From: an uncultured Pseudomonadota bacterium
GTDB lineage: Bacteria > Pseudomonadota > Alphaproteobacteria > Rs-D84
Reading direction: 5' to 3'
Length of the DNA stretch: 64,000 nt
Assembly (NCBI GenBank): GCA_902802115.1
Contig: CADCKW010000003.1
Span: 1 to 64,000, forward strand
Part shown: one piece after another, positions 1 to 64,000 of the stretch
How positions within the stretch are numbered: position 1 is the stretch's first letter
Layout: every line of letters begins with the position of its first letter
Notes under the pieces: generated by a model
Seen by the model: only the letters and a program-made list of their open reading frames with translations
The model's database searches: none
What the model was told of the DNA's origin: nothing
Translations under genes and position numbers: made by a program

Positions 1-3000
1 TTGGATTCTGCACGAATTTTTGCAGTTCCAATTGATGAGTCTTTTTGCTTTGCGGCTGTCAGTTTTGATGAAATCGCATTCGCATTTGTATTATTTGCCG
101 ACGAATCCAATTTCACATTACCCGCAGAATCAACAACCAAACCACCACTTAATAATTGTGACAAATCTTTCATAGTCACGACCTGTGAACTGGTGTCGTC
201 TTTGGTTGCGAATCCGGCACTGGTCAGTGCATTTTTAACATTTGTGTTGTTTAAACTGGATTGCAGTTGTGTTGCAAAGTTTGCAGTTGATACAACATCA
301 CTGGCCTTTGCAAAACCGGCATTGGTCATTGTTGCAGTCAGGTTGTTTTTGGTGACAACATCATCTGTCTTTGCAAAACCCGCACTGGACAACGCAGATT
401 TAACATCACTGGTGTTCAATGTGTTTGCAATATTACCGGTTGTGACAACTGTTGTTGGTAATGCAGATGCATCAATTTTGCCGTTTGTTGTGCGGACAAC
501 TGTGCTGGGCAAATTGTTTGATACCTGGGCAGCAATATTATCTGTGGTAATTGCCTTGGCAGCGGTTGTTTCCAATGAACTTGTTCTGGACGCCAATGCT
601 GTGACTGTATCTGTTTTTGCAAAACCTGCTGTTTCCAATGCCGATTTAACATCACTGGTGTTCAATGTGTCTGCAATATTGCCGGTTGTGATAACTGTTG
701 TTGGTAATGCAGATGCGTCAATTTTGCCGTTTGTTGTGCGGACAACTGTGCTGGGTAAATTGTTTGATACTTGGGCGGCAATATTTTTTGTGGTAATTGC
801 ATTTGATGTGACCGCACCTGTTTCAGCGTCTATATTTACCAAGCCTAAATCTTTTAATGAATTGTTTGTTGCGTTGGCCAGTGCGTTTTTAACACTTGTA
901 TTACTTGCGATATTACCTGTTGTGATAATTCCGGCATCATTTAGATTGCTGTTGGTAATAACACCGGCATTTGCCAATCTGGCAGAAAAACTGCCTTCGC
1001 CTGAACCGTTCAAAGTGTTATTAACCGTTGTTGCGATATCGTTCGTTTGTGCGAATCCGGCATCAGCCAACGCCCTTTTGACAGTACTGTTGTTTGCTGA
1101 CAATTTTGTGGGTAAATTGTCGGCGGTCAAAGCATTGGATTCCAATGATGCGGTTCTGGTGCTTAATGCTGATAAACTGTTGGTGGTTGCATAATTGCCC
1201 AATTTTGTTGTTAATGCACTGTCTGTGACAACATTATTTTTGGTTAATTCGCCACCCAAAGTTGCCGGGGTTAAAACATTTAATGTTTCGGTTCCGTCTT
1301 TGACAGATATAATTCCGCGGTCGGTTAATCCAGATGTAATCAATGAATTAACATCACTCTGTTTTGTGTATGTGTTGCCAAGTTTGTTTGCCAGTTTTGT
1401 TGCGGTTAAATCACTGTCTGTGATGAATGCGTCGCCCAAAGTACTGACCAGATTGGCTTTGGTTAATGCGCCCGTCGCCGTATAACGCGAATCCAATGTT
1501 GCACCCAATTTGTCAGCCGTCAGGTCACTGGGCTTTGCAAATGAATCACCCAAAGTACTGATTAAGTTTGTTTTGCTGACAGAATCTGCCGACGCATACA
1601 GTCCGGATAATTTTCCAGATAATTTGCTTTGGGTTAAATCGCTGTCTTTCAAATAAGTGTCACCTAACTTTTCTGACAATTTTTTTGCTGTTAAATCTGT
1701 ATCGGTCAAAAAGCCTGATAAATCAGCGGGCTTTGCAAATGAATCGCCCAAAGTGCTGACCAGATTGGCTTTGCTTAATGCGCCCGCCGATGCATACCGC
1801 GAATCCAATGTTGCACCCAGTTTATCAGCGGTTAAATCTGTTGTTTTTGCAAAACCTGATAATTTTGTATTCATATTACCAGTTGTTATTACACTGTCTG
1901 GTAATGCGACTTTTAATTTGTTGTTTGCATCAAATAAGTCTGTATTTTTTGCATATCCAGACAGTTCGGTTTTTGTCGCCAAATTAGAGATGTCACTACT
2001 GGTTAAATAACCTTTGTTAGATACAGCGGTGTCAATCATATTACCCAATGTTTCAGATTTAGCCAATGCTGCATTAACGGTTTCGTCGTCGATTTTCGGT
2101 AAATCATTTTTTGTTGCCAGATTTTTTGCTGTGATTTTGGCATCAAAATTGCTGTCGGTGATTACATTTGCGGTCTTTAATTTATTTGCAATACTGCCAG
2201 TTGTATTTTCGTCGCCGTCTAATAATGTTGTGACGCGTCCGGACAAAGAGTTCAAATCAGTATTTTTTGCGTATCCAGCATTTTTTAATTTGTTTGCCAT
2301 ACTGCCAGTTGTGTTTTCGTCACCGTCTAATAATGTTGTGACGCGTCCGGACAATGTATCAAAAGTTCCTTTGGCGGCAAACGTATCGCCCAACGCGGTT
2401 GAAATAGCCTGTTTGTTTACAGTTTTTGTCAGTTCGGTGCTTAAATCTGTTGGTTTCAACAGTTGTAATGTTGCAGCGCTGTCATTAGATAAAATTCCGC
2501 GTGATTTTAAATCTGATACAATCAAGTTATTTACATCATCTGTTTTCGTAAAAGAACCGTCTAATGTATTGATTAAATTCTTTTTGCTGACAGAATCTGC
2601 CGACGCATACAGTCCGGATAATTTTCCAGATAATTTGCTTTGGGTTAAATCGCTGTCTTTCAGGTATGTTGTGCCTAACTTTTTGGACAATCTTTCCGCG
2701 GTTAAATCTGTATCGGTCAAAAAGCCTGATAAATCAGCGGGCTTTGCAAATGAATCACCCAAAGCACTGATTAAGTTTGTTTTGCTAACAGATGCGGCCG
2801 ATGCATAACGTGAATCTAATGTTGCGCCCAGTTTATCAGCGGTTAAATCCGTTGTTTTTGCAAAACCTGATAATTTAGTTCCCATGTTTCCTGTTGTTAT
2901 AACATTTTCAGGCAGTTCAACTTTTAATCTGTTATATGAATCGAACAAATCAGCATTTTTTGCATATCCGGACAGTTCGGTTTTTGTCGCCAAGTTGCCG

Positions 3001-5807
3001 ATGTCACTGCTGGTTAAATAACCTTTGTTAGATACAGCGGTGTCAATCATATCGCCCAATGTTTTCGATTTAGCCAATGCGGCATTAACAGTTTCATCGT
3101 CGATTTTCGGTAAATCATTTTTTGTTGCCAGATTTTTTGCTGTGATTTTGGCATCAAAATTGCTGTCTGTGATTACATTTGCGGCCTTTAATTTATTTGC
3201 AATACTGCCAGTTGTATTTTCGTCGCCATTTAATAATGTGGTGAATCGACCAGACAAAGAGTTCAAATCAGTATTTTTTGCGTATCCAGACAATTCGGTT
3301 TTTGTCGCCAAGTTAGTTATGTCGTTGTTGGTTAAATAGCCTTTGCTGGAAACAGCGTCGTCAATCATATTGTCTAATGTTTTTGATTTGGACAAAACAT
3401 CGCTGACAGTGGCTTCGTCCAGTTTTGGTATTTCAACATTTAATGAACCATCAGATTTTAAAATATCACGATATTTCAAATCATTAATAACTAAATTTGA
3501 TAAATCCTTGGTTTTTACAACTGTATCAGGTAATTTGTCGGCAATGTTGTCTGTGGTAATTGCCTTGGCGGCGGTGTTTTCCAAATTTGTGACTTTGCCA
3601 GATAATGTTGAAAGGTTTTCAATAGTGGCGACTTTTAATGTATTGTTTTCGTCATCGTTTAACAAACCTTTGCGAACCAAGATGTTTTTTACATCTGTTT
3701 CACTGGTTCCCAGTTGTCCAGATAATTTGGCCTTGGCAGAATCACTGTTTGCAATTTTATCGGCAATCGCGACAGGGTCTGTATCGTCTTTGGTTGCATA
3801 GTTTTTGTTGTTTAGTGCATCATTTGTGATAAATCCGCGTTTGTTTAAATCAGTTGCGGTCACATATCCTTTGGTAGCAACCTCGTCGGATACCATTTGT
3901 TTAAAATTGTTGGAATTACGCAGTGCGTTTGTGACGGTGGCCTCGGTGACTTGGACTTCGCCCTTTTTTTCAATATTCAAAGAACCGTCAGTATTTAAAA
4001 TTTCTTTGTTAATCAAATCTGCGGTAATGATGTTTTTGATATCGTCTGTGGATTTTAATTCATTTTTTGTTGCAAATAATGCGGTGTTGTTATTGTCGGT
4101 TAAACCGCGTTCGCGTAGTTTAGAATCAATATTTGCCCCCAGATTATTTGTTATATTGTCTGTTTTGCGTTGAATTGATGCAACAGATGTTTGCAAATTC
4201 TGGTTAGATGAACGAATTGAAGATAACGCGTTTTGCAAATCATTATTTGTTGTTGTTAATTCCATGTCTTGAACGGCCGATGTAATATCATCACGCGTCA
4301 GTTGATTTTGTGCCAAACGTGTTTGGGCGGTTTGTAAATTAGTTATTTGTTGTTGCAATTCTGCGGTTGGTAATTCGTCTTTGGTTGCAACCTTTAATGT
4401 GTTGTTGGAATCGATGATTCCGCGTTGTTTTAAATCGTTGGCAATCAAACTTTTAACCGCGTTTGTGTCGGTGCCAATTTTCCCACTCAAAGTTTGTTTG
4501 GCGGCGGTACTGGCGGCTATTCTGGACGCAATTGCCTCTGGTGTGGTTTCATCTTTGGTTGCGACATTTAAATTTTCATTAGAATCTAAAATGTTTTTGC
4601 GCTTTAAATTTGCGATAACGGTATTATCCAAAGTATTTGAATTTGCCAATGCGGCACTGACGGTTGCCTCACTGATAACAGGTAATTCAGATCTGGTCGC
4701 ATAATTTCTGTCACGTAATGCGTCGGGTGTAATAAATGTATTTCCCAGTTTTGCAGACAATTTTTCGGTTGTTATATCACTGGGTTTTGCGTATGTATCG
4801 CCCAATTTTGTTTGCAATAATTCTGGGGTTAATTCTGTCTTTTTTAATATTTGTAATTGTTTATTAGAATCGTAAATTCCTTTATTTACCAGATTTTGAG
4901 AAATCATATTGTCAAACTCTGGTGAATTTTGCAGTGCTTCGGCAACGGTTTCAGTATTTATCACCGGCAATTCATCTTTGGTTGCAACATTTAATACATT
5001 ATTAGAATTAATAATACCGCGTTGTTTCAAATCGTTGGCAATTAAACTTTTAACAGAATTTTCATTTGTTCCAACGCGTGATGACAATGTTTGAACAGCA
5101 GTATCGTTTGTTATAATTTCATTTGCCAATTTTGTTGGTTCGACATCGGTTTTCTTGGCAAATTTTGTAGCCAATGTGGATTCTAACTTTTGTGTCAAAG
5201 CCAAAGGTTGAATATCGTCAGTTGTTGCAACCAATAATTTTCCACGATTATCAACAATACCTTTATCAACCAATGTGTCACTGACCTTGGAATCAACGGT
5301 CGCATTTAAATCAGCAATAGATGCTGTGTTATCTTGTAATTCGGTTATTGCCTCATTGACGGGGGCAATTTTGTCGTTGATTTCGTTTTGAACAGTTGTT
5401 TTCACAGTGTCAGCCATTTGCTGTTGTTGTGTCACCAATTCATCAATTTGTCTTTGTATTGCGGCGATATCTGCGGCAATTTCGGTGGTTGTTCCCGCAT
5501 TACCCCCGCCGGTGCCACCTGTTCCTGTGCCGGTGGTGACAGCAGTTGGAACATAATAACGATTAGGATTTTTTATCGGGGAATTAAACGAAATACGTGT
5601 GTCGTTTGTTGTTGTGGTGTCTGTGGTTGTGATTGCTGGTGCAGATGGTTCCGAATCGGTTTGCACACCAGTTGCAGAAACACTGGTCTTTGGGGCAATA
5701 AAAGATGGCTGATGATTTAACGGTATAGAACTGGCACGCAAGGACGGCGCGCAAAAACAAGCAGTGCAAACCATGCACAACATACCCCAAACACTAAGTT
5801 TTCTCAT
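1..5807 (-). CDS. Giant exported repeat protein, fibre/adhesin-like (C-terminus beyond window)
   Basis: The frame is open from the ATG at 5807 to the left edge, at least 1935 codons, with no stop in the window. The start is preceded by an AGGGGG ribosome site. Residues 1-25 look like a signal peptide with a small-residue cleavage site (SLRA/SS). A Ser/Thr/Pro-rich linker follows, then a Gln-rich predicted coiled coil (about 110-140), then a very long array of short motifs such as LATKxEL, ITTxNIA and KxLGDTY, with charged and Asn/Asp-rich spacers. This periodicity is typical of extended surface fibres or autotransporter stalks, but no family was recognised. It contains a 1011-bp tandem duplication and a 246-bp repeat. 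Its last 360 visible bases are about 97 percent identical to the paralogue at 6711-12476, so its missing end is probably the same Cys-rich tail. Exported location and adhesive role are inference. Confidence 0.85.
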   Translation of the reverse strand, partial: MRKLSVWGMLCMVCTACFCAPSLRASSIPLNHQPSFIAPKTSVSATGVQTDSEPSAPAITTTDTTTTNDTRISFNSPIKNPNRYYVPTAVTTGTGTGGTGGGNAGTTTEIAADIAAIQRQIDELVTQQQQMADTVKTTVQNEINDKIAPVNEAITELQDNTASIADLNATVDSKVSDTLVDKGIVDNRGKLLVATTDDIQPLALTQKLESTLATKFAKKTDVEPTKLANEIITNDTAVQTLSSRVGTNENSVKSLIANDLKQRGIINSNNVLNVATKDELPVINTETVAEALQNSPEFDNMISQNLVNKGIYDSNKQLQILKKTELTPELLQTKLGDTYAKPSDITTEKLSAKLGNTFITPDALRDRNYATRSELPVISEATVSAALANSNTLDNTVIANLKRKNILDSNENLNVATKDETTPEAIASRIAASTAAKQTLSGKIGTDTNAVKSLIANDLKQRGIIDSNNTLKVATKDELPTAELQQQITNLQTAQTRLAQNQLTRDDITSAVQDMELTTTNNDLQNALSSIRSSNQNLQTSVASIQRKTDNITNNLGANIDSKLRERGLTDNNNTALFATKNELKSTDDIKNIITADLINKEILNTDGSLNIEKKGEVQVTEATVTNALRNSNNFKQMVSDEVATKGYVTATDLNKRGFITNDALNNKNYATKDDTDPVAIADKIANSDSAKAKLSGQLGTSETDVKNILVRKGLLNDDENNTLKVATIENLSTLSGKVTNLENTAAKAITTDNIADKLPDTVVKTKDLSNLVINDLKYRDILKSDGSLNVEIPKLDEATVSDVLSKSKTLDNMIDDAVSSKGYLTNNDITNLATKTELSGYAKNTDLNSLSGRFTTLLNGDENTTGSIANKLKAANVITDSNFDAKITAKNLATKNDLPKIDDETVNAALAKSKTLGDMIDTAVSNKGYLTSSDIGNLATKTELSGYAKNADLFDSYNRLKVELPENVITTGNMGTKLSGFAKTTDLTADKLGATLDSRYASAASVSKTNLISALGDSFAKPADLSGFLTDTDLTAERLSKKLGTTYLKDSDLTQSKLSGKLSGLYASADSVSKKNLINTLDGSFTKTDDVNNLIVSDLKSRGILSNDSAATLQLLKPTDLSTELTKTVNKQAISTALGDTFAAKGTFDTLSGRVTTLLDGDENTTGSMANKLKNAGYAKNTDLNSLSGRVTTLLDGDENTTGSIANKLKTANVITDSNFDAKITAKNLATKNDLPKIDDETVNAALAKSETLGNMIDTAVSNKGYLTSSDISNLATKTELSGYAKNTDLFDANNKLKVALPDSVITTGNMNTKLSGFAKTTDLTADKLGATLDSRYASAGALSKANLVSTLGDSFAKPADLSGFLTDTDLTAKKLSEKLGDTYLKDSDLTQSKLSGKLSGLYASADSVSKTNLISTLGDSFAKPSDLTADKLGATLDSRYTATGALTKANLVSTLGDAFITDSDLTATKLANKLGNTYTKQSDVNSLITSGLTDRGIISVKDGTETLNVLTPATLGGELTKNNVVTDSALTTKLGNYATTNSLSALSTRTASLESNALTADNLPTKLSANNSTVKRALADAGFAQTNDIATTVNNTLNGSGEGSFSARLANAGVITNSNLNDAGIITTGNIASNTSVKNALANATNNSLKDLGLVNIDAETGAVTSNAITTKNIAAQVSNNLPSTVVRTTNGKIDASALPTTVITTGNIADTLNTSDVKSALETAGFAKTDTVTALASRTSSLETTAAKAITTDNIAAQVSNNLPSTVVRTTNGKIDASALPTTVVTTGNIANTLNTSDVKSALSSAGFAKTDDVVTKNNLTATMTNAGFAKASDVVSTANFATQLQSSLNNTNVKNALTSAGFATKDDTSSQVVTMKDLSQLLSGGLVVDSAGNVKLDSSANNTNANAISSKLTAAKQKDSSIGTAKIRAES
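2..361 (-). repeat. Near-identical block shared with the neighbouring paralogue (7094-7453)
   Basis: Bases 2-361 align without gaps to 7094-7453 (offset 7092) with about ten mismatches counted by eye. Immediately beyond position 361 the two genes diverge. This sharp edge suggests recombination or gene conversion between the paralogues. Confidence 0.85.
397..785 (-). repeat. Two copies of a 246-bp-period repeat
   Basis: The sequence from about 397 to 540 recurs from about 643 to 785, an offset of 246 bp (82 codons). Each copy encodes an ITTxNIA segment followed by a stretch ending in TLNTSDVKSAL, with only a few substitutions. Confidence 0.8.
1551..2280 (-). repeat. Copy A of a 1011-bp-period direct repeat inside the giant gene
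   Basis: The segment recurs 1011 bp downstream at about 2562-3291 with few differences. Anchors are the string GACGCATACA at 1591 and 2602, and CCTTTGTTAG at 2011 and 3022. The period is exactly 337 codons, so the frame is kept. Edges are approximate. Confidence 0.85.
2562..3291 (-). repeat. Copy B of the 1011-bp-period direct repeat
   Basis: This is the second copy of the segment at about 1551-2280, at a constant offset of 1011 bp. Differences are scattered substitutions, as expected for a fairly recent in-frame tandem duplication. Edges are approximate. Confidence 0.85.
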
Positions 5808-5929
5808 AATTTTTCCCCCTGATATCATTATAAAAAAATCCTTTCTTAGATAAATTTTAGAAAAAATCAAAAATCCAAGGCAAGCACAAAAAATAGTAAT
5901 TTTCACAAGTTTATTTATAAAATTTTTAT

Positions 5930-5958
5930 TTGCAATTTTGTTGGGTATATCCTAGGAT
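5930..5958 (+). promoter_or_regulatory. Promoter of tRNA-Pro
   Basis: TTGCAA (5930-5935), a 17-base spacer and TAGGAT (5953-5958) place the start near 5965, a few bases before the tRNA. Called by eye. Confidence 0.55.
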
Positions 5959-5971
5959 AAAAGCACATTGT

Positions 5972-6048
5972 CGGGGTGTAGCTCAGCCTGGTAGAGTACT
6001 TGCATGGGGTGCAAGGGGTCGCAGGTTCGATTCCTGTCACCCCGACCA
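5972..6048 (+). tRNA. tRNA-Pro (anticodon GGG)
   Basis: A full cloverleaf can be drawn. The acceptor stem is CGGGGTG/CACCCCG, the anticodon stem CTTGC/GCAAG encloses the loop ATGGGGT with anticodon GGG, and the T-arm contains GGTTCGATTCC. The CCA end is encoded at 6046-6048. It is on the plus strand between two minus-strand paralogous giant genes and has its own promoter and terminator. Confidence 0.96.
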
Positions 6049-6085
6049 CACTTTGTTAAAACTTCGTGTGACAAGCCAAAAATTC

Positions 6086-6110
6086 AAACCGGTTTTTACC
6101 GGTTTTTGTT
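6086..6110 (+). terminator. Terminator after tRNA-Pro
   Basis: The hairpin AAACCGGT/ACCGGTTT with a four-base loop is followed by a T-rich tail, about 40 bases past the tRNA. Confidence 0.7.
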
Positions 6111-6132
6111 TGTGTGATTTTTATTGTAATAA

Positions 6133-6163
6133 AAAATCCCGGAAAAATCCGGGATTTTGTTTT
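6133..6163. terminator. Bidirectional terminator at the end of the second giant gene
   Basis: An 11-bp stem (6133-6143 with 6148-6158), loop AAAA, has A runs on one side and T runs on the other. It lies directly downstream of the minus-strand stop at 6164. Confidence 0.75.
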
Positions 6164-6715
6164 TTACATGCATTTAAACTCTTCTGGGTTTATTGATAGA
6201 TTTACGTCGTCGCATACGCAGGTATGACGAGATGATTCGTAATGCGCGCCATCTGGACATTTGTCGACACATTCACCAGATTTTGTGTCAAAATATAATC
6301 CTTCGTCTTGACATGCGCATCCGCCTGCAGTCGCGTTGTATGGCGCAAACTCTGGGCACATATAACATTTTTCATCATTGATGTTCCAGAAATAATGATT
6401 GTTTATGGCACATGTTTCTCTGTCCGCATCTATACATTCGCCTGTGCTCGCAGAGAATACCTGGCCTTCTTCACAAAGTTTGCATGCCATATCTTGGATA
6501 ACAAAGTTTAACTTAGGTTCTTCACATACACATTCTTGGGCGCTTTCGTTAAACGGTGCGCTTGGTGGGCATTCAACACATGATTGATCTTTCGATGACC
6601 AAACCATATTTTTGCTGGCGCACTCGCTTTGGCCGGCGGCAACACATCTGCCTGTTGATACATTAAATGTTGCAGATTTGTCTTCGCATACGCAACGCGG
6701 CAATGATGAGTTATA
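6164..6715 (-). pseudogene. Out-of-frame Cys-rich tail of the second giant gene
   Basis: About 183 codons continue the neighbouring giant protein in a shifted frame. The upstream frame ends in DES-I-stop at 6711, and this frame resumes with YNSSLPRC. Removing one A from the ATA codon at 6714-6716 joins the two smoothly. The tail carries repeated Cys motifs (CVCEDKS, CxxCPP, CACQDEG, CVCDD) spaced like the Cys-rich modules just upstream, so it clearly belongs to the same protein. A bidirectional terminator follows immediately. Either the gene is broken, the base is an assembly error, or a +1 frameshift is used. No classic slippery site is visible. Confidence 0.8.
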
Positions 6716-9700
6716 TTGATTCATCGTTAAAGTATGTACCCTCTGGACATTTATTGCATTTTGTTCCGTTCCAATATGTGTCGGGTTCTGCCAAGCAAGC
6801 ATTTTCGTCACCTGCATCTATGCACATATACCGTTGTTCATCTTCGTTATAAGCAACTTTTCTGGCCGGGTCGTCACATTTGCAACGTGATGACGGGGTT
6901 GTGCCTTTTGGATTATAAAACACAGATTCATCAGGACATTTTTCACACATGCCCTTGCCTTCTTCGGCGTGTTCGTTCCAGACCATATAATCTGTTTGAT
7001 TACATTTTTCCTGGTCTAATCCCGTATCGTTGCTGACCGCGGCATTTGCCGTTGCAGCGGCGACGGAGATATTTGCCACAGATGCCGCAATACTGGATTC
7101 TGCACGAATTTTTGCAGTGCCAATTGATGAGTCTTTTTGTTTTGCGGCTGTCAATTTTGATGAAATCGCATTCGCATTTGTATTATTTGCTGATGAATCC
7201 AATTTCACATTACCCGCAGAATCAACAACCAAACCACCACTTAATAATTGTGACAAATCTTTCATAGTCACGACTTGTGAACTGGTGTCGTCTTTGGTTG
7301 CGAATCCGGCACTGGTCAGTGCATTTTTAACATTTGTGTTGTTTAAACTGGATTGCAGTTGTTTTGCAAAGTCTGCGGTTGATACAACATCACTGGCCTT
7401 TGCAAAACCGGCATTGGTCATTGTTGTAGTCAGGTTGTTTTTGGTGACAACATTAGATTTGACACTTTGATTTGCCCCTGTACCAGTCACTGTGACCAAA
7501 CCAAGATTTGCCAATCTAGATGTTTCGGCATTTCTAAGTGCCTGACCGGCAGCAGAATTTTCGTCGCCTAAATCAGTGGTCGTGACAATGCTGGTTGCCC
7601 GTTGAAGTTGGCCAGAAGTACTCCTTGTTGCTAAACCTAAATCAATAAGTTCTGTTCCAACTGAATTTTGAATATCATTGGCGGTTTGACCAACCTTCAT
7701 ACTGGAAACATTGGTGCCTTTGCTGCCTGTCCAAGAAAGCATACCGGTTGATGAGTCAAATGTTGGTGTAAAGGATTCGCCCTTGATATCATTTACAAAA
7801 TTTGTTCGTGTCGATATCAATGCGGTTTTACCAGCATCATTCAACGCAAATGTCTTTTTGCCTTCGGCGACATCGGCATTAAACTTGGATTCTTCGGCTG
7901 TTTCACCACCCATCAATGACGGGTCGGCTTCAACGGCTGCCAAGCAAGTGGCCATAGATGTAAAGTATCCTTCGTTGCCGGACTTGGTTAAGTCAGTTGC
8001 CACATTGCCGCGCGCAACAAATGCGTTAATAGTTTTTGCAGCAGACATCTTTTTAACGTTTTGAACGGTTCTAAATCCGGTTGCCACAACGTGCGCTTTG
8101 CACCAAGTGTATGCAGCAGATTCGCCGTCTTCACCGTCTTCGCCAGCCATGATTTCGTCATAACGTTCTTTACATGCGGTCATAAAATCTGCATTGTTGC
8201 TGGATTTGCCGGTAAATCCGGTAATCGCCATTCTGGACTGGGGGGTTGTGTATGTTTTTGTATCCACAAACGCAGCCATCTTGGCACTGCCTAATTTTGC
8301 AGACATTCTCTTGCCAATACCTTCGGTCAAGTTAAGGACAGTCGGGTTTTGAACCAATGACAAACAGTATGCTGTGGAACCACCCATTATGGCTGTATAA
8401 TCCGCGTTTGTGAATTTGTCTGCACAGTCTTCTTTGGACGTTATTTTTGAATACAATTTCTTGACTATTTCAATATTGTCTTCGCAATACTGTTGTTCAG
8501 TAGATGTGCCAGACATAATTTCGTTATAACGCGCCTCGCATGCTTCCATAAATGTTGTGTCTGTTTTTGTGCTGCTGGCCTTGAACCCTGTCATTGCCAA
8601 ACGACCTTGGACAGTAGAGGTTGCTTTCAAATTTTGCATTTTTTCAGAACCAAATGTCCGGACCAATTTTTGACCAATACCAGCATTTAAATCAAGGGTA
8701 TCAACCTTTTGCACCAATGATAAGCAGTAAGATTTTGCACCACCCATGATTGCATTGTACATATCAGATGTGAATTGCTCGCATGATGTCACATTGCTGT
8801 ACAATGGCGTAATAATTTTTGTCAGGTTTGATACACCTTTATCGTCTTTTTCCATGCAATACGCATACCATGCAGTGTCGCCATCATCACCGGACATAAT
8901 GCTGTTGTAATTTGCAATACATGCGTCCAGCAACGATTTGCCACCGAATATTTTGGTTGCACTTGAATTCAAACGATCTGCGGCAGACTTACCAGTCACC
9001 AAATTTGCTGTTAAGGCACTCTTGGCTGCTGCCAAATCTTTGACATCTGTATTGCTCTTCATATACAGTTTCGCCATCTTTAAACCGACGCCATCGTCCA
9101 AAGACACTTTGTCAAATGTCGCCGTCAGGTTTGCACAGAATGCATCTGCACCACCGACCATTTTTGCATACATATCTGCGGTAAAGTTCGAACAATCGTC
9201 ACTGATTGTATCATTCGGGAACAATTTGCGTGCCAAATCACGATTTAATGTTCCGTCTTTGTAATGCTCGGCCTGGGCTTTACAATATGTGACCTCTGGC
9301 TTTTCGGCATCGTCGCCGGACATAATGCTGTTGTAATTTGCAATACATTCGTCCAATATCGAGAAATTCGAATCGTTCATACGTTGTTTTGCATCTTTGG
9401 CTTGCAATGTTCTCAACGCATCTTTGGCCGATGATAAACTTACACTTTTTTTCGTTGCGTAAATTTTGGCTAATTTTAAGCCGACACCTTCGTTCAAAGA
9501 TACACCCGTATTAAATGTTGCGTTCAAAGATGTGCAGTATGCGTTTGCGCCACCAATGATTGCAGCATATAAATCTTGGGTAAAGACCGATGGATCACAA
9601 GATGAAATACCTCTGTCTGGGTATAATTTTTGAATCAGTGTCAAGTTTGTGACATCACTTGGGTAATTGACAGCGTGTGCCTCGCAATAAATTTGTGATG

Positions 9701-12476
9701 CAGGTTTGCCGTTTTCACCTGGTTCGCCTTTGAAATTCACACCCTTGCCTTTTGCTGGGAACGAACAACTATTTTTTTCATCGTTACATGCGCAGATATA
9801 CAATAACGCATCGCTAACCTCTAAATTATAGTATGCATCTGCTTCGTGTTCTGCATCACAAGGTTTGCCAGACAATTCACTGTAATTATCAATTGTTCCA
9901 CGATACAGATAACCGTCGCCAGATTTTCCAGCCATGATTTCTTCGTATTTTTGCGCACAGGCATCAACAAAAGATATTGTTTTATTATTTAATGTGACCT
10001 TGGTCGCAACCTTTTGCGATGACAAAGTGCTGACAATCGTATCGCCAAACAAACGTTTCAAATTGTTTTTCACATTTAATGTTGATGAATCGACATTTTT
10101 AGCAACCATTAAACAGTATGCTTTTGGACCACCCATTATCGCATTATATTGTTCTTGGGTGAAATCGTCGCATGTTTTGACGGTTGATGCGCCATACAAA
10201 GGTTGAATTATTGATGTTAAGTTTGTGCCTTCGCTGCAGTATGAATACCATGCAGATTTTGGATTCATAATTTCATCGTATTTTTTCGCGCACGCAAATA
10301 CGAATTTTTCAGTTTGACCATTAATAGAAACACTGGCGGACAATCCGTTGTTTTTCAAATTGCTGACTGTGCCGGAACCAAATACATCTTCCAAAGTTTT
10401 ACCAATACCTTTGGTTGCGACCAAATAGTTGCTGTTTTCTTTGGCGTTTTTGGCAACCAACATACAATATGCCTTGGAACCGTCCATCAATGCGATATAT
10501 TCTTCTTCGGTAAAATTGTCGCATGTTTTTGATGTACCATATAATGGTTTGATAATATTATTCAAATTGTTGTCTGTGGTGCAATATGAATACCATGTTG
10601 TTTCAGCAGATACACCTGGGTCACCCTTGTCACCTTTTTCACCTTTTAATTCAATACCATCTTTTTCAGCTGGAAATCGGCAATTCTTGCCATTGGAATC
10701 GCAGTTATAAACATATAATTTACCTGTGTCTTGGGTGAAATAACCGTCGCCTTCAACAATGTCTGATATTTGTGTGACATTGTTCTTAACCAGGTTTTCA
10801 TATGTTTCGACACTGCCTTTTAATTTATAACTGGTTCCGTCTTTACCGTCCTTACCGCGTAAAAGTTCTTTCAATGTTTCGTCTTTGGCAATTATATTTA
10901 ATAAACTGCCATCGTCGTTAATGCCGCCGTCCAATACGGCAACGCGTGACGATAATGTTGAAACACTGTCATTGGTTGCAACATTTAAATCGCCGCTGTC
11001 TTTTAATAAACGTTTGGTCTTTAAATTTCTAATAATTGTGTCGTCCAAAGTTGTTGAATTCGCCAATGCGGCACTGACGGTTTTTTCATCAACAGTTGGA
11101 ATCTCATTTTTGCCGGCGAAAACATTGTCTAATTTATCAGTCAAACTTTCGACAGACACATCGCTGGCGGTTGCCAATTTTAAATTGTCCGACGCATCAA
11201 CAATATCGCGCTTTTTTAATTCATCAAAAATCAAGCCTTTGACACTCGATTCGTCTGGACCGATTTTGCCTGATAATTTTGCCTTGGCGGTTTCGTTGTC
11301 GGCAATGCTGGTTGCGATTGATACAGGATCAATCTGGGCAGTGGTGGCAACTTTTAATGTGTTTGCGCCATCGACAATTTGTAATCTTTGCAATTCGCCA
11401 GTTATCAAACCTTTGACACTCGATTCGTCTGGGCCGATTTTGCCAGATAATACCTGTTTTGCAGATTCACTGTCGGCGATGCTGGCCGCGATTGCTGCGG
11501 GTGCAATTTCATCTTTGGTTGCCAATTTTGAAAAAGCGACAGAATCGGTTGATAAAAACTTTTTATTATTTAATGCATCATTTGTGACAAAGCCGCGTTC
11601 GTTTAATGCCGTAGTTGTCACATAGCCTTTGGTGGCAACTTCGTCGGATACCATTTGTTTAAAGTTGCTGGAATTACGCAATGCATTTGTGACAGTGGCC
11701 TCGGTGACTTGGACTTCGCCCTTTTTTTCAACATCTAATGCACCATTTTTCAAAACACCAACCTCGGTTAATTCGTCTGTGATAATATCGCGAATATCTG
11801 TATCTTTTGGTTGGATTTTATCCGCCAATGTTGCGGTGGCACTGGAATCTGTGACAATTTTTTGCGCCAATGCCGTTGGTTCAATTTCTGTTTTCAATGC
11901 AAATGGCACAGTGTTTTTATCGTCAATCAAACCACGAACTTTTAAAATATTAACAACGGCACCGTTTTCGGTGTCTTCCAAGTCTTCGGTACGATTTGTT
12001 AAATTGTCAATACTTCTTTGCAAACTTTGATTCGAAGATTGTAAATCGGAAAGAGTATTTTTCAAGTCTGTATTTGTTGTTGTCAAATTTAATTCTTTGA
12101 CAGCATCTTCGACAGTATCTTCGACATCGCTGCGGGATAATTGATTGTCGCGCAGGTCGTTTTGTGCGGCGGTTAATCTGGCAATTTCCTGACGCAATTC
12201 GTCCAAAGCCGCAGAATTCACATTTTGGTTGTTATTGTTATTCGTGCGCGAAACAGGAACAATCGCAGGTGAAAATTTAGATAATGCTGACCCGCGTGAT
12301 GCATCGGGTGTCGCCGTTGATTGTGTCGCAACGGTTGATGTGACATTTCCGGCCGTTGGTTTTACAGCACTGTTCAAACTGAGTGACCCAGCACGAACAG
12401 TTGGTTGCAAAGCAACAGCCGCAGAACAACCCAAAACACCCAGAATTGTGGTGAAAAGACTTGAAAATTTTGACAT
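6711..12476 (-). CDS. Giant exported protein with coiled-coil, collagen-like and Cys4 repeats (frameshifted at C-terminus)
   Basis: 1921 residues from the ATG at 12476, chosen because AGGAG lies eight bases upstream; an in-frame upstream ATG lacks a ribosome site. Residues 1-29 form a signal peptide (cleavage VRA/GS; a lipobox-like VLGC is an alternative). In order follow an Asn-rich linker, a coiled coil (about 85-165), an ATK-type repeat array like the paralogue's, short collagen-like Gly-X-Y stretches near 540, 615 and 920, six copies plus one degenerate copy of a roughly 115-140-residue repeat with four Cys (about 625-1530), another ATK block (about 1535-1795), and a Cys-rich tail. The modules before two collagen stretches (KGSVETYENL, then GKLYVYN) resemble phage tail-fibre linkers. 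The likely role is a surface fibre; this is inference. The natural protein probably extends another 183 residues. Confidence 0.85.
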   Translation of the reverse strand: MSKFSSLFTTILGVLGCSAAVALQPTVRAGSLSLNSAVKPTAGNVTSTVATQSTATPDASRGSALSKFSPAIVPVSRTNNNNNQNVNSAALDELRQEIARLTAAQNDLRDNQLSRSDVEDTVEDAVKELNLTTTNTDLKNTLSDLQSSNQSLQRSIDNLTNRTEDLEDTENGAVVNILKVRGLIDDKNTVPFALKTEIEPTALAQKIVTDSSATATLADKIQPKDTDIRDIITDELTEVGVLKNGALDVEKKGEVQVTEATVTNALRNSSNFKQMVSDEVATKGYVTTTALNERGFVTNDALNNKKFLSTDSVAFSKLATKDEIAPAAIAASIADSESAKQVLSGKIGPDESSVKGLITGELQRLQIVDGANTLKVATTAQIDPVSIATSIADNETAKAKLSGKIGPDESSVKGLIFDELKKRDIVDASDNLKLATASDVSVESLTDKLDNVFAGKNEIPTVDEKTVSAALANSTTLDDTIIRNLKTKRLLKDSGDLNVATNDSVSTLSSRVAVLDGGINDDGSLLNIIAKDETLKELLRGKDGKDGTSYKLKGSVETYENLVKNNVTQISDIVEGDGYFTQDTGKLYVYNCDSNGKNCRFPAEKDGIELKGEKGDKGDPGVSAETTWYSYCTTDNNLNNIIKPLYGTSKTCDNFTEEEYIALMDGSKAYCMLVAKNAKENSNYLVATKGIGKTLEDVFGSGTVSNLKNNGLSASVSINGQTEKFVFACAKKYDEIMNPKSAWYSYCSEGTNLTSIIQPLYGASTVKTCDDFTQEQYNAIMGGPKAYCLMVAKNVDSSTLNVKNNLKRLFGDTIVSTLSSQKVATKVTLNNKTISFVDACAQKYEEIMAGKSGDGYLYRGTIDNYSELSGKPCDAEHEADAYYNLEVSDALLYICACNDEKNSCSFPAKGKGVNFKGEPGENGKPASQIYCEAHAVNYPSDVTNLTLIQKLYPDRGISSCDPSVFTQDLYAAIIGGANAYCTSLNATFNTGVSLNEGVGLKLAKIYATKKSVSLSSAKDALRTLQAKDAKQRMNDSNFSILDECIANYNSIMSGDDAEKPEVTYCKAQAEHYKDGTLNRDLARKLFPNDTISDDCSNFTADMYAKMVGGADAFCANLTATFDKVSLDDGVGLKMAKLYMKSNTDVKDLAAAKSALTANLVTGKSAADRLNSSATKIFGGKSLLDACIANYNSIMSGDDGDTAWYAYCMEKDDKGVSNLTKIITPLYSNVTSCEQFTSDMYNAIMGGAKSYCLSLVQKVDTLDLNAGIGQKLVRTFGSEKMQNLKATSTVQGRLAMTGFKASSTKTDTTFMEACEARYNEIMSGTSTEQQYCEDNIEIVKKLYSKITSKEDCADKFTNADYTAIMGGSTAYCLSLVQNPTVLNLTEGIGKRMSAKLGSAKMAAFVDTKTYTTPQSRMAITGFTGKSSNNADFMTACKERYDEIMAGEDGEDGESAAYTWCKAHVVATGFRTVQNVKKMSAAKTINAFVARGNVATDLTKSGNEGYFTSMATCLAAVEADPSLMGGETAEESKFNADVAEGKKTFALNDAGKTALISTRTNFVNDIKGESFTPTFDSSTGMLSWTGSKGTNVSSMKVGQTANDIQNSVGTELIDLGLATRSTSGQLQRATSIVTTTDLGDENSAAGQALRNAETSRLANLGLVTVTGTGANQSVKSNVVTKNNLTTTMTNAGFAKASDVVSTADFAKQLQSSLNNTNVKNALTSAGFATKDDTSSQVVTMKDLSQLLSGGLVVDSAGNVKLDSSANNTNANAISSKLTAAKQKDSSIGTAKIRAESSIAASVANISVAAATANAAVSNDTGLDQEKCNQTDYMVWNEHAEEGKGMCEKCPDESVFYNPKGTTPSSRCKCDDPARKVAYNEDEQRYMCIDAGDENACLAEPDTYWNGTKCNKCPEGTYFNDESI
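7094..7453 (-). repeat. Partner block of the near-identical paralogue segment (2-361)
   Basis: This is the copy in the second giant gene of the block at 2-361, about 97 percent identical by eye. It encodes the last coiled/ATK-type stretch just before the Cys-rich tail. Confidence 0.85.
7880..10600 (-). repeat. Array of six to seven Cys4 protein repeats
   Basis: Each unit begins with WYSYC, YCEAH or similar, has a Cys near the middle (for example TCDDF), then AIMGGxxAYC, and ends with C-A-x-x-Y-x-x-I-M before an acidic Gly-rich linker. Units start near 10600, 10255, 9693, 9293, 8880 and 8495, with a degenerate one near 8115. The family is not one I recognise. Confidence 0.8.
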
Positions 12477-12557
12477 CTTTATTCTCCTAGTTTGCAAAAA
12501 GAATCCTTCCTTAAAATTTAACTTAGCAAAAAAGAAAATTTTCACGCAAGCGTTTTT

Positions 12558-12995
12558 TTAATCGTTTTTACAAACCTCGTCAATGGTGTCGGAAATATGC
12601 TGAAACATCGCACGTTTGCGGGCAGAATTTTTTGCACATGGGTCACAATCTTGGCGTCGCTGACCCATTTTGCAAATAAACCTTTGTCCATTACATGTTC
12701 CGGTTGTGCGAACCGCAACAATTCGATTTGCATAATTTTCTTCCAATGTGATGTATTTTTGTGGGATATCTTGTGGTTTTTGTTCCCATAGTAAATGTAC
12801 TTCGTCTGCGGCGGTGCGTTGGCACGATTTTTCTGCGGCATTTTTGGGCGCCATTATTTTGTCATTGATAGCTGATTCCCGGTTGTTCGCCGCAATTAAA
12901 ACCCAGACAACCGATACAGTGCATAATGTTGATACGATAAATAACAAAACATAATGTGAAACAGAAAATGCAGATGGTGTGTCATCGTTATTCAT
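12558..12995 (-). CDS. Single-pass membrane protein with Cys-rich domain, unknown function
   Basis: 145 residues. The ATG at 12995 is preferred over a TTG two codons upstream because GGAG lies seven bases before it. A hydrophobic segment at about residues 13-36 follows a short cytoplasmic start. The rest is hydrophilic, with Cys at CQRT, TCNGQRFIC and DCDPCAKN, suggesting disulfides or metal binding outside the membrane. It lies upstream of the second giant gene on the same strand with about 80 bases between them, so the two may be expressed together. No family recognised. Confidence 0.75.
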   Translation of the reverse strand: MNNDDTPSAFSVSHYVLLFIVSTLCTVSVVWVLIAANNRESAINDKIMAPKNAAEKSCQRTAADEVHLLWEQKPQDIPQKYITLEENYANRIVAVRTTGTCNGQRFICKMGQRRQDCDPCAKNSARKRAMFQHISDTIDEVCKND

Positions 12996-13083
12996 AAACA
13001 ATCTCCTTTGGTTATTTTGTTCGTGATTTATTGTATTTATTGTGCCTGTGTAAAAATAATAGGTATTTTTTCGCCTTAATTAT

Positions 13084-13112
13084 TTGATTTTTATGCAAAT
13101 TTAGTGTAAAAT
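13084..13112 (+). promoter_or_regulatory. Promoter of corA-like gene
   Basis: TTGATT (13084-13089), a 17-base spacer and TAAAAT (13107-13112), about 40 bases before the start codon. Confidence 0.6.
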
Positions 13113-13150
13113 AAATGGCGCAATTTTGATAAAAACAAAAGGAGTCTGGT

Positions 13151-14038
13151 ATGTTTGTGACCGAAAAATTAAAGACTTTTTCTTGGGTAAATGTCGGGAA
13201 TCCTGACCATGACGATTTTGAAAGATTACAATCCGAATACAAGATTGACGAAGATAATATTATCGACATTTTGGACCCTGATGAACAGCCCAGATTAGAA
13301 ATAGAAGACGATTACAAGGTTATAATTGTGCGTTTCCCGATTATCAATCGCGAAAACGACACTTTGTGGCATACTGAGCCTTTATCAATTATTTATTCGT
13401 CAAATCGTGTAATTACTGTATGTAGAAAACGGTGTGATTTGTTGGATAAAATCAAAAAAGACGAAAAAACATCACGCGAAGATTTTATATTGAATATTTT
13501 ATACTATATTGCTGAATCTTATCTGCGGTTATTAAAAGAATTAAACAAACGTGTGTTGGAATCCAAAAAAGGACTGCAACAACATATTTCAAAGTATGAT
13601 TTGATGGCTTTGTTAGAGGTTGAAAATAGTTATACTTTGTATATGGCAGGCATCAAAGGCAATGTTTCTGTGTTGGATAAACTGGAAAAAATGCGTGGCT
13701 TTATCAAAACAGACGATGCACAAGAATTAGCCGAAGATGTTCGTATTGAATTTGGCCAGGCAACCGAGGTTGTGACAAGTTATAGTAAAATGTTAAAATC
13801 TATCAAAGAAACCTTTGAAAGTATTATTAATATGGAATCTAACAGATATATTAATCGATTAACAATGTGGAATATTATTTTGGTAATTCCAACCGTTATT
13901 GTTGGCTATTACGGCATGAATGTTGCTTTACCATTTGCAGAAAGTAATTTTGCCGCGATGGGTATATTTTTAGTTATATTATTCTTGTTGGTTGGGTTTG
14001 CTGTGTTTAGTTGGATTCGAACCAAGAATTTACATTAA
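13151..14038 (+). CDS. corA: CorA-family magnesium/divalent cation transporter
   Basis: 295 residues, start ATG with AAAGGAG upstream. Inner-membrane channel-like transporter that brings in Mg2+ (or Co2+/Ni2+) as a homopentamer. The N-terminal three quarters is an acidic, helical cytoplasmic domain. The C-terminus has two membrane helices, and the signature GMN (residues 255-257, in YYGMNVALPF) sits at the end of the first, as in all CorA proteins. The last residues are basic. It is a single gene with its own promoter and terminator. Family assignment is secure; the ion preferred is not visible. Confidence 0.93.
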   Translation: MFVTEKLKTFSWVNVGNPDHDDFERLQSEYKIDEDNIIDILDPDEQPRLEIEDDYKVIIVRFPIINRENDTLWHTEPLSIIYSSNRVITVCRKRCDLLDKIKKDEKTSREDFILNILYYIAESYLRLLKELNKRVLESKKGLQQHISKYDLMALLEVENSYTLYMAGIKGNVSVLDKLEKMRGFIKTDDAQELAEDVRIEFGQATEVVTSYSKMLKSIKETFESIINMESNRYINRLTMWNIILVIPTVIVGYYGMNVALPFAESNFAAMGIFLVILFLLVGFAVFSWIRTKNLH

Positions 14039-14040
14039 CA

Positions 14041-14070
14041 AAATCGCCTAATTGGCGGTTTTTATTTTAT
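14041..14070 (+). terminator. Terminator after corA-like gene
   Basis: AAATCGCC-TAATT-GGCGGTTT hairpin followed by a T-rich stretch, three bases after the stop codon. Confidence 0.8.
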
Positions 14071-14222
14071 TTTTTAATTTTTTTATATCGTATTTGTCGG
14101 TATAAAATCAACAAAAAAGACCGGCAATTCATAACAAATATGTCATAACAGTTATATTTTTGGCGTGACGCGCATATTCATCGTATTAAAACAACAACAA
14201 ACAAGGTTAATAACAAGTATAA
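14071..14222. other. Gene-free spacer between two terminators
   Basis: About 150 bases between the corA-like terminator and the argS terminator. I see no open frame, convincing promoter pair or structured RNA here. Confidence 0.5.
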
Positions 14223-14247
14223 AAAAACCGTCTAATTGACGGTTTTT
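14223..14247. terminator. Bidirectional terminator after argS
   Basis: AAAAACCGTC-TAATT-GACGGTTTTT, with T runs on both strands, just downstream of the argS stop at 14265. It shares the TAATT loop with the terminator at 14041. Confidence 0.8.
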
Positions 14248-14264
14248 ATTTTGTTTTTTTAATT

Positions 14265-15971
14265 TTACATTTTGCTAGGTATTTCTAATCCCATTAAGTT
14301 TGTTGCTGTGACCAGTGTATCTCGTGCTAATTTTGCGATGTATAATCTGGTTTGTTTTGTGGATTCGTCTATGTCGTCGCGCAATATTGGGCATTCGTGA
14401 TAAAAACCGTTGATTAATTGACACAGATTATACGCATAGTTTGCTATCAAGTCTGTCGCCCTATTTTCGCATGCGGTATCAATAGTTCTGTCAAAATCCA
14501 AGATTGCCAACAACAAATTACGTTCATCTGCGTTTATTGTTGTATCAACAATCTTGGGTTCAATAGTGGCACGATTTAACACAGAGTTTAGACGGACAGC
14601 CGTATATAAAACATACGGCCCTGTGCGTCCCTCGAAACTGGTAATAGCAGATGTGTCAAATATATAATCTGATTTTACATCGTGTATTAAATCGTTAAAT
14701 TTGACCGCCGCCAGCGCGATAGTTTTTATTGTTTCCGCGTCCAAGTTTTTATTGGATTCTGCAATGCGCGCATTAACGGCTTCGTAAGCCATATCTAAAA
14801 TATCATCTAATCCTGCGGCGTTTCCGTCACGTGTTTTAAACGGTTTGCCGTCTGCACCATTTATAGTTCCATAGCCAATATGTTCGAATTTTTCGTATGG
14901 ATATATACCAGATTTATCGGCTGTGCGGAATAATTGTTCGAAATGCAGCGATTGACGCAAATCTGTAAAATAAATGATTTTGTCAGGATTATCTTTTATT
15001 TTTCTGCAATACACAGCCGCCAAATCGGTAGAATCATATGTGTCGGCACCACGCGAATCACGCCACATATACGGTGGAATTGGCGCAGTATCTGTATCGC
15101 GTTTAGTATCGATAACCATGGCGCCATCACTTTCATAAATCATATGTTTTTCATTTAAAATTTTTTCAACTTGCCCAAGGTATTGTGCAGCATTTCGTTC
15201 GCCTAAATCATAATCAAATGGCAATATATTCAATCTTTGCACAGTGTTATTCATTGCGCGCAATGATATCGCCAAAAACTTTTCATATAACGCAAAATAT
15301 CCTGGGTGACCCGCTTGAAACTTTGCTTTGATTTCTTGCGCCCGGGCCTGAAAATCTGCATCTTGTTTGGCCAATGCAGATGCCGCCGGATAATATGTGT
15401 TTAATTCGTTTGGGTCTATTTCATAATCAACATGTGTTTGTGGGTCGAATCCTTCTTGAAAATATGGCAATTCAGGATGCAAACGTTCAATCCAAGCAAT
15501 GATTAAGCCCATTGGTTTGCCCCAATCACCAATATGATTCCACGAAAATGTTTTGTGCCCCATAAAACGAAATATTCTGTTTAATGTATCACCAACAATA
15601 GATGTGCGCAAATGCCCAATATGCAAAGATTTTGCAACATTATATGCACCATAATCCATATCAATTACCAATGGATTTTGTTCTGTGCGTGGTTGTGGCG
15701 CGGTTGCGTTTTGTAAAATAAATTCATTTTTGATTTTTATGTTTATAAATCCTGGTCCTGCAATTTCTGCGGATGCCACAAAATCCAATTCTTGAATCTT
15801 TGGTAATATTTCAGCCGCCAATTCACGAGGGTTTTTATGTGCCAACTTTGCACCAACCATTGCCGCATTTGTCGAAAAGTCACCAAAATCACGATTGCGT
15901 GGTGTTTCCAAATTTGCCACAAAACCTAACTTTTCGTTTATTGCATTTGATACATATTTATATAAATTCAT
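14265..15971 (-). CDS. argS: Arginyl-tRNA synthetase
   Basis: 568 residues, normal length. Cytoplasmic class I synthetase charging tRNA-Arg with arginine and ATP. The N-terminal Add-1 domain is present (residues 1-80), followed by the catalytic Rossmann domain with the HIGH signature (HIGHLRTSIVGD near residue 118) and the WNHIGDWG motif. The C-terminal helical anticodon-binding domain ends in MGLEIPSKM, like the usual LGIxxPxRM end. The KMSKS motif is lacking, as is common in ArgS. The start ATG has a weak AAAGAG site. Single gene with its own terminator. Confidence 0.97.
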   Translation of the reverse strand: MNLYKYVSNAINEKLGFVANLETPRNRDFGDFSTNAAMVGAKLAHKNPRELAAEILPKIQELDFVASAEIAGPGFINIKIKNEFILQNATAPQPRTEQNPLVIDMDYGAYNVAKSLHIGHLRTSIVGDTLNRIFRFMGHKTFSWNHIGDWGKPMGLIIAWIERLHPELPYFQEGFDPQTHVDYEIDPNELNTYYPAASALAKQDADFQARAQEIKAKFQAGHPGYFALYEKFLAISLRAMNNTVQRLNILPFDYDLGERNAAQYLGQVEKILNEKHMIYESDGAMVIDTKRDTDTAPIPPYMWRDSRGADTYDSTDLAAVYCRKIKDNPDKIIYFTDLRQSLHFEQLFRTADKSGIYPYEKFEHIGYGTINGADGKPFKTRDGNAAGLDDILDMAYEAVNARIAESNKNLDAETIKTIALAAVKFNDLIHDVKSDYIFDTSAITSFEGRTGPYVLYTAVRLNSVLNRATIEPKIVDTTINADERNLLLAILDFDRTIDTACENRATDLIANYAYNLCQLINGFYHECPILRDDIDESTKQTRLYIAKLARDTLVTATNLMGLEIPSKM

Positions 15972-16012
15972 TTATAAAACTCTTTATTTTAGTGATTGTT
16001 TTTATTTTATTT

Positions 16013-17296
16013 TTATTCAATCGGTAAAATCACCCGAACACGCAATCCACCCATAGAACTGTTTTCCAAGAACAGTTGTCCGCCATGGTTTTCAATAGCA
16101 GTTTTGGCAATAGACAACCCCAAACCTGTTCCGCCTGTATCGGTGCCACGCGCGTTATCCAAACGCACAAATGGTCGCAAGGCATCTTCTTTGCGGTCAT
16201 CTGGAATACCTGGACCATCATCTTCAATAATAACCTCTATAACATCGGTTTTATCGTGTTCTGTAATTTTTATCTTTTTGTCGGCATATCTGGCAGCATT
16301 TTCAATAATATTACTGAACGCACGCGTTAAAGCCATTGGACGCGCATAGAATTGAACAGGGTTTTCCGGCAAATCTAATTCTATTTTTTTGTTTGGTGCC
16401 GCATCGCGTGCAATACGCGTTAATGTCGCAGGCAACTCTGTTGTTTGCTCTATTTCGGGTGTTTCGCCACGCGCAAATGCCAGGTACCCATTTACCATTT
16501 CTGTCATGCGGTCAATATCTTGCAACAGTGTTTTTTGCGATGCGTCGCCTGTTTCAACCGCCAAACGCATACGCGTCAAAGGCGCCTTTAAATCATGACT
16601 GACCGCATTTAACATATCTGTTCTGGTGCGATTATATCGGTCAATGCGTTCCTTCATTTTAATCATGGATTCGGCAGCATTGCGTATTTCCAAAGAACCA
16701 CTGGGGACAAATCCAGGCGCATCAAGCCCGCGACCAAAGCGATTTGCCGCATTTGAAATACGGCGAATACTGCGCGAATGCAACACTATAAACGGCGCAA
16801 TCAATATAGATACTATCAATATCGAACCAATCAGCCAGATGATAAAAACCTCGGTACTGGTGGAATATATGCGATGTAAAGATGTGCCAAATGTGGCAAT
16901 TTCGTTGTTTTTTGTTGGAACATCGATGAAAACCAGTCTTTCACCGCGGTCTATATATATATTTGCCGGGCGTTTTAATTGTGATTCCAGATGTTTTGAT
17001 AAACGCCCTGCTATCATTGATTTATTGTCGTTTTTTGCAGGTCTGTTTAATTTATGATTTACAGATACATTTACACCAATATCCGCCGCCATAGATTTTG
17101 CAACCGGCAAATTGTCGTTATCTATAAAATTCATCATCGTTGTAATTTCCGCAGACAAACTGCGCGCCATTGTGTTATGAACACGCGACCAGTGGTTGCC
17201 GAAAAAGAATTCTGCAATAATAACCTGGGTCACAAGCAATGGTATCAACACCATCAATATAGTGCGTGCCAAAAAACTTCTGGGTATCAATCTCAT
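16013..17296 (-). CDS. Sensor histidine kinase (EnvZ-like)
   Basis: 427 residues. Inner-membrane kinase with a first membrane helix at about 10-28, a periplasmic sensor segment (about 29-150), a second helix (about 150-172), HAMP, then HisKA with the phospho-acceptor His234 in AVSHDLKAPLTRM. The ATPase domain has the N box (IIENAARYADK), G1 (DDGPGIPDD) and G2 (GTGLGLSIAKT). It starts six bases after the response-regulator gene, so the two are translated from one mRNA and form a cognate pair. EnvZ/OmpR-type envelope sensing is the best guess; the signal is unknown. Confidence 0.93.
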   Translation of the reverse strand: MRLIPRSFLARTILMVLIPLLVTQVIIAEFFFGNHWSRVHNTMARSLSAEITTMMNFIDNDNLPVAKSMAADIGVNVSVNHKLNRPAKNDNKSMIAGRLSKHLESQLKRPANIYIDRGERLVFIDVPTKNNEIATFGTSLHRIYSTSTEVFIIWLIGSILIVSILIAPFIVLHSRSIRRISNAANRFGRGLDAPGFVPSGSLEIRNAAESMIKMKERIDRYNRTRTDMLNAVSHDLKAPLTRMRLAVETGDASQKTLLQDIDRMTEMVNGYLAFARGETPEIEQTTELPATLTRIARDAAPNKKIELDLPENPVQFYARPMALTRAFSNIIENAARYADKKIKITEHDKTDVIEVIIEDDGPGIPDDRKEDALRPFVRLDNARGTDTGGTGLGLSIAKTAIENHGGQLFLENSSMGGLRVRVILPIE

Positions 17297-17302
17297 GTTT
17301 TT

Positions 17303-17953
17303 TTACCGTTTTTCTGGTGTGGGGGCAACAACCAATTTGTATCCGCGCCCACGAATAGTTAGTATATCTGTGTTTGATAATACATCATTTATTTTAGTTC
17401 GCAAGCGTTTTGCGACCATTGGTGATGCCGGCACAATATTTCCAATTGGCGTTATTAAATTATGCAACAATTTCTTTTCTTCGTTTGACAAAGAAAATAA
17501 TCGCCGTTGGGAATCTGTGGGCGACACAACAAAAAACTCTTCATCGGCATAAATCAGCCCATCTGGCAACGATTGCGTTGATGTATTTGGCGACAATTTT
17601 GTGATATTATTCAACCGCAATACCAATTCTTGTAATTGAAAAGGCTTTGCCAAGTAGTCGTTTGCCCCACTTGACAGGCCATCAATCGCATTTTCAGGTC
17701 CAGACATCGCCGTCAGCATCAAAACAGGTGTCAAATTTCCAGACGAACGCATTTGCTTCAAGAACGACAAACCGTCTTGACCCCCCATCATTCTGTCCAA
17801 AACAATCGCATCAACAGATATTTTGTTTAATATTTCTGCGCCTTGTTCGGCAGAATCCGCCGTTAAAACCGAAAAATCGCACCTACGCAAGCCATTGGCC
17901 AGGCTTTTCCTTAATAAATCATCATCATCAATAATTAGTATTGTTTTGTTCAT
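17303..17953 (-). CDS. OmpR-family response regulator
   Basis: 216 residues. The receiver domain has the acidic pocket DDDD (residues 9-12), phospho-acceptor Asp53 (VLDRMM), a conserved Thr (LTA) and Lys (LAKPF). The C-terminal winged-helix DNA-binding domain is recognisable by its end, ILTIRGRGYKLV. The partner is the histidine kinase gene directly downstream. The upstream gene of the same operon encodes a secreted protein, six bases away. Confidence 0.93.
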   Translation of the reverse strand: MNKTILIIDDDDLLRKSLANGLRRCDFSVLTADSAEQGAEILNKISVDAIVLDRMMGGQDGLSFLKQMRSSGNLTPVLMLTAMSGPENAIDGLSSGANDYLAKPFQLQELVLRLNNITKLSPNTSTQSLPDGLIYADEEFFVVSPTDSQRRLFSLSNEEKKLLHNLITPIGNIVPASPMVAKRLRTKINDVLSNTDILTIRGRGYKLVVAPTPEKR

Positions 17954-17959
17954 AATACT

Positions 17960-18871
17960 TTATTGCATGGGTTCAACCGCATATTCGCCAGGTTGGATTG
18001 TTAAAACAGATTCATTTTCGTCATTTACAGATAAACCACGCGATGCCGCACGAAAATTCATGCCACGTGTTGAATACTCTGTTTTAAACAACGCATATCC
18101 TGTTCCACCACCCGCAGTTGTTCCCTGGGTTCCAATTGAATAATATCCGCCCAAAATACCATAATCCAAATCTATATAATCCAGATTTATCAAAAGTGAA
18201 ACACTGCTGGTGCCGTCACTGGTCAAATTGCAAGAAAATTCACGATTTGACAATGTTGCCTGGGAATTTACAGGAATTACAATATCCATAACCGTTTGTT
18301 CGCAACGCCTGTCAATGCCATTTACCAATATATTATATGTCATACCAATAGATGCACGCGACAGACCAGTTGATAAATTTACCTGGGAAATAGAAGCCTT
18401 TGGAATTTTAACAATCGCATTTGCAATTCCAGTACGAACCGGGAAAGATATCCCAGTCTGCAAACAATCACGCGAAAACGGGTCAGCCTCGCATATATAT
18501 AATCTGGAATATCCGTTCATCATAAACATTTGACTCAGGCTGTTAAACAAGAAATTGCGTGTAATACGGTCGTTTAATTTTGTACAGTTAAAATTACGAC
18601 AAATCACCATTGGACGTTCCGCAAATCCAACGCCCGGATGGGCACAAGCCTCGGCATCGCGGGTGATTGCAATGTTAGTATCAAAATTAAACGTGTCGTC
18701 CTGTTGCATAAATACAGTTTCAGGTATGAAATTTTGATCGTCAGGATATGCATAATATGATGCCACAGGTGTTTCTGTGTATATCGTTTGCAATTCTTGG
18801 ACATATGTGTTTGCCATTGCGGACTGTGCGCAAATCAAGGCACCAGCAATCATTAAATTGGATTTATACAT
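17960..18871 (-). CDS. Secreted protein of unknown function, first gene of the two-component operon
   Basis: 303 residues with a signal peptide (cleavage after SAMA, residue 20) and AAGGA before the ATG. The mature part is mostly beta-like and hydrophilic, with paired Cys (AEACAHPG, ICRNFNCT, ICEADPFSRDC, CEQT, FSCN) that could form disulfides in the periplasm or outside. The C-terminus is Gly-rich. It precedes the response regulator by six bases, so it may be the sensed factor or a target tied to the system. No family recognised. Confidence 0.85.
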   Translation of the reverse strand: MYKSNLMIAGALICAQSAMANTYVQELQTIYTETPVASYYAYPDDQNFIPETVFMQQDDTFNFDTNIAITRDAEACAHPGVGFAERPMVICRNFNCTKLNDRITRNFLFNSLSQMFMMNGYSRLYICEADPFSRDCLQTGISFPVRTGIANAIVKIPKASISQVNLSTGLSRASIGMTYNILVNGIDRRCEQTVMDIVIPVNSQATLSNREFSCNLTSDGTSSVSLLINLDYIDLDYGILGGYYSIGTQGTTAGGGTGYALFKTEYSTRGMNFRAASRGLSVNDENESVLTIQPGEYAVEPMQ

Positions 18872-18897
18872 GTTTGTTTCCTTATTCCTTTTATTTT

Positions 18898-18927
18898 AGT
18901 CTAGACTTTTTTTCTAATGCGTGTCAA
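18898..18927 (-). promoter_or_regulatory. Promoter of the secreted protein/two-component operon
   Basis: On the minus strand, TTGACA (18927-18922), an 18-base spacer and TAGACT (18903-18898). The -35 matches consensus exactly. Confidence 0.6.
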
Positions 18928-18943
18928 AGCAAAAATATTTTTA

Positions 18944-18972
18944 TTGAAAATTAAAATCGATTTGTATTATAA
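18944..18972 (+). promoter_or_regulatory. Promoter of the hydrolase-ruvB-tol operon
   Basis: TTGAAA (18944-18949), 17 bases, TTATAA (18967-18972); an overlapping TATTAT is an alternative -10. It is back-to-back with the divergent minus-strand promoter. Confidence 0.5.
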
Positions 18973-19017
18973 AGTGTCCTGTATAGAATATAATTTTAAA
19001 TAGGAAGGTTGATAAAA

Positions 19018-19677
19018 ATGGTTGATGTTATTATTACAGGCGAAAGTGGTAAATTACACGCAGTTTATCATAAATCTGCAAATCCCGGCGCGCCGGTTGC
19101 GGTTGTGCTGTCTGGAAATCCACGTCAAAAACATCATATGAACGACAGAGTTTCATATGCGATGTTTCGTGCATTTATGGATATTGGTTTTTCGGTTGTG
19201 CGGTTTAATTATCGTGGCGTTAATGATTCCGACGGTGCGATTGGGACGGCGGCTGAAAACATGTTGGATATTGCAACGGTTATAGATTGGATACAAAACC
19301 AAAACGAAGACAGCGAAAGAATCTGGCTGGCAGGACATCAAATGGGTGCATGGTATGCATTACAGGCCATGATGCGCAGACCAGAGATTTCTGGATTTGT
19401 ATTGGTTTCACCCGACAGGTCTTTTTCTGATTTTCAATTTTTATCACCACGTCCTAATCGCGGACTGTTGTTGCAAGGTGCCGCCGAAGAAGGCGATACA
19501 AAATCATTTAGCAATCATTTAACAAATCTGTTAAAAAAGCAGGCAAAAATAACATTGGAAACCATTGTTATCAAAGGCGCAGATGCAAATTATTCTGCGC
19601 CGGCAGATTTGCGACAAATGTATAACGATTTCAAGGCCTATGTTGGACGTGAAGATACAGACACAAAATTGTTATAG
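19018..19677 (+). CDS. Alpha/beta-hydrolase-fold protein lacking the catalytic Ser and His
   Basis: 219 residues. The ATG at 19018 has AGGAAGG nine bases upstream; a TTG three codons earlier is less likely. The fold matches the COG2945-type small alpha/beta hydrolases: an oxyanion-loop region LSGNPRQKHHMND, VVRFNYRGVNDSDG, a nucleophile-elbow segment and a late GAD motif. At the elbow, where the family has G-x-S-x-G, this protein has GHQMG with Gln108, and the usual GAD-H-F is GADANYS with Asn191. Classical ester hydrolysis is therefore unlikely. It leads the operon with ruvB ten bases downstream, the slot where ruvA often sits. Confidence 0.8.
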   Translation: MVDVIITGESGKLHAVYHKSANPGAPVAVVLSGNPRQKHHMNDRVSYAMFRAFMDIGFSVVRFNYRGVNDSDGAIGTAAENMLDIATVIDWIQNQNEDSERIWLAGHQMGAWYALQAMMRRPEISGFVLVSPDRSFSDFQFLSPRPNRGLLLQGAAEEGDTKSFSNHLTNLLKKQAKITLETIVIKGADANYSAPADLRQMYNDFKAYVGREDTDTKLL

Positions 19678-19686
19678 GGTTTTTAA

Positions 19687-20676
19687 ATGAATACAAATGA
19701 CAGATTTGTTGATCCAAATATTCCAGATGAATTGGCGAGTTCTATTCGTCCAAAAACACTGGCTGATTTTATTGGCCACGATGCGTTAAAGAAAAATTTA
19801 TCTGTTTTTATTTCTGGGGCAAAATCACGTGGCGAGGCCATGGACCATGTGTTGTTATATGGACCACCGGGGTTGGGAAAAACCACATTGGCACATATTG
19901 TTGCAAATGAATTGGGAACAAATTTTCGTGCAACATCGGCACCTATGCTGACCAAACAAGGCGATTTGGCGGCAATATTAACCGCGTTGGAACCCATGGA
20001 CGTTTTGTTTATAGATGAAATTCACAGATTGCCAACAGCCATCGAAGAAGTTTTGTATTCTGCGATGGAAGATTTTAAGTTGGATATTATGTTGGGCGAA
20101 GGTCCGTCTGCAAAAAGTGTTCGCATAGATTTACCGCCTTTTACATTGGTTGGTGCAACAACACGAACAGGGTTATTATCAAATCCTTTGCGTGAAAGGT
20201 TTGGTATTGATTTAAGGCTGTCTTTCTATCCGGCTGACGATTTGGCAAAAATCATTATGCGCAGTGCAAATGTGTTGGGGACCCCCATTGACGAAGCCGG
20301 GGCATATATGTTGGCAAAAAGCGCGCGTGGAACCCCGCGTATTGCAAACAGACTGTTAAAACGCGCACGCGATTTTGCAAATGCGTTGCATGCCAATACA
20401 ATTACCGCAGACACAATAAAAACCACCCTATTCCAATTACATATTGACGAGTCTGGATTGGACGCGGTTGATAGGGATTATATGACGACAATTATAAATC
20501 ATTATGCGGGTGGCCCTGTGGGAATCGACAACCTGGCCGCCGCATTGAGTGAGCCTGCGGACACTATCGAAGATGTTATTGAACCTTATTTAATGCAACT
20601 GGGGTTGATACAACGGACGCCGCGTGGTCGTATTGTGACCGATAAAGGCTATGAACATTTGGGGTTAAAAAAGTAA
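19687..20676 (+). CDS. ruvB: Holliday junction branch migration ATPase RuvB
   Basis: 329 residues, full length. AAA+ motor that forms hexameric rings and drives branch migration with RuvA during recombinational repair. Walker [10 protein letters not shown] begins at residue 59 and Walker B IDEIHR has Asp110. The sensor and arginine-finger segments ([18 protein letters not shown]) and the winged-helix end ([11 protein letters not shown]) are present. ruvA and ruvC are not in the window. The stop overlaps the start of the next gene by one base. Confidence 0.98.
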
Positions 20677-21386
20677 TGTCAAAATTATACTATGCTTTTG
20701 TTGCGTCTTTGTTTTTGGCGGGTTGTGCCGGGACATCGTCATACAAATACAAAAACAATACAAAACCATACACAATTGGTGGAACAACATATTACCCAAT
20801 GGAAAATGCTGGTAATTTCAGTGAAACCGGTGTTGCGTCGTGGTATGGACCAGACTTTCATGGGAAACAAACCGCCAGTGGCGAAACATATAACAAATAC
20901 GCATACACTGCGGCACATAAAACTTTACCATTTGGAACGCGGGTCAAGGTGACAAACCTGGATAACAATGCAACAACAAATGTTATTATCAACGACCGCG
21001 GGCCTTTTAAATCTGGACGCATAATTGATTTATCATATTCTGCTGCCAAAGATATAGATATGATTGGAACAGGAACAGCGCGTGTTCGTATAAATGCGAT
21101 TGGTTCAACAAATACAGCAAAAACAACACAAACAGCCCGCAATACAAAATCAACAAGTGCGGCAACACAAACCGGTAATTATTATGTTCAGGTTGGTTCG
21201 TATTCTGTATCAAACAACGCGACCAAGACAAGCCAGAGTTTAAAATCTATGGGCTATGCCAATTCAATAAAACAACAAAACGGAAAATATTCTGTTCGTG
21301 TTGGACCGTATGAAACACGTGCGCGTGCAACATCGGCACGCGATAATTTGCGCAAAACATATTCTGGGGCATTTATAGTGGAGTAA
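20676..21386 (+). CDS. rlpA: RlpA-like septal lipoprotein with SPOR domain
   Basis: 236 residues. A signal peptide ends in a lipobox (LAGC, Cys16), so it is a lipoprotein. Residues about 50-135 are the RlpA double-psi beta-barrel (GVASWYGPDFHGKQTASGE, and the NDRGPF motif). The C-terminus (about 165-236) is a SPOR domain (YYVQVGSY, then YSVRVGPY) that binds denuded peptidoglycan at division sites. RlpA proteins are outer-membrane lytic transglycosylases or their inactive relatives. It sits between ruvB and the tol genes, consistent with a role in septal envelope work. Confidence 0.93.
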   Translation: MSKLYYAFVASLFLAGCAGTSSYKYKNNTKPYTIGGTTYYPMENAGNFSETGVASWYGPDFHGKQTASGETYNKYAYTAAHKTLPFGTRVKVTNLDNNATTNVIINDRGPFKSGRIIDLSYSAAKDIDMIGTGTARVRINAIGSTNTAKTTQTARNTKSTSAATQTGNYYVQVGSYSVSNNATKTSQSLKSMGYANSIKQQNGKYSVRVGPYETRARATSARDNLRKTYSGAFIVE

Positions 21387-21389
21387 AAA

Positions 21390-21764
21390 ATGACAACGCA
21401 TAAATTTAAATTTCAAATTGCATATGCGGACACCGATGCCGGTGGCATTGTGTATCACCCGCGTTATATTGAAATCGCAGAACGCGCGCGTATGGATTGG
21501 TCACGCGGAATTAAAATACCAGATGACGATTTGGGCTTTGTTGTTAGACAACTGGATATAAAATACAGTATGCCATTATTATTGGGCGACGATATCATCG
21601 TTGAAACCACGCCAATCAATATTGGTGCGGCATCGATGAAAATTGAACAAAAGTTTTTACGTAATGATGAAATTTGTGCTATAATGAATATCACGATAGC
21701 CTATTTGGGTAAAAATATGCGTCCAAAGGCAATCCCAGATTCGATTATGAGTTTTTTGAAATAA
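21390..21764 (+). CDS. ybgC: Tol-Pal-associated acyl-CoA thioesterase YbgC
   Basis: 124 residues, hot-dog fold (4HBT family). The signature YADTDAGGIVYHPRYIEIAERAR near residues 11-33 carries the catalytic Asp and the motif typical of YbgC. It is cytoplasmic and hydrolyses acyl-CoA or acyl-ACP thioesters. It directly precedes tolQ, as in most proteobacteria. GGAG lies seven bases before the ATG. Confidence 0.94.
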   Translation: MTTHKFKFQIAYADTDAGGIVYHPRYIEIAERARMDWSRGIKIPDDDLGFVVRQLDIKYSMPLLLGDDIIVETTPINIGAASMKIEQKFLRNDEICAIMNITIAYLGKNMRPKAIPDSIMSFLK

Positions 21765-21788
21765 TATAAATAAAAAAAAGGAAAGGAA

Positions 21789-22283
21789 ATGACTAACAAT
21801 TTTTCGTTATTGAATTTATTTACCGGCGATATAATGACTTTGTTTGTGTCGTTGGTTTTGGTTGCATTGAGTATATTGTCTTGGGCGGTAATTATTGAAA
21901 AATATCGTGTTTGGAAAATGGTTAAACATAACCCTGTTAAAATCAAACCTGGTGATAATCTAGATGTGATTGTGGATAAACTGATACGACCATTTGATAA
22001 AAATTTATGGTTTTTATCTATGGTGTCTTATGTTTCGCCTTTTATTGGTTTGTTTGGCACTGTTTGGGGTGTTATGGATTCTTTTGCGTCCATTGGTGTT
22101 AATCAATCGGTCAGTATTGGCGTTATTGCACCAGGTTTGGCAACCGCATTGGGAACAACCGCATTGGGTTTGATTGCGGCAATACCTGCGGCAATCGCGT
22201 TCCAGTATTATGCCAAAAAAGCAGATGATTTATACAATAAACTGGACGAAAACCGTATTGAGTTAAAATCACAAAATAAATAA
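21789..22283 (+). CDS. tolQ: TolQ, proton-channel subunit of the Tol-Pal motor (short form)
   Basis: 164 residues, about 60 fewer than typical TolQ. It has a first membrane helix (about 14-34) and two C-terminal helices with the conserved FIGLFGTVWGVMDSF and PGLATALGTTALGLIAAIPAAIAF segments that line the proton path with TolR. The cytoplasmic loop between helix 1 and helix 2 is much reduced. It is a MotA/ExbB-family subunit that uses the proton gradient to pull the outer membrane in at division. Identity is firm from motifs and neighbours. Confidence 0.93.
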   Translation: MTNNFSLLNLFTGDIMTLFVSLVLVALSILSWAVIIEKYRVWKMVKHNPVKIKPGDNLDVIVDKLIRPFDKNLWFLSMVSYVSPFIGLFGTVWGVMDSFASIGVNQSVSIGVIAPGLATALGTTALGLIAAIPAAIAFQYYAKKADDLYNKLDENRIELKSQNK

Positions 22284-22296
22284 AAAGGTGTATATT

Positions 22297-22698
22297 ATGC
22301 CCAGAAGAACACGACGTTTTGATGCCGGAATATCTTTGACACCAATGATTGATATTATGACAACATTGTTGGCGGTGTTTATGGTGACAACACCTATGAT
22401 GACCGCGGGTATTGATTTAGATTTGCCACGCGCCGGACATTCGGCGATGACTGGGAATGACCATGCGATTCAAATTAGTGTTGATGCAATGGGACGTTAT
22501 TATTTGGCGCGCGATATGATGGATTTGGACAGTGTTGTAAAACGCGCGGCGGCAATGCGCACAGAAAATCCAAATCTGGCCATTACAATCAGTGGCGACA
22601 CCCATGCGGATTATGGTGCGGTTATGCGCGCAATGGGTCGGTTAAAAGATGCAGGTTTTCAAAAAGTTGGTTTAAGAACACAAATCGATAATAAATAA
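22297..22698 (+). CDS. tolR: TolR, ExbD/TolR-family subunit
   Basis: 133 residues. The ATG at 22297 is chosen over a GTG at 22288 because AAAGG lies eight bases upstream and TolR proteins begin with a basic segment (MPRRTRRF). One membrane helix (about 15-35) contains the proton-accepting Asp in TPMIDIMTTLL. A periplasmic domain follows. The stop overlaps the tolA start by one base. Confidence 0.94.
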   Translation: MPRRTRRFDAGISLTPMIDIMTTLLAVFMVTTPMMTAGIDLDLPRAGHSAMTGNDHAIQISVDAMGRYYLARDMMDLDSVVKRAAAMRTENPNLAITISGDTHADYGAVMRAMGRLKDAGFQKVGLRTQIDNK

Positions 22699-23456
22699 TG
22701 AAAAACAAAGCCAAACAATTTTATAGTGAAAATATATTAATGTCATTGGCGGGTCATTTGGCATTGATTGTTGTCATGATAACATCGGTGGCGATATTTA
22801 TAGAACGCGCCGAATTGGTGACACCTGACCGTATTGAAATTATGGAAATTGATTTGAGTAATGTAAAAATTTCCGGTATGGACACCAAATTATACAACAC
22901 CGATGCACCAAAGACTGATAAAACACCCGAACAACCAAAAGAAGAACCAAAACCCGCCGTTGCACCGGAACCAGATGCCGCAAAAAATGATAAAATTGCT
23001 GACAGTTTGATTGATGATACGGATTCAAAAAAACAACCTGAAAAGCCAACAAATCCGCAAAAAAATGATATTGCCGATGCAAATGCACCAAAAAAGAAAA
23101 CGGTGGTTAGAGTCAATCGCGAGGTTTTATCTTTGGACAGAACGCTGACCGTTTCGGTGGTTGATGCGTTGCGTGTGGCAATGACGCGTTGTTGGGTTAT
23201 TGATTCATCGCGGTCAGATTTGGCGGACATTCGTGCGGTTGCACATTTGAAAATGCGCCCCAACGGAACGGTGGCGGACGTATGGTTTGAAAGTGCCGCG
23301 CGCGCAGAAAACGACCCGGCATTTGCATATGTTTTGGACACAATACGTGCGGCAATACGGACATGCGAACCGTTATCTATGTTGCCCCGCAACGAATACA
23401 AGAACTGGGAAAGCATACAACTGACATTTTACCCGACATCTGGGCGGGTTATGTAA
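22698..23456 (+). CDS. tolA: TolA, periplasm-spanning protein
   Basis: 252 residues. A single N-terminal membrane helix (about 14-34), then a Pro/Glu/Lys-rich spacer (about 70-140), then a compact C-terminal TonB/TolA-type domain with two Cys (TRCW, RTCEP). TolA links the TolQR motor to outer-membrane partners. It is the last gene of the operon and is followed by a terminator. tolB and pal, which usually follow, are absent here. Confidence 0.88.
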   Translation: MKNKAKQFYSENILMSLAGHLALIVVMITSVAIFIERAELVTPDRIEIMEIDLSNVKISGMDTKLYNTDAPKTDKTPEQPKEEPKPAVAPEPDAAKNDKIADSLIDDTDSKKQPEKPTNPQKNDIADANAPKKKTVVRVNREVLSLDRTLTVSVVDALRVAMTRCWVIDSSRSDLADIRAVAHLKMRPNGTVADVWFESAARAENDPAFAYVLDTIRAAIRTCEPLSMLPRNEYKNWESIQLTFYPTSGRVM

Positions 23457-23482
23457 AAAAACGGGTGTCGCCCGTTTTTTTA
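23455..23482 (+). terminator. Terminator after tolA
   Basis: AAAAAACGGG-TGTCG-CCCGTTTTTT hairpin overlapping the tolA stop. Confidence 0.85.
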
Positions 23483-23627
23483 CAGTGTGCAGTGTTCAGT
23501 TTTCAATATTCAGTTGATTAATTATTGGTAAAACTGCTGTCAAATTTTTTTGTTAAAATTTTTCATTATTTTTCATTTGCGTATTTATGAAAAAATGTTC
23601 TATGCTTAATCCATAGGGGAAAGGATT

Positions 23628-26600
23628 TTGAGATTATTATCACGCATTTTTGGCGGATTTGTGCTGTTTGCCGTACTTGTTTTTGATGGCGTATCGTCGT
23701 CTTTTGCAGACATGTCGTGCAAAGAAGGTATGACATATTACCCCGAAGTCGGCGATTGTTGTTATGCCTTTGATGGCAAATCTTGTATTAGTGATTTCGA
23801 CGAATGGGTTGGAATCGTTGAATCGTTAGACTGTAAAGCTGGTTCTGGGGCATACGTAAATAGTGATGGTAATATCGTATGTTGTCCCGAAGAAATAACA
23901 CAACCAAATGAACTGTATCAATGTGAATGCTACGATGAACGTTTTGAATTTAACCCCAAAACCGGCGGGTGTGACCAATGTAAATATGGTATGACATGGT
24001 ATCCAGATGTCCCAGAAGAAGGTGCATGTTGTTATTTTTTTGATGATAAAAATAAAATAGAGTGCTTAACCGAACTTGATCAATGGATTAATTTCGCAAA
24101 AGACAGTCTTGACTGTGGCGAAAAAGGTGCATATGTTGATATCAATAACGAACCGCACTGTTGTCCAGAAGGGACGATAGCAAATGAATATTATGGTTGC
24201 TCATGCGAAAATCCCGCAATGACATTTAATAATGAAACCGGTATATGCGGATGCCCCGCTGGGTATTTCTGGGACGGTGGAACATGTCTGGTATGTCCAG
24301 AAGGATATACCTGTATAGGCGACCTTTATGAACCCAAACCAAATGTATATGCGATAACATTAAGAAATTATAATGATACAGGCACGCATCAAACCATTTA
24401 TGAAAAATATGACACTGGTTGGTATAGTAATTCCGCCGCAACAACGCAAATTACCAAGGCCAATATTCCAACACGTTCAGGATATAAATTTCGTGGATAT
24501 TACACATCGACACAGGCGGATTTAACCGCCAATGGCGGCGTTGGCACCAGAGTCATTACCAATGCAACATCAAATAATTTGCCGGTCAATACCACATTTA
24601 CCGCAAACACAAATTTGTATGCGGCATGGGCAAAAGATTGCACACAACCCGCAAACGGTTCATGCACATTGACCATAAACAGTAATGGAACCGCAACATA
24701 TACCGCCAGTTGTAATTCTGGATATGCACTCAGTGGGGACGGCACAGCCACCCCAACATGCACAGCAACCACCGCAAATTGTTATAGAATTGATTTAGAT
24801 AACGCAACCAATGGTGGAACCGGTGGTGCGCCAACATCGGTATATATGTATCGTGATGCAACAACATATGCCAACAGTTCGAATCAATCAAAATGGTGTA
24901 AATTATATACCGACAGTGCTTGCACAACCGAGGTTGCGTATTCTGGGAGTTATTATACACTTCCAACGACAAATCCAACAAAATCACACGCCACATTTTA
25001 TAATTATGTAGGAAGCAATGGTTCTTTACACTATTTCTATAGATCTCATATAAACTCTGAAATATCATACCCACAGGCTTGGGACAGTTGTATAGATCCA
25101 AACGGATATTATGGTATTAATTCGATTGGGTTTGATGCATCGCAAACACCATCTTTGACATTGACAGCAAAATACGACTGTGACGAGGGTTGGCGCGGCA
25201 GTTGCACTATATCAAATGTTTATAATGGATATAAATGTTTTTCCAATACCGCATGTACCGTATCACCAACATCAACAATATCATTTAATGCAAATGGTGG
25301 TTCGGGCGGACGTTCGGGAACCGTCACCGCCACATACGGCAGTATGCTTCCAGTTATCACAACCAGCAATTGGACCACCCCGCATCGTTTTGAATACAGA
25401 TTTACAGGATACAGCGATGCACAAAGTGGCGGCAATTTTTATTATGGCTCCACAGGTGCCTCTGGCACAGTGTGGGATAAAACAGCAAATACGACATTGT
25501 ATGCACAGTGGAATCTATTTATGGATAACAATAGCGGCAATAAATTGTATTTTTATGATGGCAACACATATAAATATCAAATTATGTGTTCGCGTAGCAG
25601 TTGCACATTACCCACATATTCCACAGCGGGTATTACCAAACCAAGCGGTGCAACATGGTTGGGCTGGGCATTTTTATGCGGCAATTATGAATATTGCGGT
25701 GCCGGGGACGCCACAGATACAGGATTATACGGCACAGGCAGTTCAAATGGCGCGACAAGTGTGGCAAACAATAATAATTTCTTTGGTCGTTATAACGAAG
25801 ACGAGTTGGATAGTTCTTTTGCCACTGGGTTGCATGCATGTTGGGAATTTTCTGTTAATTATAATTTAAATGGCGCAACTGACCAAATCGCGTTGATGTA
25901 TACAAAGTATAACAATTGTCAAGGTATGACTTTGCCGACACCAACACGCGAAAATTATATTTTTGATGGTTGGTATGATAATCCCAATTTTACTGGCAGT
26001 CCCGTCACAACAATTGCCGCGGGTTCCACAGGCACAAAAACATATTATGCAAAATGGACTGAATCGCCCTGTTGGCATACCGCGTTGGATAACACAACAT
26101 ACGGCGGAACCGGCGGAACAACCGATATTTATATAAACAAATCAACATGCAATGTTTATGCAAATGCTGGTTGTACCGGCAGTGCAATAACAGCATTGCC
26201 ATCAACACCAACCAAGGCGAACGCGTGGTATTCCGGACATTATATTCCGTCATCTACATGGGGTGCATTGATTAGCCCCAGTGGCAGTGACAGATTCACA
26301 AATTTAAAAACCGAATGTAATAGCAATAGATTTTATAGCACTTTGGTCGCAAAATATGGTTGTGATGACGGATATCATGCGGCGTCCAGTGCAACAAATG
26401 CAGCCTGTGTCACAAACAGTTATTCTGTGCATTTTAACAGTAATTGCCCAACAACCGCGTCTGGCACAATGAACAATCAAAGTTTTACATACGGAACCGC
26501 ACAAAATTTAACCAATAATGGTTTCAGCTGCACAGGATACACTTTCGCAGGCTGGGCAACATCGGCAAGTGGTGCCAAAGTATATAACAACCAAGAATCT

Positions 26601-29150
26601 GTGAGTGATTTAACAACAACAAATGGTGGGACATTTGAATTATATGCAAAATGGTCTGTGGGAACATATGGAATTTCGTATGTATTAAATGGTGGTTTAA
26701 ATGTTGATTTGGCAACATATACACCTGTGGAATATCTGTCCAGTAAATCAGCAAACAGTGCTTTCAGTTATTTTGATACCGGAACCAAATTTGATTTTGG
26801 TAAAGATTTTAGAGTTGTTGGTAAATTCAGCAACCCCAACACCAGTGCAAGACATATATTGTTAGGTAGTTATTACAATGGCGATAATATATTTAATATT
26901 GAATTAAAGACGAGTCCAACTGGTGCATTTAGAACTTACTTTGCTAGTGGCGCAGATGGTAATACTTCGCAAGCGATAGCGGCAAACACATGGACAGCAT
27001 ATGATGTATTTTATGATCCATTTTCACGCAAATCAAAAACTATTGCAGGAACTCAAAACTTTACTCTATCGGTTCCAAATGGTACAGGTGAAGTAGCGAA
27101 AGACATGCGAATGTTTTTAGATTATCGTTCTTCGCCATCGGCAGTTGCGTATCCTGTTAAGATGGCCGCAACGGCAATATATAAAAATAATGCGTTGGTC
27201 AATTATTATGTCCCAGTAAGAAATTCCAGCAATGTTTGTGGTATGTATGATGCTAAAAACGATGTGTTCAAAGCCAGTGCTACTGCGGCGGCATTTGATT
27301 GTCCATCGGTCAATACTATGCCAACCAGTTTTGCATATGATACAGGCGCCACAATTAGCGGTGTTCCTGTGCGTGCGCATAGTAAATTTGCCGGGTGGTG
27401 CACAAATTCTGCATTAACCCAAGGTTGTGCTATGACCAAAACCATTGCTGCAAATTCAACAAACGCATCACAAACATTTTATGCAAAATGGACCTGTGAT
27501 TCTGGATATCATGCATCAGGCAACGCATGTGTGGCGAACACGATTTCATTATCTTGGACAACCGCGCATGGAACCGCGCCAAGTTCTCCGTCGTCATGTA
27601 GTTATGGCGGAACATTTACCGCACCTGCGGCAATCACAGATGCCCCAGGATATGATTTCCAAGGTTGGAATATTAATGGCACACTGATTGCCGCCGGTGA
27701 AACGGTTTCATGTAATGAATTGGGTGTGGGCGCAATATCTGGCAATGTTTCCAATTCGGCAGTATGGTCACCAGCCAGTTATACCATCACTTTGAACGAT
27801 TCAACAAATGGCGGTACTGGCGGTTCAGGTTCTATAAAGGAAGTTTTTGATACCGAGTGGCAAGGTTCATCAGGAAGGATAACATCTGTGGCACAACCAA
27901 CCAAGGCGGCATCGGGACATGATTTTTATGTATTTACCGGTTATTCTACTGCGGCATCGGGCGGAACGATAAAAATTCATGGCGATGGCGTGTTGCCGGA
28001 ACCAACCATATTTACCGCAAATACAACACTGTATGCCCAGTTTGGAAAGTGTGCATGCACAACCGGCGATAATGTCACCAGTTGCACAGCAACCGGTGTA
28101 TCACGCAACCAATGCGAATATACTTATTCGTGTGCATCTGGGTTTAACAGCGGCGGCAATACATCTGGAACATTTACGGGCGATATCGGGGTTGCCAACA
28201 ATACCAGCCCTGATTGTTCTGGCAAGGTGAGTTATACAATGATATTAAAAAATCACGCTGGTTCGGCATGCAGTGTGACAGAGCAAAAATATTATTATGT
28301 GCCCATAGATAATAAATGGTATTCAGATAGCGCATTGACCAACGAAGTGACACATACCAGTTCCGACCCAACATGTCCTGGATACACTTTCCGCGGTTGG
28401 TATTGGGGCAACCCAACTGGTTTTAATGATAATTATACTTCAACTGCAGCAAATCGTGGGCAATTTGTCCAAGAAAACACCAGTGCGGCAAACAATAACG
28501 CACCAAACACTTACCAACCATACGCAAAAAATTCTGCGAATTTATCAGGAAAAACACTGAGTGCAAATAATAGTACGTATGCACGATGGGCGCGTAATTG
28601 TGACAGTGTTGAACATGGGCAATGCGATTTAACTGTCGCCGCCGACGGTTATGTCACATACGGTGTCACTTGTGATGCAGGACATTCGCCTGACCCGTCT
28701 GGGGGCGGTGTATATAATCCGTCCTGCCCGGCAGACATCTGTACCGCAGGTCAATATTTAAGCAATGGTGTTTGTACCGCATGCACCACAGGATATTATT
28801 GCGCCGATGGTGTAAATCGCACAGAATGCCCAATAGGATTATCTACACCGGACAACTCTATTGCCGAATATCATGATGACGCAGGTGATTGCGGACGCAT
28901 ATTACATATTGGCACATACGAAATACGGTTAAAATCTGTTCCCAGTGGCACAACTATACCTTCGCCGGCGGTGCGATTTGATTATGACGGCGATGGAACG
29001 GCAGATTTTTACGCACGTATGTCTTTGGTAGCATCGCCAATGCGTGTGACCAGTAGCGGACAAATTTCATCTGGAACAAATGAAAAGAATTTCAAAACAC
29101 GATATAATAATTCTGTGTATTATGTGTGTGATGACGGAACATGCAATTAA
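23628..29150 (+). CDS. Giant exported InlB-repeat surface protein
   Basis: 1840 residues. The start is a TTG with AGGGGA seven bases before it and a signal peptide directly behind (cleavage after SSFA, residue 27). Two Cys-rich modules (about 30-230) come first, each with a CxYxPE..CC pattern. About ten units of the InlB B-repeat type (Listeria-Bacteroides repeat) follow, recognisable by GYxFxGWY...TTLYAxW. Near residues 1035-1220 a LamG/concanavalin-A-like domain is inserted. The last 120 residues include CTAGQYLSNGVC and a small beta domain. The likely role is surface adhesion or matrix, from the family; the ligand is unknown. No sorting motif is visible. It ends at a strong terminator. Confidence 0.88.
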   Translation: MRLLSRIFGGFVLFAVLVFDGVSSSFADMSCKEGMTYYPEVGDCCYAFDGKSCISDFDEWVGIVESLDCKAGSGAYVNSDGNIVCCPEEITQPNELYQCECYDERFEFNPKTGGCDQCKYGMTWYPDVPEEGACCYFFDDKNKIECLTELDQWINFAKDSLDCGEKGAYVDINNEPHCCPEGTIANEYYGCSCENPAMTFNNETGICGCPAGYFWDGGTCLVCPEGYTCIGDLYEPKPNVYAITLRNYNDTGTHQTIYEKYDTGWYSNSAATTQITKANIPTRSGYKFRGYYTSTQADLTANGGVGTRVITNATSNNLPVNTTFTANTNLYAAWAKDCTQPANGSCTLTINSNGTATYTASCNSGYALSGDGTATPTCTATTANCYRIDLDNATNGGTGGAPTSVYMYRDATTYANSSNQSKWCKLYTDSACTTEVAYSGSYYTLPTTNPTKSHATFYNYVGSNGSLHYFYRSHINSEISYPQAWDSCIDPNGYYGINSIGFDASQTPSLTLTAKYDCDEGWRGSCTISNVYNGYKCFSNTACTVSPTSTISFNANGGSGGRSGTVTATYGSMLPVITTSNWTTPHRFEYRFTGYSDAQSGGNFYYGSTGASGTVWDKTANTTLYAQWNLFMDNNSGNKLYFYDGNTYKYQIMCSRSSCTLPTYSTAGITKPSGATWLGWAFLCGNYEYCGAGDATDTGLYGTGSSNGATSVANNNNFFGRYNEDELDSSFATGLHACWEFSVNYNLNGATDQIALMYTKYNNCQGMTLPTPTRENYIFDGWYDNPNFTGSPVTTIAAGSTGTKTYYAKWTESPCWHTALDNTTYGGTGGTTDIYINKSTCNVYANAGCTGSAITALPSTPTKANAWYSGHYIPSSTWGALISPSGSDRFTNLKTECNSNRFYSTLVAKYGCDDGYHAASSATNAACVTNSYSVHFNSNCPTTASGTMNNQSFTYGTAQNLTNNGFSCTGYTFAGWATSASGAKVYNNQESVSDLTTTNGGTFELYAKWSVGTYGISYVLNGGLNVDLATYTPVEYLSSKSANSAFSYFDTGTKFDFGKDFRVVGKFSNPNTSARHILLGSYYNGDNIFNIELKTSPTGAFRTYFASGADGNTSQAIAANTWTAYDVFYDPFSRKSKTIAGTQNFTLSVPNGTGEVAKDMRMFLDYRSSPSAVAYPVKMAATAIYKNNALVNYYVPVRNSSNVCGMYDAKNDVFKASATAAAFDCPSVNTMPTSFAYDTGATISGVPVRAHSKFAGWCTNSALTQGCAMTKTIAANSTNASQTFYAKWTCDSGYHASGNACVANTISLSWTTAHGTAPSSPSSCSYGGTFTAPAAITDAPGYDFQGWNINGTLIAAGETVSCNELGVGAISGNVSNSAVWSPASYTITLNDSTNGGTGGSGSIKEVFDTEWQGSSGRITSVAQPTKAASGHDFYVFTGYSTAASGGTIKIHGDGVLPEPTIFTANTTLYAQFGKCACTTGDNVTSCTATGVSRNQCEYTYSCASGFNSGGNTSGTFTGDIGVANNTSPDCSGKVSYTMILKNHAGSACSVTEQKYYYVPIDNKWYSDSALTNEVTHTSSDPTCPGYTFRGWYWGNPTGFNDNYTSTAANRGQFVQENTSAANNNAPNTYQPYAKNSANLSGKTLSANNSTYARWARNCDSVEHGQCDLTVAADGYVTYGVTCDAGHSPDPSGGGVYNPSCPADICTAGQYLSNGVCTACTTGYYCADGVNRTECPIGLSTPDNSIAEYHDDAGDCGRILHIGTYEIRLKSVPSGTTIPSPAVRFDYDGDGTADFYARMSLVASPMRVTSSGQISSGTNEKNFKTRYNNSVYYVCDDGTCN
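26745..27290 (+). other. LamG/ConA-like domain inserted between InlB repeats
   Basis: Within the giant protein, residues about 1035-1220 lack the repeat pattern. They read as a jelly-roll domain: YFDTGTKFDFGKDF, ARHILLGSYY, then VPVRNSSNVCGMYD near the end. Codon use also differs (CTA Leu, ACT Thr), hinting at separate origin. The fold assignment is by resemblance only. Confidence 0.5.
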
Positions 29151-29151
29151 C

Positions 29152-29177
29152 AAATGCCCAATCGGGCATTTTTTTAT
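29152..29177 (+). terminator. Terminator after the InlB-repeat gene
   Basis: AAATGCCC-AATC-GGGCATTT hairpin with a T run, directly after the stop codon. Confidence 0.85.
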
Positions 29178-29202
29178 AAAAAAAATACCGATAAATCGGT
29201 AT
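29178..29202 (-). terminator. Terminator of rnpB
   Basis: On the minus strand, stem ATACCGAT/ATCGGTAT with a two-base loop followed by a long T run. Confidence 0.8.
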
Positions 29203-29207
29203 AATAA

Positions 29208-29567
29208 GTTGCCGTTGTCCAGTGCGGAAATATAAGCCGGATTCTGTATCGCCACATTATGTTATCTTTTTACGGCATAAAAAGGACATTTTGTGGTGCC
29301 AAGCATAATTAATCTGCACAATGCGTTGCCGCAAAGTGTCAAGCCCCCTACCCATTCTTCATAGCCCTGGGACCGAGCGAAGAACCTATATGGGGTTGCT
29401 GCACATAGAGATTGCCCGTTTCACTCTGAATTAAATCAGCTCGTCTCTGTTGCTCTAATCGTCGGGTCACCCCGCGTGGCCGTTAGCCACTATGCGTCCC
29501 AATGCAGTCCGGACTTTCCTCCATCACCGATTAAGGCAACGGCTATGCTTCATCCGCCTGGACAGTG
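29208..29567 (-). ncRNA. rnpB: RNase P RNA, bacterial type A
   Basis: Read on the minus strand, the conserved core GGAGGAAAGTCCGGACT appears near 29522, and ACAGAATCCGGCTTAT near 29240 close to the 3' end. The ends pair as P1: TGTCCAG-GCGGA with TCCGC-A-CTGGACA. The RNA is the catalytic part of RNase P, which removes 5' leaders from tRNA precursors. The promoter and terminator fit the ends. The boundaries are accurate to a few bases. Confidence 0.95.
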
Positions 29568-29573
29568 GTATTT

Positions 29574-29601
29574 ATTTTATTTGGTTTTTCAAAAAAATCA
29601 A
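29574..29601 (-). promoter_or_regulatory. Promoter of rnpB
   Basis: Minus strand TTGATT (29601-29596), 16-base spacer, TAAAAT (29579-29574). The predicted start falls on the first base pairs of P1. Confidence 0.6.
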
Positions 29602-29605
29602 CTGT

Positions 29606-29839
29606 TTATTTTTGTGTGTTTTCAACGCGTTCGCCCATGTGTCGCGCAGACTTTAACGCGGTTTGCAATGCGCGCATCGCAATCAACCTGATTTTTGGTG
29701 CAAATGCACGCATATTCATATTATCTGCGACAGTATTTCCTATCAATGTCGCAATATATTCCATTTGTGTCGGTGCAATTGTAAAAACCTCGCTGGTTAT
29801 GTCGTCAATTTTCAAGTTTTTTACGGTCTGTTCGTGCAT
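29606..29839 (-). CDS. Small soluble protein, unknown function
   Basis: 77 residues. The ATG at 29839 (MHEQTVKN) is chosen because GGGGG lies five bases upstream; an ATG four codons earlier has no ribosome site. Mostly helical and amphipathic (IRLIAMRALQTALKSARHM), no Cys, no membrane segment. It sits between divergent secA and rnpB. No family recognised. Confidence 0.6.
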   Translation of the reverse strand: MHEQTVKNLKIDDITSEVFTIAPTQMEYIATLIGNTVADNMNMRAFAPKIRLIAMRALQTALKSARHMGERVENTQK

Positions 29840-29917
29840 ATTTTCCCCCATTATTCATAAAAAAATTACATAAACTCACTTGTTTATTCTATCATCAGGA
29901 TTATATCATAAAGTATC

Positions 29918-29946
29918 TTGACCGCAAAATATAAAATTGCTATAAA
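29918..29946 (+). promoter_or_regulatory. Promoter of secA
   Basis: TTGACC (29918-29923), 17 bases, TATAAA (29941-29946), 27 bases before the ATG. Confidence 0.7.
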
Positions 29947-29973
29947 TGTCGTGATAAAAAATAAGGAAAAGGT

Positions 29974-32577
29974 ATGAATATTATTAAATTGTTGTTAGGT
30001 TCTGCAAATGACAGAATTGTAAAGTCTTATGATAAAACTGTTTCATTGATAAATGATTTGGAACCAAAATATGTCGCAATGAGTGATGACGAATTGCGCG
30101 CGCAAACAGATATTTTAAAAAAACGTCTGGCGGACGGCGAAAAAGAAAAATCTGTATTGCCTGATGCGTTTGCTGTTGTGCGCGAGGCAGCCAAACGTTC
30201 TATTGGTCTGCGGCATTTTGATGTGCAATTGATTGGCGGTATGGTTTTGGCAAATGGTCAAATTTCCGAAATGAAAACCGGTGAAGGTAAAACACTGGTC
30301 GCAACATTGGCTTTGTATTTAAAGGCTTTGTATGGCAAAGGCGCACACCTGATTACTGTTAATGATTATTTGGCATCGCGTGACGCACAATGGATGGGTC
30401 AGGTTTATAAATTCTTGGGACTTTCCATTGGTATTATTCAACACGATATGTCCGACGATGAACGGCGCGCGGCTTATAACTGTGATATTACATATGTGAC
30501 AAATTCCGAATTGGGTTTTGATTATTTGCGCGACAATATGAAATTCTTTAAAGAACAACAGGTATTGCGCCCGTTGTTCTATGCCATTGTTGATGAGGTT
30601 GATAGTATTTTAATCGACGAAGCACGCACTCCGTTGATTATATCTGGGCCGTCCGAAGATGTCAGTGAATTATACAACAAGGTTGATGCGGTTGTCGCAC
30701 AATTTAACGATACAGATTTCAAAAAAGATGAAAAAGACCGCCATGTGACATTGACTGAAAGCGGTGTCGATACAGCAACGCGTTTATTAAAAGATGCAGG
30801 TTTGCTGGTTGGTGATAATTTGTATGCAACAGAAAACGCGGCTATTGTTATGCATATTCAACAGGCTTTGTTGGCGCATAATCTGTATCAAAAAAATGTT
30901 AATTATGTTGTACGCAATGGCGAAGTTTTAATTGTTGATGAATTTACAGGTCGTGTTATGACCGGACGCCGTTTTGGACGCGGTCTGCACCAAGCAATTG
31001 AGGCCAAAGAACACGTTGCAGTTCAACCTGAAAATCAAACTGTGTCCAGTATTTCTTATCAAAATCTGTTCCGGTTGTATGAAATTTTGTCAGGTATGAC
31101 AGGTACCGCAATGACCGAAGCAGCAGAATTTGAAGAAATCTATAAACTGCGCGTTGTTTCAATCCCAACAAACCGTCCGGTTGCGCGTATCGATCATCAC
31201 GATGAAATATATCGCAACAAGACCGAAAAATATGACGCAATATTAAAACAAATCGAAGATTGTGTAAAAAGAAAACAACCTGTGTTGGTTGGAACGGTGT
31301 CTATTGAAAAATCCGAAGAATTGGCTGCGTTGGTTCGTGAAAAATTACATATCGAACCCGCGGTATTAAACGCAAAACACCATGAGTCTGAGGCCAAAAT
31401 CGTTGCCCAGGCTGGCGCACCTGGGGCGGTCACAATCGCAACAAATATGGCAGGACGCGGAACAGATATTAAACTGGGTGGTAATGCCGAAGAATTAATT
31501 GCAAACCTGGATTCCAATGCCCCAGATTTCGAAGACAAGAAAAAAGAAATCTATGCCAGAATCGAAGCCAATAAAAAATTGGTTTTGGACGCCGGTGGTT
31601 TGTATGTAATTGGAACAGAACGTCACGAATCACGTCGTATCGATAACCAATTACGCGGTCGTTCAGGTCGTCAAGGTGACCCAGGTGATTCTAAATTCTT
31701 TTTGGCATTGGACGATGATTTAATGCGCATATTTGGTGCGGCACGTTTGGATTCAATGCTGACAACATTAGGATTAAAAACCGGTGAAGCAATCACACAT
31801 CCTTGGATTACCAAGGCTTTGGAAAAGGCACAAAAACGCGTCGAGGCACGTTATTTCGAAGCCCGTAAAGAATTGTTGAAATACGATAATGTTATGAACG
31901 AACAACGCACCGTTGTTTATAAACAACGCAATGAATTGATGACATCAAAAGATTTGTCGCCATTGGCACACGAAATGATTGGTGATGTTGTTGAAATGAT
32001 TTGCGAAAATAATATTGCAGAAAAATCTCAGCCACATGATTGGAATACGGTGGGTATGCACGATGCAATGTTGCGCACTTTTGCGTTGGATATCACCGAT
32101 ATCGAAAATTGGAAAACAGACCCAGATATCACAGAACGCAAAGCATACGATGCGTTATACAACCTGGCAATCCGCAGATATAATCAACAGGCTGAAAAAT
32201 ACGGTCCCGAATTGATGCAGATGGCAACGCGTCAAATGATGCTGGGGGCATTGGATTCCCAATGGAAACGTCATTTGCAACAAATGGATTATTTGCAGAT
32301 GTCTATTGGTTTGCGCGGTTATGCCCAGAAAAACCCATTGTATGAATACAAGCGCGAAGCTTTGGATTTGTTTAAAAATACTATAAACAATTTCAAAATT
32401 ATGTCTGTGTCTTATGTTTGTCGTATGGAATTAACCCGCGAAGATGTTAATAATACAGATAAAGAACGCGCCGCACATGATGCCGCATTAAATGGCGAAG
32501 CAAATATTCGTCGTAATGCGCCCTGCCCATGTGGTTCGGGATTGAAATATAAAAATTGTCATGGCAAATTAAACTAA
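29974..32577 (+). CDS. secA: Protein translocase ATPase SecA
   Basis: 867 residues, full length. Peripheral ATPase that pushes unfolded preproteins through SecYEG. Walker A MKTGEGKT starts at residue 100, DEVDS forms the Walker B, and TNMAGRGTDIKLGG is the second nucleotide-domain motif. The C-terminal zinc-binding SEC-C motif is intact (APCPCGSGLKYKNCHG). It has its own promoter and is followed 26 bases later by dnaE. Given the many exported proteins in this window, it serves a heavy export load. Confidence 0.98.
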   Translation: MNIIKLLLGSANDRIVKSYDKTVSLINDLEPKYVAMSDDELRAQTDILKKRLADGEKEKSVLPDAFAVVREAAKRSIGLRHFDVQLIGGMVLANGQISEMKTGEGKTLVATLALYLKALYGKGAHLITVNDYLASRDAQWMGQVYKFLGLSIGIIQHDMSDDERRAAYNCDITYVTNSELGFDYLRDNMKFFKEQQVLRPLFYAIVDEVDSILIDEARTPLIISGPSEDVSELYNKVDAVVAQFNDTDFKKDEKDRHVTLTESGVDTATRLLKDAGLLVGDNLYATENAAIVMHIQQALLAHNLYQKNVNYVVRNGEVLIVDEFTGRVMTGRRFGRGLHQAIEAKEHVAVQPENQTVSSISYQNLFRLYEILSGMTGTAMTEAAEFEEIYKLRVVSIPTNRPVARIDHHDEIYRNKTEKYDAILKQIEDCVKRKQPVLVGTVSIEKSEELAALVREKLHIEPAVLNAKHHESEAKIVAQAGAPGAVTIATNMAGRGTDIKLGGNAEELIANLDSNAPDFEDKKKEIYARIEANKKLVLDAGGLYVIGTERHESRRIDNQLRGRSGRQGDPGDSKFFLALDDDLMRIFGAARLDSMLTTLGLKTGEAITHPWITKALEKAQKRVEARYFEARKELLKYDNVMNEQRTVVYKQRNELMTSKDLSPLAHEMIGDVVEMICENNIAEKSQPHDWNTVGMHDAMLRTFALDITDIENWKTDPDITERKAYDALYNLAIRRYNQQAEKYGPELMQMATRQMMLGALDSQWKRHLQQMDYLQMSIGLRGYAQKNPLYEYKREALDLFKNTINNFKIMSVSYVCRMELTREDVNNTDKERAAHDAALNGEANIRRNAPCPCGSGLKYKNCHGKLN

Positions 32578-32602
32578 TAAATTTAGTGTTCAAGGTAAGT
32601 AA

Positions 32603-35600
32603 ATGGGCAGTTTTATTCATCTTCATTTGCATTCAAAAATATCTGTGGGAAACAGCACGATATCTGTGGGTGCAAATAAAAAAGCCGGTATCCCTGTTGG
32701 TATCCCAGAACTGTGTATCGCCAATAATATGCCGGCATGCGCGCTGACCGATACAAATATGATGTCGGGCTGTGCAGAATTGTCCGATGTTATGCCTGCA
32801 AATAAACTGCAACCTATTATTGGTATTGAAATATCACTGAATCATCATACCGCCGACCCAAAGGTTTTACGCGCAAATTCTTTATCTAAAATCGTTTTGT
32901 TGGCACAAAATCACGATGGATATTTAAATTTGTGCGAACTGACCCGAATAATGTATATGCGTGGCGAAAATCACCATTTGGGACCGTATATTACTTTTGA
33001 TGAATTGGAACCTTTATCAAATAATTTAATTTGTTTATCTGGGGCGCATTTGGGGCCGATTGGTATGGCAATTTTAAACAGTCAAAACGATTTGGCAAAA
33101 AACTATGCGGCGCGTTTTCAAAAATTATTCGGTGACAGATTTTATATAGAAATTCAACGACATGGTTTGGAAGACGAAATAAAAACAGAACCTGAATTTT
33201 TACACATTGCCGAAAGTTTAAATATTCCAATTGTCGCAACAAACGATGTATGTTTCGCAGCACCTGAAAATTATGAAGCAATGGACGCATTGAGTTGCGT
33301 TCTGGGGCAAACCAAAGTCATTGACCCGGGTCGTCCGCGCAAATCGTCAGAGCAATATTTTAAATCAACCGAACAAATGACAGAGTTGTTTAGCGATTTA
33401 CCCGAAGCGATTGAAAATACTGAAATTATTGCAAGTCGCTGTGGCTTTTTGGTCAATGTAAAAGAAAAGCCTTTGTTGCCAAAATTTGGTGATGATTTCG
33501 AGGCCGAGTGCCAAATGCTGCGCGATAATACTATGAACGGACTGGCTGCAAGAATTGCGGAACATGGTATCACAGACACAAAACCATATTACGACCAGGC
33601 CGAATTTGAATTAGGCGTTATTATAGGCATGGGATTCCCAGGCTATTTCTTAATCGTTGCCGATTATATACAATGGTGTCGAAACAATGATATTTTAACT
33701 GGGCCTGGACGTGGTTCAGGTGCGGGGTCTATTGTGGCATGGTGTTTGGGTATTACCCATGTTGATCCATTAAAATACGGTTTGTTGTTTGAAAGATTTT
33801 TGAATCCTGACCGTATTTCTATGCCGGATTTTGACGTTGATTTTGAACCAACTGGAATAGAAAAAGTGTTGGCGTATATTTGCGATAAATATGGTCATGA
33901 TTCTGTATGTCGTATTATTACTTTTGGCAGTCTGCAAGCACGTGGGGCAATTCGTGATATTGGGCGTGTGTATGGAATACCGTATTCTAAATCCGACAGG
34001 TTGTCCAAACTGATTCCGGCTGATGCAAAAAAATTAAAAGAAGCCGTTGATTCTTCACCCGAAATGCAAGAGGTTTTAGCGGCAGATGCCGATATGGACA
34101 AGGTTGTTAAAATCGCCGAAGAATTAGAAGGTTCTATTCGAAACCTGGGACAACACGCGTGCGGTGTGGTTATCGGCGACAGACCAACAACAAAAATCGC
34201 CCCGGTATATCGCGATCCATCAAACCCTTTGCCGTCCAGTCAATATGACGGACATTATTTGGAGGCGACAGGTTTAATTAAGTTTGACTTTTTAGGTTTG
34301 GAAACTTTGGTCGTGTTAAAACATGCGGTTAAGTTAATTCAACAAACACGTGGCATCAATGTTGATTTGGATAAAATACCAACTGATGATGATGTGACAC
34401 TTAAATTGTGGCAACGCGGACTCACCGAAGGCATATTCCAATTCGATGCCCCGTTTGTTAAACAAACTTTGCGTAAAATGCAACCAACCAGTTTCTTGGA
34501 AATTTCGGCTTTAAACGCGTTAAACAGACCGGGACCTATTGCTTTTATTCCACAATTTATCGCGCGTATGCATGGCGAAGAAAAAATTGAATATGTTCAC
34601 CCCAAAGCCGAACCTATATTAAAAGAATCTTATGGAATTATTGTTTATCAAGAACAGGTTATGTTATTAACACGTGCATTGGCAAACTTTACACGTGGCG
34701 AATCCGACACTGTGCGTAAGGCAATGGGTAAAAAGAAATTGGATTTGTTGGCCAAGTTAGAAGTTAAATTCTTGGACGGCTGCGAAGAGCAAGGGACATT
34801 GGACAGGGAAACCGCAAAAGATTTGTGGGAAAAGTTTAAAGAATTTGCAAAATACGCGTTTAATAAATCACATGCTATTGCTTATTCTATTGTTGCAAAC
34901 CAATGTGCATACCTGAAAGCACACTATACCCCGGAATTTATTGCCGCAGCAATGTCCAGTAATTTAAACGATACAGACCAATTGGCTTTGTTCGTAGATG
35001 ATGCAAAATCTAACTTTGGAATTCAAATTGTTGCACCAGATATCAATGAAAGTGAATCTTTATTTACCGTCAAAGATGGTAAAATTGTTTATGCGTTGGC
35101 GGCAATCAAAGGTGTTGGAACCGCTGCAACCGATGCAATTATCGCAGAACGCAACGCAAATGGTAAATTCAAAAATTTAACAGACTTTGCAAAACGTTGC
35201 GCGCCAATCATGAATAAACGAATATTGGAAGCATTTGCAAAAGTTGGTGTGTTGGATTCTTTGGAAAAAAATCGTGCTGCAATATTTATGAACGCAGATA
35301 TGATTTTATCGTATGCATCAAAAAGTAAAGACAGCGGAAATTCTTTATCTTTATTCGCAAATACAACCCAAGACGATGTTATGGAAAATCGGTTGCAATC
35401 AAATTTACCAAAAACAGAACCTTGGACTTTTTCACAAAGATTAGAAAACGAATTATCGGCTTTGGGTTTTTATATTTCAGCACACCCATTGGATCAATAT
35501 AAAAATTTAATTGCACGTGAAAAGTTAGTGACCAGTACATCTCTGGAATCTGTCGGTGACAGAAAACCGGTGCGTATTGCCGCAAATGTTGGTTCGTATT

Positions 35601-36037
35601 CACGCCGTCGCACAAAAACAGGCAAAGAAATGATTACAATTGCCGCGACTGACAGTTTTGGTAATATCGATGCGGTTGCGTTTGGCGATGCGTCCATAGA
35701 ATTTGCAAATATTTTATCAAAAGAATCTTTGGTTTTGATATCTGGCAAAGCATCATGTCGTGACGACAGGTTTTCTGTATTTGTTGATTCAATTACACCT
35801 TTGTCACAATGGGTTGCCAAGATTGCAAAGAAAATAACTTTGGACGTGTGGAACGGTGGCGCCCTGCCCGATTTAAAAAAGACTTTGGCAACATTACCAC
35901 GTGGTTCAACACGTGTGGTTTTGAATTTACATGGCGCAGATAAAATCGCCACAATGGTATTACCGGGCGGTGTTGAACTGGGTAATAATACCGCCAGTGA
36001 TATTTCTGCGTTGGGAATAAAGGTGCAGATAGAATAA
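32603..36037 (+). CDS. dnaE: DNA polymerase III alpha subunit
   Basis: 1144 residues. Replicative polymerase of the DnaE1 type. The N-terminal PHP domain has HLHLHS but TDTN where metal-binding forms have TDHG, so the PHP proofreading site is probably inactive, as in E. coli. The catalytic aspartates are in MPDFDVDFEP and in KFDFLGLETL. A helix-hairpin-helix segment and an OB fold follow near 820-1050. Start ATG has AAGG eight bases upstream. The stop overlaps rsmH by one base. Confidence 0.97.
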   Translation: MGSFIHLHLHSKISVGNSTISVGANKKAGIPVGIPELCIANNMPACALTDTNMMSGCAELSDVMPANKLQPIIGIEISLNHHTADPKVLRANSLSKIVLLAQNHDGYLNLCELTRIMYMRGENHHLGPYITFDELEPLSNNLICLSGAHLGPIGMAILNSQNDLAKNYAARFQKLFGDRFYIEIQRHGLEDEIKTEPEFLHIAESLNIPIVATNDVCFAAPENYEAMDALSCVLGQTKVIDPGRPRKSSEQYFKSTEQMTELFSDLPEAIENTEIIASRCGFLVNVKEKPLLPKFGDDFEAECQMLRDNTMNGLAARIAEHGITDTKPYYDQAEFELGVIIGMGFPGYFLIVADYIQWCRNNDILTGPGRGSGAGSIVAWCLGITHVDPLKYGLLFERFLNPDRISMPDFDVDFEPTGIEKVLAYICDKYGHDSVCRIITFGSLQARGAIRDIGRVYGIPYSKSDRLSKLIPADAKKLKEAVDSSPEMQEVLAADADMDKVVKIAEELEGSIRNLGQHACGVVIGDRPTTKIAPVYRDPSNPLPSSQYDGHYLEATGLIKFDFLGLETLVVLKHAVKLIQQTRGINVDLDKIPTDDDVTLKLWQRGLTEGIFQFDAPFVKQTLRKMQPTSFLEISALNALNRPGPIAFIPQFIARMHGEEKIEYVHPKAEPILKESYGIIVYQEQVMLLTRALANFTRGESDTVRKAMGKKKLDLLAKLEVKFLDGCEEQGTLDRETAKDLWEKFKEFAKYAFNKSHAIAYSIVANQCAYLKAHYTPEFIAAAMSSNLNDTDQLALFVDDAKSNFGIQIVAPDINESESLFTVKDGKIVYALAAIKGVGTAATDAIIAERNANGKFKNLTDFAKRCAPIMNKRILEAFAKVGVLDSLEKNRAAIFMNADMILSYASKSKDSGNSLSLFANTTQDDVMENRLQSNLPKTEPWTFSQRLENELSALGFYISAHPLDQYKNLIAREKLVTSTSLESVGDRKPVRIAANVGSYSRRRTKTGKEMITIAATDSFGNIDAVAFGDASIEFANILSKESLVLISGKASCRDDRFSVFVDSITPLSQWVAKIAKKITLDVWNGGALPDLKKTLATLPRGSTRVVLNLHGADKIATMVLPGGVELGNNTASDISALGIKVQIE

Positions 36038-36882
36038 TGAAACATATACCTGTTCTGTTAAATGCCGTCATGCGTGAATTAGGCGATTTAAATGGTCGCC
36101 ATGTTTTAGATGCAACGTTTGGCGCAGGCGGTTATACGCGTGCTTTTTTAGATGCCGGTGCATCAGTCGTTGCGTTTGATCGTGACCCAAATGTTATTGC
36201 GGACGCAAATGCAATCGCACATGATTTTGGTTCGCGTTTCCGTTTTATCGCCAAACCTTTTTCGGCAATGGCGGATTTAGATGAAAAATTTGATGCTATC
36301 GTTTTTGATTTAGGCATTTCATCTATGCAAATTGACATTGCAGAACGCGGATTTTCGTTTCGTGCAGATGCCCCATTGGATATGCGTATGTCTGGGGACG
36401 GATTATCTGCGGCAGATTTAATTGAACAATCGAGTGTTGCCGAATTAACCCAGATTTTGCGTGATTTTGGTGATGTAAAAAAGGCAAATGTTTTAGCGCG
36501 CGCCATAATACAGGCAAAACCCAAGACCACATTTGAATTACGCGATTTAATTTATAATCCACATGATGTTGCGCCTGTGTTTCAAGCACTGCGTATTGCG
36601 GTCAATGATGAACTGGGCGAAGTAAAACGTGCTTTGATGGCGGTTCCACAAATGTTAAACCCAAATGGCAAATGCCTGGTTGTGACATTTCATTCAATCG
36701 AAGACAGGTTAATCAAAAATATTTTACGCAATTTAACCACTGTGCCTGGCAATCCACTGATACCTGTTGCCGCAAAAACTCAATATGAATTGATACATGC
36801 GGTCACCCCAGATGATACAGAGTTAAAAAATAATCCGCGTGCGCGGTCTGCACACATGCGCGGATTTAAAAAATCATATTGA
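36037..36882 (+). CDS. rsmH: 16S rRNA (cytosine-1402-N4)-methyltransferase
   Basis: 281 residues, slightly shorter than usual. SAM-dependent enzyme (MraW family) that methylates C1402 in the ribosomal decoding centre. SAM motif DATFGAGGYT (near residue 25), DLGISSMQID, the family motif FHSIEDRLIK, and the end NPRARSAHMRGFKK are all present. It usually heads the division/cell-wall (dcw) cluster, but here it follows dnaE with a one-base overlap and no dcw genes are near. Confidence 0.96.
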   Translation: MKHIPVLLNAVMRELGDLNGRHVLDATFGAGGYTRAFLDAGASVVAFDRDPNVIADANAIAHDFGSRFRFIAKPFSAMADLDEKFDAIVFDLGISSMQIDIAERGFSFRADAPLDMRMSGDGLSAADLIEQSSVAELTQILRDFGDVKKANVLARAIIQAKPKTTFELRDLIYNPHDVAPVFQALRIAVNDELGEVKRALMAVPQMLNPNGKCLVVTFHSIEDRLIKNILRNLTTVPGNPLIPVAAKTQYELIHAVTPDDTELKNNPRARSAHMRGFKKSY

Positions 36883-36908
36883 CCGTCGTGTGCGATTTAG
36901 TGTAATAT
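36879..36908 (+). promoter_or_regulatory. Promoter of the CxxC membrane protein gene
   Basis: TTGACC (36879-36884, overlapping the rsmH stop codon), 18 bases, TAATAT (36903-36908) with TG just before it. Confidence 0.55.
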
Positions 36909-36932
36909 GAACAAAAAAAGGAAGAAAGGAAT

Positions 36933-37424
36933 ATGAAAAAATTATTAGCAATTTTATTTGGTGTCGGCGCAACATCAAATGCGTTTGCAAATCCGGCATG
37001 CGCGGTTTGCACCGTTGCAATTGGTGCAACGCTCACAATATCCAGAAAACTGGGGGTATGTGATAATGCGGTTGCAATTTGGTTGGGTGCATTTTTGGTT
37101 ATATTGGGATATTGGGCAATTAAATGGTTTGATAAAAAGAACTGGCATTTTTGGGGTCGTGATACGATTTTGATGTTGTTGTCTTTTTCCATGATTGGTG
37201 GATTATATATAAATCAATTACATTACAGTCCATGTTATTGGTTTATTGATGCGTTTTTATTCTGGGCAATTGTTGGCGGTGCAATTTACATAATATCACA
37301 GAAACTGTATGAATATATGAAAAAGCGCAACAATAACCACGCACATTTTCCATTTGAAAAAGTCGTGCTGGCTTTGGCTATGTTATTGATTGCCAGTATA
37401 TTTGTTTCCAAGTTTTCAATTTAA
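36933..37424 (+). CDS. Polytopic membrane protein with N-terminal CxxC, unknown function
   Basis: 163 residues, strong AGGAAGAAAGGA before the ATG. A signal-like helix (1-19) ends in NAFA, followed by CAVC (Cys23, Cys26) and the segment TVAIGATLTISRKLG. About four further membrane helices follow, with Lys/Trp/His-rich loops. The CxxC next to the first helix suggests thiol or metal chemistry at the outer face of the membrane. From memory, similar short proteins occur in candidate-phyla bacteria; that is not checked. The next gene is 26 bases downstream and probably forms a pair with it. Confidence 0.8.
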   Translation: MKKLLAILFGVGATSNAFANPACAVCTVAIGATLTISRKLGVCDNAVAIWLGAFLVILGYWAIKWFDKKNWHFWGRDTILMLLSFSMIGGLYINQLHYSPCYWFIDAFLFWAIVGGAIYIISQKLYEYMKKRNNNHAHFPFEKVVLALAMLLIASIFVSKFSI

Positions 37425-37450
37425 ATAAAAAAACAATAAGGACACACAAA

Positions 37451-38059
37451 ATGAAAAAGACAGATAAGAAACTGACTATGCAAGAAATGATTGAAAAAGT
37501 TGATGCCGCAAAAAAGGCTAATCCGTTGGATTTGTCGTCCGACCAAGATTTGTCTATTGCGTTGATGAATTTGATTTCTTTGGAAGAACATTTCTTTTTC
37601 AGCGGCGCAAAAACAAAAAAGCCTGGGTTTTATGATTTGTTAAATACTGTGCGTTCAATGCGCAAAGAACTGATGGAACGCATCGTTGATAAATCGTCTG
37701 TCGAAGGTGGCGAAGTTTGGTGTATTTCTAAACATTTGTTGGCGGCATCTATGCGTTTAATGGAGGTTGGGACCAAGGCTTTGGGTGCCGGCAAAAAAGA
37801 TGACGCAGTAGAAATGTTTGAAAAATCTTATGATTTGTATTCTTTGTTTTGGGGATTAAATATGCACTTGATTGATTTAGGCGAAGTGCATGAATCCATA
37901 CCTGAATTTTATGATGGTGCGTTGGCGGCATGCAAAATGGACGCACCCAAGAAATCTGCAAAGGTAAAAACGGTTGCAACGAATACAGACGCATCAAAAT
38001 CAACAGTTAAACGTTTGGGTCAATGGGTTAAGAAAGCGGTAAATTGTTGTATCGAATAA
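37451..38059 (+). CDS. Soluble helical protein paired with the CxxC membrane protein
   Basis: 202 residues, no signal or membrane segment, AAGGA before the ATG. Helical, with the conserved-looking core SIALMNLISLEEHFFF near 37-52, GEVWCISKHLLAASMRLMEVGTKAL near 90-115 (given here in shortened form: GEVWCISKHLL, RLMEVGTKAL) and YSLFWGLNMH. The length and motif density suggest a real, conserved family, but the function is unknown to me. The C-terminal 50 residues are Lys-rich and possibly disordered, ending in CC. Confidence 0.8.
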   Translation: MKKTDKKLTMQEMIEKVDAAKKANPLDLSSDQDLSIALMNLISLEEHFFFSGAKTKKPGFYDLLNTVRSMRKELMERIVDKSSVEGGEVWCISKHLLAASMRLMEVGTKALGAGKKDDAVEMFEKSYDLYSLFWGLNMHLIDLGEVHESIPEFYDGALAACKMDAPKKSAKVKTVATNTDASKSTVKRLGQWVKKAVNCCIE

Positions 38060-38066
38060 TTTGGTG

Positions 38067-38096
38067 TTGATTTGCATTTCGCAAAAATGTTATAAT
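38067..38096 (+). promoter_or_regulatory. Extended -10 promoter of the 804-residue exported protein
   Basis: TTGATT (38067-38072), 18 bases, TGT-TATAAT (-10 at 38091-38096). The predicted start near 38103 lies downstream of the ATG at 38095, so that ATG cannot be used. Confidence 0.7.
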
Positions 38097-38115
38097 GCAC
38101 ACAAGAGAGAATAAA

Positions 38116-40530
38116 TTGAAAAAACATATACTAAAAGTTTTCTGTGGTTTAATTGTAATGGCAACTGTGACGGACGCATTTGCGGCCCAGGTTGCGCGTT
38201 CGGGTGCGGCACCGGAATCTGTGCGTTCGGTTGGTGCGACCACACGTGCGTCAAAACCGACGGTAAATCCGCGTTCGGGCGCAACACGTGCGACACGCAA
38301 TGTTGCGGTACGGACGGCTATTACACCCGCCAAAACGAATCGTGAAGCGACCAGTCCATTGACACGTGCCCGCAATATTATCAGCAAGGCCGGCAACGAA
38401 ATTATAAATCATGCATGGGGGCTGTCACGTTCGGCAACAACAACGTCTGCGCGCGTGGCAAAAAACACAACACCTGCACGTTCAGCGGCGGTTCCAACAT
38501 CGGCATCGCGTGCGCGTGCAACCGCAGTGTTTAGCGATACATCTTTGTTGGGTGAAAATTATAACAATTGTCGCCAGGCATATAATACATGTATGGATCA
38601 ATTCTGTGCCGGTGCAAACGAAACATACCGCAGATGTTTTTGCAGTGATGGTTTCCGCACCCTGCGCGATAAAGAAGAGGCTTTGGACGCGGCAACGGCA
38701 ATGTTATCGCAATTCGAAAGTAATAATTTGAACGCGGTTGATAAAACCGCCGAAGAAGTCAATGCAATGTATTCTGCGACCGCGGGCGAAATGGCTATTA
38801 AAAAAGATACATCGGCATCGGCGGCATTGTTGAACGATATTGGCGATTTGTTGTCTGGCAAGAAAAAACCTGAAACCAACAAGTCACAAACATCATTGTC
38901 GGCTTTGGATTTTTCGGTTGATTTGGGCGATATATGGGCTGACAATTCGGCAACATCGATATTTGGTGGTGGCGAATCCAAAGATTTGGCATCTATGGAA
39001 GGAACCGAATTATATAATAATGCACACAGCCAATGTATGCAATTAATCGGCAATACTTGCGAGGCTGGCGCGGTGAAAAATATGGCAAAGAGTGCATATA
39101 GCATTTTAATCACCCAGGATTGCAACGCATATCAAAAGAAATTAGACACAAAAACAGAACAGGTAAAATCAACTGTGCGGACGGCAGAAAAATATCTGCG
39201 TGAAGCCCGATTGGAAGAATACCGCGCCCACAATTCAGCCGATGTTAATGAATGTTTGGACAAGGTTGAACAGGCTATTTTGGCACCAACGGCATGTGGC
39301 ACAGATTTTGTAAAATGTTTGGATTATTCCGGTGTTTATATCAATTCCAGCACCGGCGAGGCAATTTATTCACCACGTTTGTTTAAATTAAATGAATTGA
39401 TTATTTTGGACGGAACATCGGCTGATGTTTTGTCGCAAAACCCGGAATTTAATAATTTCTTGGATTCGAAACGCGTGTATGCAAAAACGGCACTGGATTC
39501 ATGTCGCGATTATGCCGATACGGTTTGGACTGAATTCAAACGCAATGCGTTGATTAAGATTTCCCAGGCACAAGACGAAAAGATTGAAGAAGTCAAAATG
39601 TCTTGCGTTTCCACAATGAAGGAATGTTATGATACACAAAGTGGTGCATTGAAAAGTGTTGATGACACCACCGCCCAGGCATCTGGGGCATTGGCGGCGC
39701 GCGCGTCACACGACATGTGCGGTGACAAAGTGTTGGCATGTGCGACTTTATATGGCGATGTCGATGGTTGTTCGATTGATACAAAGACAAATAAAGTGAC
39801 CGCAAAAAATGGCAAAAAGTGCGGTTTGACATCTTTGTTAAATTTTGTAAATGCGGTTGATGATACCCGTATTGCCGAAGGTTGCGGCGCAGCCGTTGAA
39901 AATTATTTAAAACAGTTATGCACACCATCATCGGGGGACGAAGGATACCCTTGGAATTGCCGGTCGAGAAATTTTGGAGATACAACTAATTTTACCAATA
40001 CTCAAAATTGGAATTACAAAAAGAATGATAATTCGTCGTTGGTGCAAATGGTTGTAAATTATGCATTTGAAAACTGTGGGGAACCAAATGGAACGGACTC
40101 TTATAAATTGACCGAATCACGTGCTTTGAACGAGGTTGTGATGCAGTTGGAAACTTTGCAACAAAACCTGTCTGATATGTTGGCACAAAAATGTGATGAC
40201 GTTAATGGTATTTGGTTCTTTGCAAATCAAGCAACAACCGCGGAATCTGCACCAAAGTTAAAAGCTTTTTATTCTAATGTCTTTAATGGACGCGATACGA
40301 ACACAGAAACATCTTTGGGTATATGTTATGAAAATACAACCAGGACTCAATGCTTGAATTATAATACAACAGGCGAAGCCAATGAAGCAAAAGATGCCGG
40401 AGCGGGCGATATGGCTCGTTATGATGCGGCACGTGATGAATGCGTCTTTACAGACGCTTGGTACGCGATGAAATGCACAAGTCTTGGTGGAATTTGGGAA
40501 AATTCTATGTGTTATTACATAAAAGATTAA
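38116..40530 (+). CDS. Exported Cys-rich protein, unknown function (804 residues)
   Basis: The start is taken as the TTG at 38116, behind AGAGAG. The in-frame ATG at 38095 overlaps the -10 box of the promoter. The signal peptide ends at TDAFA (residue 23). Residues about 24-140 are a low-complexity Ala/Arg/Thr region (RSGAAPESVRS, ARNIISKAG), and from 145 on come structured, Cys-bearing helices: CRQAYNTCMDQFC, CFCSDGF, CMQLIGNTCEAG, CLDYSGVYIN, SCRDYADTV. The pattern suggests an extended helical periplasmic or surface protein with many disulfides. The next gene begins 13 bases downstream. No family recognised. Confidence 0.85.
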   Translation: MKKHILKVFCGLIVMATVTDAFAAQVARSGAAPESVRSVGATTRASKPTVNPRSGATRATRNVAVRTAITPAKTNREATSPLTRARNIISKAGNEIINHAWGLSRSATTTSARVAKNTTPARSAAVPTSASRARATAVFSDTSLLGENYNNCRQAYNTCMDQFCAGANETYRRCFCSDGFRTLRDKEEALDAATAMLSQFESNNLNAVDKTAEEVNAMYSATAGEMAIKKDTSASAALLNDIGDLLSGKKKPETNKSQTSLSALDFSVDLGDIWADNSATSIFGGGESKDLASMEGTELYNNAHSQCMQLIGNTCEAGAVKNMAKSAYSILITQDCNAYQKKLDTKTEQVKSTVRTAEKYLREARLEEYRAHNSADVNECLDKVEQAILAPTACGTDFVKCLDYSGVYINSSTGEAIYSPRLFKLNELIILDGTSADVLSQNPEFNNFLDSKRVYAKTALDSCRDYADTVWTEFKRNALIKISQAQDEKIEEVKMSCVSTMKECYDTQSGALKSVDDTTAQASGALAARASHDMCGDKVLACATLYGDVDGCSIDTKTNKVTAKNGKKCGLTSLLNFVNAVDDTRIAEGCGAAVENYLKQLCTPSSGDEGYPWNCRSRNFGDTTNFTNTQNWNYKKNDNSSLVQMVVNYAFENCGEPNGTDSYKLTESRALNEVVMQLETLQQNLSDMLAQKCDDVNGIWFFANQATTAESAPKLKAFYSNVFNGRDTNTETSLGICYENTTRTQCLNYNTTGEANEAKDAGAGDMARYDAARDECVFTDAWYAMKCTSLGGIWENSMCYYIKD

Positions 40531-40543
40531 GGGAGCTAATAAT

Positions 40544-41635
40544 ATGACTTTATATGGTAGAATGTATTATTGGTGTTTATTGTTGGTTGTTACGTTTATT
40601 CCTGGCGTATCATTTGGATATACCCCGAAAATGGGTTCATCTATGGCATGTTTTGTTACAGACCGTTGGTGGCCGGATACAGATTCTTTCTATTATTGTG
40701 GCAGTCAAAGTACCGGATGCGCGGGGGTCAGCCAAGGCAAACACGATACACCGCATTGGTATACAAATGGGGAAAGCTTTAACGGACATTACTGTTGTGG
40801 TGGAACGAATTCTGCTAGTGGTAAGTGGGTGGCAGGAAGTAGTTGGGAAACAGGCAGTTCTTACACAGTAAAAAAAGATTTGGGTGATGGAAAAACATGC
40901 AATCAAACAAGAATAAAGACGATATGCGGCACAGAGAAAGTAAAAACAGATTGTAATGAACCTGATGGTTGTACTGCGGGATTGATATTTCGTAAAGTCG
41001 CATCTGCCAGCGGAACCACATCAGGATCCTCAACTACAGGCGTGTGCGTGGCACCATGTGCATCTGGCAACGCGTTTGAGTCAGATACTTCTGTGACTTG
41101 TATAGAATGTCCAACGACTAATTATCAAGGAATTAGTAATGAGGTTTGTGTAAAATGTGATCCAGCAACACAGTTTTTTGTATATGATAAATCTGATGGC
41201 GATGTTCGCACAGGACGTTGTATTTCAAAGAACGATACCACAAAGGTTTCAACATATTCAAAAACTGATTTACAATACGGACAAAACAAAACAATAAATA
41301 CTACGACGGTAAAACAATCAGACACAGATGCAACAAAGACTGTTGCCTGTTGGGTGTATTCGAACACAGATGAATATAAAAACTGCGTAATAGGTTCTGC
41401 TGGCATATCTAATTCTGGGGGGGGGGGTAGCTCTGCCGGTTCGAACACCACTGGTAATAATAGTCAAAAATACCTTAGTGCATATTGGAATGGACAACTT
41501 GTTTCTGGGGGAGATAAAGCAATAGACGATTTATTATCTAGCTGGGACGATTCAAAGGGAACATTAGTAATAAATAAAACAGATGGTTCAAAAACAGTAA
41601 AAACACCCCGATTACAAAGAAAGAATAGCAATTAA
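40544..41635 (+). CDS. Exported Cys-rich protein with an 11-G tract (phase-variable candidate)
   Basis: 363 residues, GGGAG eight bases before the ATG, signal peptide to SFG (residue 25). The mature part has many Cys (YYCGSQSTGCAG, CCGGTNS, CNQTR, CGTEK, DCNEPDGC, CVAPCASG, CIECPT, CVKCDP), like a disulfide-rich repeat, then a Ser/Gly-rich hinge and a compact C-terminal part. Near residue 292 the frame crosses a run of eleven G (41417-41427). It is co-oriented with, and 13 bases from, the 804-residue gene, so the two probably share a transcript. Confidence 0.8.
   Translation: MTLYGRMYYWCLLLVVTFIPGVSFGYTPKMGSSMACFVTDRWWPDTDSFYYCGSQSTGCAGVSQGKHDTPHWYTNGESFNGHYCCGGTNSASGKWVAGSSWETGSSYTVKKDLGDGKTCNQTRIKTICGTEKVKTDCNEPDGCTAGLIFRKVASASGTTSGSSTTGVCVAPCASGNAFESDTSVTCIECPTTNYQGISNEVCVKCDPATQFFVYDKSDGDVRTGRCISKNDTTKVSTYSKTDLQYGQNKTINTTTVKQSDTDATKTVACWVYSNTDEYKNCVIGSAGISNSGGGGSSAGSNTTGNNSQKYLSAYWNGQLVSGGDKAIDDLLSSWDDSKGTLVINKTDGSKTVKTPRLQRKNSN
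41417..41427 (+). repeat. Homopolymer of 11 G inside a coding frame
   Basis: Counted in the sequence: four G at 41417-41420 and seven at 41421-41427. It encodes part of a Gly-Ser hinge, so a gain or loss of one base would shift the frame. Confidence 0.9.
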
Positions 41636-41645
41636 TGATTCTTTT

Positions 41646-41673
41646 ATCCTTATCGTTAGATAAGGATTTTTTA
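41646..41673 (+). terminator. Terminator after the poly-G gene
   Basis: ATCCTTATC-GTTA-GATAAGGAT hairpin and six T, about ten bases after the stop. Confidence 0.85.
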
Positions 41674-41720
41674 TACATATTATATTTTATATTTTTGGTG
41701 GGGTGGGATATTGCTTGGTA

Positions 41721-41760
41721 AGTCCCCTTGGGGTATGACAAACCAAGGGGGCTTTTTTTA
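41721..41760 (+). terminator. Second strong hairpin with T run, possible end of a small RNA
   Basis: CCCCTTGG (41724-41731) pairs with CCAAGGGG (41743-41750), followed by seven T on the plus strand. The preceding plus-strand gene already ends at 41673, so this hairpin could end a short separate transcript. Confidence 0.5.
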
Positions 41761-41795
41761 TTTATGAATTTATTCCTAATAACAGTTCAAAAAAA

Positions 41796-42269
41796 CTATA
41801 CCAGCATATTTTCTGGATTTATATCTGATATGGATTGTTCTTCGGTGACAGATACTTTGTCGCCTTGGGATAATGCAGATAATATATCCATGATTATTGT
41901 GCGCTGTTTATTATTTGGTAATTTCCAATACATGTTTATCAACCGCAATGTTTCGGTTTTGCCCATTGGATCATTTTCATCAGGCGAACATACACGATGC
42001 GATTTTGTCGCCTTGGTTTCTTCGGGTAAATTGCCCGGCAATCCCATAAAGAAAAATGATACAGGCGTTTCCAATGCACGACTGACCTGGAACAAACGGA
42101 CCGCAGATATACGGTTCGTCGCAGATTCATATTTTTGTATCTGTTGGCATGAAACACCACATTTTTCACCTAAATCTTTCTGGGACAATCCCAACATCAT
42201 GCGACGCAGTTGAATACGCGATGCAATATGTTCGTCAATTGCGCTTTTTACATATTCTTTGCCAGCCAT
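41796..42269 (-). CDS. XRE-family helix-turn-helix regulator
   Basis: 157 residues. The N-terminal HTH (about residues 16-70) reads LRRMMLGLSQKDLGEKCGVSCQQIQKYE, typical of phage-repressor-like proteins common in alphaproteobacteria (written here in two parts: LGLSQKDLGEKC and VSCQQIQKYE). The C-terminal half is acidic with no recognised ligand domain. Divergent from gpmI, 110 bases away, so it may regulate itself, gpmI or both. Confidence 0.88.
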   Translation of the reverse strand: MAGKEYVKSAIDEHIASRIQLRRMMLGLSQKDLGEKCGVSCQQIQKYESATNRISAVRLFQVSRALETPVSFFFMGLPGNLPEETKATKSHRVCSPDENDPMGKTETLRLINMYWKLPNNKQRTIIMDILSALSQGDKVSVTEEQSISDINPENMLV

Positions 42270-42324
42270 TTTTTACCCTTTGGTTTTATGTTAATTTGAT
42301 TAGATTCTTTATAATATTTTTTTG

Positions 42325-42353
42325 TTGGTTTTGCAATAAAAAACACTTATAAT
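42325..42353 (+). promoter_or_regulatory. Promoter of gpmI
   Basis: TTGGTT (42325-42330), 17 bases, TATAAT (42348-42353), 26 bases before the ATG. Confidence 0.7.
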
Positions 42354-42379
42354 GTGTCCGCTAGAAATGGAGGATTTTA

Positions 42380-43855
42380 ATGAAAAAACCGTTAGTTTTA
42401 TGTATTATGGACGGTGTGGGAATAAACGATGCCCAAGAACATAATGCTGTTAAATTGGCAAATATGCCCTATTTTAACTCTTTGTTGGATAAATATCCAC
42501 ATTCTAAATTGCGTGCCGATGGCGAATTTGTTGGCTTGCCAGAGGGGTTGATGGGAAACAGCGAGGTCGGTCATATCACAATCGGTTCTGGTCGTGTCGT
42601 GCGACAATATCTGTTGCGGTTCGAACAAGAAGATTGGGCAAAAAATAAAAAATTAAACGATTTTATCGCATCTGTTCGCAAAACGCATGGTATTGTGCAT
42701 TTTGCGGGTTTAATGTCAAATGGCTGCGTCCATGCCAGCATCAATGATGAATTGAAAATTATGAAATATATTTTAAATTCAGGACTGCGGGTTTGTATTC
42801 ATTTTGTCGCCGATGGTCGTGATGTCGCACCAAAATCTGCACAACAATTTGTTGATTTAATCAAAACAGAATTAGCCGAATTTTTGCCTGATTCACGCGC
42901 ATTTTTTGGAACTTTGTCTGGACGGTATTGGACAATGGACCGTAATAAAAATATGGACAGAACCGAACTGGCTTTTAATGCAATCGCGCGGGCAAATGCT
43001 GAATTTAACGCACCAGACATCGATACCGCATTGCGTGACGCATATGCACGTGGTGAAACCGATGAATTTATCAAGCCAACCATTATAACACCAACCCCCA
43101 TTACCGAATGCGATGGTTTTTTGTGGGGTAATTATCGTTCCGACCGGTCACGTCAAATTGTGCGCGCAATGGTTCAATCAAATATCGGTATGAAAATTTT
43201 GTGTTTTTCACAATATGGTGAAGGGTTAAATGAATTGTGCCCTGCACTGATTGATGATGAAATCCACATCAATTCTTTGGGTCAAGTTCTGGCGGCGGCC
43301 GGAAAAACACAGTTACGTATTGCCGAAACAGAAAAATACAATCATGTGACTTATTTTTTTGATATTGAACGCAACGATGATTTAAATGGTATGAAAAAAA
43401 TATTAATCCCATCACCAGATGTCGCAACATTTGATTTAAAACCAGAGATGTCGGCAATCGAAGTGACAGATACTTTGTTGGCCGAATTACCAAATTTCGA
43501 TGTTGTGATTTTGAATTGGGCAAATGGCGATATGGTTGGACATACCGGGGTTGAACATGCGGCAATACGTGCCATGGAAACATTGGATACACAGTTGGCG
43601 CGCTTGGTGCCGGCGGTATTGGATTTGGGTGGCGCAATATTAATTACCGCCGACCATGGAAATGCCGAAGAAATGTGGGATTACAAAAATAATGTGCCAT
43701 GTACATCGCATACAACAAACCCTGTGAATTTTATTGTTGTTGGTTTGGGTAATATTGCGGTCGCGGACGGTGGGTTGGCTGACATTGCGCCAACAATGTT
43801 GAAAATTTTGGATTTAGAAAAACCTGACGATATGACCGGACACAGTTTAATATAA
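42380..43855 (+). CDS. gpmI: Cofactor-independent phosphoglycerate mutase
   Basis: 491 residues, GGAGG before the ATG. Glycolytic enzyme interconverting 3- and 2-phosphoglycerate using two Mn2+ and a phosphoserine intermediate. The nucleophile is Ser61 in GNSEVGH; metal ligands are visible in MDGVG at the N-terminus, in VADGRD, and in TADHGNAEEM near the C-terminus. Alkaline-phosphatase superfamily. Single gene with a promoter and terminator. Confidence 0.97.
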   Translation: MKKPLVLCIMDGVGINDAQEHNAVKLANMPYFNSLLDKYPHSKLRADGEFVGLPEGLMGNSEVGHITIGSGRVVRQYLLRFEQEDWAKNKKLNDFIASVRKTHGIVHFAGLMSNGCVHASINDELKIMKYILNSGLRVCIHFVADGRDVAPKSAQQFVDLIKTELAEFLPDSRAFFGTLSGRYWTMDRNKNMDRTELAFNAIARANAEFNAPDIDTALRDAYARGETDEFIKPTIITPTPITECDGFLWGNYRSDRSRQIVRAMVQSNIGMKILCFSQYGEGLNELCPALIDDEIHINSLGQVLAAAGKTQLRIAETEKYNHVTYFFDIERNDDLNGMKKILIPSPDVATFDLKPEMSAIEVTDTLLAELPNFDVVILNWANGDMVGHTGVEHAAIRAMETLDTQLARLVPAVLDLGGAILITADHGNAEEMWDYKNNVPCTSHTTNPVNFIVVGLGNIAVADGGLADIAPTMLKILDLEKPDDMTGHSLI

Positions 43856-43883
43856 AAAAACCGCCCGATTGGGCGGATTTTTA
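43855..43883. terminator. Terminator shared by gpmI and the minus-strand tadA operon
   Basis: CCGCCC-GATT-GGGCGG stem (43861-43876) flanked by A and T runs, between the two convergent stops. Confidence 0.8.
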
Positions 43884-44303
43884 ATAATTTTTACAATCAC
43901 GAAACATATTTGGGTGCAAATATAATGTTTTTTGTTTAGCCTGTTTAGATGTCAATTTATTCTGTCCCTTGCCCAAACTTTCCGCCTTGCACTGTTTGCA
44001 CTGTTGTTTTTTATGACGCGCATGGGTCGTTTTTTGGTGTTCGCAATAAACACAATCGTCATCAGATTCCAGATGTTTTGAACATTGTTCTTTTTTTACC
44101 TGTTCAATTTTCGCCTGTTGTTTTCTGCTTTGTGTATCTACCACGGCGGGAAGACCGACAAACAAGAAAAATATACTCGCAAAATATAACCAGTATCTGG
44201 CCGGAAAATCCAAATCGCCCCCATGGGCATTTATGTTGCTGGATTTAGGGGAATCACCACCAATACGCCACCAAACACCATTTACAGGAAATCTTTTTGC
44301 CAT
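43881..44303 (-). CDS. Single-pass membrane protein with paired Cys, unknown function
   Basis: 140 residues. The ATG at 44303 is chosen for its AGGAG seven bases upstream. It starts with a basic/Trp-rich cytoplasmic part (MAKRFPVNGVWWRIGG), one hydrophobic helix (about 37-55), then a Lys/Gln-rich outer or inner tail with C..DDCVYCEHQ and QCKQCKAE, resembling a small zinc-binding site. Last gene of the tadA operon. No family recognised. Confidence 0.7.
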   Translation of the reverse strand: MAKRFPVNGVWWRIGGDSPKSSNINAHGGDLDFPARYWLYFASIFFLFVGLPAVVDTQSRKQQAKIEQVKKEQCSKHLESDDDCVYCEHQKTTHARHKKQQCKQCKAESLGKGQNKLTSKQAKQKTLYLHPNMFRDCKNY

Positions 44304-44364
44304 AAATACTCCTTTGTTATATTCAGTATAAGTATAACACAAAATTGTCAAATTGTGTATTTTT

Positions 44365-44622
44365 TTATCTTTGTTTTACACCAAATAATTGTTGAGCAAA
44401 ACTGTCTATTACATACGCACCATGTTCTATGTTTTGTCTTGGAATTGTATCAATATTGTTGGTGTGTTTTGTTGTGTCGTTTTTATCTGGTGTGTTTTGT
44501 TGTGTTGGAGAACTGGACACAATTGCAGCAACCATTAACAACGCAACAAATATTGCAATTCCATCGCCAGAACCTTTGTTTTGTTTGTTTGGTATTTTTT
44601 CAAACCTATTATCTTGCGCCAT
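44365..44622 (-). CDS. Small membrane-anchored protein, unknown function
   Basis: 85 residues. The ATG at 44622 has AAGGA eight bases upstream and lies two bases from the tadA stop, so it is translationally coupled to tadA. One hydrophobic segment (about 28-42) is followed by a Thr/Asn/Asp-rich tail. No Cys, no recognised domain. Confidence 0.7.
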   Translation of the reverse strand: MAQDNRFEKIPNKQNKGSGDGIAIFVALLMVAAIVSSSPTQQNTPDKNDTTKHTNNIDTIPRQNIEHGAYVIDSFAQQLFGVKQR

Positions 44623-44624
44623 TA

Positions 44625-45074
44625 TTATTTTCCTTTTCTGCATTTTTTAAAAAAATCCCGTAATAAAGTGGCAGACTCAATCGCGTATTCAGGCATTTGA
44701 ACTATGTTTGGGTGCCACAAGTGTTTATCCGTTTCGAAAACACGCGCGTTTGATGTTATGCCACCGCCCTTAACATCCGTTGCCGCAAAATATATGTTTT
44801 TTATACGCGCAAATGATATCGCCGTCGCGCACATCGCACATGGTTCCAAAGATACATAAATGTCGCAATCGTCCAAAAATTTTGTTCCTAATTTTTTAAC
44901 CGCCCTGTTTATCGCAACAATTTCAGCATGCAAAGTTGGATTTTGTTTCTTTTGAACCATATTTTCACCACGCGCAATAATTTTGCCATTGCGCACAACA
45001 ACCGCGCCGATTGGGACATCGTCGTGTGCGAATGCGCGCTGTGCTAAAATAATTGCTTGATTCATAAAGTCCAT
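44625..45074 (-). CDS. tadA: tRNA-specific adenosine deaminase TadA
   Basis: 149 residues. Converts A34 of tRNA-Arg(ACG) to inosine using zinc. The deaminase signature HAE has His49 and Glu51, and PCAMC has Cys79 and Cys82. The start ATG at 45074 has no ribosome site; a likely promoter (TTGCAA, 16 bases, TAAACT) places the transcript start at or next to this ATG, so the mRNA may be leaderless. The start of rsmD is only 17 bases away on the other strand. Confidence 0.93.
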   Translation of the reverse strand: MDFMNQAIILAQRAFAHDDVPIGAVVVRNGKIIARGENMVQKKQNPTLHAEIVAINRAVKKLGTKFLDDCDIYVSLEPCAMCATAISFARIKNIYFAATDVKGGGITSNARVFETDKHLWHPNIVQMPEYAIESATLLRDFFKKCRKGK

Positions 45075-45115
45075 GTTGTACAGTTTAACATATGGATTCA
45101 AAATTGCAAATCTTT
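45060..45115. promoter_or_regulatory. Interlocked divergent promoters of tadA and rsmD
   Basis: Plus strand: TTGATT near 45057, 16-base spacer, TACAGT (45079-45084), start near 45091-45092, which is the A of the rsmD ATG. Minus strand: TTGCAA near 45108, 16 bases, TAAACT near 45086, start next to 45074, the tadA ATG. Each -35 lies inside the other gene. Positions by eye. Confidence 0.5.
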
Positions 45116-45658
45116 GAAGGTCGTTTTCATGGGCGGAAATTGTTTTTACCCCAAACTGCACGTCCAACGCAAAACCGCGCACGACTCGCGGTGTTTAATA
45201 TGTTGCGCGAAATGGTACAAACATGGGATAAATTTTCGGTTTGGGACGCTTTTGCGGGGTCTGGGGCATTTGGTATTGAAATGATGTCCAGGTACCCAAA
45301 TGCACGCGTTTATTTTTCAGATATTTCAATGGATTCTGTCAAGATTGTAAATAAAAATCTGGATTTAGTTAAGCCACATTTGCAAGAATATCGCGTTCAT
45401 CAGGCGGACGCATTGAAGTTATTAACAGAAAATGCATTTGGAAAAAATGTGGATATTGCTTTTATTGACCCGCCTTATGACAATCCAGAATTAGGCACGC
45501 GATTTGTTCAAGAATTTGGTAAAATTGCAAAAAAAGGCGCAATTTTGATATGGGAACAAGAGGCAAATAATTCCCTCACCCCAAATGACGCAAATTGGGA
45601 AATTTTACGCGACAGAAAATACGGACGCGCCAGATTCTTGATTTTGCGCAAAATTTAA
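45092..45658 (+). CDS. rsmD: 16S rRNA (guanine-966-N2)-methyltransferase
   Basis: 188 residues. SAM-dependent enzyme that modifies G966 of 16S rRNA in the 30S P site. SAM-binding segment VWDAFAGSGAFGIE, then the catalytic DPPY (in IAFIDPPYDNPELG). No ribosome site precedes the ATG, and the best promoter starts transcription at the ATG itself (possible leaderless mRNA). Divergent from tadA with 17 bases between the start codons. Confidence 0.95.
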   Translation: MDSKLQIFEGRFHGRKLFLPQTARPTQNRARLAVFNMLREMVQTWDKFSVWDAFAGSGAFGIEMMSRYPNARVYFSDISMDSVKIVNKNLDLVKPHLQEYRVHQADALKLLTENAFGKNVDIAFIDPPYDNPELGTRFVQEFGKIAKKGAILIWEQEANNSLTPNDANWEILRDRKYGRARFLILRKI

Positions 45659-45729
45659 TTAAAAAAGTGTTGTATTCAGCAATTTTTATGATAAATTCAC
45701 GTATATCAACAAATAAAAAAGGATGTTTG

Positions 45730-46248
45730 ATGATTACAACAATAATACCTGCAACAGAAAATTATAATATGTTGGTTGATTTTAATTATGGCGAAGGCGA
45801 TAATTTATACCGTATGGACATGGTTTATTTGAATCCATTTCGTAAATCGACTGCTTTTGATAGTAAATTATGCAGAATAAACCGTAAAGATATTAAAAAT
45901 ATTCATGTTGGAGATGTGGGTACGTATGTACCCGAAACAATCATACCACATACTGATTGGACAGAAAAAGTATCTGCAACATGGCAAAAAGAATTCGATT
46001 ACCAAAACCATAATTTTGAATTGGTAACTTTGTTGGGGGTTGAAAAAAACGGTAACATGCGTGTTTTTGGTAATAAAATTAATGAAAAAATTTTATCAGT
46101 ATCATCGCGGGATACAGTTGTTGGTTTTAAACGTGGGGATGATTTATTGATAGAAATGACTGAAAACAACCAATTCAAATTTGTTCGTAATATAAATCAA
46201 GAGTTGTTAAAATATAATTTGCAACAACAGATGGCAAAAAAGTTATAA
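45730..46248 (+). CDS. Soluble protein of unknown function
   Basis: 172 residues from the ATG at 45730, which has AAAGGATG upstream; the longer frame overlapping rsmD is not favoured. No signal, no membrane segment. Mostly beta-like with basic and aromatic residues (VYLNPFRKST, GDVGTYVPETI, DTVVGFKRGDDL). The last third is Gln/Asn-rich. It follows rsmD by 71 bases on the same strand. No family recognised. Confidence 0.65.
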   Translation: MITTIIPATENYNMLVDFNYGEGDNLYRMDMVYLNPFRKSTAFDSKLCRINRKDIKNIHVGDVGTYVPETIIPHTDWTEKVSATWQKEFDYQNHNFELVTLLGVEKNGNMRVFGNKINEKILSVSSRDTVVGFKRGDDLLIEMTENNQFKFVRNINQELLKYNLQQQMAKKL

Positions 46249-46281
46249 AAACATCCGCCTTTGCCGATAATGGTAAGATTT

Positions 46282-46358
46282 TGTTCGTTATTACGGACAA
46301 TGCTACGGCGCGATGTTCAATTTTCAGCCCTTAGGCTATGCCTCGGTGAAAATTGGCA
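46282..46358 (+). other. Two hairpins upstream of the rplY promoter
   Basis: TTGTTCGT-TATT-ACGGACAA near 46282-46301, and CAATTTTCA pairing with TGAAAATTG near 46318-46356, with GCCCTTAGGC inside. No T run follows, so these are not clear terminators. They could belong to a small RNA or the end of the upstream transcript. Confidence 0.35.
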
Positions 46359-46359
46359 C

Positions 46360-46388
46360 TTGATTTTTCGAATATTTTATTACATAAT
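46360..46388 (+). promoter_or_regulatory. Promoter of rplY
   Basis: TTGATT (46360-46365), 17 bases, CATAAT (46383-46388). Confidence 0.65.
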
Positions 46389-46394
46389 ATGCCC

Positions 46395-46477
46395 CGCATA
46401 ACACCCTTGGAGGTTATGCAAAGTTTAACAATCCCCCGTCGCCAAGGCTTTGGGGGACAAGTAAAAAGGATTACAAA
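46395..46477 (+). promoter_or_regulatory. Structured leader of rplY
   Basis: The 83-base leader holds two stable hairpins: GCATAAC (46396-46402) with GTTATGC (46413-46419), and TCCCCC (46432-46437) with GGGGGA (46452-46457) with a short inner GCC/GGC stem. A post-transcriptional control site for the L25-type protein is possible but not known to me. Confidence 0.45.
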
Positions 46478-47089
46478 ATGGCTATTACATTAAAAGCAGA
46501 TTTTCGTGACGTTGCTGGCAAGGGGGCCGCACGCGCAGTCCGCAAAAATCAAAATATTCCTGCGGTTGTTTATGGAAACAACCAAGAACCTGTCGCAATT
46601 CGTTTTAACGAACGCGATTTTGAAATGTTGTTGAAACAACCAAGTTTGCGGACAAAATTGTTCCAAATCGAAACACCAAAAGGTGTTGAAAACGCTATGT
46701 TGATGGATATTCAATATCACCCAGTCAGCGACCGCGTTGTTCATGTCGATTTTAAACGCATCAATGTTAATGAACCTGTTTCTGTCAGCGTGCCTTTGGA
46801 ATTGGCAAATGTCGAAACATCACGTGGTTTGAAATTGGGCGGCGTTTTGAACTTTGCTGTGCGTAAAGTTGCTTTGCGCGGTTTGGTTCATGACATGCCA
46901 GAAAAAATCGTTGTCGATTTGGCTAATTTGAATATTGGTGATGTGGTCCATGGAACTGATTTGGTTTTGCCAAACGGTATCGAATTAGGATTACACCAAG
47001 CAGAATTGGCTTTTGTCACAATTGGTGGTAAAATGCCAGAAGAAGCAGATGCCAAACCTGCTGCTGCAGCGGCACCTGCAAAGAAATAA
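46478..47089 (+). CDS. rplY: Ribosomal protein L25/CTC
   Basis: 203 residues, the long CTC/TL5 form. The N-terminal L25 domain (1-90) binds 5S rRNA, with VYGNNQEPVAIRF and the PVSDRVVHVDF motif. The C-terminal CTC beta domain follows (about 95-190) and an Ala/Pro-rich tail. It has its own promoter, a structured leader and a terminator. Confidence 0.96.
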   Translation: MAITLKADFRDVAGKGAARAVRKNQNIPAVVYGNNQEPVAIRFNERDFEMLLKQPSLRTKLFQIETPKGVENAMLMDIQYHPVSDRVVHVDFKRINVNEPVSVSVPLELANVETSRGLKLGGVLNFAVRKVALRGLVHDMPEKIVVDLANLNIGDVVHGTDLVLPNGIELGLHQAELAFVTIGGKMPEEADAKPAAAAAPAKK

Positions 47090-47108
47090 TAATATTTCTT
47101 TCATTTTT

Positions 47109-47138
47109 AACCCTGCCGCCCTTTTGGGCGGTTTTTTT
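47109..47138 (+). terminator. Terminator after rplY
   Basis: CCGCCC (47116-47121), loop TTTT, GGGCGG (47126-47131), seven T. Confidence 0.85.
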
Positions 47139-47185
47139 GTTTTTTATTCAGGATTTTATACCGATAATTATTTTATATTCGCCCC

Positions 47186-47213
47186 CTTGAAATTGGTTTT
47201 TGAATACCTATAT
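47186..47213 (+). promoter_or_regulatory. RpoH-type heat-shock promoter of dnaK
   Basis: CTTGAAA (47186-47192), 14 bases, CCTATAT (47207-47213). This matches the alphaproteobacterial sigma-32 consensus (CTTG at -35, C-C-TATAT at -10) better than sigma-70. 37 bases before the ATG. Confidence 0.6.
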
Positions 47214-47249
47214 TTGTGACAGCAAAAAATTTTTAAGGAGGCATAAATT

Positions 47250-49145
47250 ATGGCAAAAGTATTAGGTATCGATTTGGGAACAACAAATTCGGCGATGGCT
47301 TTTATGGACGGAACAAATCCAAAAATCATCGAAAACAGTGAGGGTCAGCGCACAACACCATCGGTTGTCGCATTGACACAAAATGGCGACCAATTGGTTG
47401 GTATTACCGCAAAAAACCAGGCCGTCACAAATCCTGAAAACACTATTTATGAAATCAAACGATTGATGGGATTACGTTATGACAGCCCAGCGGTCAAAGA
47501 AATTGCGGCACGCGTGCCTTATAAAATCGTTGCTGGCGATAACGGCGATGCGTGGGTTGAAATGGACGGTAAAAAATATGCGCCATCACAGATTTCTGCG
47601 ATGATTTTGGCAAAATTAAAGAAAGATGCAGAAAATTATTTGGGCGAAACTGTGACAGATGCAGTTATTACGGTGCCTGCATATTTTAATGATTCACAAC
47701 GTCAGGCAACAAAAGACGCCGGTCGTATTGCAGGTTTAAATGTTTTGCGTATCGTAAATGAACCAACCGCCGCCGCATTGGCCTATGGTTTGGACAAAGA
47801 TAAAAACGGCACTATCGCTGTATATGATTTGGGTGGTGGAACATTTGATGTGTCCATATTGGAAATTGTTGATGGTGTGTTCGAAGTTAAATCAACCAAT
47901 GGCGATACTGCATTGGGTGGATCTGACTTTGATGCGCGCATTTTGAAATATTTAATTGATGAATTCAAATCACAAACAGGTATTGATTTATCAAACGATA
48001 AATTGGCTTTGCAAAGATTAAAAGAAGCCGCAGAAAAGGCAAAAATCGAATTGTCGTCCAAAACATCTGCGGATATTAACCTGCCGTTCTTGACAGCAGA
48101 TGCCACAGGTCCAAAACATTTCAACACAACACTGACACGCGCAAAGTTGGAATCTTTGGTTGATGATTTGATTAAAAAGACCATTGAACCATGCGAAAAG
48201 GCTTTACGCGATGCGGGTTTAAGCAAATCTCAAATCAATGAGGTTATTTTGGTTGGTGGTCAAACACGTATGCCAAAAGTTGTTGAAACAGTGAAAGAAT
48301 TCTTTGGTCGCGAACCACACAAAGGCGTTAATCCTGATGAAGTGGTTGCAATGGGTGCGGCTATTCAAGGCGGTGTTTTAAAAGGCGATGTCAAAGATGT
48401 TTTGTTGTTAGATGTGACACCTTTGTCATTGGGTATTGAAACATTGGGTGGTGTATTTACCCGCTTGATTGACCGCAATACAACAATCCCAACCAAAAAA
48501 TCACAAGTCTTTTCAACCGCCGAAGATAACCAATCGGCTGTGACAATTCGCGTATTCCAAGGCGAACGCGATATGGCCGCCGATAACAAATTGTTGGGTC
48601 AATTTAATTTGGAAGGTATTGCACCGGCACCACGTGGCATGCCACAAATCGAAGTGTCTTTTGATATTGACGCAAACGGCATTGTGCATGTGTCCGCCAA
48701 AGATAAAGGCACCGGCAAAGAACAAGCGATTTCTATTAAATCCGATGGTGGGCTATCGGAAGACGAAATCAAACGTATGGTTGATGAGGCCGCAGCCAAT
48801 GCAGAAAGCGACAAACAAAAACGCGCATTGGTAGAAGCCAAAAACCAAGCCGAAGCCGCGGTGTTCGGTATTGAAAAATCTTTAAAAGAACATGGCGACA
48901 AGATTTCTGCGGACGAAAAGAAAGCGATTGAAGATGCCAAAGATGCGTTAAATGCAGAATTGAAAAACGAAAACGCAACGGTTGAATCATTGAAAGAAAA
49001 GACCGATGCATTAACTGAAAAAGCCATGAAGTTAGGCGAAGCGGTTTATAAAGCCGCGCAAGCCGAACAACAGGCAAATCAGGGAAATGCTGAATCTGGT
49101 AATGACAATAACACAACCGATGCAGATTTTTCTGAAAAGAAATAA
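47250..49145 (+). CDS. dnaK: Hsp70 chaperone DnaK
   Basis: 631 residues, normal length. ATP-driven chaperone that binds hydrophobic peptide stretches. The ATPase domain opens with [23 protein letters not shown] and the VGGQTRMP motif are present. The substrate domain begins near 390 ([17 protein letters not shown], here in part: [14 protein letters not shown]), and the lid and Gln/Asn-rich acidic tail are intact. It has AAGGAGG and an RpoH-like promoter. dnaJ and grpE are not in the window; the next gene is convergent. Confidence 0.98.
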
Positions 49146-49164
49146 TTTGTTTAGTTTGTTTAAT

Positions 49165-49190
49165 AACACCCCGAAAAATCGGGGTGTTTT
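49165..49190. terminator. Bidirectional terminator between dnaK and the phosphofructokinase gene
   Basis: AACACCCCGA (49165-49174), loop AAAA, TCGGGGTGTT (49179-49188), flanked by A and T runs. Confidence 0.85.
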
Positions 49191-49199
49191 ATTGTTATA

Positions 49200-50282
49200 T
49201 TATTTCGTTTCACCGATATATATACCCATGTTATCCGCGGCAATCAGCAACGGGTTATCCAAATCAACCATTGCATTTGATATTATTAATCCGTCTATGT
49301 TTGGGTCACGATCGGGGTGTCCAGATGTCACAACCGCGTCCAAACCGACCGTTGTAATTTCGCCATTTTCCAGTGCCGTCATCACATATGTTTCGTTGTT
49401 TTCAATCGCATTTAATGCCGCGTCCGCCATTTGCGCTGCCAAAATTCTGTCCGTTGGAACGGTAATACCTGCCCTTTGCATATGTTCAGGAAATGCGGTT
49501 CTGTTTGAAATCCCCGCCGCAGTTAATTTTCGCGATATCATTGTCGCAGGTTCGCCCGAATGACCACGAAGTGTCACACCTTCGGCAACCATAATAATTC
49601 CGTAATCTGTATCACTGTGTTTTATATGCTTTATCAAATTATCCACATCAAATTTTATTTCAGGAATCAAAATCGCACGCGCACCACCCGCGATGCCCGC
49701 CGTCAATGCCAACATACCGCATTTGCGTCCCATAGATTGCACAACAAACCAACGATGATGACTGCGCGCGGTCAGCATTAAATCGTCACAAAAACGCGTT
49801 AATTGTTGCACTGCTGTATCAAAGCCAATTGTTTTTTCAGTCAGCGGAATATCCATATCTATCGTTTTAGGAATACAAACCAACTGCAAATCACTGTAAA
49901 TATCACGCGTTGCCCAAGCCAATGATATAGAACCATTACCCCCAATTAAAACAATCGCGTCCAAATTTATTTCCGCCAAGGCTTTTTTTAATTGTTTTGT
50001 AAATTGTGGCAAACGACCCATTTGCACAGCACGTTCAAAACTGTTATTTTGACCCGTATTGCCATTGCGTAAAACACTGCCCGCGATGGGTGCCATTTCT
50101 GGTGGAATACTGTGTGCATCAAGTTGTAAAACCACAGGTTTGGTCGCAACCAGGCCGTCTGTGCCGTCAATTATACCATATACCGCCCACCCGCGTTTTG
50201 TCGCGCCACGTGTTATATGATAAATCGCACTGTTTAACCCAGAACAATCGCCACCAGTTGTCATAATACCTATTTTTTTCAT
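49200..50282 (-). CDS. 6-phosphofructokinase family protein with unusual active-site residues
   Basis: 360 residues. PFK fold: TTGGDCSGLN at the N-terminus, phosphate-binding loop GGNGS, catalytic PKTIDMD and MGRKCG in the middle. In ATP enzymes the loop reads GGDGS; here the Asp that binds Mg is Asn116. The PKTID Lys is typical of PPi-using or mixed members, but the next position is Met143 where most have Asn. Catalytic Asp142 is kept. It could be an ATP or PPi enzyme, or altered in activity. Convergent with dnaK. Confidence 0.9.
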   Translation of the reverse strand: MKKIGIMTTGGDCSGLNSAIYHITRGATKRGWAVYGIIDGTDGLVATKPVVLQLDAHSIPPEMAPIAGSVLRNGNTGQNNSFERAVQMGRLPQFTKQLKKALAEINLDAIVLIGGNGSISLAWATRDIYSDLQLVCIPKTIDMDIPLTEKTIGFDTAVQQLTRFCDDLMLTARSHHRWFVVQSMGRKCGMLALTAGIAGGARAILIPEIKFDVDNLIKHIKHSDTDYGIIMVAEGVTLRGHSGEPATMISRKLTAAGISNRTAFPEHMQRAGITVPTDRILAAQMADAALNAIENNETYVMTALENGEITTVGLDAVVTSGHPDRDPNIDGLIISNAMVDLDNPLLIAADNMGIYIGETK

Positions 50283-50305
50283 TTTCGCCTCGCTTGGTTG
50301 TTGTT

Positions 50306-50311
50306 ATTATA
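50306..50311 (-). promoter_or_regulatory. -10 element of the phosphofructokinase promoter
   Basis: TATAAT on the minus strand at 50311-50306, preceded by TGA (extended -10 form TGnTATAAT). No good -35. Confidence 0.45.
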
Positions 50312-50322
50312 TCACAAAAAGT

Positions 50323-50351
50323 TTGACAGCGGTATTGTTTTTATGCTAAAT
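50323..50351 (+). promoter_or_regulatory. Promoter of the LysM protein gene
   Basis: TTGACA (50323-50328), 17 bases, CTAAAT (50346-50351). It overlaps the divergent promoter region. Confidence 0.5.
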
Positions 50352-50388
50352 CTGTAAGCATATAGTTATTATTTATGGAGTTTTTTTG

Positions 50389-51516
50389 ATGTCAAAGATG
50401 GGTAATACAAAACATTCAACCGATGATTTAATTGACGATGCCGTTGCACAACAAAAAAAATGGTTGGAACAAAGACGGTCTTTTGCGCGTGCGTTTTTTA
50501 CCAAATTAAATGTTTTTGCCAAACCGTCCCAGAAAAAAGTTATTGGAAAACCGGCTGTGAAATCTGCACAAAATAACGATAATAAAAAATCTGTTTTGCG
50601 CGAATATTGGTTTCCTATTTTGTGTGCATTTATTGTTATTTTTGTGACAATTTGGGTTTTGTTTAATCATATTGGGCGGTATGAAAATTCTGTGCGCCCT
50701 GTCCCAGAACCAATTGTGCGTCGCGTCGCAGATTTAAAAACCCCGGCATTTGATATCGTTCGCATTGCCGATAATGGTAAGGTTGTTATTGCGGGCCGTT
50801 GGAAACCAAATACGGCCCTTTCTATTTTTACAAATCAAAAATTGATGGCAACAATTACGACTGATAAAAACGGCGAATTTGCATACGCACCAACAAATGC
50901 GTTGGCCCCGGGAAATTATACTTTTTCATTGATGGACGTAAATTCACAAATAAAATCACAAGACCGCGCGTTTGTTTATATATCCGAACATGGCGACGAA
51001 AATTCTGTATCTTTGTTGATGACAAACAGCGGCAGCACAGTTTTGCAAAAACCCGCAATATTGCGATATGGTGATTTAAGTATTACCAAAATTGATTATA
51101 TGGACAACGGAAGACTGGTCGTCACCGGTAATGGATTGCCGCGGTTGCGTGTATCGATGACATTGAACGATATGCCGTTGGGATTTGCACGCGTTTCCGA
51201 TTATAAACATTTTGGAATTGGCGCAGATGTCCATGAATTAACCCCAGGAAATAAATATACCTTGGAAGTACGCATGCATGACGGCGACGGAAATACTATT
51301 TCAAAATTAACATACGAATTTATTATGCCAGAAATGACCGGCGATGACGATACATATTACACCGTCCGGCGTGGTGATTGTTTGTGGATAATTGCGCGCA
51401 ACTTTATGCGGCGCGGTGTGCTGTTCAGTGTTATTGCCGCACGCAACAATATCGAAAACCCAGATTTGATTTTTCCAAACCAACAGTTAAATATCCCCGT
51501 TCAACCAAAAAAATAA
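50389..51516 (+). CDS. Membrane-anchored LysM-domain protein
   Basis: 375 residues from the ATG at 50389, with TGGAG upstream (TTG at 50386 is less likely). A basic cytoplasmic N-terminus, one membrane helix (about 82-102, PILCAFIVIFVTIWVLF), then two or three beta-sandwich-like repeats (FDIVRIADNGKVVIAG, later ILRYGDLSITKIDYM) and a C-terminal LysM (YYTVRRGDCLWIIARNF...NPDLIFPNQQLNIP in pieces), which binds peptidoglycan. The cell-wall role is family-based. It is 14 bases upstream of an unknown gene. Confidence 0.88.
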   Translation: MSKMGNTKHSTDDLIDDAVAQQKKWLEQRRSFARAFFTKLNVFAKPSQKKVIGKPAVKSAQNNDNKKSVLREYWFPILCAFIVIFVTIWVLFNHIGRYENSVRPVPEPIVRRVADLKTPAFDIVRIADNGKVVIAGRWKPNTALSIFTNQKLMATITTDKNGEFAYAPTNALAPGNYTFSLMDVNSQIKSQDRAFVYISEHGDENSVSLLMTNSGSTVLQKPAILRYGDLSITKIDYMDNGRLVVTGNGLPRLRVSMTLNDMPLGFARVSDYKHFGIGADVHELTPGNKYTLEVRMHDGDGNTISKLTYEFIMPEMTGDDDTYYTVRRGDCLWIIARNFMRRGVLFSVIAARNNIENPDLIFPNQQLNIPVQPKK

Positions 51517-51530
51517 AAAAAGGAGAGAAT

Positions 51531-52043
51531 ATGTCCTGTGGCACATACAAATATAAAGAAAATCCTGTAAAAGAATTACCTGGGTGCGATATATATTCAA
51601 TAAGACAACGGCCAAGGAACTTTCCAAAAAATGATATAAATTACGCAGATTGGAATATAGTCTGTTGGAATATCGAAAAGAAATCGCCCCATTGTCAAAT
51701 CACAACAACAGGTGACTCACGCGAAGATGCCATAAACACAATGATTCAAACATTAAAATTTGCCACAGAACACAAAATTAATACATATAATGGGATTCCG
51801 GGTTCTGGAATTATTAACAACCCAAAACCAACAGATGCAAATACAAGTGATTATAAAATTTCGCCAGAATCTTTTTATAAAATCAATATCAAATATGGTC
51901 CATGGAAACCAAAGAAAGCCAAGGCACAAGGCGGACACAATAATAACTGTGGTCGCCAACAAATACATCAAGAAATGCGAAAAATACTTGTATCAATCGA
52001 ATTAAAACAATTAAGAGAAGTAAAAGAAGAAAGTCGTGGTTAA
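51531..52043 (+). CDS. Soluble protein of unknown function after the LysM gene
   Basis: 170 residues. ATG at 51531 with AAGGAGAG five bases before. Hydrophilic, no signal. It begins with MSCGTYKYKENPV and has scattered Cys (GCDIY, VCWNIE, HCQIT, NNNCGRQQ). The C-terminus is Lys/Glu-rich. The stop codon is the loop of a terminator. No family recognised. Confidence 0.7.
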   Translation: MSCGTYKYKENPVKELPGCDIYSIRQRPRNFPKNDINYADWNIVCWNIEKKSPHCQITTTGDSREDAINTMIQTLKFATEHKINTYNGIPGSGIINNPKPTDANTSDYKISPESFYKINIKYGPWKPKKAKAQGGHNNNCGRQQIHQEMRKILVSIELKQLREVKEESRG

Positions 52044-52056
52044 ACCACGACTTTTT
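52031..52056. terminator. Terminator whose loop is the stop codon of the preceding gene
   Basis: AAGTCGTGGT (52031-52040), loop TAA (52041-52043), ACCACGACTT (52044-52053), then a T run. It also serves the convergent minus-strand gene. Confidence 0.85.
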
Positions 52057-52683
52057 TTATTTGATTTTGCCAACCTGCCACGATTGGCGAATAACTATTT
52101 TACCTGGGGTAACACTGTGTTTATATTTTGCCTGTCTTTGTTGTGCCTGATTGCCTTTTTCAACAGCCGCAAGCATTGGTTCAGAAACTTTAAATCCAGC
52201 ACACAGATATGTGACAGTGTCTAGAAAACCTGGGTACAAATATAAAATAAAACATGCCTCGGCCAGAGAGATTCTATTATATCCCGGATCATCTGGGATA
52301 CCACAGTCTTTTAAAGTGCGTTGATAATTTTGTACATATGTTCGTAATGCCATCAATGCATCATAAAAAGCCCTGTTAAATTTGGGTGATTTTTGTATGT
52401 ATTCCAGACATATTAAATCACGACAGTTTTTTAATTCAACCGATAACATATATTTTTTTTCTTTGTTAATAGGTTCCAAAACATAATCTTGGTATGCATC
52501 GTATAAAACGCCTGTTTCACGAAGGCGGAATTTCCATCTGTCTTCTGCATTTTTATACAACATATTGGTTGCATGATATTGCTTGAACAATAAATCAAAA
52601 TCGGTGGTGCTTAAATCAAAATGTTCTTTTTTAAATGTTGCACGCAATGCTTGTTTGCTCATGTTATCGTATGTAGATGGCAT
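52057..52683 (-). CDS. Soluble protein of unknown function
   Basis: 208 residues, AAGGA seven bases before the ATG. Mostly helical, with Tyr-rich stretches (YKNAEDRWKFRL, YDAYQDYVLEPIN, AFYDALMALRTYVQNYQ). No signal, no membrane helix, three scattered Cys. It shares a terminator with the convergent gene and is divergent from tRNA-Gly. No family recognised. Confidence 0.7.
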   Translation of the reverse strand: MPSTYDNMSKQALRATFKKEHFDLSTTDFDLLFKQYHATNMLYKNAEDRWKFRLRETGVLYDAYQDYVLEPINKEKKYMLSVELKNCRDLICLEYIQKSPKFNRAFYDALMALRTYVQNYQRTLKDCGIPDDPGYNRISLAEACFILYLYPGFLDTVTYLCAGFKVSEPMLAAVEKGNQAQQRQAKYKHSVTPGKIVIRQSWQVGKIK

Positions 52684-52765
52684 AATATATCCTTTTGGTG
52701 TGTGGGTTGCCTTTGTTTTTCAGCATAGCAAGAATCCCCCAGATGTCAAGATTTACAAATTTTTA

Positions 52766-52794
52766 TAGACTTTTGTTTTGGTGTAATATAAAAT
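52766..52794 (+). promoter_or_regulatory. Promoter of tRNA-Gly
   Basis: TAGACT (52766-52771), 17 bases, TAAAAT (52789-52794), 11 bases before the tRNA. Confidence 0.5.
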
Positions 52795-52805
52795 ACCAGA
52801 CATCT

Positions 52806-52879
52806 GCGGGCGTGGTATAATGGTAGCACGAAAGCTTCCCAAGCTTTAAACGAGGGTTCGATTCCCTTCGCCCGCACCA
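52806..52879 (+). tRNA. tRNA-Gly (anticodon CCC)
   Basis: Acceptor GCGGGCG/CGCCCGC, anticodon stem AAGC/GCTT around the loop TTCCCAA (anticodon CCC), T-arm GAGGGTTCGATTCCCT, encoded CCA at 52877-52879. The last 19 bases of the gene and its flank recur at 52976-52994. Confidence 0.95.
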
Positions 52880-52880
52880 A
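52862..52880 (+). repeat. 19-bp repeat at the tRNA-Gly 3' end, copy 1
   Basis: TTCCCTTCGCCCGCACCAA inside the T-arm and acceptor of the tRNA. Exact copy 114 bp downstream. Confidence 0.9.
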
Positions 52881-52923
52881 GATTTATGTTGGTCGTGTAT
52901 GAAGCGGGTAATCTCGTGACGCA

Positions 52924-52962
52924 CACATCAACTCGTTGCTAACAACGCAACTTGTTGTGTGT
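52924..52962 (+). other. Long hairpin between the tRNA-Gly repeat copies
   Basis: ACACA-TCAAC...GTTGC pairs with GCAAC...GTTG-TGTGT around a short AT-rich loop. No T run directly follows. Confidence 0.45.
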
Positions 52963-52975
52963 TTATGCACTCGGT

Positions 52976-52994
52976 TTCCCTTCGCCCGCACCAA
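52976..52994 (+). repeat. 19-bp repeat, copy 2 (tRNA-like 3' end without a tRNA)
   Basis: Exact copy of the tRNA-Gly 3' end, including CCA. The 95 bases between the two copies hold GCGGG at 52913 and a long hairpin (about 52924-52962), but no tRNA can be drawn. It looks like a decayed second tRNA or an attachment-site remnant. Confidence 0.85.
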
Positions 52995-53000
52995 AAATTC

Positions 53001-53024
53001 AATCGGCATTTTGCCGGTTTATTT
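53001..53024 (+). terminator. Terminator after the tRNA-Gly region
   Basis: AATCGGCA (53001-53008), loop TTT, TGCCGGTT (53012-53019) and a T-rich tail. Confidence 0.65.
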
Positions 53025-53098
53025 TATGGTGTATGGAATAAAAATATTCTTGCGTTGGTTTTTTGTTTTTTTGTAAAATTTTCCAGAAAGGGAGAGTT

Positions 53099-54244
53099 TT
53101 GTTTTATAAACCGTTTATCTTTGGTATTTTGTCTGCTTGGCTGTGTTTTGGATACACCATGGCGGACGAACAAAACCAAACAGACGCCACACAGGTTGCA
53201 CAAGACCCCGAAGTCAGCAATATAAATAACACTTTGGAAATATTGGGCTGGTGCGATTTGGACGAAATTAAAAATGCCACTATCGACGAAGATGATGATG
53301 AAGATGATGAAGAATCTGATTTGAGTTCCAGACAAATTCAATATATTCAAATATGCCAACATATGAAAAATATAAACGCATTAGAGGCAGAGTTATCTGC
53401 TAATACATCTGCGTTGGAAGAAAATTATCAAAACATGCAAGACAAAGAAACATCTTTTGAAAATCGTATGTTGGGTGCCGCCGGCATGGGAACGGTTGGT
53501 ATCGGTGGCATGATGGCGGCAAGCGCATTGGCCGAACAAAATACTGATAAATCTGCCGAAGATGATATGCGCGCATATTTGGCAACTATGCAATGCAAGG
53601 TTGGAAATAATACTTATTCTGGGGGAACAACTGGTATAGAGGTTGGCGGTGCAAACCAATTAATAAATATGTATCAACAATATGCAGAATTGGCCGCTGA
53701 TTTAAAAGAACGCAAAAATGCCTTGGGTTTAACCCCGGGTATAGAGGCGGAAATCGTTATAGACAAGGCAGCATCTGGGTTATATGACGATGTAGGGACA
53801 GGTATTGGTTCAGGCGCATACGCATCAATTGCACGCGCTTTGCAAGACCCAAATGGTGCAGACGCGCAAAAATGGAACGAACAAAAAAATTCTGCATCAA
53901 CAAAATTAAAAACAGGTGCGACTGTGGCGGCGGTTGGCGCGGTGGCGAGTGCAGTTGCAAATTACGCAATGAATCACAATAACAAAGACAAATCCCAGGA
54001 ATTATTGGCACAACGCGCAGAAATAAAAGATAAATTTAATACCTTAATCAATCAAATTATCGCAGACTGCAATAAAAACATCGCAGATGCAAAGGCAAAT
54101 ATTCCTGCCGAAGATGAATATGTTGAAGAAGACACAAATCCATTAACTTATCAGCAATATGTTGAAATGATAAACGGTATGCAACCGTTAAAAGATGCAA
54201 CAGAAATCAGCAAAATAAAGGATATTCCTGTATGCAGAAAATAA
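53099..54244 (+). CDS. Exported protein with acidic segment, unknown function
   Basis: 381 residues, start TTG at 53099 with GGGAG four bases upstream. The signal peptide ends at YTMA (residue 22). A very acidic segment follows (DEDDDEDDEESD near 63), then predicted helices with coiled-coil character (ALEAELSANTSALEENYQNMQ) and two hydrophobic Gly/Ala-rich stretches that could be membrane-associated (GMGTVGIGGMMAASALA, TVAAVGAVASAVANYA). Cys are few. It overlaps the next gene by 13 bases, so translation of the two is coupled. Confidence 0.8.
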   Translation: MFYKPFIFGILSAWLCFGYTMADEQNQTDATQVAQDPEVSNINNTLEILGWCDLDEIKNATIDEDDDEDDEESDLSSRQIQYIQICQHMKNINALEAELSANTSALEENYQNMQDKETSFENRMLGAAGMGTVGIGGMMAASALAEQNTDKSAEDDMRAYLATMQCKVGNNTYSGGTTGIEVGGANQLINMYQQYAELAADLKERKNALGLTPGIEAEIVIDKAASGLYDDVGTGIGSGAYASIARALQDPNGADAQKWNEQKNSASTKLKTGATVAAVGAVASAVANYAMNHNNKDKSQELLAQRAEIKDKFNTLINQIIADCNKNIADAKANIPAEDEYVEEDTNPLTYQQYVEMINGMQPLKDATEISKIKDIPVCRK

Positions 54245-56121
54245 CTATAAGACTTTTGATATTATTGTGCTGTAGTTTGGTGATATCCTTACCTGCTTGG
54301 TCTGCATTGCCAAATGGATGCAGCAATTTTACTGAAACAAATGACGGACAAAAGGTTCAAGGACGTGATGCCAAAAGAATGGGAATTAAAAAATTACTTT
54401 GGCAATATCCTTGCGAAAATAATAAAGACAAAGGCATTTGTGTTGAATGGGGTGATTTGAATTTTTTATCCCATGGGCAAGCTATTGCTGCTGCTAAATC
54501 TTATGCAAAACGCAGAAACAATGTTGATGTTATTTGCTCACGCGGGCATTTTACCTGTGGAACATTTTCTAAGGATCCTCATATTGTATGTGCTGCAAAA
54601 GATCCAAAATATAACAAAGATTTCTATGAATTTATTGTTAATGAGATTTCGGAAACATCGGATTCAAAATGGCGAAAGAGTGTTGGCCTGGCACAATGTA
54701 GAACATTCTTGGTAGATAAAAATGCTAATTTTGATAAAATCGAGGTTTATAAGTATTTCGCTCCTCCACCTGAGGCTAAAGAGTTGCCCTATTCTAAAGC
54801 GATGACATGTAGTTTTTATGATGACAATTTATCTTATGACGAAAACAAAATTCGTGAAGAAGATAATTGTATGGCGATGGATGAAAGTTTGCGCGATAAT
54901 TTTGGTTTTGAAATTCTGCGCAGATACGAATCTAAACGCGGTTTTGTACCGGTAATTTGTACAATCAATTTTGGAAACATAGGAAGCTTTGATGAACAAA
55001 AAAAGTGCAATGATATGATGACCAACCATACCAATGTTGATAACAATCGTTTCAGCACATTAAAAGGTACATTAAACGAAGAAATGAAAGCATGGTTGGC
55101 CGGTTATGTTCAACGCGAATTAGATGAGCCTTTAAAAACGTTTTCTTGCAAAGATGCTTTTTCACCCTGCAATACTGGACTTATTAAAAATCAAACTGAC
55201 GATATTTTGGATTGTACTGCTAATGGCAAACTAATCAGATTCAGATTTGATAGTTTGAGCACAGGCTCAAAACAACAAAAAAAACGAACAAGCAGCGCGA
55301 TGCAGTGTATGAATACGCAAACCGGTGAATTTGACGGACGACGTTGTCGTGGCATCACAAAAAGCCAATGTGTTGGCCCAAAAGGTAATTGTGACGAGGG
55401 AAGTTTATGTGCCACAGTCCCAGGGGGAACGCGTTGGGATTCTTCATTACAGGCATGTGTTTTGAAGGCGGCAAACATGCAAGCAAATAAGGATAAAGCC
55501 ATAGATATTACATTGACTGTTGGAATCCCTGCTACATTAGTGACCGCAGAACTAGTTAGTGGTGGTTCAGCGACAGTTATTATATTCGCTGGGGTTGGCA
55601 CCGCTGCAGGTATAACATCAGAAATTATGACAGCAACACAACAAACTGCTGTACAGAAATATTTAACTAAATTAGAAAGCTGTGTATCCCCAGAATGTGT
55701 TAAAGAATTTTTGGAAGAATACCTGTCTACATTGTCGTCATACGAATACAATTTATCCGATGATGTTATCAAATCATTAGATAGTATTTTATCAAAAAAA
55801 ATCAAAATATTGACAGCTGGCGAACAGGCAAGATTTCAACGCGAAATTGATGCTGCACGTAAAAAAGACACTTATTTCGACACATTTTTTAAAAATGAAC
55901 GCGCAGAATGGACCCCGCAAGATACACAAAAAGTGATTAATATTGTTGGGTTTGTTTCAAGTTTTATTCCGTTATCAACAAAAGCAATTAATGCCGCAAG
56001 TAAATTTACACAAATGCCAAAAACAGCAAGAGCTTTGCGTAGTGCATATAAATCATTTGAAAAAGCGGGTAATGTTGTTGATAGAACAAATTCTACCATG
56101 GGTGTTTTGAATGTGAATTAA
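54232..56121 (+). CDS. Exported Cys-rich protein of unknown function (629 residues)
   Basis: 629 residues. Its start lies inside the end of the preceding gene (13-base overlap). Signal peptide to AWSA (residue 25). Many Cys in the first two thirds (CSNFTE, PCENNKDKGIC, ICSRGHFTCG, TCSFYDD, CNDMM, FSCKDAFSPC, QCVGPKGNCDEGSLC), then a hydrophobic Ala/Gly/Val stretch near 430-460 and a helical C-terminus. Disulfide-rich extracellular function is likely. No family recognised. Confidence 0.82.
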   Translation: MQKITIRLLILLCCSLVISLPAWSALPNGCSNFTETNDGQKVQGRDAKRMGIKKLLWQYPCENNKDKGICVEWGDLNFLSHGQAIAAAKSYAKRRNNVDVICSRGHFTCGTFSKDPHIVCAAKDPKYNKDFYEFIVNEISETSDSKWRKSVGLAQCRTFLVDKNANFDKIEVYKYFAPPPEAKELPYSKAMTCSFYDDNLSYDENKIREEDNCMAMDESLRDNFGFEILRRYESKRGFVPVICTINFGNIGSFDEQKKCNDMMTNHTNVDNNRFSTLKGTLNEEMKAWLAGYVQRELDEPLKTFSCKDAFSPCNTGLIKNQTDDILDCTANGKLIRFRFDSLSTGSKQQKKRTSSAMQCMNTQTGEFDGRRCRGITKSQCVGPKGNCDEGSLCATVPGGTRWDSSLQACVLKAANMQANKDKAIDITLTVGIPATLVTAELVSGGSATVIIFAGVGTAAGITSEIMTATQQTAVQKYLTKLESCVSPECVKEFLEEYLSTLSSYEYNLSDDVIKSLDSILSKKIKILTAGEQARFQREIDAARKKDTYFDTFFKNERAEWTPQDTQKVINIVGFVSSFIPLSTKAINAASKFTQMPKTARALRSAYKSFEKAGNVVDRTNSTMGVLNVN

Positions 56122-56210
56122 TGTATCAACGGTTGCCAAGATGCCTGTGACAAATAATTCTGTCGTTTATTTGGTTTTTAACGAACAGATGCTTTTGTGC
56201 AAATAAAAAC

Positions 56211-56239
56211 TTGACTTTTCGGGGGTGAAGTATCATAAT
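56211..56239 (+). promoter_or_regulatory. Strong promoter of the rpsP operon
   Basis: TTGACT (56211-56216), 17 bases, CATAAT (56234-56239). Confidence 0.75.
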
Positions 56240-56245
56240 ACCCCT

Positions 56246-56380
56246 GCAAATCCCAAAGATTGCCATTTCAAACACCCCTGCGTGCGGTATGCACGAGGAA
56301 CACTCTCCGGCGAGTTTCGCCCTGGGTGTCGGTTTTCTTTGTGGTTTTAACAGATAACTTTTTAACAAGGAGTAATATAC
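56246..56380 (+). promoter_or_regulatory. Structured leader of the rpsP operon, possible attenuator
   Basis: The 135-base leader folds as ACACCC closing on GGGTGT, enclosing CGTGC-GGTAT-GCACG and GGCGA-GTT-TCGCC. The closing stem is followed by CGGTTTTCTTT, a weak T-rich tail, as in an attenuator. AAGGAG precedes the ATG. Confidence 0.5.
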
Positions 56381-56827
56381 ATGGCAACAGTTATCCGCTT
56401 GGCACGTTATGGTGCAAAAAAACGCCCTTATTATCACATTGTTGTGACAGATTCACGCAATGCACGTAATTCTGGTAATATTTTAGAGGTTGTTGGTAAA
56501 TACAACCCTATGTTAGCCAAAGACGACGAAAAACGCGTCATTTTGAAAATTGACGAATTGAAAGCATGGTTGGCCAAGGGTGCAAAACCTTCGGACCGCG
56601 TCTATAAATTTATGGTAAATGCTGGTTTGGCAACTGCAAAACCAATTCCAACACAAACCAAAAAGAATTTACCAAGCGAAAAAACACAACAAAAGGCAAA
56701 AGACAAAGCTGACAAGTTGGCAAAAATCGCCGAAGAAAAAGCCGCTGCAGAGGCCGCAGCCAAGGCAGCCACAGAGGCACCAGCCGAAGCCCCAGCTGAA
56801 GCACCTGCCGAAACAGTTGCGGAGTAA
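56381..56827 (+). CDS. rpsP: 30S ribosomal protein S16, long form
   Basis: 148 residues. The S16 core (1-80: [30 protein letters not shown]) is normal. The tail (about 90-148) is Lys/Ala/Pro/Glu-rich low complexity ([16 protein letters not shown]), longer than usual. First gene of the operon. Confidence 0.97.
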
Positions 56828-56834
56828 TAATTAC

Positions 56835-57287
56835 ATGCAAAATAGACCGAAGTATTCCGATTTAGAATTAAAACACGCGTTAAGCGATGTGTTCGCTTCG
56901 GTCTATTTTATTGATAAACGCGCAAAGAAAAAACTGAACGATAGTTATTTTTTGAACTTTGACAGTTTAATTGCCTATGCACGCGAAAATCATATTGACG
57001 AAATGCAATATATTCGCAGTATCCAACAAGATTTATTAACCATACCGCAAACATATTTGGCGCGCCCTTTCTATACCAAATATGAATTAAAACGCGCAAT
57101 GACAAATGTGTTTAATTCTGTGTATTTTGATGATTTATCTGCAAAAATCAATATACAAGACAGTTATTTCTTGAATTTTGATTCTTTTGTAAATTATGCG
57201 CAAAAACATAATATCGACCCAATGAATCATATAAACGGTATTCGCGATATGCTGTTGGAATTACCTGGCTGTCACGAAAGAGCATAA
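56835..57287 (+). CDS. Internally duplicated helical protein in the rpsP operon
   Basis: 150 residues, ATG at 56835 eight bases after the rpsP stop. It consists of two similar halves of about 65 residues: ELKHALSDVFASVYF...DSYFLNFDSLIAYAREN and ELKRAMTNVFNSVYF...DSYFLNFDSFVNYAQKH (parts). Soluble, mostly helical, no Cys except near the end. A ribosomal-operon position suggests a tie to translation. No family recognised. Confidence 0.8.
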   Translation: MQNRPKYSDLELKHALSDVFASVYFIDKRAKKKLNDSYFLNFDSLIAYARENHIDEMQYIRSIQQDLLTIPQTYLARPFYTKYELKRAMTNVFNSVYFDDLSAKINIQDSYFLNFDSFVNYAQKHNIDPMNHINGIRDMLLELPGCHERA

Positions 57288-57297
57288 GGGTAAAATT

Positions 57298-57504
57298 ATG
57301 AGTAATGTTAATTGCCCGTACGATAGTCAATATTGCCAGAAAAAAGACCAGATATTTTCTGGGTGGGTAAAAATCGTGACAAACTATACAATGCCCCAAC
57401 CCATAAATCCTGATGATTTTTCAGGTTGTCCAGGGGTTAAAACCTGTGCCAGACATCCCGAGTTTTTATCAAACCAAAGGTCCAAAGGTCATGAACGACA
57501 ATAA
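57298..57504 (+). CDS. Small Cys-rich protein in the rpsP operon
   Basis: 68 residues, ATG with AAGGG upstream. Cys pairs CPYDSQYC and GCPGVKTC suggest a small metal or disulfide site. The end overlaps the rimM start by 14 bases, which supports real translation. No family recognised. Confidence 0.6.
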   Translation: MSNVNCPYDSQYCQKKDQIFSGWVKIVTNYTMPQPINPDDFSGCPGVKTCARHPEFLSNQRSKGHERQ

Positions 57505-57955
57505 AAAAATTTTGGTTGGTAAAATTGTTGCAATGCAAGGTGTGCGTGGTGATGTGCGTATTCAAACATACACTGAAAACCCGGCAGATTTTCAAAAATT
57601 CAAAATTCAAAGTTCAAAGTTTAATCCTGATGATTTCAAATTCATTCGTGTTTTGCCTAATTCATCTGTGATTATTGCACACATCAACGGATTTGAAGAC
57701 CGAACGTCAGCCGAGGCTTTGCGCGGAACAGAATTATTTGTCGCGCGCAATGATTTACCAGACACAAAACCCGGCGAATATTACCAGGCCGATTTAATTG
57801 GATTTACAGTTATACAAAATGGTGAAAAGGTCGGCATTATTTCAGGATTTCAAAACTTTGGCGCAGGCGATATTATCGAAACATCTGTCGGCAATATGTA
57901 TTCGTTCAAAGGCGCAGAAGTTGATTTAAACAATAAAACTGTGACAGTAAAATAG
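57491..57955 (+). CDS. rimM: 16S rRNA processing protein RimM
   Basis: 154 residues from the ATG at 57491. Ribosome maturation factor that binds the 30S head and S19. RimM N-terminal domain (VGKIVAMQGVRGDVRIQ, with GVRGDVRI) and C-terminal PRC-barrel (EYYQADLIGFTV). Between rpsP and trmD as in most bacteria, though with extra small genes. Confidence 0.93.
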   Translation: MNDNKKILVGKIVAMQGVRGDVRIQTYTENPADFQKFKIQSSKFNPDDFKFIRVLPNSSVIIAHINGFEDRTSAEALRGTELFVARNDLPDTKPGEYYQADLIGFTVIQNGEKVGIISGFQNFGAGDIIETSVGNMYSFKGAEVDLNNKTVTVK

Positions 57956-57967
57956 AGGTATATTGTT

Positions 57968-58204
57968 ATGAGTAATAAAAGTTCAACAATGGTTGAAGTA
58001 GATGTGACACCCGTTTCTTTTCAATGCTATGATACAGGCGAATGCCCTGCAATTAATGTATTGAAAAACGAAATGCCGTCTGTAAAAATCGAACCCAGAA
58101 ACGATGGGACATTTATTGCAAAATGCCCTATTCCTGACTATCCAAGAGCACAACAAACCGTTAATACTATTTGTATGGGCTGTCGCGCACGCGGGGTTAG
58201 ATAA
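57968..58204 (+). CDS. Small Cys-rich protein between rimM and trmD (1)
   Basis: 78 residues, AGAGG before the ATG. Cys at QCYDTGEC, AKCPIPDY, ICMGC. Zinc-ribbon-like spacing but unpaired. No signal peptide. No family recognised. Confidence 0.6.
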   Translation: MSNKSSTMVEVDVTPVSFQCYDTGECPAINVLKNEMPSVKIEPRNDGTFIAKCPIPDYPRAQQTVNTICMGCRARGVR

Positions 58205-58238
58205 CAACAAAAAAGTAAAAAAAAAAGAAGTATCAATT

Positions 58239-58529
58239 ATGACCGAAAGATTTAAACCTTACTATTTTAAAGCCTTTTATGTTAACAATAATCTGGAACC
58301 ACTGATAACAACAAAATGTTCAGAAATTGAAGAAGTGTGCCCTGTCTTGGTGTATGGCAAGAAACAAAATATGAATATACAAGAAGGATTTTCCTTAAAA
58401 ATGATAGGTTTTTACAAAGTCCAAGTAACAGACAAGCATATTTTTAGGGTGGTTGGCGCCCAAAATCAATTAAAACAAAATATTTGTGATATATGCAACG
58501 AATGCCAAACCAAGAAAAAAACAAGATAA
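58239..58529 (+). CDS. Small Cys-rich protein between rimM and trmD (2)
   Basis: 96 residues from the ATG at 58239 (AAGAAG upstream); the longer open frame upstream overlaps the previous gene. Contains KCSEIEEVC and a terminal CDICNEC cluster. Lys-rich. It ends four bases before trmD. No family recognised. Confidence 0.6.
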   Translation: MTERFKPYYFKAFYVNNNLEPLITTKCSEIEEVCPVLVYGKKQNMNIQEGFSLKMIGFYKVQVTDKHIFRVVGAQNQLKQNICDICNECQTKKKTR

Positions 58530-58532
58530 AAA

Positions 58533-59219
58533 ATGCATTTTAATATATTGACCATTTTTCCTGAATTATTCCCTGGCACACTGGGTGCGGGTGTGGTTGG
58601 TCGCGCATTAAACAAAAATATTTGGTCGATGGATATTATAAACATTCGCGATTTTGCCATAAATAATTATGGCAGTGTTGATGACGAACAATTTGGTGGT
58701 GGCGCAGGTATGGTTATGCGACCTGACGTGTTGGGCGACGCATTGGATTCTGTTAAAAACAAAGGTAAAATCATATACTTTTCGCCACGCGGTAATGTTT
58801 TAAATCAAAAACGCGTGCGCGAATTTGTCGCCGATAAAGATGCGACATATACCCTGATTTGTGGCAGATATGAAGGCATTGATGAACGCGTTTTACAAGA
58901 ATACGATGTGTTGGAAATTTCTGTGGGGGATTATATTTTATCCGGTGGCGAAATTGCCGCGCAGATTTTTATTGACAGTTGCGTTCGCGTGATGGATAAT
59001 GTGTTGCACGGTGGCGCAGATTCCACCAATAATGAAAGTTTCGAAATCGGCGGGTTAGAATGGCCGTTATATACCCGTCCGTCAGTATGGCGCGGACACA
59101 AAGTCCCAGAAGTCCTGCTGTCCGGTCACCACGGCAATATCGAACGGTGGCGGAATCAACAATCGGACGAAATAACAAAACAAAGACGTCCGGATTTAAT
59201 AAAGGAAAACAAAAAATGA
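58533..59219 (+). CDS. trmD: tRNA (guanine-37-N1)-methyltransferase
   Basis: 228 residues. SPOUT-fold methyltransferase that modifies G37 next to the anticodon to keep the reading frame. Knot motifs: IFYFSPRG-type ([11 protein letters not shown]), [22 protein letters not shown]. The C-terminal helical domain ends in [11 protein letters not shown]. Stop overlaps the rplS start (ATGA). Confidence 0.97.
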
Positions 59220-59605
59220 ATATTTTGAAAAAAATTGAAGCAGAACAAGTCGCAAAAATGAAAGGTGATAAAGTTATCCCTAACTTTAAAGCTGGTGACA
59301 CAGTAAAAGTTCATGTCAAAATTAAAGATGGCGATAAATTCCGTATCCAAATGTTCGAAGGCGTTGTTATCGCACGCGATGGTGGAACGGGGAATAACGC
59401 ATCATTTACAGTTCGTCGTGAATCTTATGGTGTTGGTGTTGAACGTAAGTTCCCATTATATTCACCTGCGATTGAAAAAATCGAAAAGGTTCGTATCGGT
59501 CGTGTTCGTCGTGCTAAATTGTTCTTTTTACGCAAATTGTCTGGTAAAAAGGCTCGTATTGTCGAAGATTTGGCGGCAACATCGGCAGAAAAATCGGCAA
59601 AATAA
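59216..59605 (+). CDS. rplS: 50S ribosomal protein L19
   Basis: 129 residues, AAAGGA nine bases before the ATG. L19 motifs [39 protein letters not shown] and [17 protein letters not shown] are all present. Last gene of the rpsP operon, followed by a terminator. Confidence 0.97.
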
Positions 59606-59627
59606 TTTTTGCAAAAATATAAAAAAA

Positions 59628-59656
59628 AGGACCGCGATTTCGTGGTTCTTTTTTTA
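59628..59656 (+). terminator. Terminator of the rpsP operon
   Basis: AGGACCGCG (59628-59636) pairs with CGTGGTTCT (59641-59649) and is followed by seven T. Confidence 0.8.
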
Positions 59657-59670
59657 TTAAATTTAATAAA

Positions 59671-59699
59671 TTGACTTATGCGTCTTATGTTTGTAAAAT
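59671..59699 (+). promoter_or_regulatory. Promoter of the DUF2155 gene; start falls on the ATG
   Basis: TTGACT (59671-59676), 17 bases, TAAAAT (59694-59699). Predicted start 59705-59707, at the A of the ATG at 59707. Confidence 0.6.
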
Positions 59700-59706
59700 T
59701 ATGGTC

Positions 59707-60066
59707 ATGAAAAAATTTATAAAGATTTTTGTTGTTTTTGCTTTGATTATGCCGGCTGTTCCCCATGGCGCAGACGCATATATCGACCACGAAAACGCTG
59801 TGTTGCGCGTTTTAAACAAGGCCGCCGGCAAGGCACAAAACCTGCGCGTGCCTGTGGGGTATTCTGTAAATCACGAAAAATTAAATATTGCTGTGCGTTC
59901 TTGCAAGCAAACAGACCCATTTGATGCAGAAAATCATTTTGCCTTTGTCGAGATTTTTGACGGAAACGCCAATCAAATATTTGGTGGTTGGATGAATAAA
60001 AACGAACCAGGCAATAATCCACTGCAAAATCCAGACTATGATGTTTGGTTGATAAACTGTGAATAA
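59707..60066 (+). CDS. DUF2155 exported protein
   Basis: 119 residues from the ATG at 59707; an ATG at 59701 would be upstream of the predicted start. Signal peptide to GADA (residue 24). The mature domain has the DUF2155 motifs VLRVLNKAAGK, LNIAVRSCKQTDP, GGWMNKNEPGNNPLQNPDYDVWLINC (in part: GGWMNKNEP, YDVWLINC), typical of alphaproteobacterial periplasmic proteins. No ribosome site upstream, so the mRNA may be leaderless. Confidence 0.88.
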   Translation: MKKFIKIFVVFALIMPAVPHGADAYIDHENAVLRVLNKAAGKAQNLRVPVGYSVNHEKLNIAVRSCKQTDPFDAENHFAFVEIFDGNANQIFGGWMNKNEPGNNPLQNPDYDVWLINCE

Positions 60067-60084
60067 TTTAACAAGGGGGGAAAA

Positions 60085-60405
60085 ATGAAAAAAACTATCG
60101 ATTTTTTAAAAAGAAATTTCAAATTGATTATTGGAATTGCTGTATTGGTTTTGGTTATTGCGATTTTCTTTGCTGTTAAATCTAAATCTGTGGGATTGGA
60201 AAACGGAAATTTGCAAAAATGGACTCTTGCATCAGTTGAGGCCAAAGTATCAACAGTGCAATCTTTGACCAATAATACCAAAGATGCTGATTTAATTGTG
60301 CAATGCGTTGATAAAATGTCCAGTTTTAATGATTCTGGGGAATTTGCAGTTCGCGATGCGATAAAGTTATGCAATATGGGTATTCAATTACGGGAAAATA
60401 ATTAA
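60085..60405 (+). CDS. Membrane-anchored small protein before tsaD
   Basis: 106 residues, GGGGGG before the ATG. A basic N-terminus, one membrane helix (about 14-32), then a soluble helical part with three Cys (VQCVDKM, LCNMG). Two bases before tsaD. No family recognised. Confidence 0.7.
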   Translation: MKKTIDFLKRNFKLIIGIAVLVLVIAIFFAVKSKSVGLENGNLQKWTLASVEAKVSTVQSLTNNTKDADLIVQCVDKMSSFNDSGEFAVRDAIKLCNMGIQLRENN

Positions 60406-60407
60406 AA

Positions 60408-61541
60408 ATGCAAAATAATGATGATGATAAATTGATAAAAATTGATATGGGCACATTACAAAGTAATGTCGCGCCAAACAAAGATTCTGTGTTATGTTTA
60501 GGCATTGAATCGTCGTGTGATGAAACATCGGCGGCGATTGTGGATTCTAACAGAAATGTGTTATCTCATATTATTTATTCACAAATACCAGAACATCAAA
60601 AATACGGTGGTGTGGTGCCTGAATTGGCGGCACGCGCGCATATTTTGGCAATTGACACTGTAATCAACCAGACTTTACAAGCCGCTGGTAAAACAATTAA
60701 CGATATTGATGTTATTGCCGCAACGGCGGGTCCGGGACTCATTGGTGGCGTATTGGTTGGTTGGTTGGCGGCAACAGGTATTGCCCAGGCAACAAAAAAA
60801 CCACTGGTTGCGGTTAATCATTTGGAAGGACACGCGTTGGTTCCCCGGTTATCTGCGACCGCGGCAAATGGAATTGGCGCGGGCGCATCGGTTGATTTTC
60901 CATATTTACTGATGCTGGCATCGGGTGGGCATTGCCAGATTTTATTGGTTCGCGGTGTTGGTCAATACGAGTTAATCGGTCAAACCATAGATGACAGCGC
61001 AGGTGAAGCTTTTGACAAGGTTTCTAAGATGTTAGGATTGGGATATCCGGGCGGTCCAATTGTTGATAAACGCGCAAGCTCAGGCAATCCAAAACGTTTT
61101 AACTTTCCACGTCCATTATGTGATAAACCAGGCTGTGATTTTTCGTTTAGTGGCATTAAAACCGCGGCACGCATTATGTTGGATAAAAACACCCAACCCA
61201 TTGATGATGCGTTTATAAATGATTTCTGCGCATCTTTCCAGGCGGCTGTGGTTGATTGTATTATAAACAGATTAAATCACGCGATGGCGACCGATGTTGT
61301 TCGTGCGGCAAATCCAAAAACTTTGGTTGTTGCCGGTGGCGTTGCGAAAAACAGTGCTATACGTGCGGCAATGGAAAACCTGGCAGATGCACATAATATG
61401 ATTTTTGCGGCACCGCCAATGAATTTATGCACCGACAATGGCGCAATGATTGCGTGGGCTGGAATCGAAAATTGGCGCATTGGGAATATTGTTCGCGAAC
61501 CTGTGGCACCCCGCCCCCGTTGGCCATTGACCGAATTATAG
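60408..61541 (+). CDS. tsaD: tRNA N6-threonylcarbamoyladenosine transferase subunit TsaD
   Basis: 377 residues, with about 24 extra residues at the N-terminus (MQNNDDDKLIKIDMG). Transfers threonylcarbamoyl to A37 of ANN-decoding tRNAs. Metal ligands in HLEGH (His138, His142); ASGGHCQILL and VAGGVAKN are the nucleotide-binding motifs of the ASKHA fold. tsaB and tsaE are not in the window. Confidence 0.96.
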   Translation: MQNNDDDKLIKIDMGTLQSNVAPNKDSVLCLGIESSCDETSAAIVDSNRNVLSHIIYSQIPEHQKYGGVVPELAARAHILAIDTVINQTLQAAGKTINDIDVIAATAGPGLIGGVLVGWLAATGIAQATKKPLVAVNHLEGHALVPRLSATAANGIGAGASVDFPYLLMLASGGHCQILLVRGVGQYELIGQTIDDSAGEAFDKVSKMLGLGYPGGPIVDKRASSGNPKRFNFPRPLCDKPGCDFSFSGIKTAARIMLDKNTQPIDDAFINDFCASFQAAVVDCIINRLNHAMATDVVRAANPKTLVVAGGVAKNSAIRAAMENLADAHNMIFAAPPMNLCTDNGAMIAWAGIENWRIGNIVREPVAPRPRWPLTEL

Positions 61542-61553
61542 GAAACAAAACCC

Positions 61554-62009
61554 ATGTTGAACAAAGAACAATATAAATTAGCAACAGAAAAATTAAAGTC
61601 CAAAATGCCTGCGTTTTCTGGGTATTATGACGATGCAAAATATTCTTTGACAACATTGGTTGAAACAATTCGTGCGGTTATGCCAGTGGCAGATGTTAGA
61701 AATGTCTTTGTTGATGTTAAAAAACCTGTTAGTTATGCCAGTGGATTTTGCGCACTGAATTCTTATGCAATATATAATTTAACCGGTGGCGATAAATATT
61801 GGGAATATTATCATATTTCGTCAAAATACGGTTTTGATAAAGATGTTTGTTATTTGAAAAACAAGAAAAATGGAAAGTTTTTATATCTGGGCGATATTCA
61901 AGATATCCCGTATGATATGGGTCACCCGATTGATAATAAAAAATTTAAATGCCCAAATGGCGAACTTTATACCGCGTTAATAAAACAAATTGCCAACAAT
62001 AAAGAATAA
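61554..62009 (+). CDS. Soluble protein of unknown function between tsaD and xseA
   Basis: 151 residues. No signal or membrane segment. Helical N-terminus, then aromatic and Lys-rich beta-like part (YASGFCALNSYAIYN, YWEYYHISSKYG). Cys at FCALN, VCYLK, FKCPN. It ends four bases before xseA. No family recognised. Confidence 0.7.
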   Translation: MLNKEQYKLATEKLKSKMPAFSGYYDDAKYSLTTLVETIRAVMPVADVRNVFVDVKKPVSYASGFCALNSYAIYNLTGGDKYWEYYHISSKYGFDKDVCYLKNKKNGKFLYLGDIQDIPYDMGHPIDNKKFKCPNGELYTALIKQIANNKE

Positions 62010-62012
62010 AAA

Positions 62013-63251
62013 ATGATTGAAAAACCTGCCCCTTTTGTTAAACCAGATATGATTTTTTCGGTGACAGATGCGTCATCTTTGCTGAAAAAAGTTGTTGAAA
62101 CTGCTTTTCCGGTAATTCGCGTGCGTGGCGAATTGTCGGGTATTACACGCGCAACATCGGGGCATATTTATATGTCTATCAAAGATGCCGGGGCGGTTAT
62201 AAATATGATTATTTGGCGCGGAACACCGGTATCTTTTAAATTAGAAGAAGGTATGGAGGTTATAGTCACTGGAAAATTCACGACTTACCCTGCCCGCAGT
62301 AATTATCAAATGATTGTTAGTGAAATTGAAATGGCGGGCGTTGGCGCAATATTAAAAATGCTGGAAGAACGCAAACGCAAATTGGCAGCCGAGGGTCTGT
62401 TTGATGAATCGCGCAAAAAACCGTTGCCAAAACTGCCCCAAACAATTGGTGTTGTCACCAGCCCGACCGGTGCCGCTTTTCAAGATATTCAAAACAGATT
62501 GCGCGAAAGATTCCCTGTGCGTGTGTTATTATATCCGGCAACTGTTCAGGGAGATACCGCCGCGCGTGAGGTTGCCGCAGGTATTGAATATTTTAATCGT
62601 ATGAATAATGTTGATGTTATTATCGTTGCACGCGGTGGTGGTGCATTGGAAGATTTATTACCTTTTAGTGAAGAAATCGTTGTGCGTGCCGCCGCCGCCA
62701 GTCATATCCCTTTGATTTCGGGGGTTGGACACGAACCGGATTGGATGCTGATTGATTTTGCCGCCGATGTGCGCGCACCAACACCAACCGGCGCCGCAGA
62801 AATGGTCGTACCAACAAAAATATCACTGATTCAAGATTTAGAAAATCAAGGACACAGATTGGAAACTGTTTTTGCCACACGATTGGTTGGCGCACGACAA
62901 AAAATTGAAAACATTTCTGTGAAAAGCCCGCGGCAAGTCGTTATGGAATTGGGGCAAAAAATAGACGATATATCCAGAACTTTGGATTTAATCATTACAA
63001 ACAAACTGGGATTGGCACGACAAAAATTAGAAGCATTGGCATCTATGCCAAATGTATTATCAAATAAAATGAATATATTAAATCAGTCTGTTTTGCACCT
63101 GGGGCAAATGTTAAATAGTTTGAGTTATAAAAGTGTTTTATCGCGTGGTTATGCCATTGTGCGCGATGAAAATGGTCAAATTATTTCGCGTGGTGCGGAT
63201 AACAAAAAACCCGCCACAATCGAATTCAATGATGGAGTAATAAAGCTATGA
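62013..63251 (+). CDS. xseA: Exodeoxyribonuclease VII large subunit
   Basis: 412 residues. Single-strand exonuclease catalytic subunit. N-terminal OB fold (1-110), then the catalytic domain with GVVTSPTGAAFQDIQNR, VARGGGALEDL and GHEPDWMLIDF (family usually GHETD), and a long helical C-terminal arm. xseB is not in the window. Stop overlaps the next gene (ATGA). Confidence 0.96.
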   Translation: MIEKPAPFVKPDMIFSVTDASSLLKKVVETAFPVIRVRGELSGITRATSGHIYMSIKDAGAVINMIIWRGTPVSFKLEEGMEVIVTGKFTTYPARSNYQMIVSEIEMAGVGAILKMLEERKRKLAAEGLFDESRKKPLPKLPQTIGVVTSPTGAAFQDIQNRLRERFPVRVLLYPATVQGDTAAREVAAGIEYFNRMNNVDVIIVARGGGALEDLLPFSEEIVVRAAAASHIPLISGVGHEPDWMLIDFAADVRAPTPTGAAEMVVPTKISLIQDLENQGHRLETVFATRLVGARQKIENISVKSPRQVVMELGQKIDDISRTLDLIITNKLGLARQKLEALASMPNVLSNKMNILNQSVLHLGQMLNSLSYKSVLSRGYAIVRDENGQIISRGADNKKPATIEFNDGVIKL

Positions 63252-63640
63252 TTTATACAGGATATTGGGCAAAAGCATCTGAATATACAGCAAAAGGTTT
63301 AACGCCGGTTGGAATTTCTGGTTGGTCACCTGATGGTTGGACCGGCAAGACATATAAAAAGTTGGCACCAAAGTATGTGTGGTGGAAAGAATGGCATGAT
63401 AACAACCTTTCTGAACAATGGTATATAACCAAGTATTTCGATACCGTGTTAAATAAATTAGACCCAGTGGCGGTCGTTAAGGATTTGCAAAAAATGGGCA
63501 AAGATGTTGTTTTGTTATGCTTTGAAACGCCGGATAAGTTTTGTCATAGACACTTGGTTGCAACATGGTTGCGCGCCAAAAAGGTCGCGGACGTGCGCGA
63601 ATTTATTTTGCAATCAAAACAAACCCAGATGGAATTATAA
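63248..63640 (+). CDS. DUF488-family protein
   Basis: 130 residues, GGAG before the ATG. DUF488 motifs: VGISGWSPDGWTGK near the N-terminus, then LLCFETPDKFCHRHLVATWL with the conserved Cys/His (in part: CFETPDKFCHRHLVA). Small cytoplasmic protein; some relatives bind nucleic acids or nucleotides but the role is not established. Translationally coupled to xseA. Confidence 0.88.
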   Translation: MIYTGYWAKASEYTAKGLTPVGISGWSPDGWTGKTYKKLAPKYVWWKEWHDNNLSEQWYITKYFDTVLNKLDPVAVVKDLQKMGKDVVLLCFETPDKFCHRHLVATWLRAKKVADVREFILQSKQTQMEL

Positions 63641-63641
63641 A

Positions 63642-63672
63642 AACGCCCAAATGGGCGGTTTTATTTTTTTAC
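63642..63672. terminator. Terminator after the DUF488 gene
   Basis: CGCCC (63644-63648), loop AAAT, GGGCG (63653-63657), then a T run. The minus-strand stop at 63661 lies in the tail. Confidence 0.75.
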
Positions 63673-63897
63673 ATTATGCACATTATACATTTTACACATA
63701 GATAACGCAAAACCACGATGCAATAAAGTACATAACAAATCAGGTGGCATTGGTAATCGGCCTGCTTCGTATCTGCGCAATTCTGGGATAGTTATTTTTA
63801 ATAACGCTGCGGCATTTTTCGTGTTTAAACCCAACATTTTTCGCGCACGACGCACCTGTTCGCCAATCGCACGCGCATCAATTAAAACAATAGACAT
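63661..63897 (-). CDS. Small XRE-family HTH protein
   Basis: 78 residues from the ATG at 63897 (GGGGGA six bases upstream); an open frame continues to the right edge but has no ribosome site. HTH: GEQVRRARKMLGLNTKNAAALLKITIPELRRYE (recognition part IPELRRYEAGRLPMP). Possibly an antitoxin-like or small regulator; no partner gene is visible. Confidence 0.75.
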   Translation of the reverse strand: MSIVLIDARAIGEQVRRARKMLGLNTKNAAALLKITIPELRRYEAGRLPMPPDLLCTLLHRGFALSMCKMYNVHNVKK

Positions 63898-64000
63898 TTT
63901 ATTCCCCCATGTTAAAAAAAATAAAAATACCGCAAATATTCGTGACCCTCCAACCATTTTTTTGTTGGAGTTCTCGTTTTTATAGGCTTTCGGTCCCACA
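63898..64000. other. Right-edge spacer with one hairpin
   Basis: About 100 bases upstream of the small XRE gene. CTCCAAC...GTTGGAG near 63947-63974 forms a hairpin with a T-rich plus-strand tail. No gene is called here. Confidence 0.4.

Follow-up and report, generated by a model that had tools for sequence, protein, structure and literature searches.

The rpsP-rimM-trmD-rplS operon is regarded as exceptionally stable among bacterial operons. Chromosomal hotspots carry exchangeable defence or immunity cassettes between conserved genes, and the orphan immunity genes of polymorphic toxin systems are small and fast-diverging, often stand several in a row and encode products of acidic charge. Small zinc proteins with four cysteines (C4) are found among the ribosomal proteins, bL31, bL33 and bL36 being examples.

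Here we describe extra small genes in two intervals, or slots, on either side of rimM, in a 64,000-nt stretch of an uncultured bacterial genome (the window) and in its relatives. As in chromosomal hotspots, variable small genes stand amid conserved ones and their content is exchanged among relatives while the flanks are retained. In contrast to hotspots, the slots lie inside a translation operon, with which they are predicted to be co-transcribed, they are two in number with separate cargo families, and their genes match no known defence or immunity family. The slot genes resemble orphan immunity genes in being small, fast-diverging and often arranged in a row, but their products are positively charged, show no convincing match to an immunity family and have no toxin partner at the locus. 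Like the small C4 ribosomal proteins, the C4 proteins of the slots are small and basic, contain four cysteines and are linked to ribosomal genes; unlike them, they vary widely in number and kind between close species, and the two groups have no sequence match. Cargo between conserved genes is thus already known, and the new part is its place inside a translation operon, the two slots with separate families, and a common C-terminal tail. No paper describing slots that flank rimM was found in a literature search, most subscription journals lying outside its reach.

Layout of the operon

The genes of the window are co-directional and follow the order rpsP–P0001–P0002–rimM–P0003–P0004–trmD–rplS. 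The interval between rpsP and rimM is referred to as gap A, and that between rimM and trmD as gap B. The features are as follows:

56211..56239, + strand: probable operon promoter, TTGACT-17-CATAAT (consensus scan)
56250..56345, + strand: candidate structured 5' leader with three stems (45 aligned leaders)
56381..56827, + strand: rpsP, encoding S16 (Pfam PF00886, 7e-22; TIGR00002, 3e-24)
56835..57287, + strand: P0001, family H, gap A; 150 aa, a helical domain in two copies
57298..57504, + strand: P0002, family A4C, gap A; 68 aa, 4 Cys, CPx5C...CPx4C
57491..57955, + strand: rimM, 154 aa (TIGR02273, 3e-29; PDB RimM 2f1l, 3e-15)
57968..58204, + strand: P0003, family B4C, gap B; 78 aa, 5 Cys, Cx5CP...CxxC
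58239..58529, + strand: P0004, family B4C (diverged second copy), gap B; 96 aa, 5 Cys
58533..59219, + strand: trmD (homologue in 171 of 183 family genomes)
59216..59605, + strand: rplS, encoding L19 (named from sequence; conserved beside trmD in relatives)
59622..59655, + strand: probable operon terminator, a 15-pair stem with a T-run (consensus scan)

Both Pfam and NCBIfam support the identities of rpsP and rimM. The gene listed as trmD is presumed to be such from its sequence, the operon context, its conservation in relatives and general knowledge. The initial annotation had placed four small genes, three of them Cys-rich, inside this operon, and all four ORFs were recovered where it had put them. 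It had further reported start and stop overlaps among the small genes, which holds for P0002, running 14 nt into rimM, whereas the other small genes are separated by short spacers of 3 to 34 nt; trmD and rplS overlap by 4 nt. Between the promoter-like site ahead of rpsP and the strong terminator behind rplS, a consensus scan of the window showed no strong sense-strand terminator inside gaps A and B, an arrangement that would suit a single transcript.

In most of the aligned relatives shown, TTGACTTT followed by a -10-like TAATA element lies upstream of rpsP. The RNA downstream of the promoter (56250-56345) may fold into three stems in which several pairs change on both sides (AU/UA, GC/AU, UA/CG, and CG/UA) among the 45 operons; it has no match in Rfam and is a candidate ribosomal-protein leader. 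A perfect 14-nt inverted repeat, AAAATAGACCGAAG / CTTCGGTCTATTTT, spans the start of P0001 (56839-56909) and could fold at the ribosome-binding region. With respect to integron-type recombination-site repeats, the region 56700-58700 contains only short imperfect repeats, mostly derived from the internal duplication of P0001.

The window's RimM matches TIGR02273 as far as profile position 130 of 166, its C-terminus being shorter than in solved RimM proteins and the last part of the PRC-barrel region absent. Compensation for the short RimM by the proteins of gap B was considered and rejected, as RimM is about 154 aa long throughout the genus, with slot B filled or empty.

Occupancy, selection and exchange of the slots

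To judge from its size, its habitat and the size of its genus, the genome of the window (0.95 Mb, 7 contigs) is probably that of a member of Candidatus Enterousia, a genus of the GTDB order Rs-D84 that the NCBI taxonomy places within Alphaproteobacteria. In the literature, Candidatus Enterousia is a gut lineage with reduced genomes and a possible dependence on partners (PMC12306168). The nearest relative met in the analysis is the rumen metagenome-assembled genome RUG13870 (G041; 97% for trmD).

A total of 80 trmD neighbourhoods were sampled, the core genes were located, and the ORFs between them were listed. Among the 65 genus operons with all junctions readable, 63 have extra DNA with ORFs in gap A, gap B or both. 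A gap of at least 120 nt was observed for gap A in 55 operons, for gap B in 53, for both in 45 and for neither in 2, whereas almost no operon has an open junction between trmD and rplS. For other genera, eight readable operons were available, in six of which gap A measures 73 nt or less, while gap B measures 329-1383 nt in seven of the eight; since gap A is mostly closed and gap B open in these genera, gap B may be the older slot.

Classification of the slot ORFs gave two families per gap. All 84 ORFs assigned to A4C (58) or H (26) are located in gap A, and all 72 assigned to B4C (53) or V (19) in gap B, the remaining 35 slot ORFs falling outside the four families. In a few operons (e.g., L070_B1 and B1 of the window) the ORF caller took wrong long frames, with manual correction limited to the window, L070 and L110. 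Family V, with the motif CxCVHxC...CPx...CxG, is absent from the window. Alignments were built for B4C (A1, including P0003 and P0004), A4C (A2, including P0002), V (A3), and H (A4, including P0001). Profile A1 matched 38 of 95 family genomes, all from genus g1 except for one marginal match, and among 240 genomes across the class only the window's own. Matches to the other profiles were found in genus g1 only (A2, 38 of 95 family genomes; A3, 32 of 190 genomes of the order; A4, 38 of 201 genomes of the order). Because profile matches are fewer than filled slots, diverged members escape these counts. The sites of A1, A2 and A3 lie nearly all beside trmD. The initial annotation's description of the small genes as lineage-specific is thus borne out, matches being essentially confined to one genus. 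Absence of such genes from close relatives, which would have spoken against the annotation's proposal, was checked for and not observed, as relatives have genes of these kinds in the corresponding positions.

The few homologues outside the operon sit in small gene clusters near rpsB, near frr, near a prmC-like gene with ACP-domain proteins, or just downstream of rplS; prmC, frr and rpsB are presumed identities obtained by reading the sequences. In one such cluster (L197, 1177-2895), two acyl-carrier-domain proteins (PF00550) with a Cys-rich C-terminal part flank a B4C protein beside the prmC-like gene. In two genomes (L194, 1462-1863, and L195, 1684-2304), uncharacterised proteins share GIFVGGKPxTxYRGE beside A4C-type genes.

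Several features indicate that the slot genes are coding. ORFs cover 91% of the gap DNA in the sense direction, compared with 32% in antisense and 17% in shuffled DNA. Pairwise dN/dS values of the small genes are mostly between 0.04 and 0.5, with a median near 0.2 and two higher values (0.66, and 1.63 based on 7 changes), compared with approximately 0.03-0.2 for core genes. Most small genes are thus under purifying selection, which is less strict than in the core. Sense-strand cover, dN/dS and the occupancy of one or both gaps in 63 of 65 operons led us to reject chance ORFs as an explanation. The median distance from stop to start is 2 nt, and 139 of 187 junctions overlap or are separated by 10 nt or less.

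The content of the slots varies between close species. The window and G041 share a core that is about 94% identical and a gap A that is 97.3% identical, whereas their gaps B are different: the G041 homologue of P0003 is 56% identical to it, and a different Cys-rich protein stands in place of P0004. Between G041 and G103, in contrast, gap B is 99.5% identical over 605 nt against 85.8% for the core, the change in identity falling inside the 3' end of rimM and the 5' start of trmD. Synonymous divergence gives further cases, namely, the first gap-B gene in G121 and G129 (dS 0.017 vs. 0.25-0.36 for the core), the second gap-B gene in G121 and G076 (0.065 vs. 0.44-0.66), and P0001 in the window and G041 (0.050 vs. 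about 0.2 for its neighbours). At the level of assembled sequences, these comparisons show that at least one whole slot has moved between species without the core genes that flank it. A slot at least 97% identical within a core below 90% was observed for one pair among the 64 compared operons, and no exchange rate is claimed on the basis of so few pairs and one strong case. The genomes are all presumed to come from metagenomes, so that any single swap might, in principle, reflect chimeric assembly. P0001 and P0003 had no match among 50,697 phage records, a search of viral contigs with the V pattern gave no confirmed relative, and P0002 was not found in plasmids.

Protein families and their C-terminal tails

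The two slots are shown by these comparisons to hold four unrelated small-gene families, each faithful to its slot, which read as coding and vary in content between close species. A common origin was rejected for the three pairs of profiles compared (A1/A2, A1/A3, and A2/A4), none of which showed a relation. P0004 matches the B4C profile with E=1.9e-14, P0004 itself being included in the profile alignment, and is 13% identical to P0003. Searches of Pfam, NCBIfam, PHROGs, PADLOC and PDB sequences returned nothing convincing for P0001-P0004. The PADLOC models gave none for P0002-P0004 and for P0001 only a weak match to SduA (E=0.0044, 14 bits); likewise, Imm40 matched P0001 below the cut-off (E=0.079), and no immunity family matched P0002-P0004. 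P0003/P0004, P0002 and the H and V families are new to the libraries searched.

P0001 had been described as a duplicated-domain protein, and its two domain copies are indeed 49% identical to each other. Its structural model (pLDDT 78) consists of two four-helix units, one per copy, and has no structural match. The model of P0003, obtained from 4 sequences with a mean pLDDT of 73, would have the order beta-alpha-alpha-beta-beta-alpha, as expected of a type I KH domain. The PDB returned KH domains and metallochaperones among the top matches, all without significance (best E=0.029, TM 0.57, rmsd 5.6), and no significant match was found in a viral structure library. The KH-defining GxxG loop is absent from P0003, which has CYDTGECP between its first two helices, a segment that is variable in relatives. 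No function is read from either model.

In the C4 families, the cysteines are the conserved framework. C20, C26, C69 and C72 are invariant across 25 aligned members of B4C, and four cysteines are invariant across 21 aligned members of A4C, which is partly due to selection, as members were picked with at least four Cys, their spacing pattern being no criterion. The four cysteines and the start Met are the only invariant residues of both alignments, in which identity to the first row is mostly 12-25% for A1 and 17-41% for A2. Such conservation makes a metal link plausible, and suggests for A4C and B4C a zinc-stabilised scaffold with a variable surface. In a reduced cytosol, and with no obvious signal peptide, these proteins would be built on a structural zinc supporting a surface that otherwise evolves quickly. 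Some A4C proteins (L123_A1, L127_A1, L147_A1, and L090_A2) begin with a stretch of the form MKKxYVxPxxxxxxxxxxxLLAxS, which we take to resemble leaders of small proteins in other bacteria.

Unrelated families, both inside and outside the operon, have tails ending in arginine. Among 156 distinct slot-protein tails (last 12 residues), 95 end in Arg and 38 in Lys (133 in total), compared with 14 and about 52 (66 in total) among 164 control proteins of at least 150 aa encoded outside the operon. Terminal Arg thus characterizes 61% of slot tails and 9% of controls (p 1.8e-24, a value that overstates the evidence because related proteins are not independent). In the small clusters around the homologues outside the operon, the other members likewise tend toward Arg or Lys ends. 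The terminal Arg codons are of both kinds, AGA and AGG on the one hand and CGA, CGT, CGG, and CGC on the other. The idea that the terminal Arg merely follows from the sequence of the next ribosome-binding site was rejected: only 15 of 180 tails contain AGGA, GGAG, or GAGG, CGN codons are frequent, and the purine-only Glu and Gly codons are almost absent. A preference for Lys and Arg as the C-terminal residue is general in bacteria (1.76-fold for Arg) and affects protein level (PMC7246954). The slot tails share with this general bias a positively charged last residue but differ in that their Arg frequency is approximately seven times that of same-genome controls and is common to unrelated families. 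The mean charge per residue is +0.032 in gap A and +0.048 in gap B, compared with −0.016 for the long ORFs of the window, and much of the extra charge sits in the last six residues. The basic tail ending in Arg, as the feature common to the families, may stabilise small proteins or be read by a partner, and offers a simple hint, open to testing, that the slot proteins share one fate.

Possible roles of the slot proteins

We interpret the gaps flanking rimM as variable cargo slots inside a growth-coupled operon. Exchange of their content would proceed by ordinary homologous recombination in the conserved flanking genes, and co-transcription with ribosomal proteins would provide steady high expression. 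The whole genus would then keep a stable operon open at two places, tying variable genes to growth-rate expression and to conserved recombination anchors.

Given their turnover and swapping, the slot genes are more likely to act in conflict or partner interaction than in fixed housekeeping for translation, and we tentatively prefer, at somewhat less than even probability, a genus-wide recombining cargo region with the former function, directed at phage, at toxin immunity or, through effectors, at a host or partner cell. Since the slots probably belong to an uncultured group with a suggested dependence on partners, the slot genes may be where its interactions are encoded. A more specific version of this interpretation, in which each of two slots carries its own unrelated families, swapped via the flanking core genes, and the common Arg tail is read by a machine, is doubtful. 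Several observations argue against a conflict role. In most genomes the families keep to one chromosomal place rather than to defence islands; no toxin, phage target or secretion-machine partner was found, PADLOC giving one weak match and the operon neighbours being core genes; and the few members outside the operon adjoin translation genes (rpsB and frr), which fits a translation-linked role.

The same operon context and the rpsB and frr neighbours keep alive a translation accessory role, which we consider possible, at a lower probability than the conflict or partner role. The slot proteins would then be lineage-specific accessory factors of the ribosome or of translation. As small, basic zinc proteins, they would bind tRNA, the ribosome or its assembly intermediates, and their auxiliary role would account for their fast divergence. 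The fixed place in rpsP-rimM-trmD-rplS with RimM between the slots, the positive mean charge, the off-operon members near rpsB, frr and rplS, and the weak KH-like fold match of P0003 are consistent with such factors. However, much of the extra charge is confined to the last six residues, the KH match is poor (E=0.029, rmsd 5.6) and lacks GxxG, and the genes are exchanged between species, with no member common to all genomes and two operons without any. For the translation factors suggested by the initial annotation, the fixed place in the operon speaks for some link to translation, whereas turnover, exchange and the lack of a universal member speak against ordinary housekeeping.

Returning to interaction with partners, the slot proteins could be secreted effectors whose basic C-terminal tail is a translocation signal and whose target is the host or partner cell of a partner-dependent bacterium. 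Fast-evolving surfaces, tails that end in Arg in unrelated families within the operon and beyond it, and a terminal Arg or Lys in 133 of 156 tails, as expected of the basic tails of type IV secretion system (T4SS) substrates, are in line with this, as are the reduced genomes and suggested partner-dependent lifestyle of the likely genus (PMC12306168). Nevertheless, we regard it as unlikely, since the T4SS ATPase model PF19044, the only one searched, gave no match over the cut-off in the genus (three weak matches near E=0.001), and co-expression with ribosomal proteins is unusual for effectors.

Slightly less probable still is a gene nursery, i.e., an operon with strong, leaky expression where small genes of little function newly form and vanish. 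Very high turnover and divergence would be expected of it, but purifying selection already weakens this explanation, and four families traceable across the genus, invariant Cys frameworks and strict slot fidelity count against it. Metal storage or sensing is the least probable role, as the four invariant cysteines of each C4 family, which suggest it, fit in number a structural site and not a metallothionein, neither family H nor most of the rest of each protein is Cys-based, and no metal-handling genes are neighbours.

Elsewhere in the window, two very large proteins are encoded. The protein of 1921 aa (6711-12476) has no family match above the cut-off, and that of 1812 aa (23712-29150) carries Listeria-Bacteroides repeats (PF09479).
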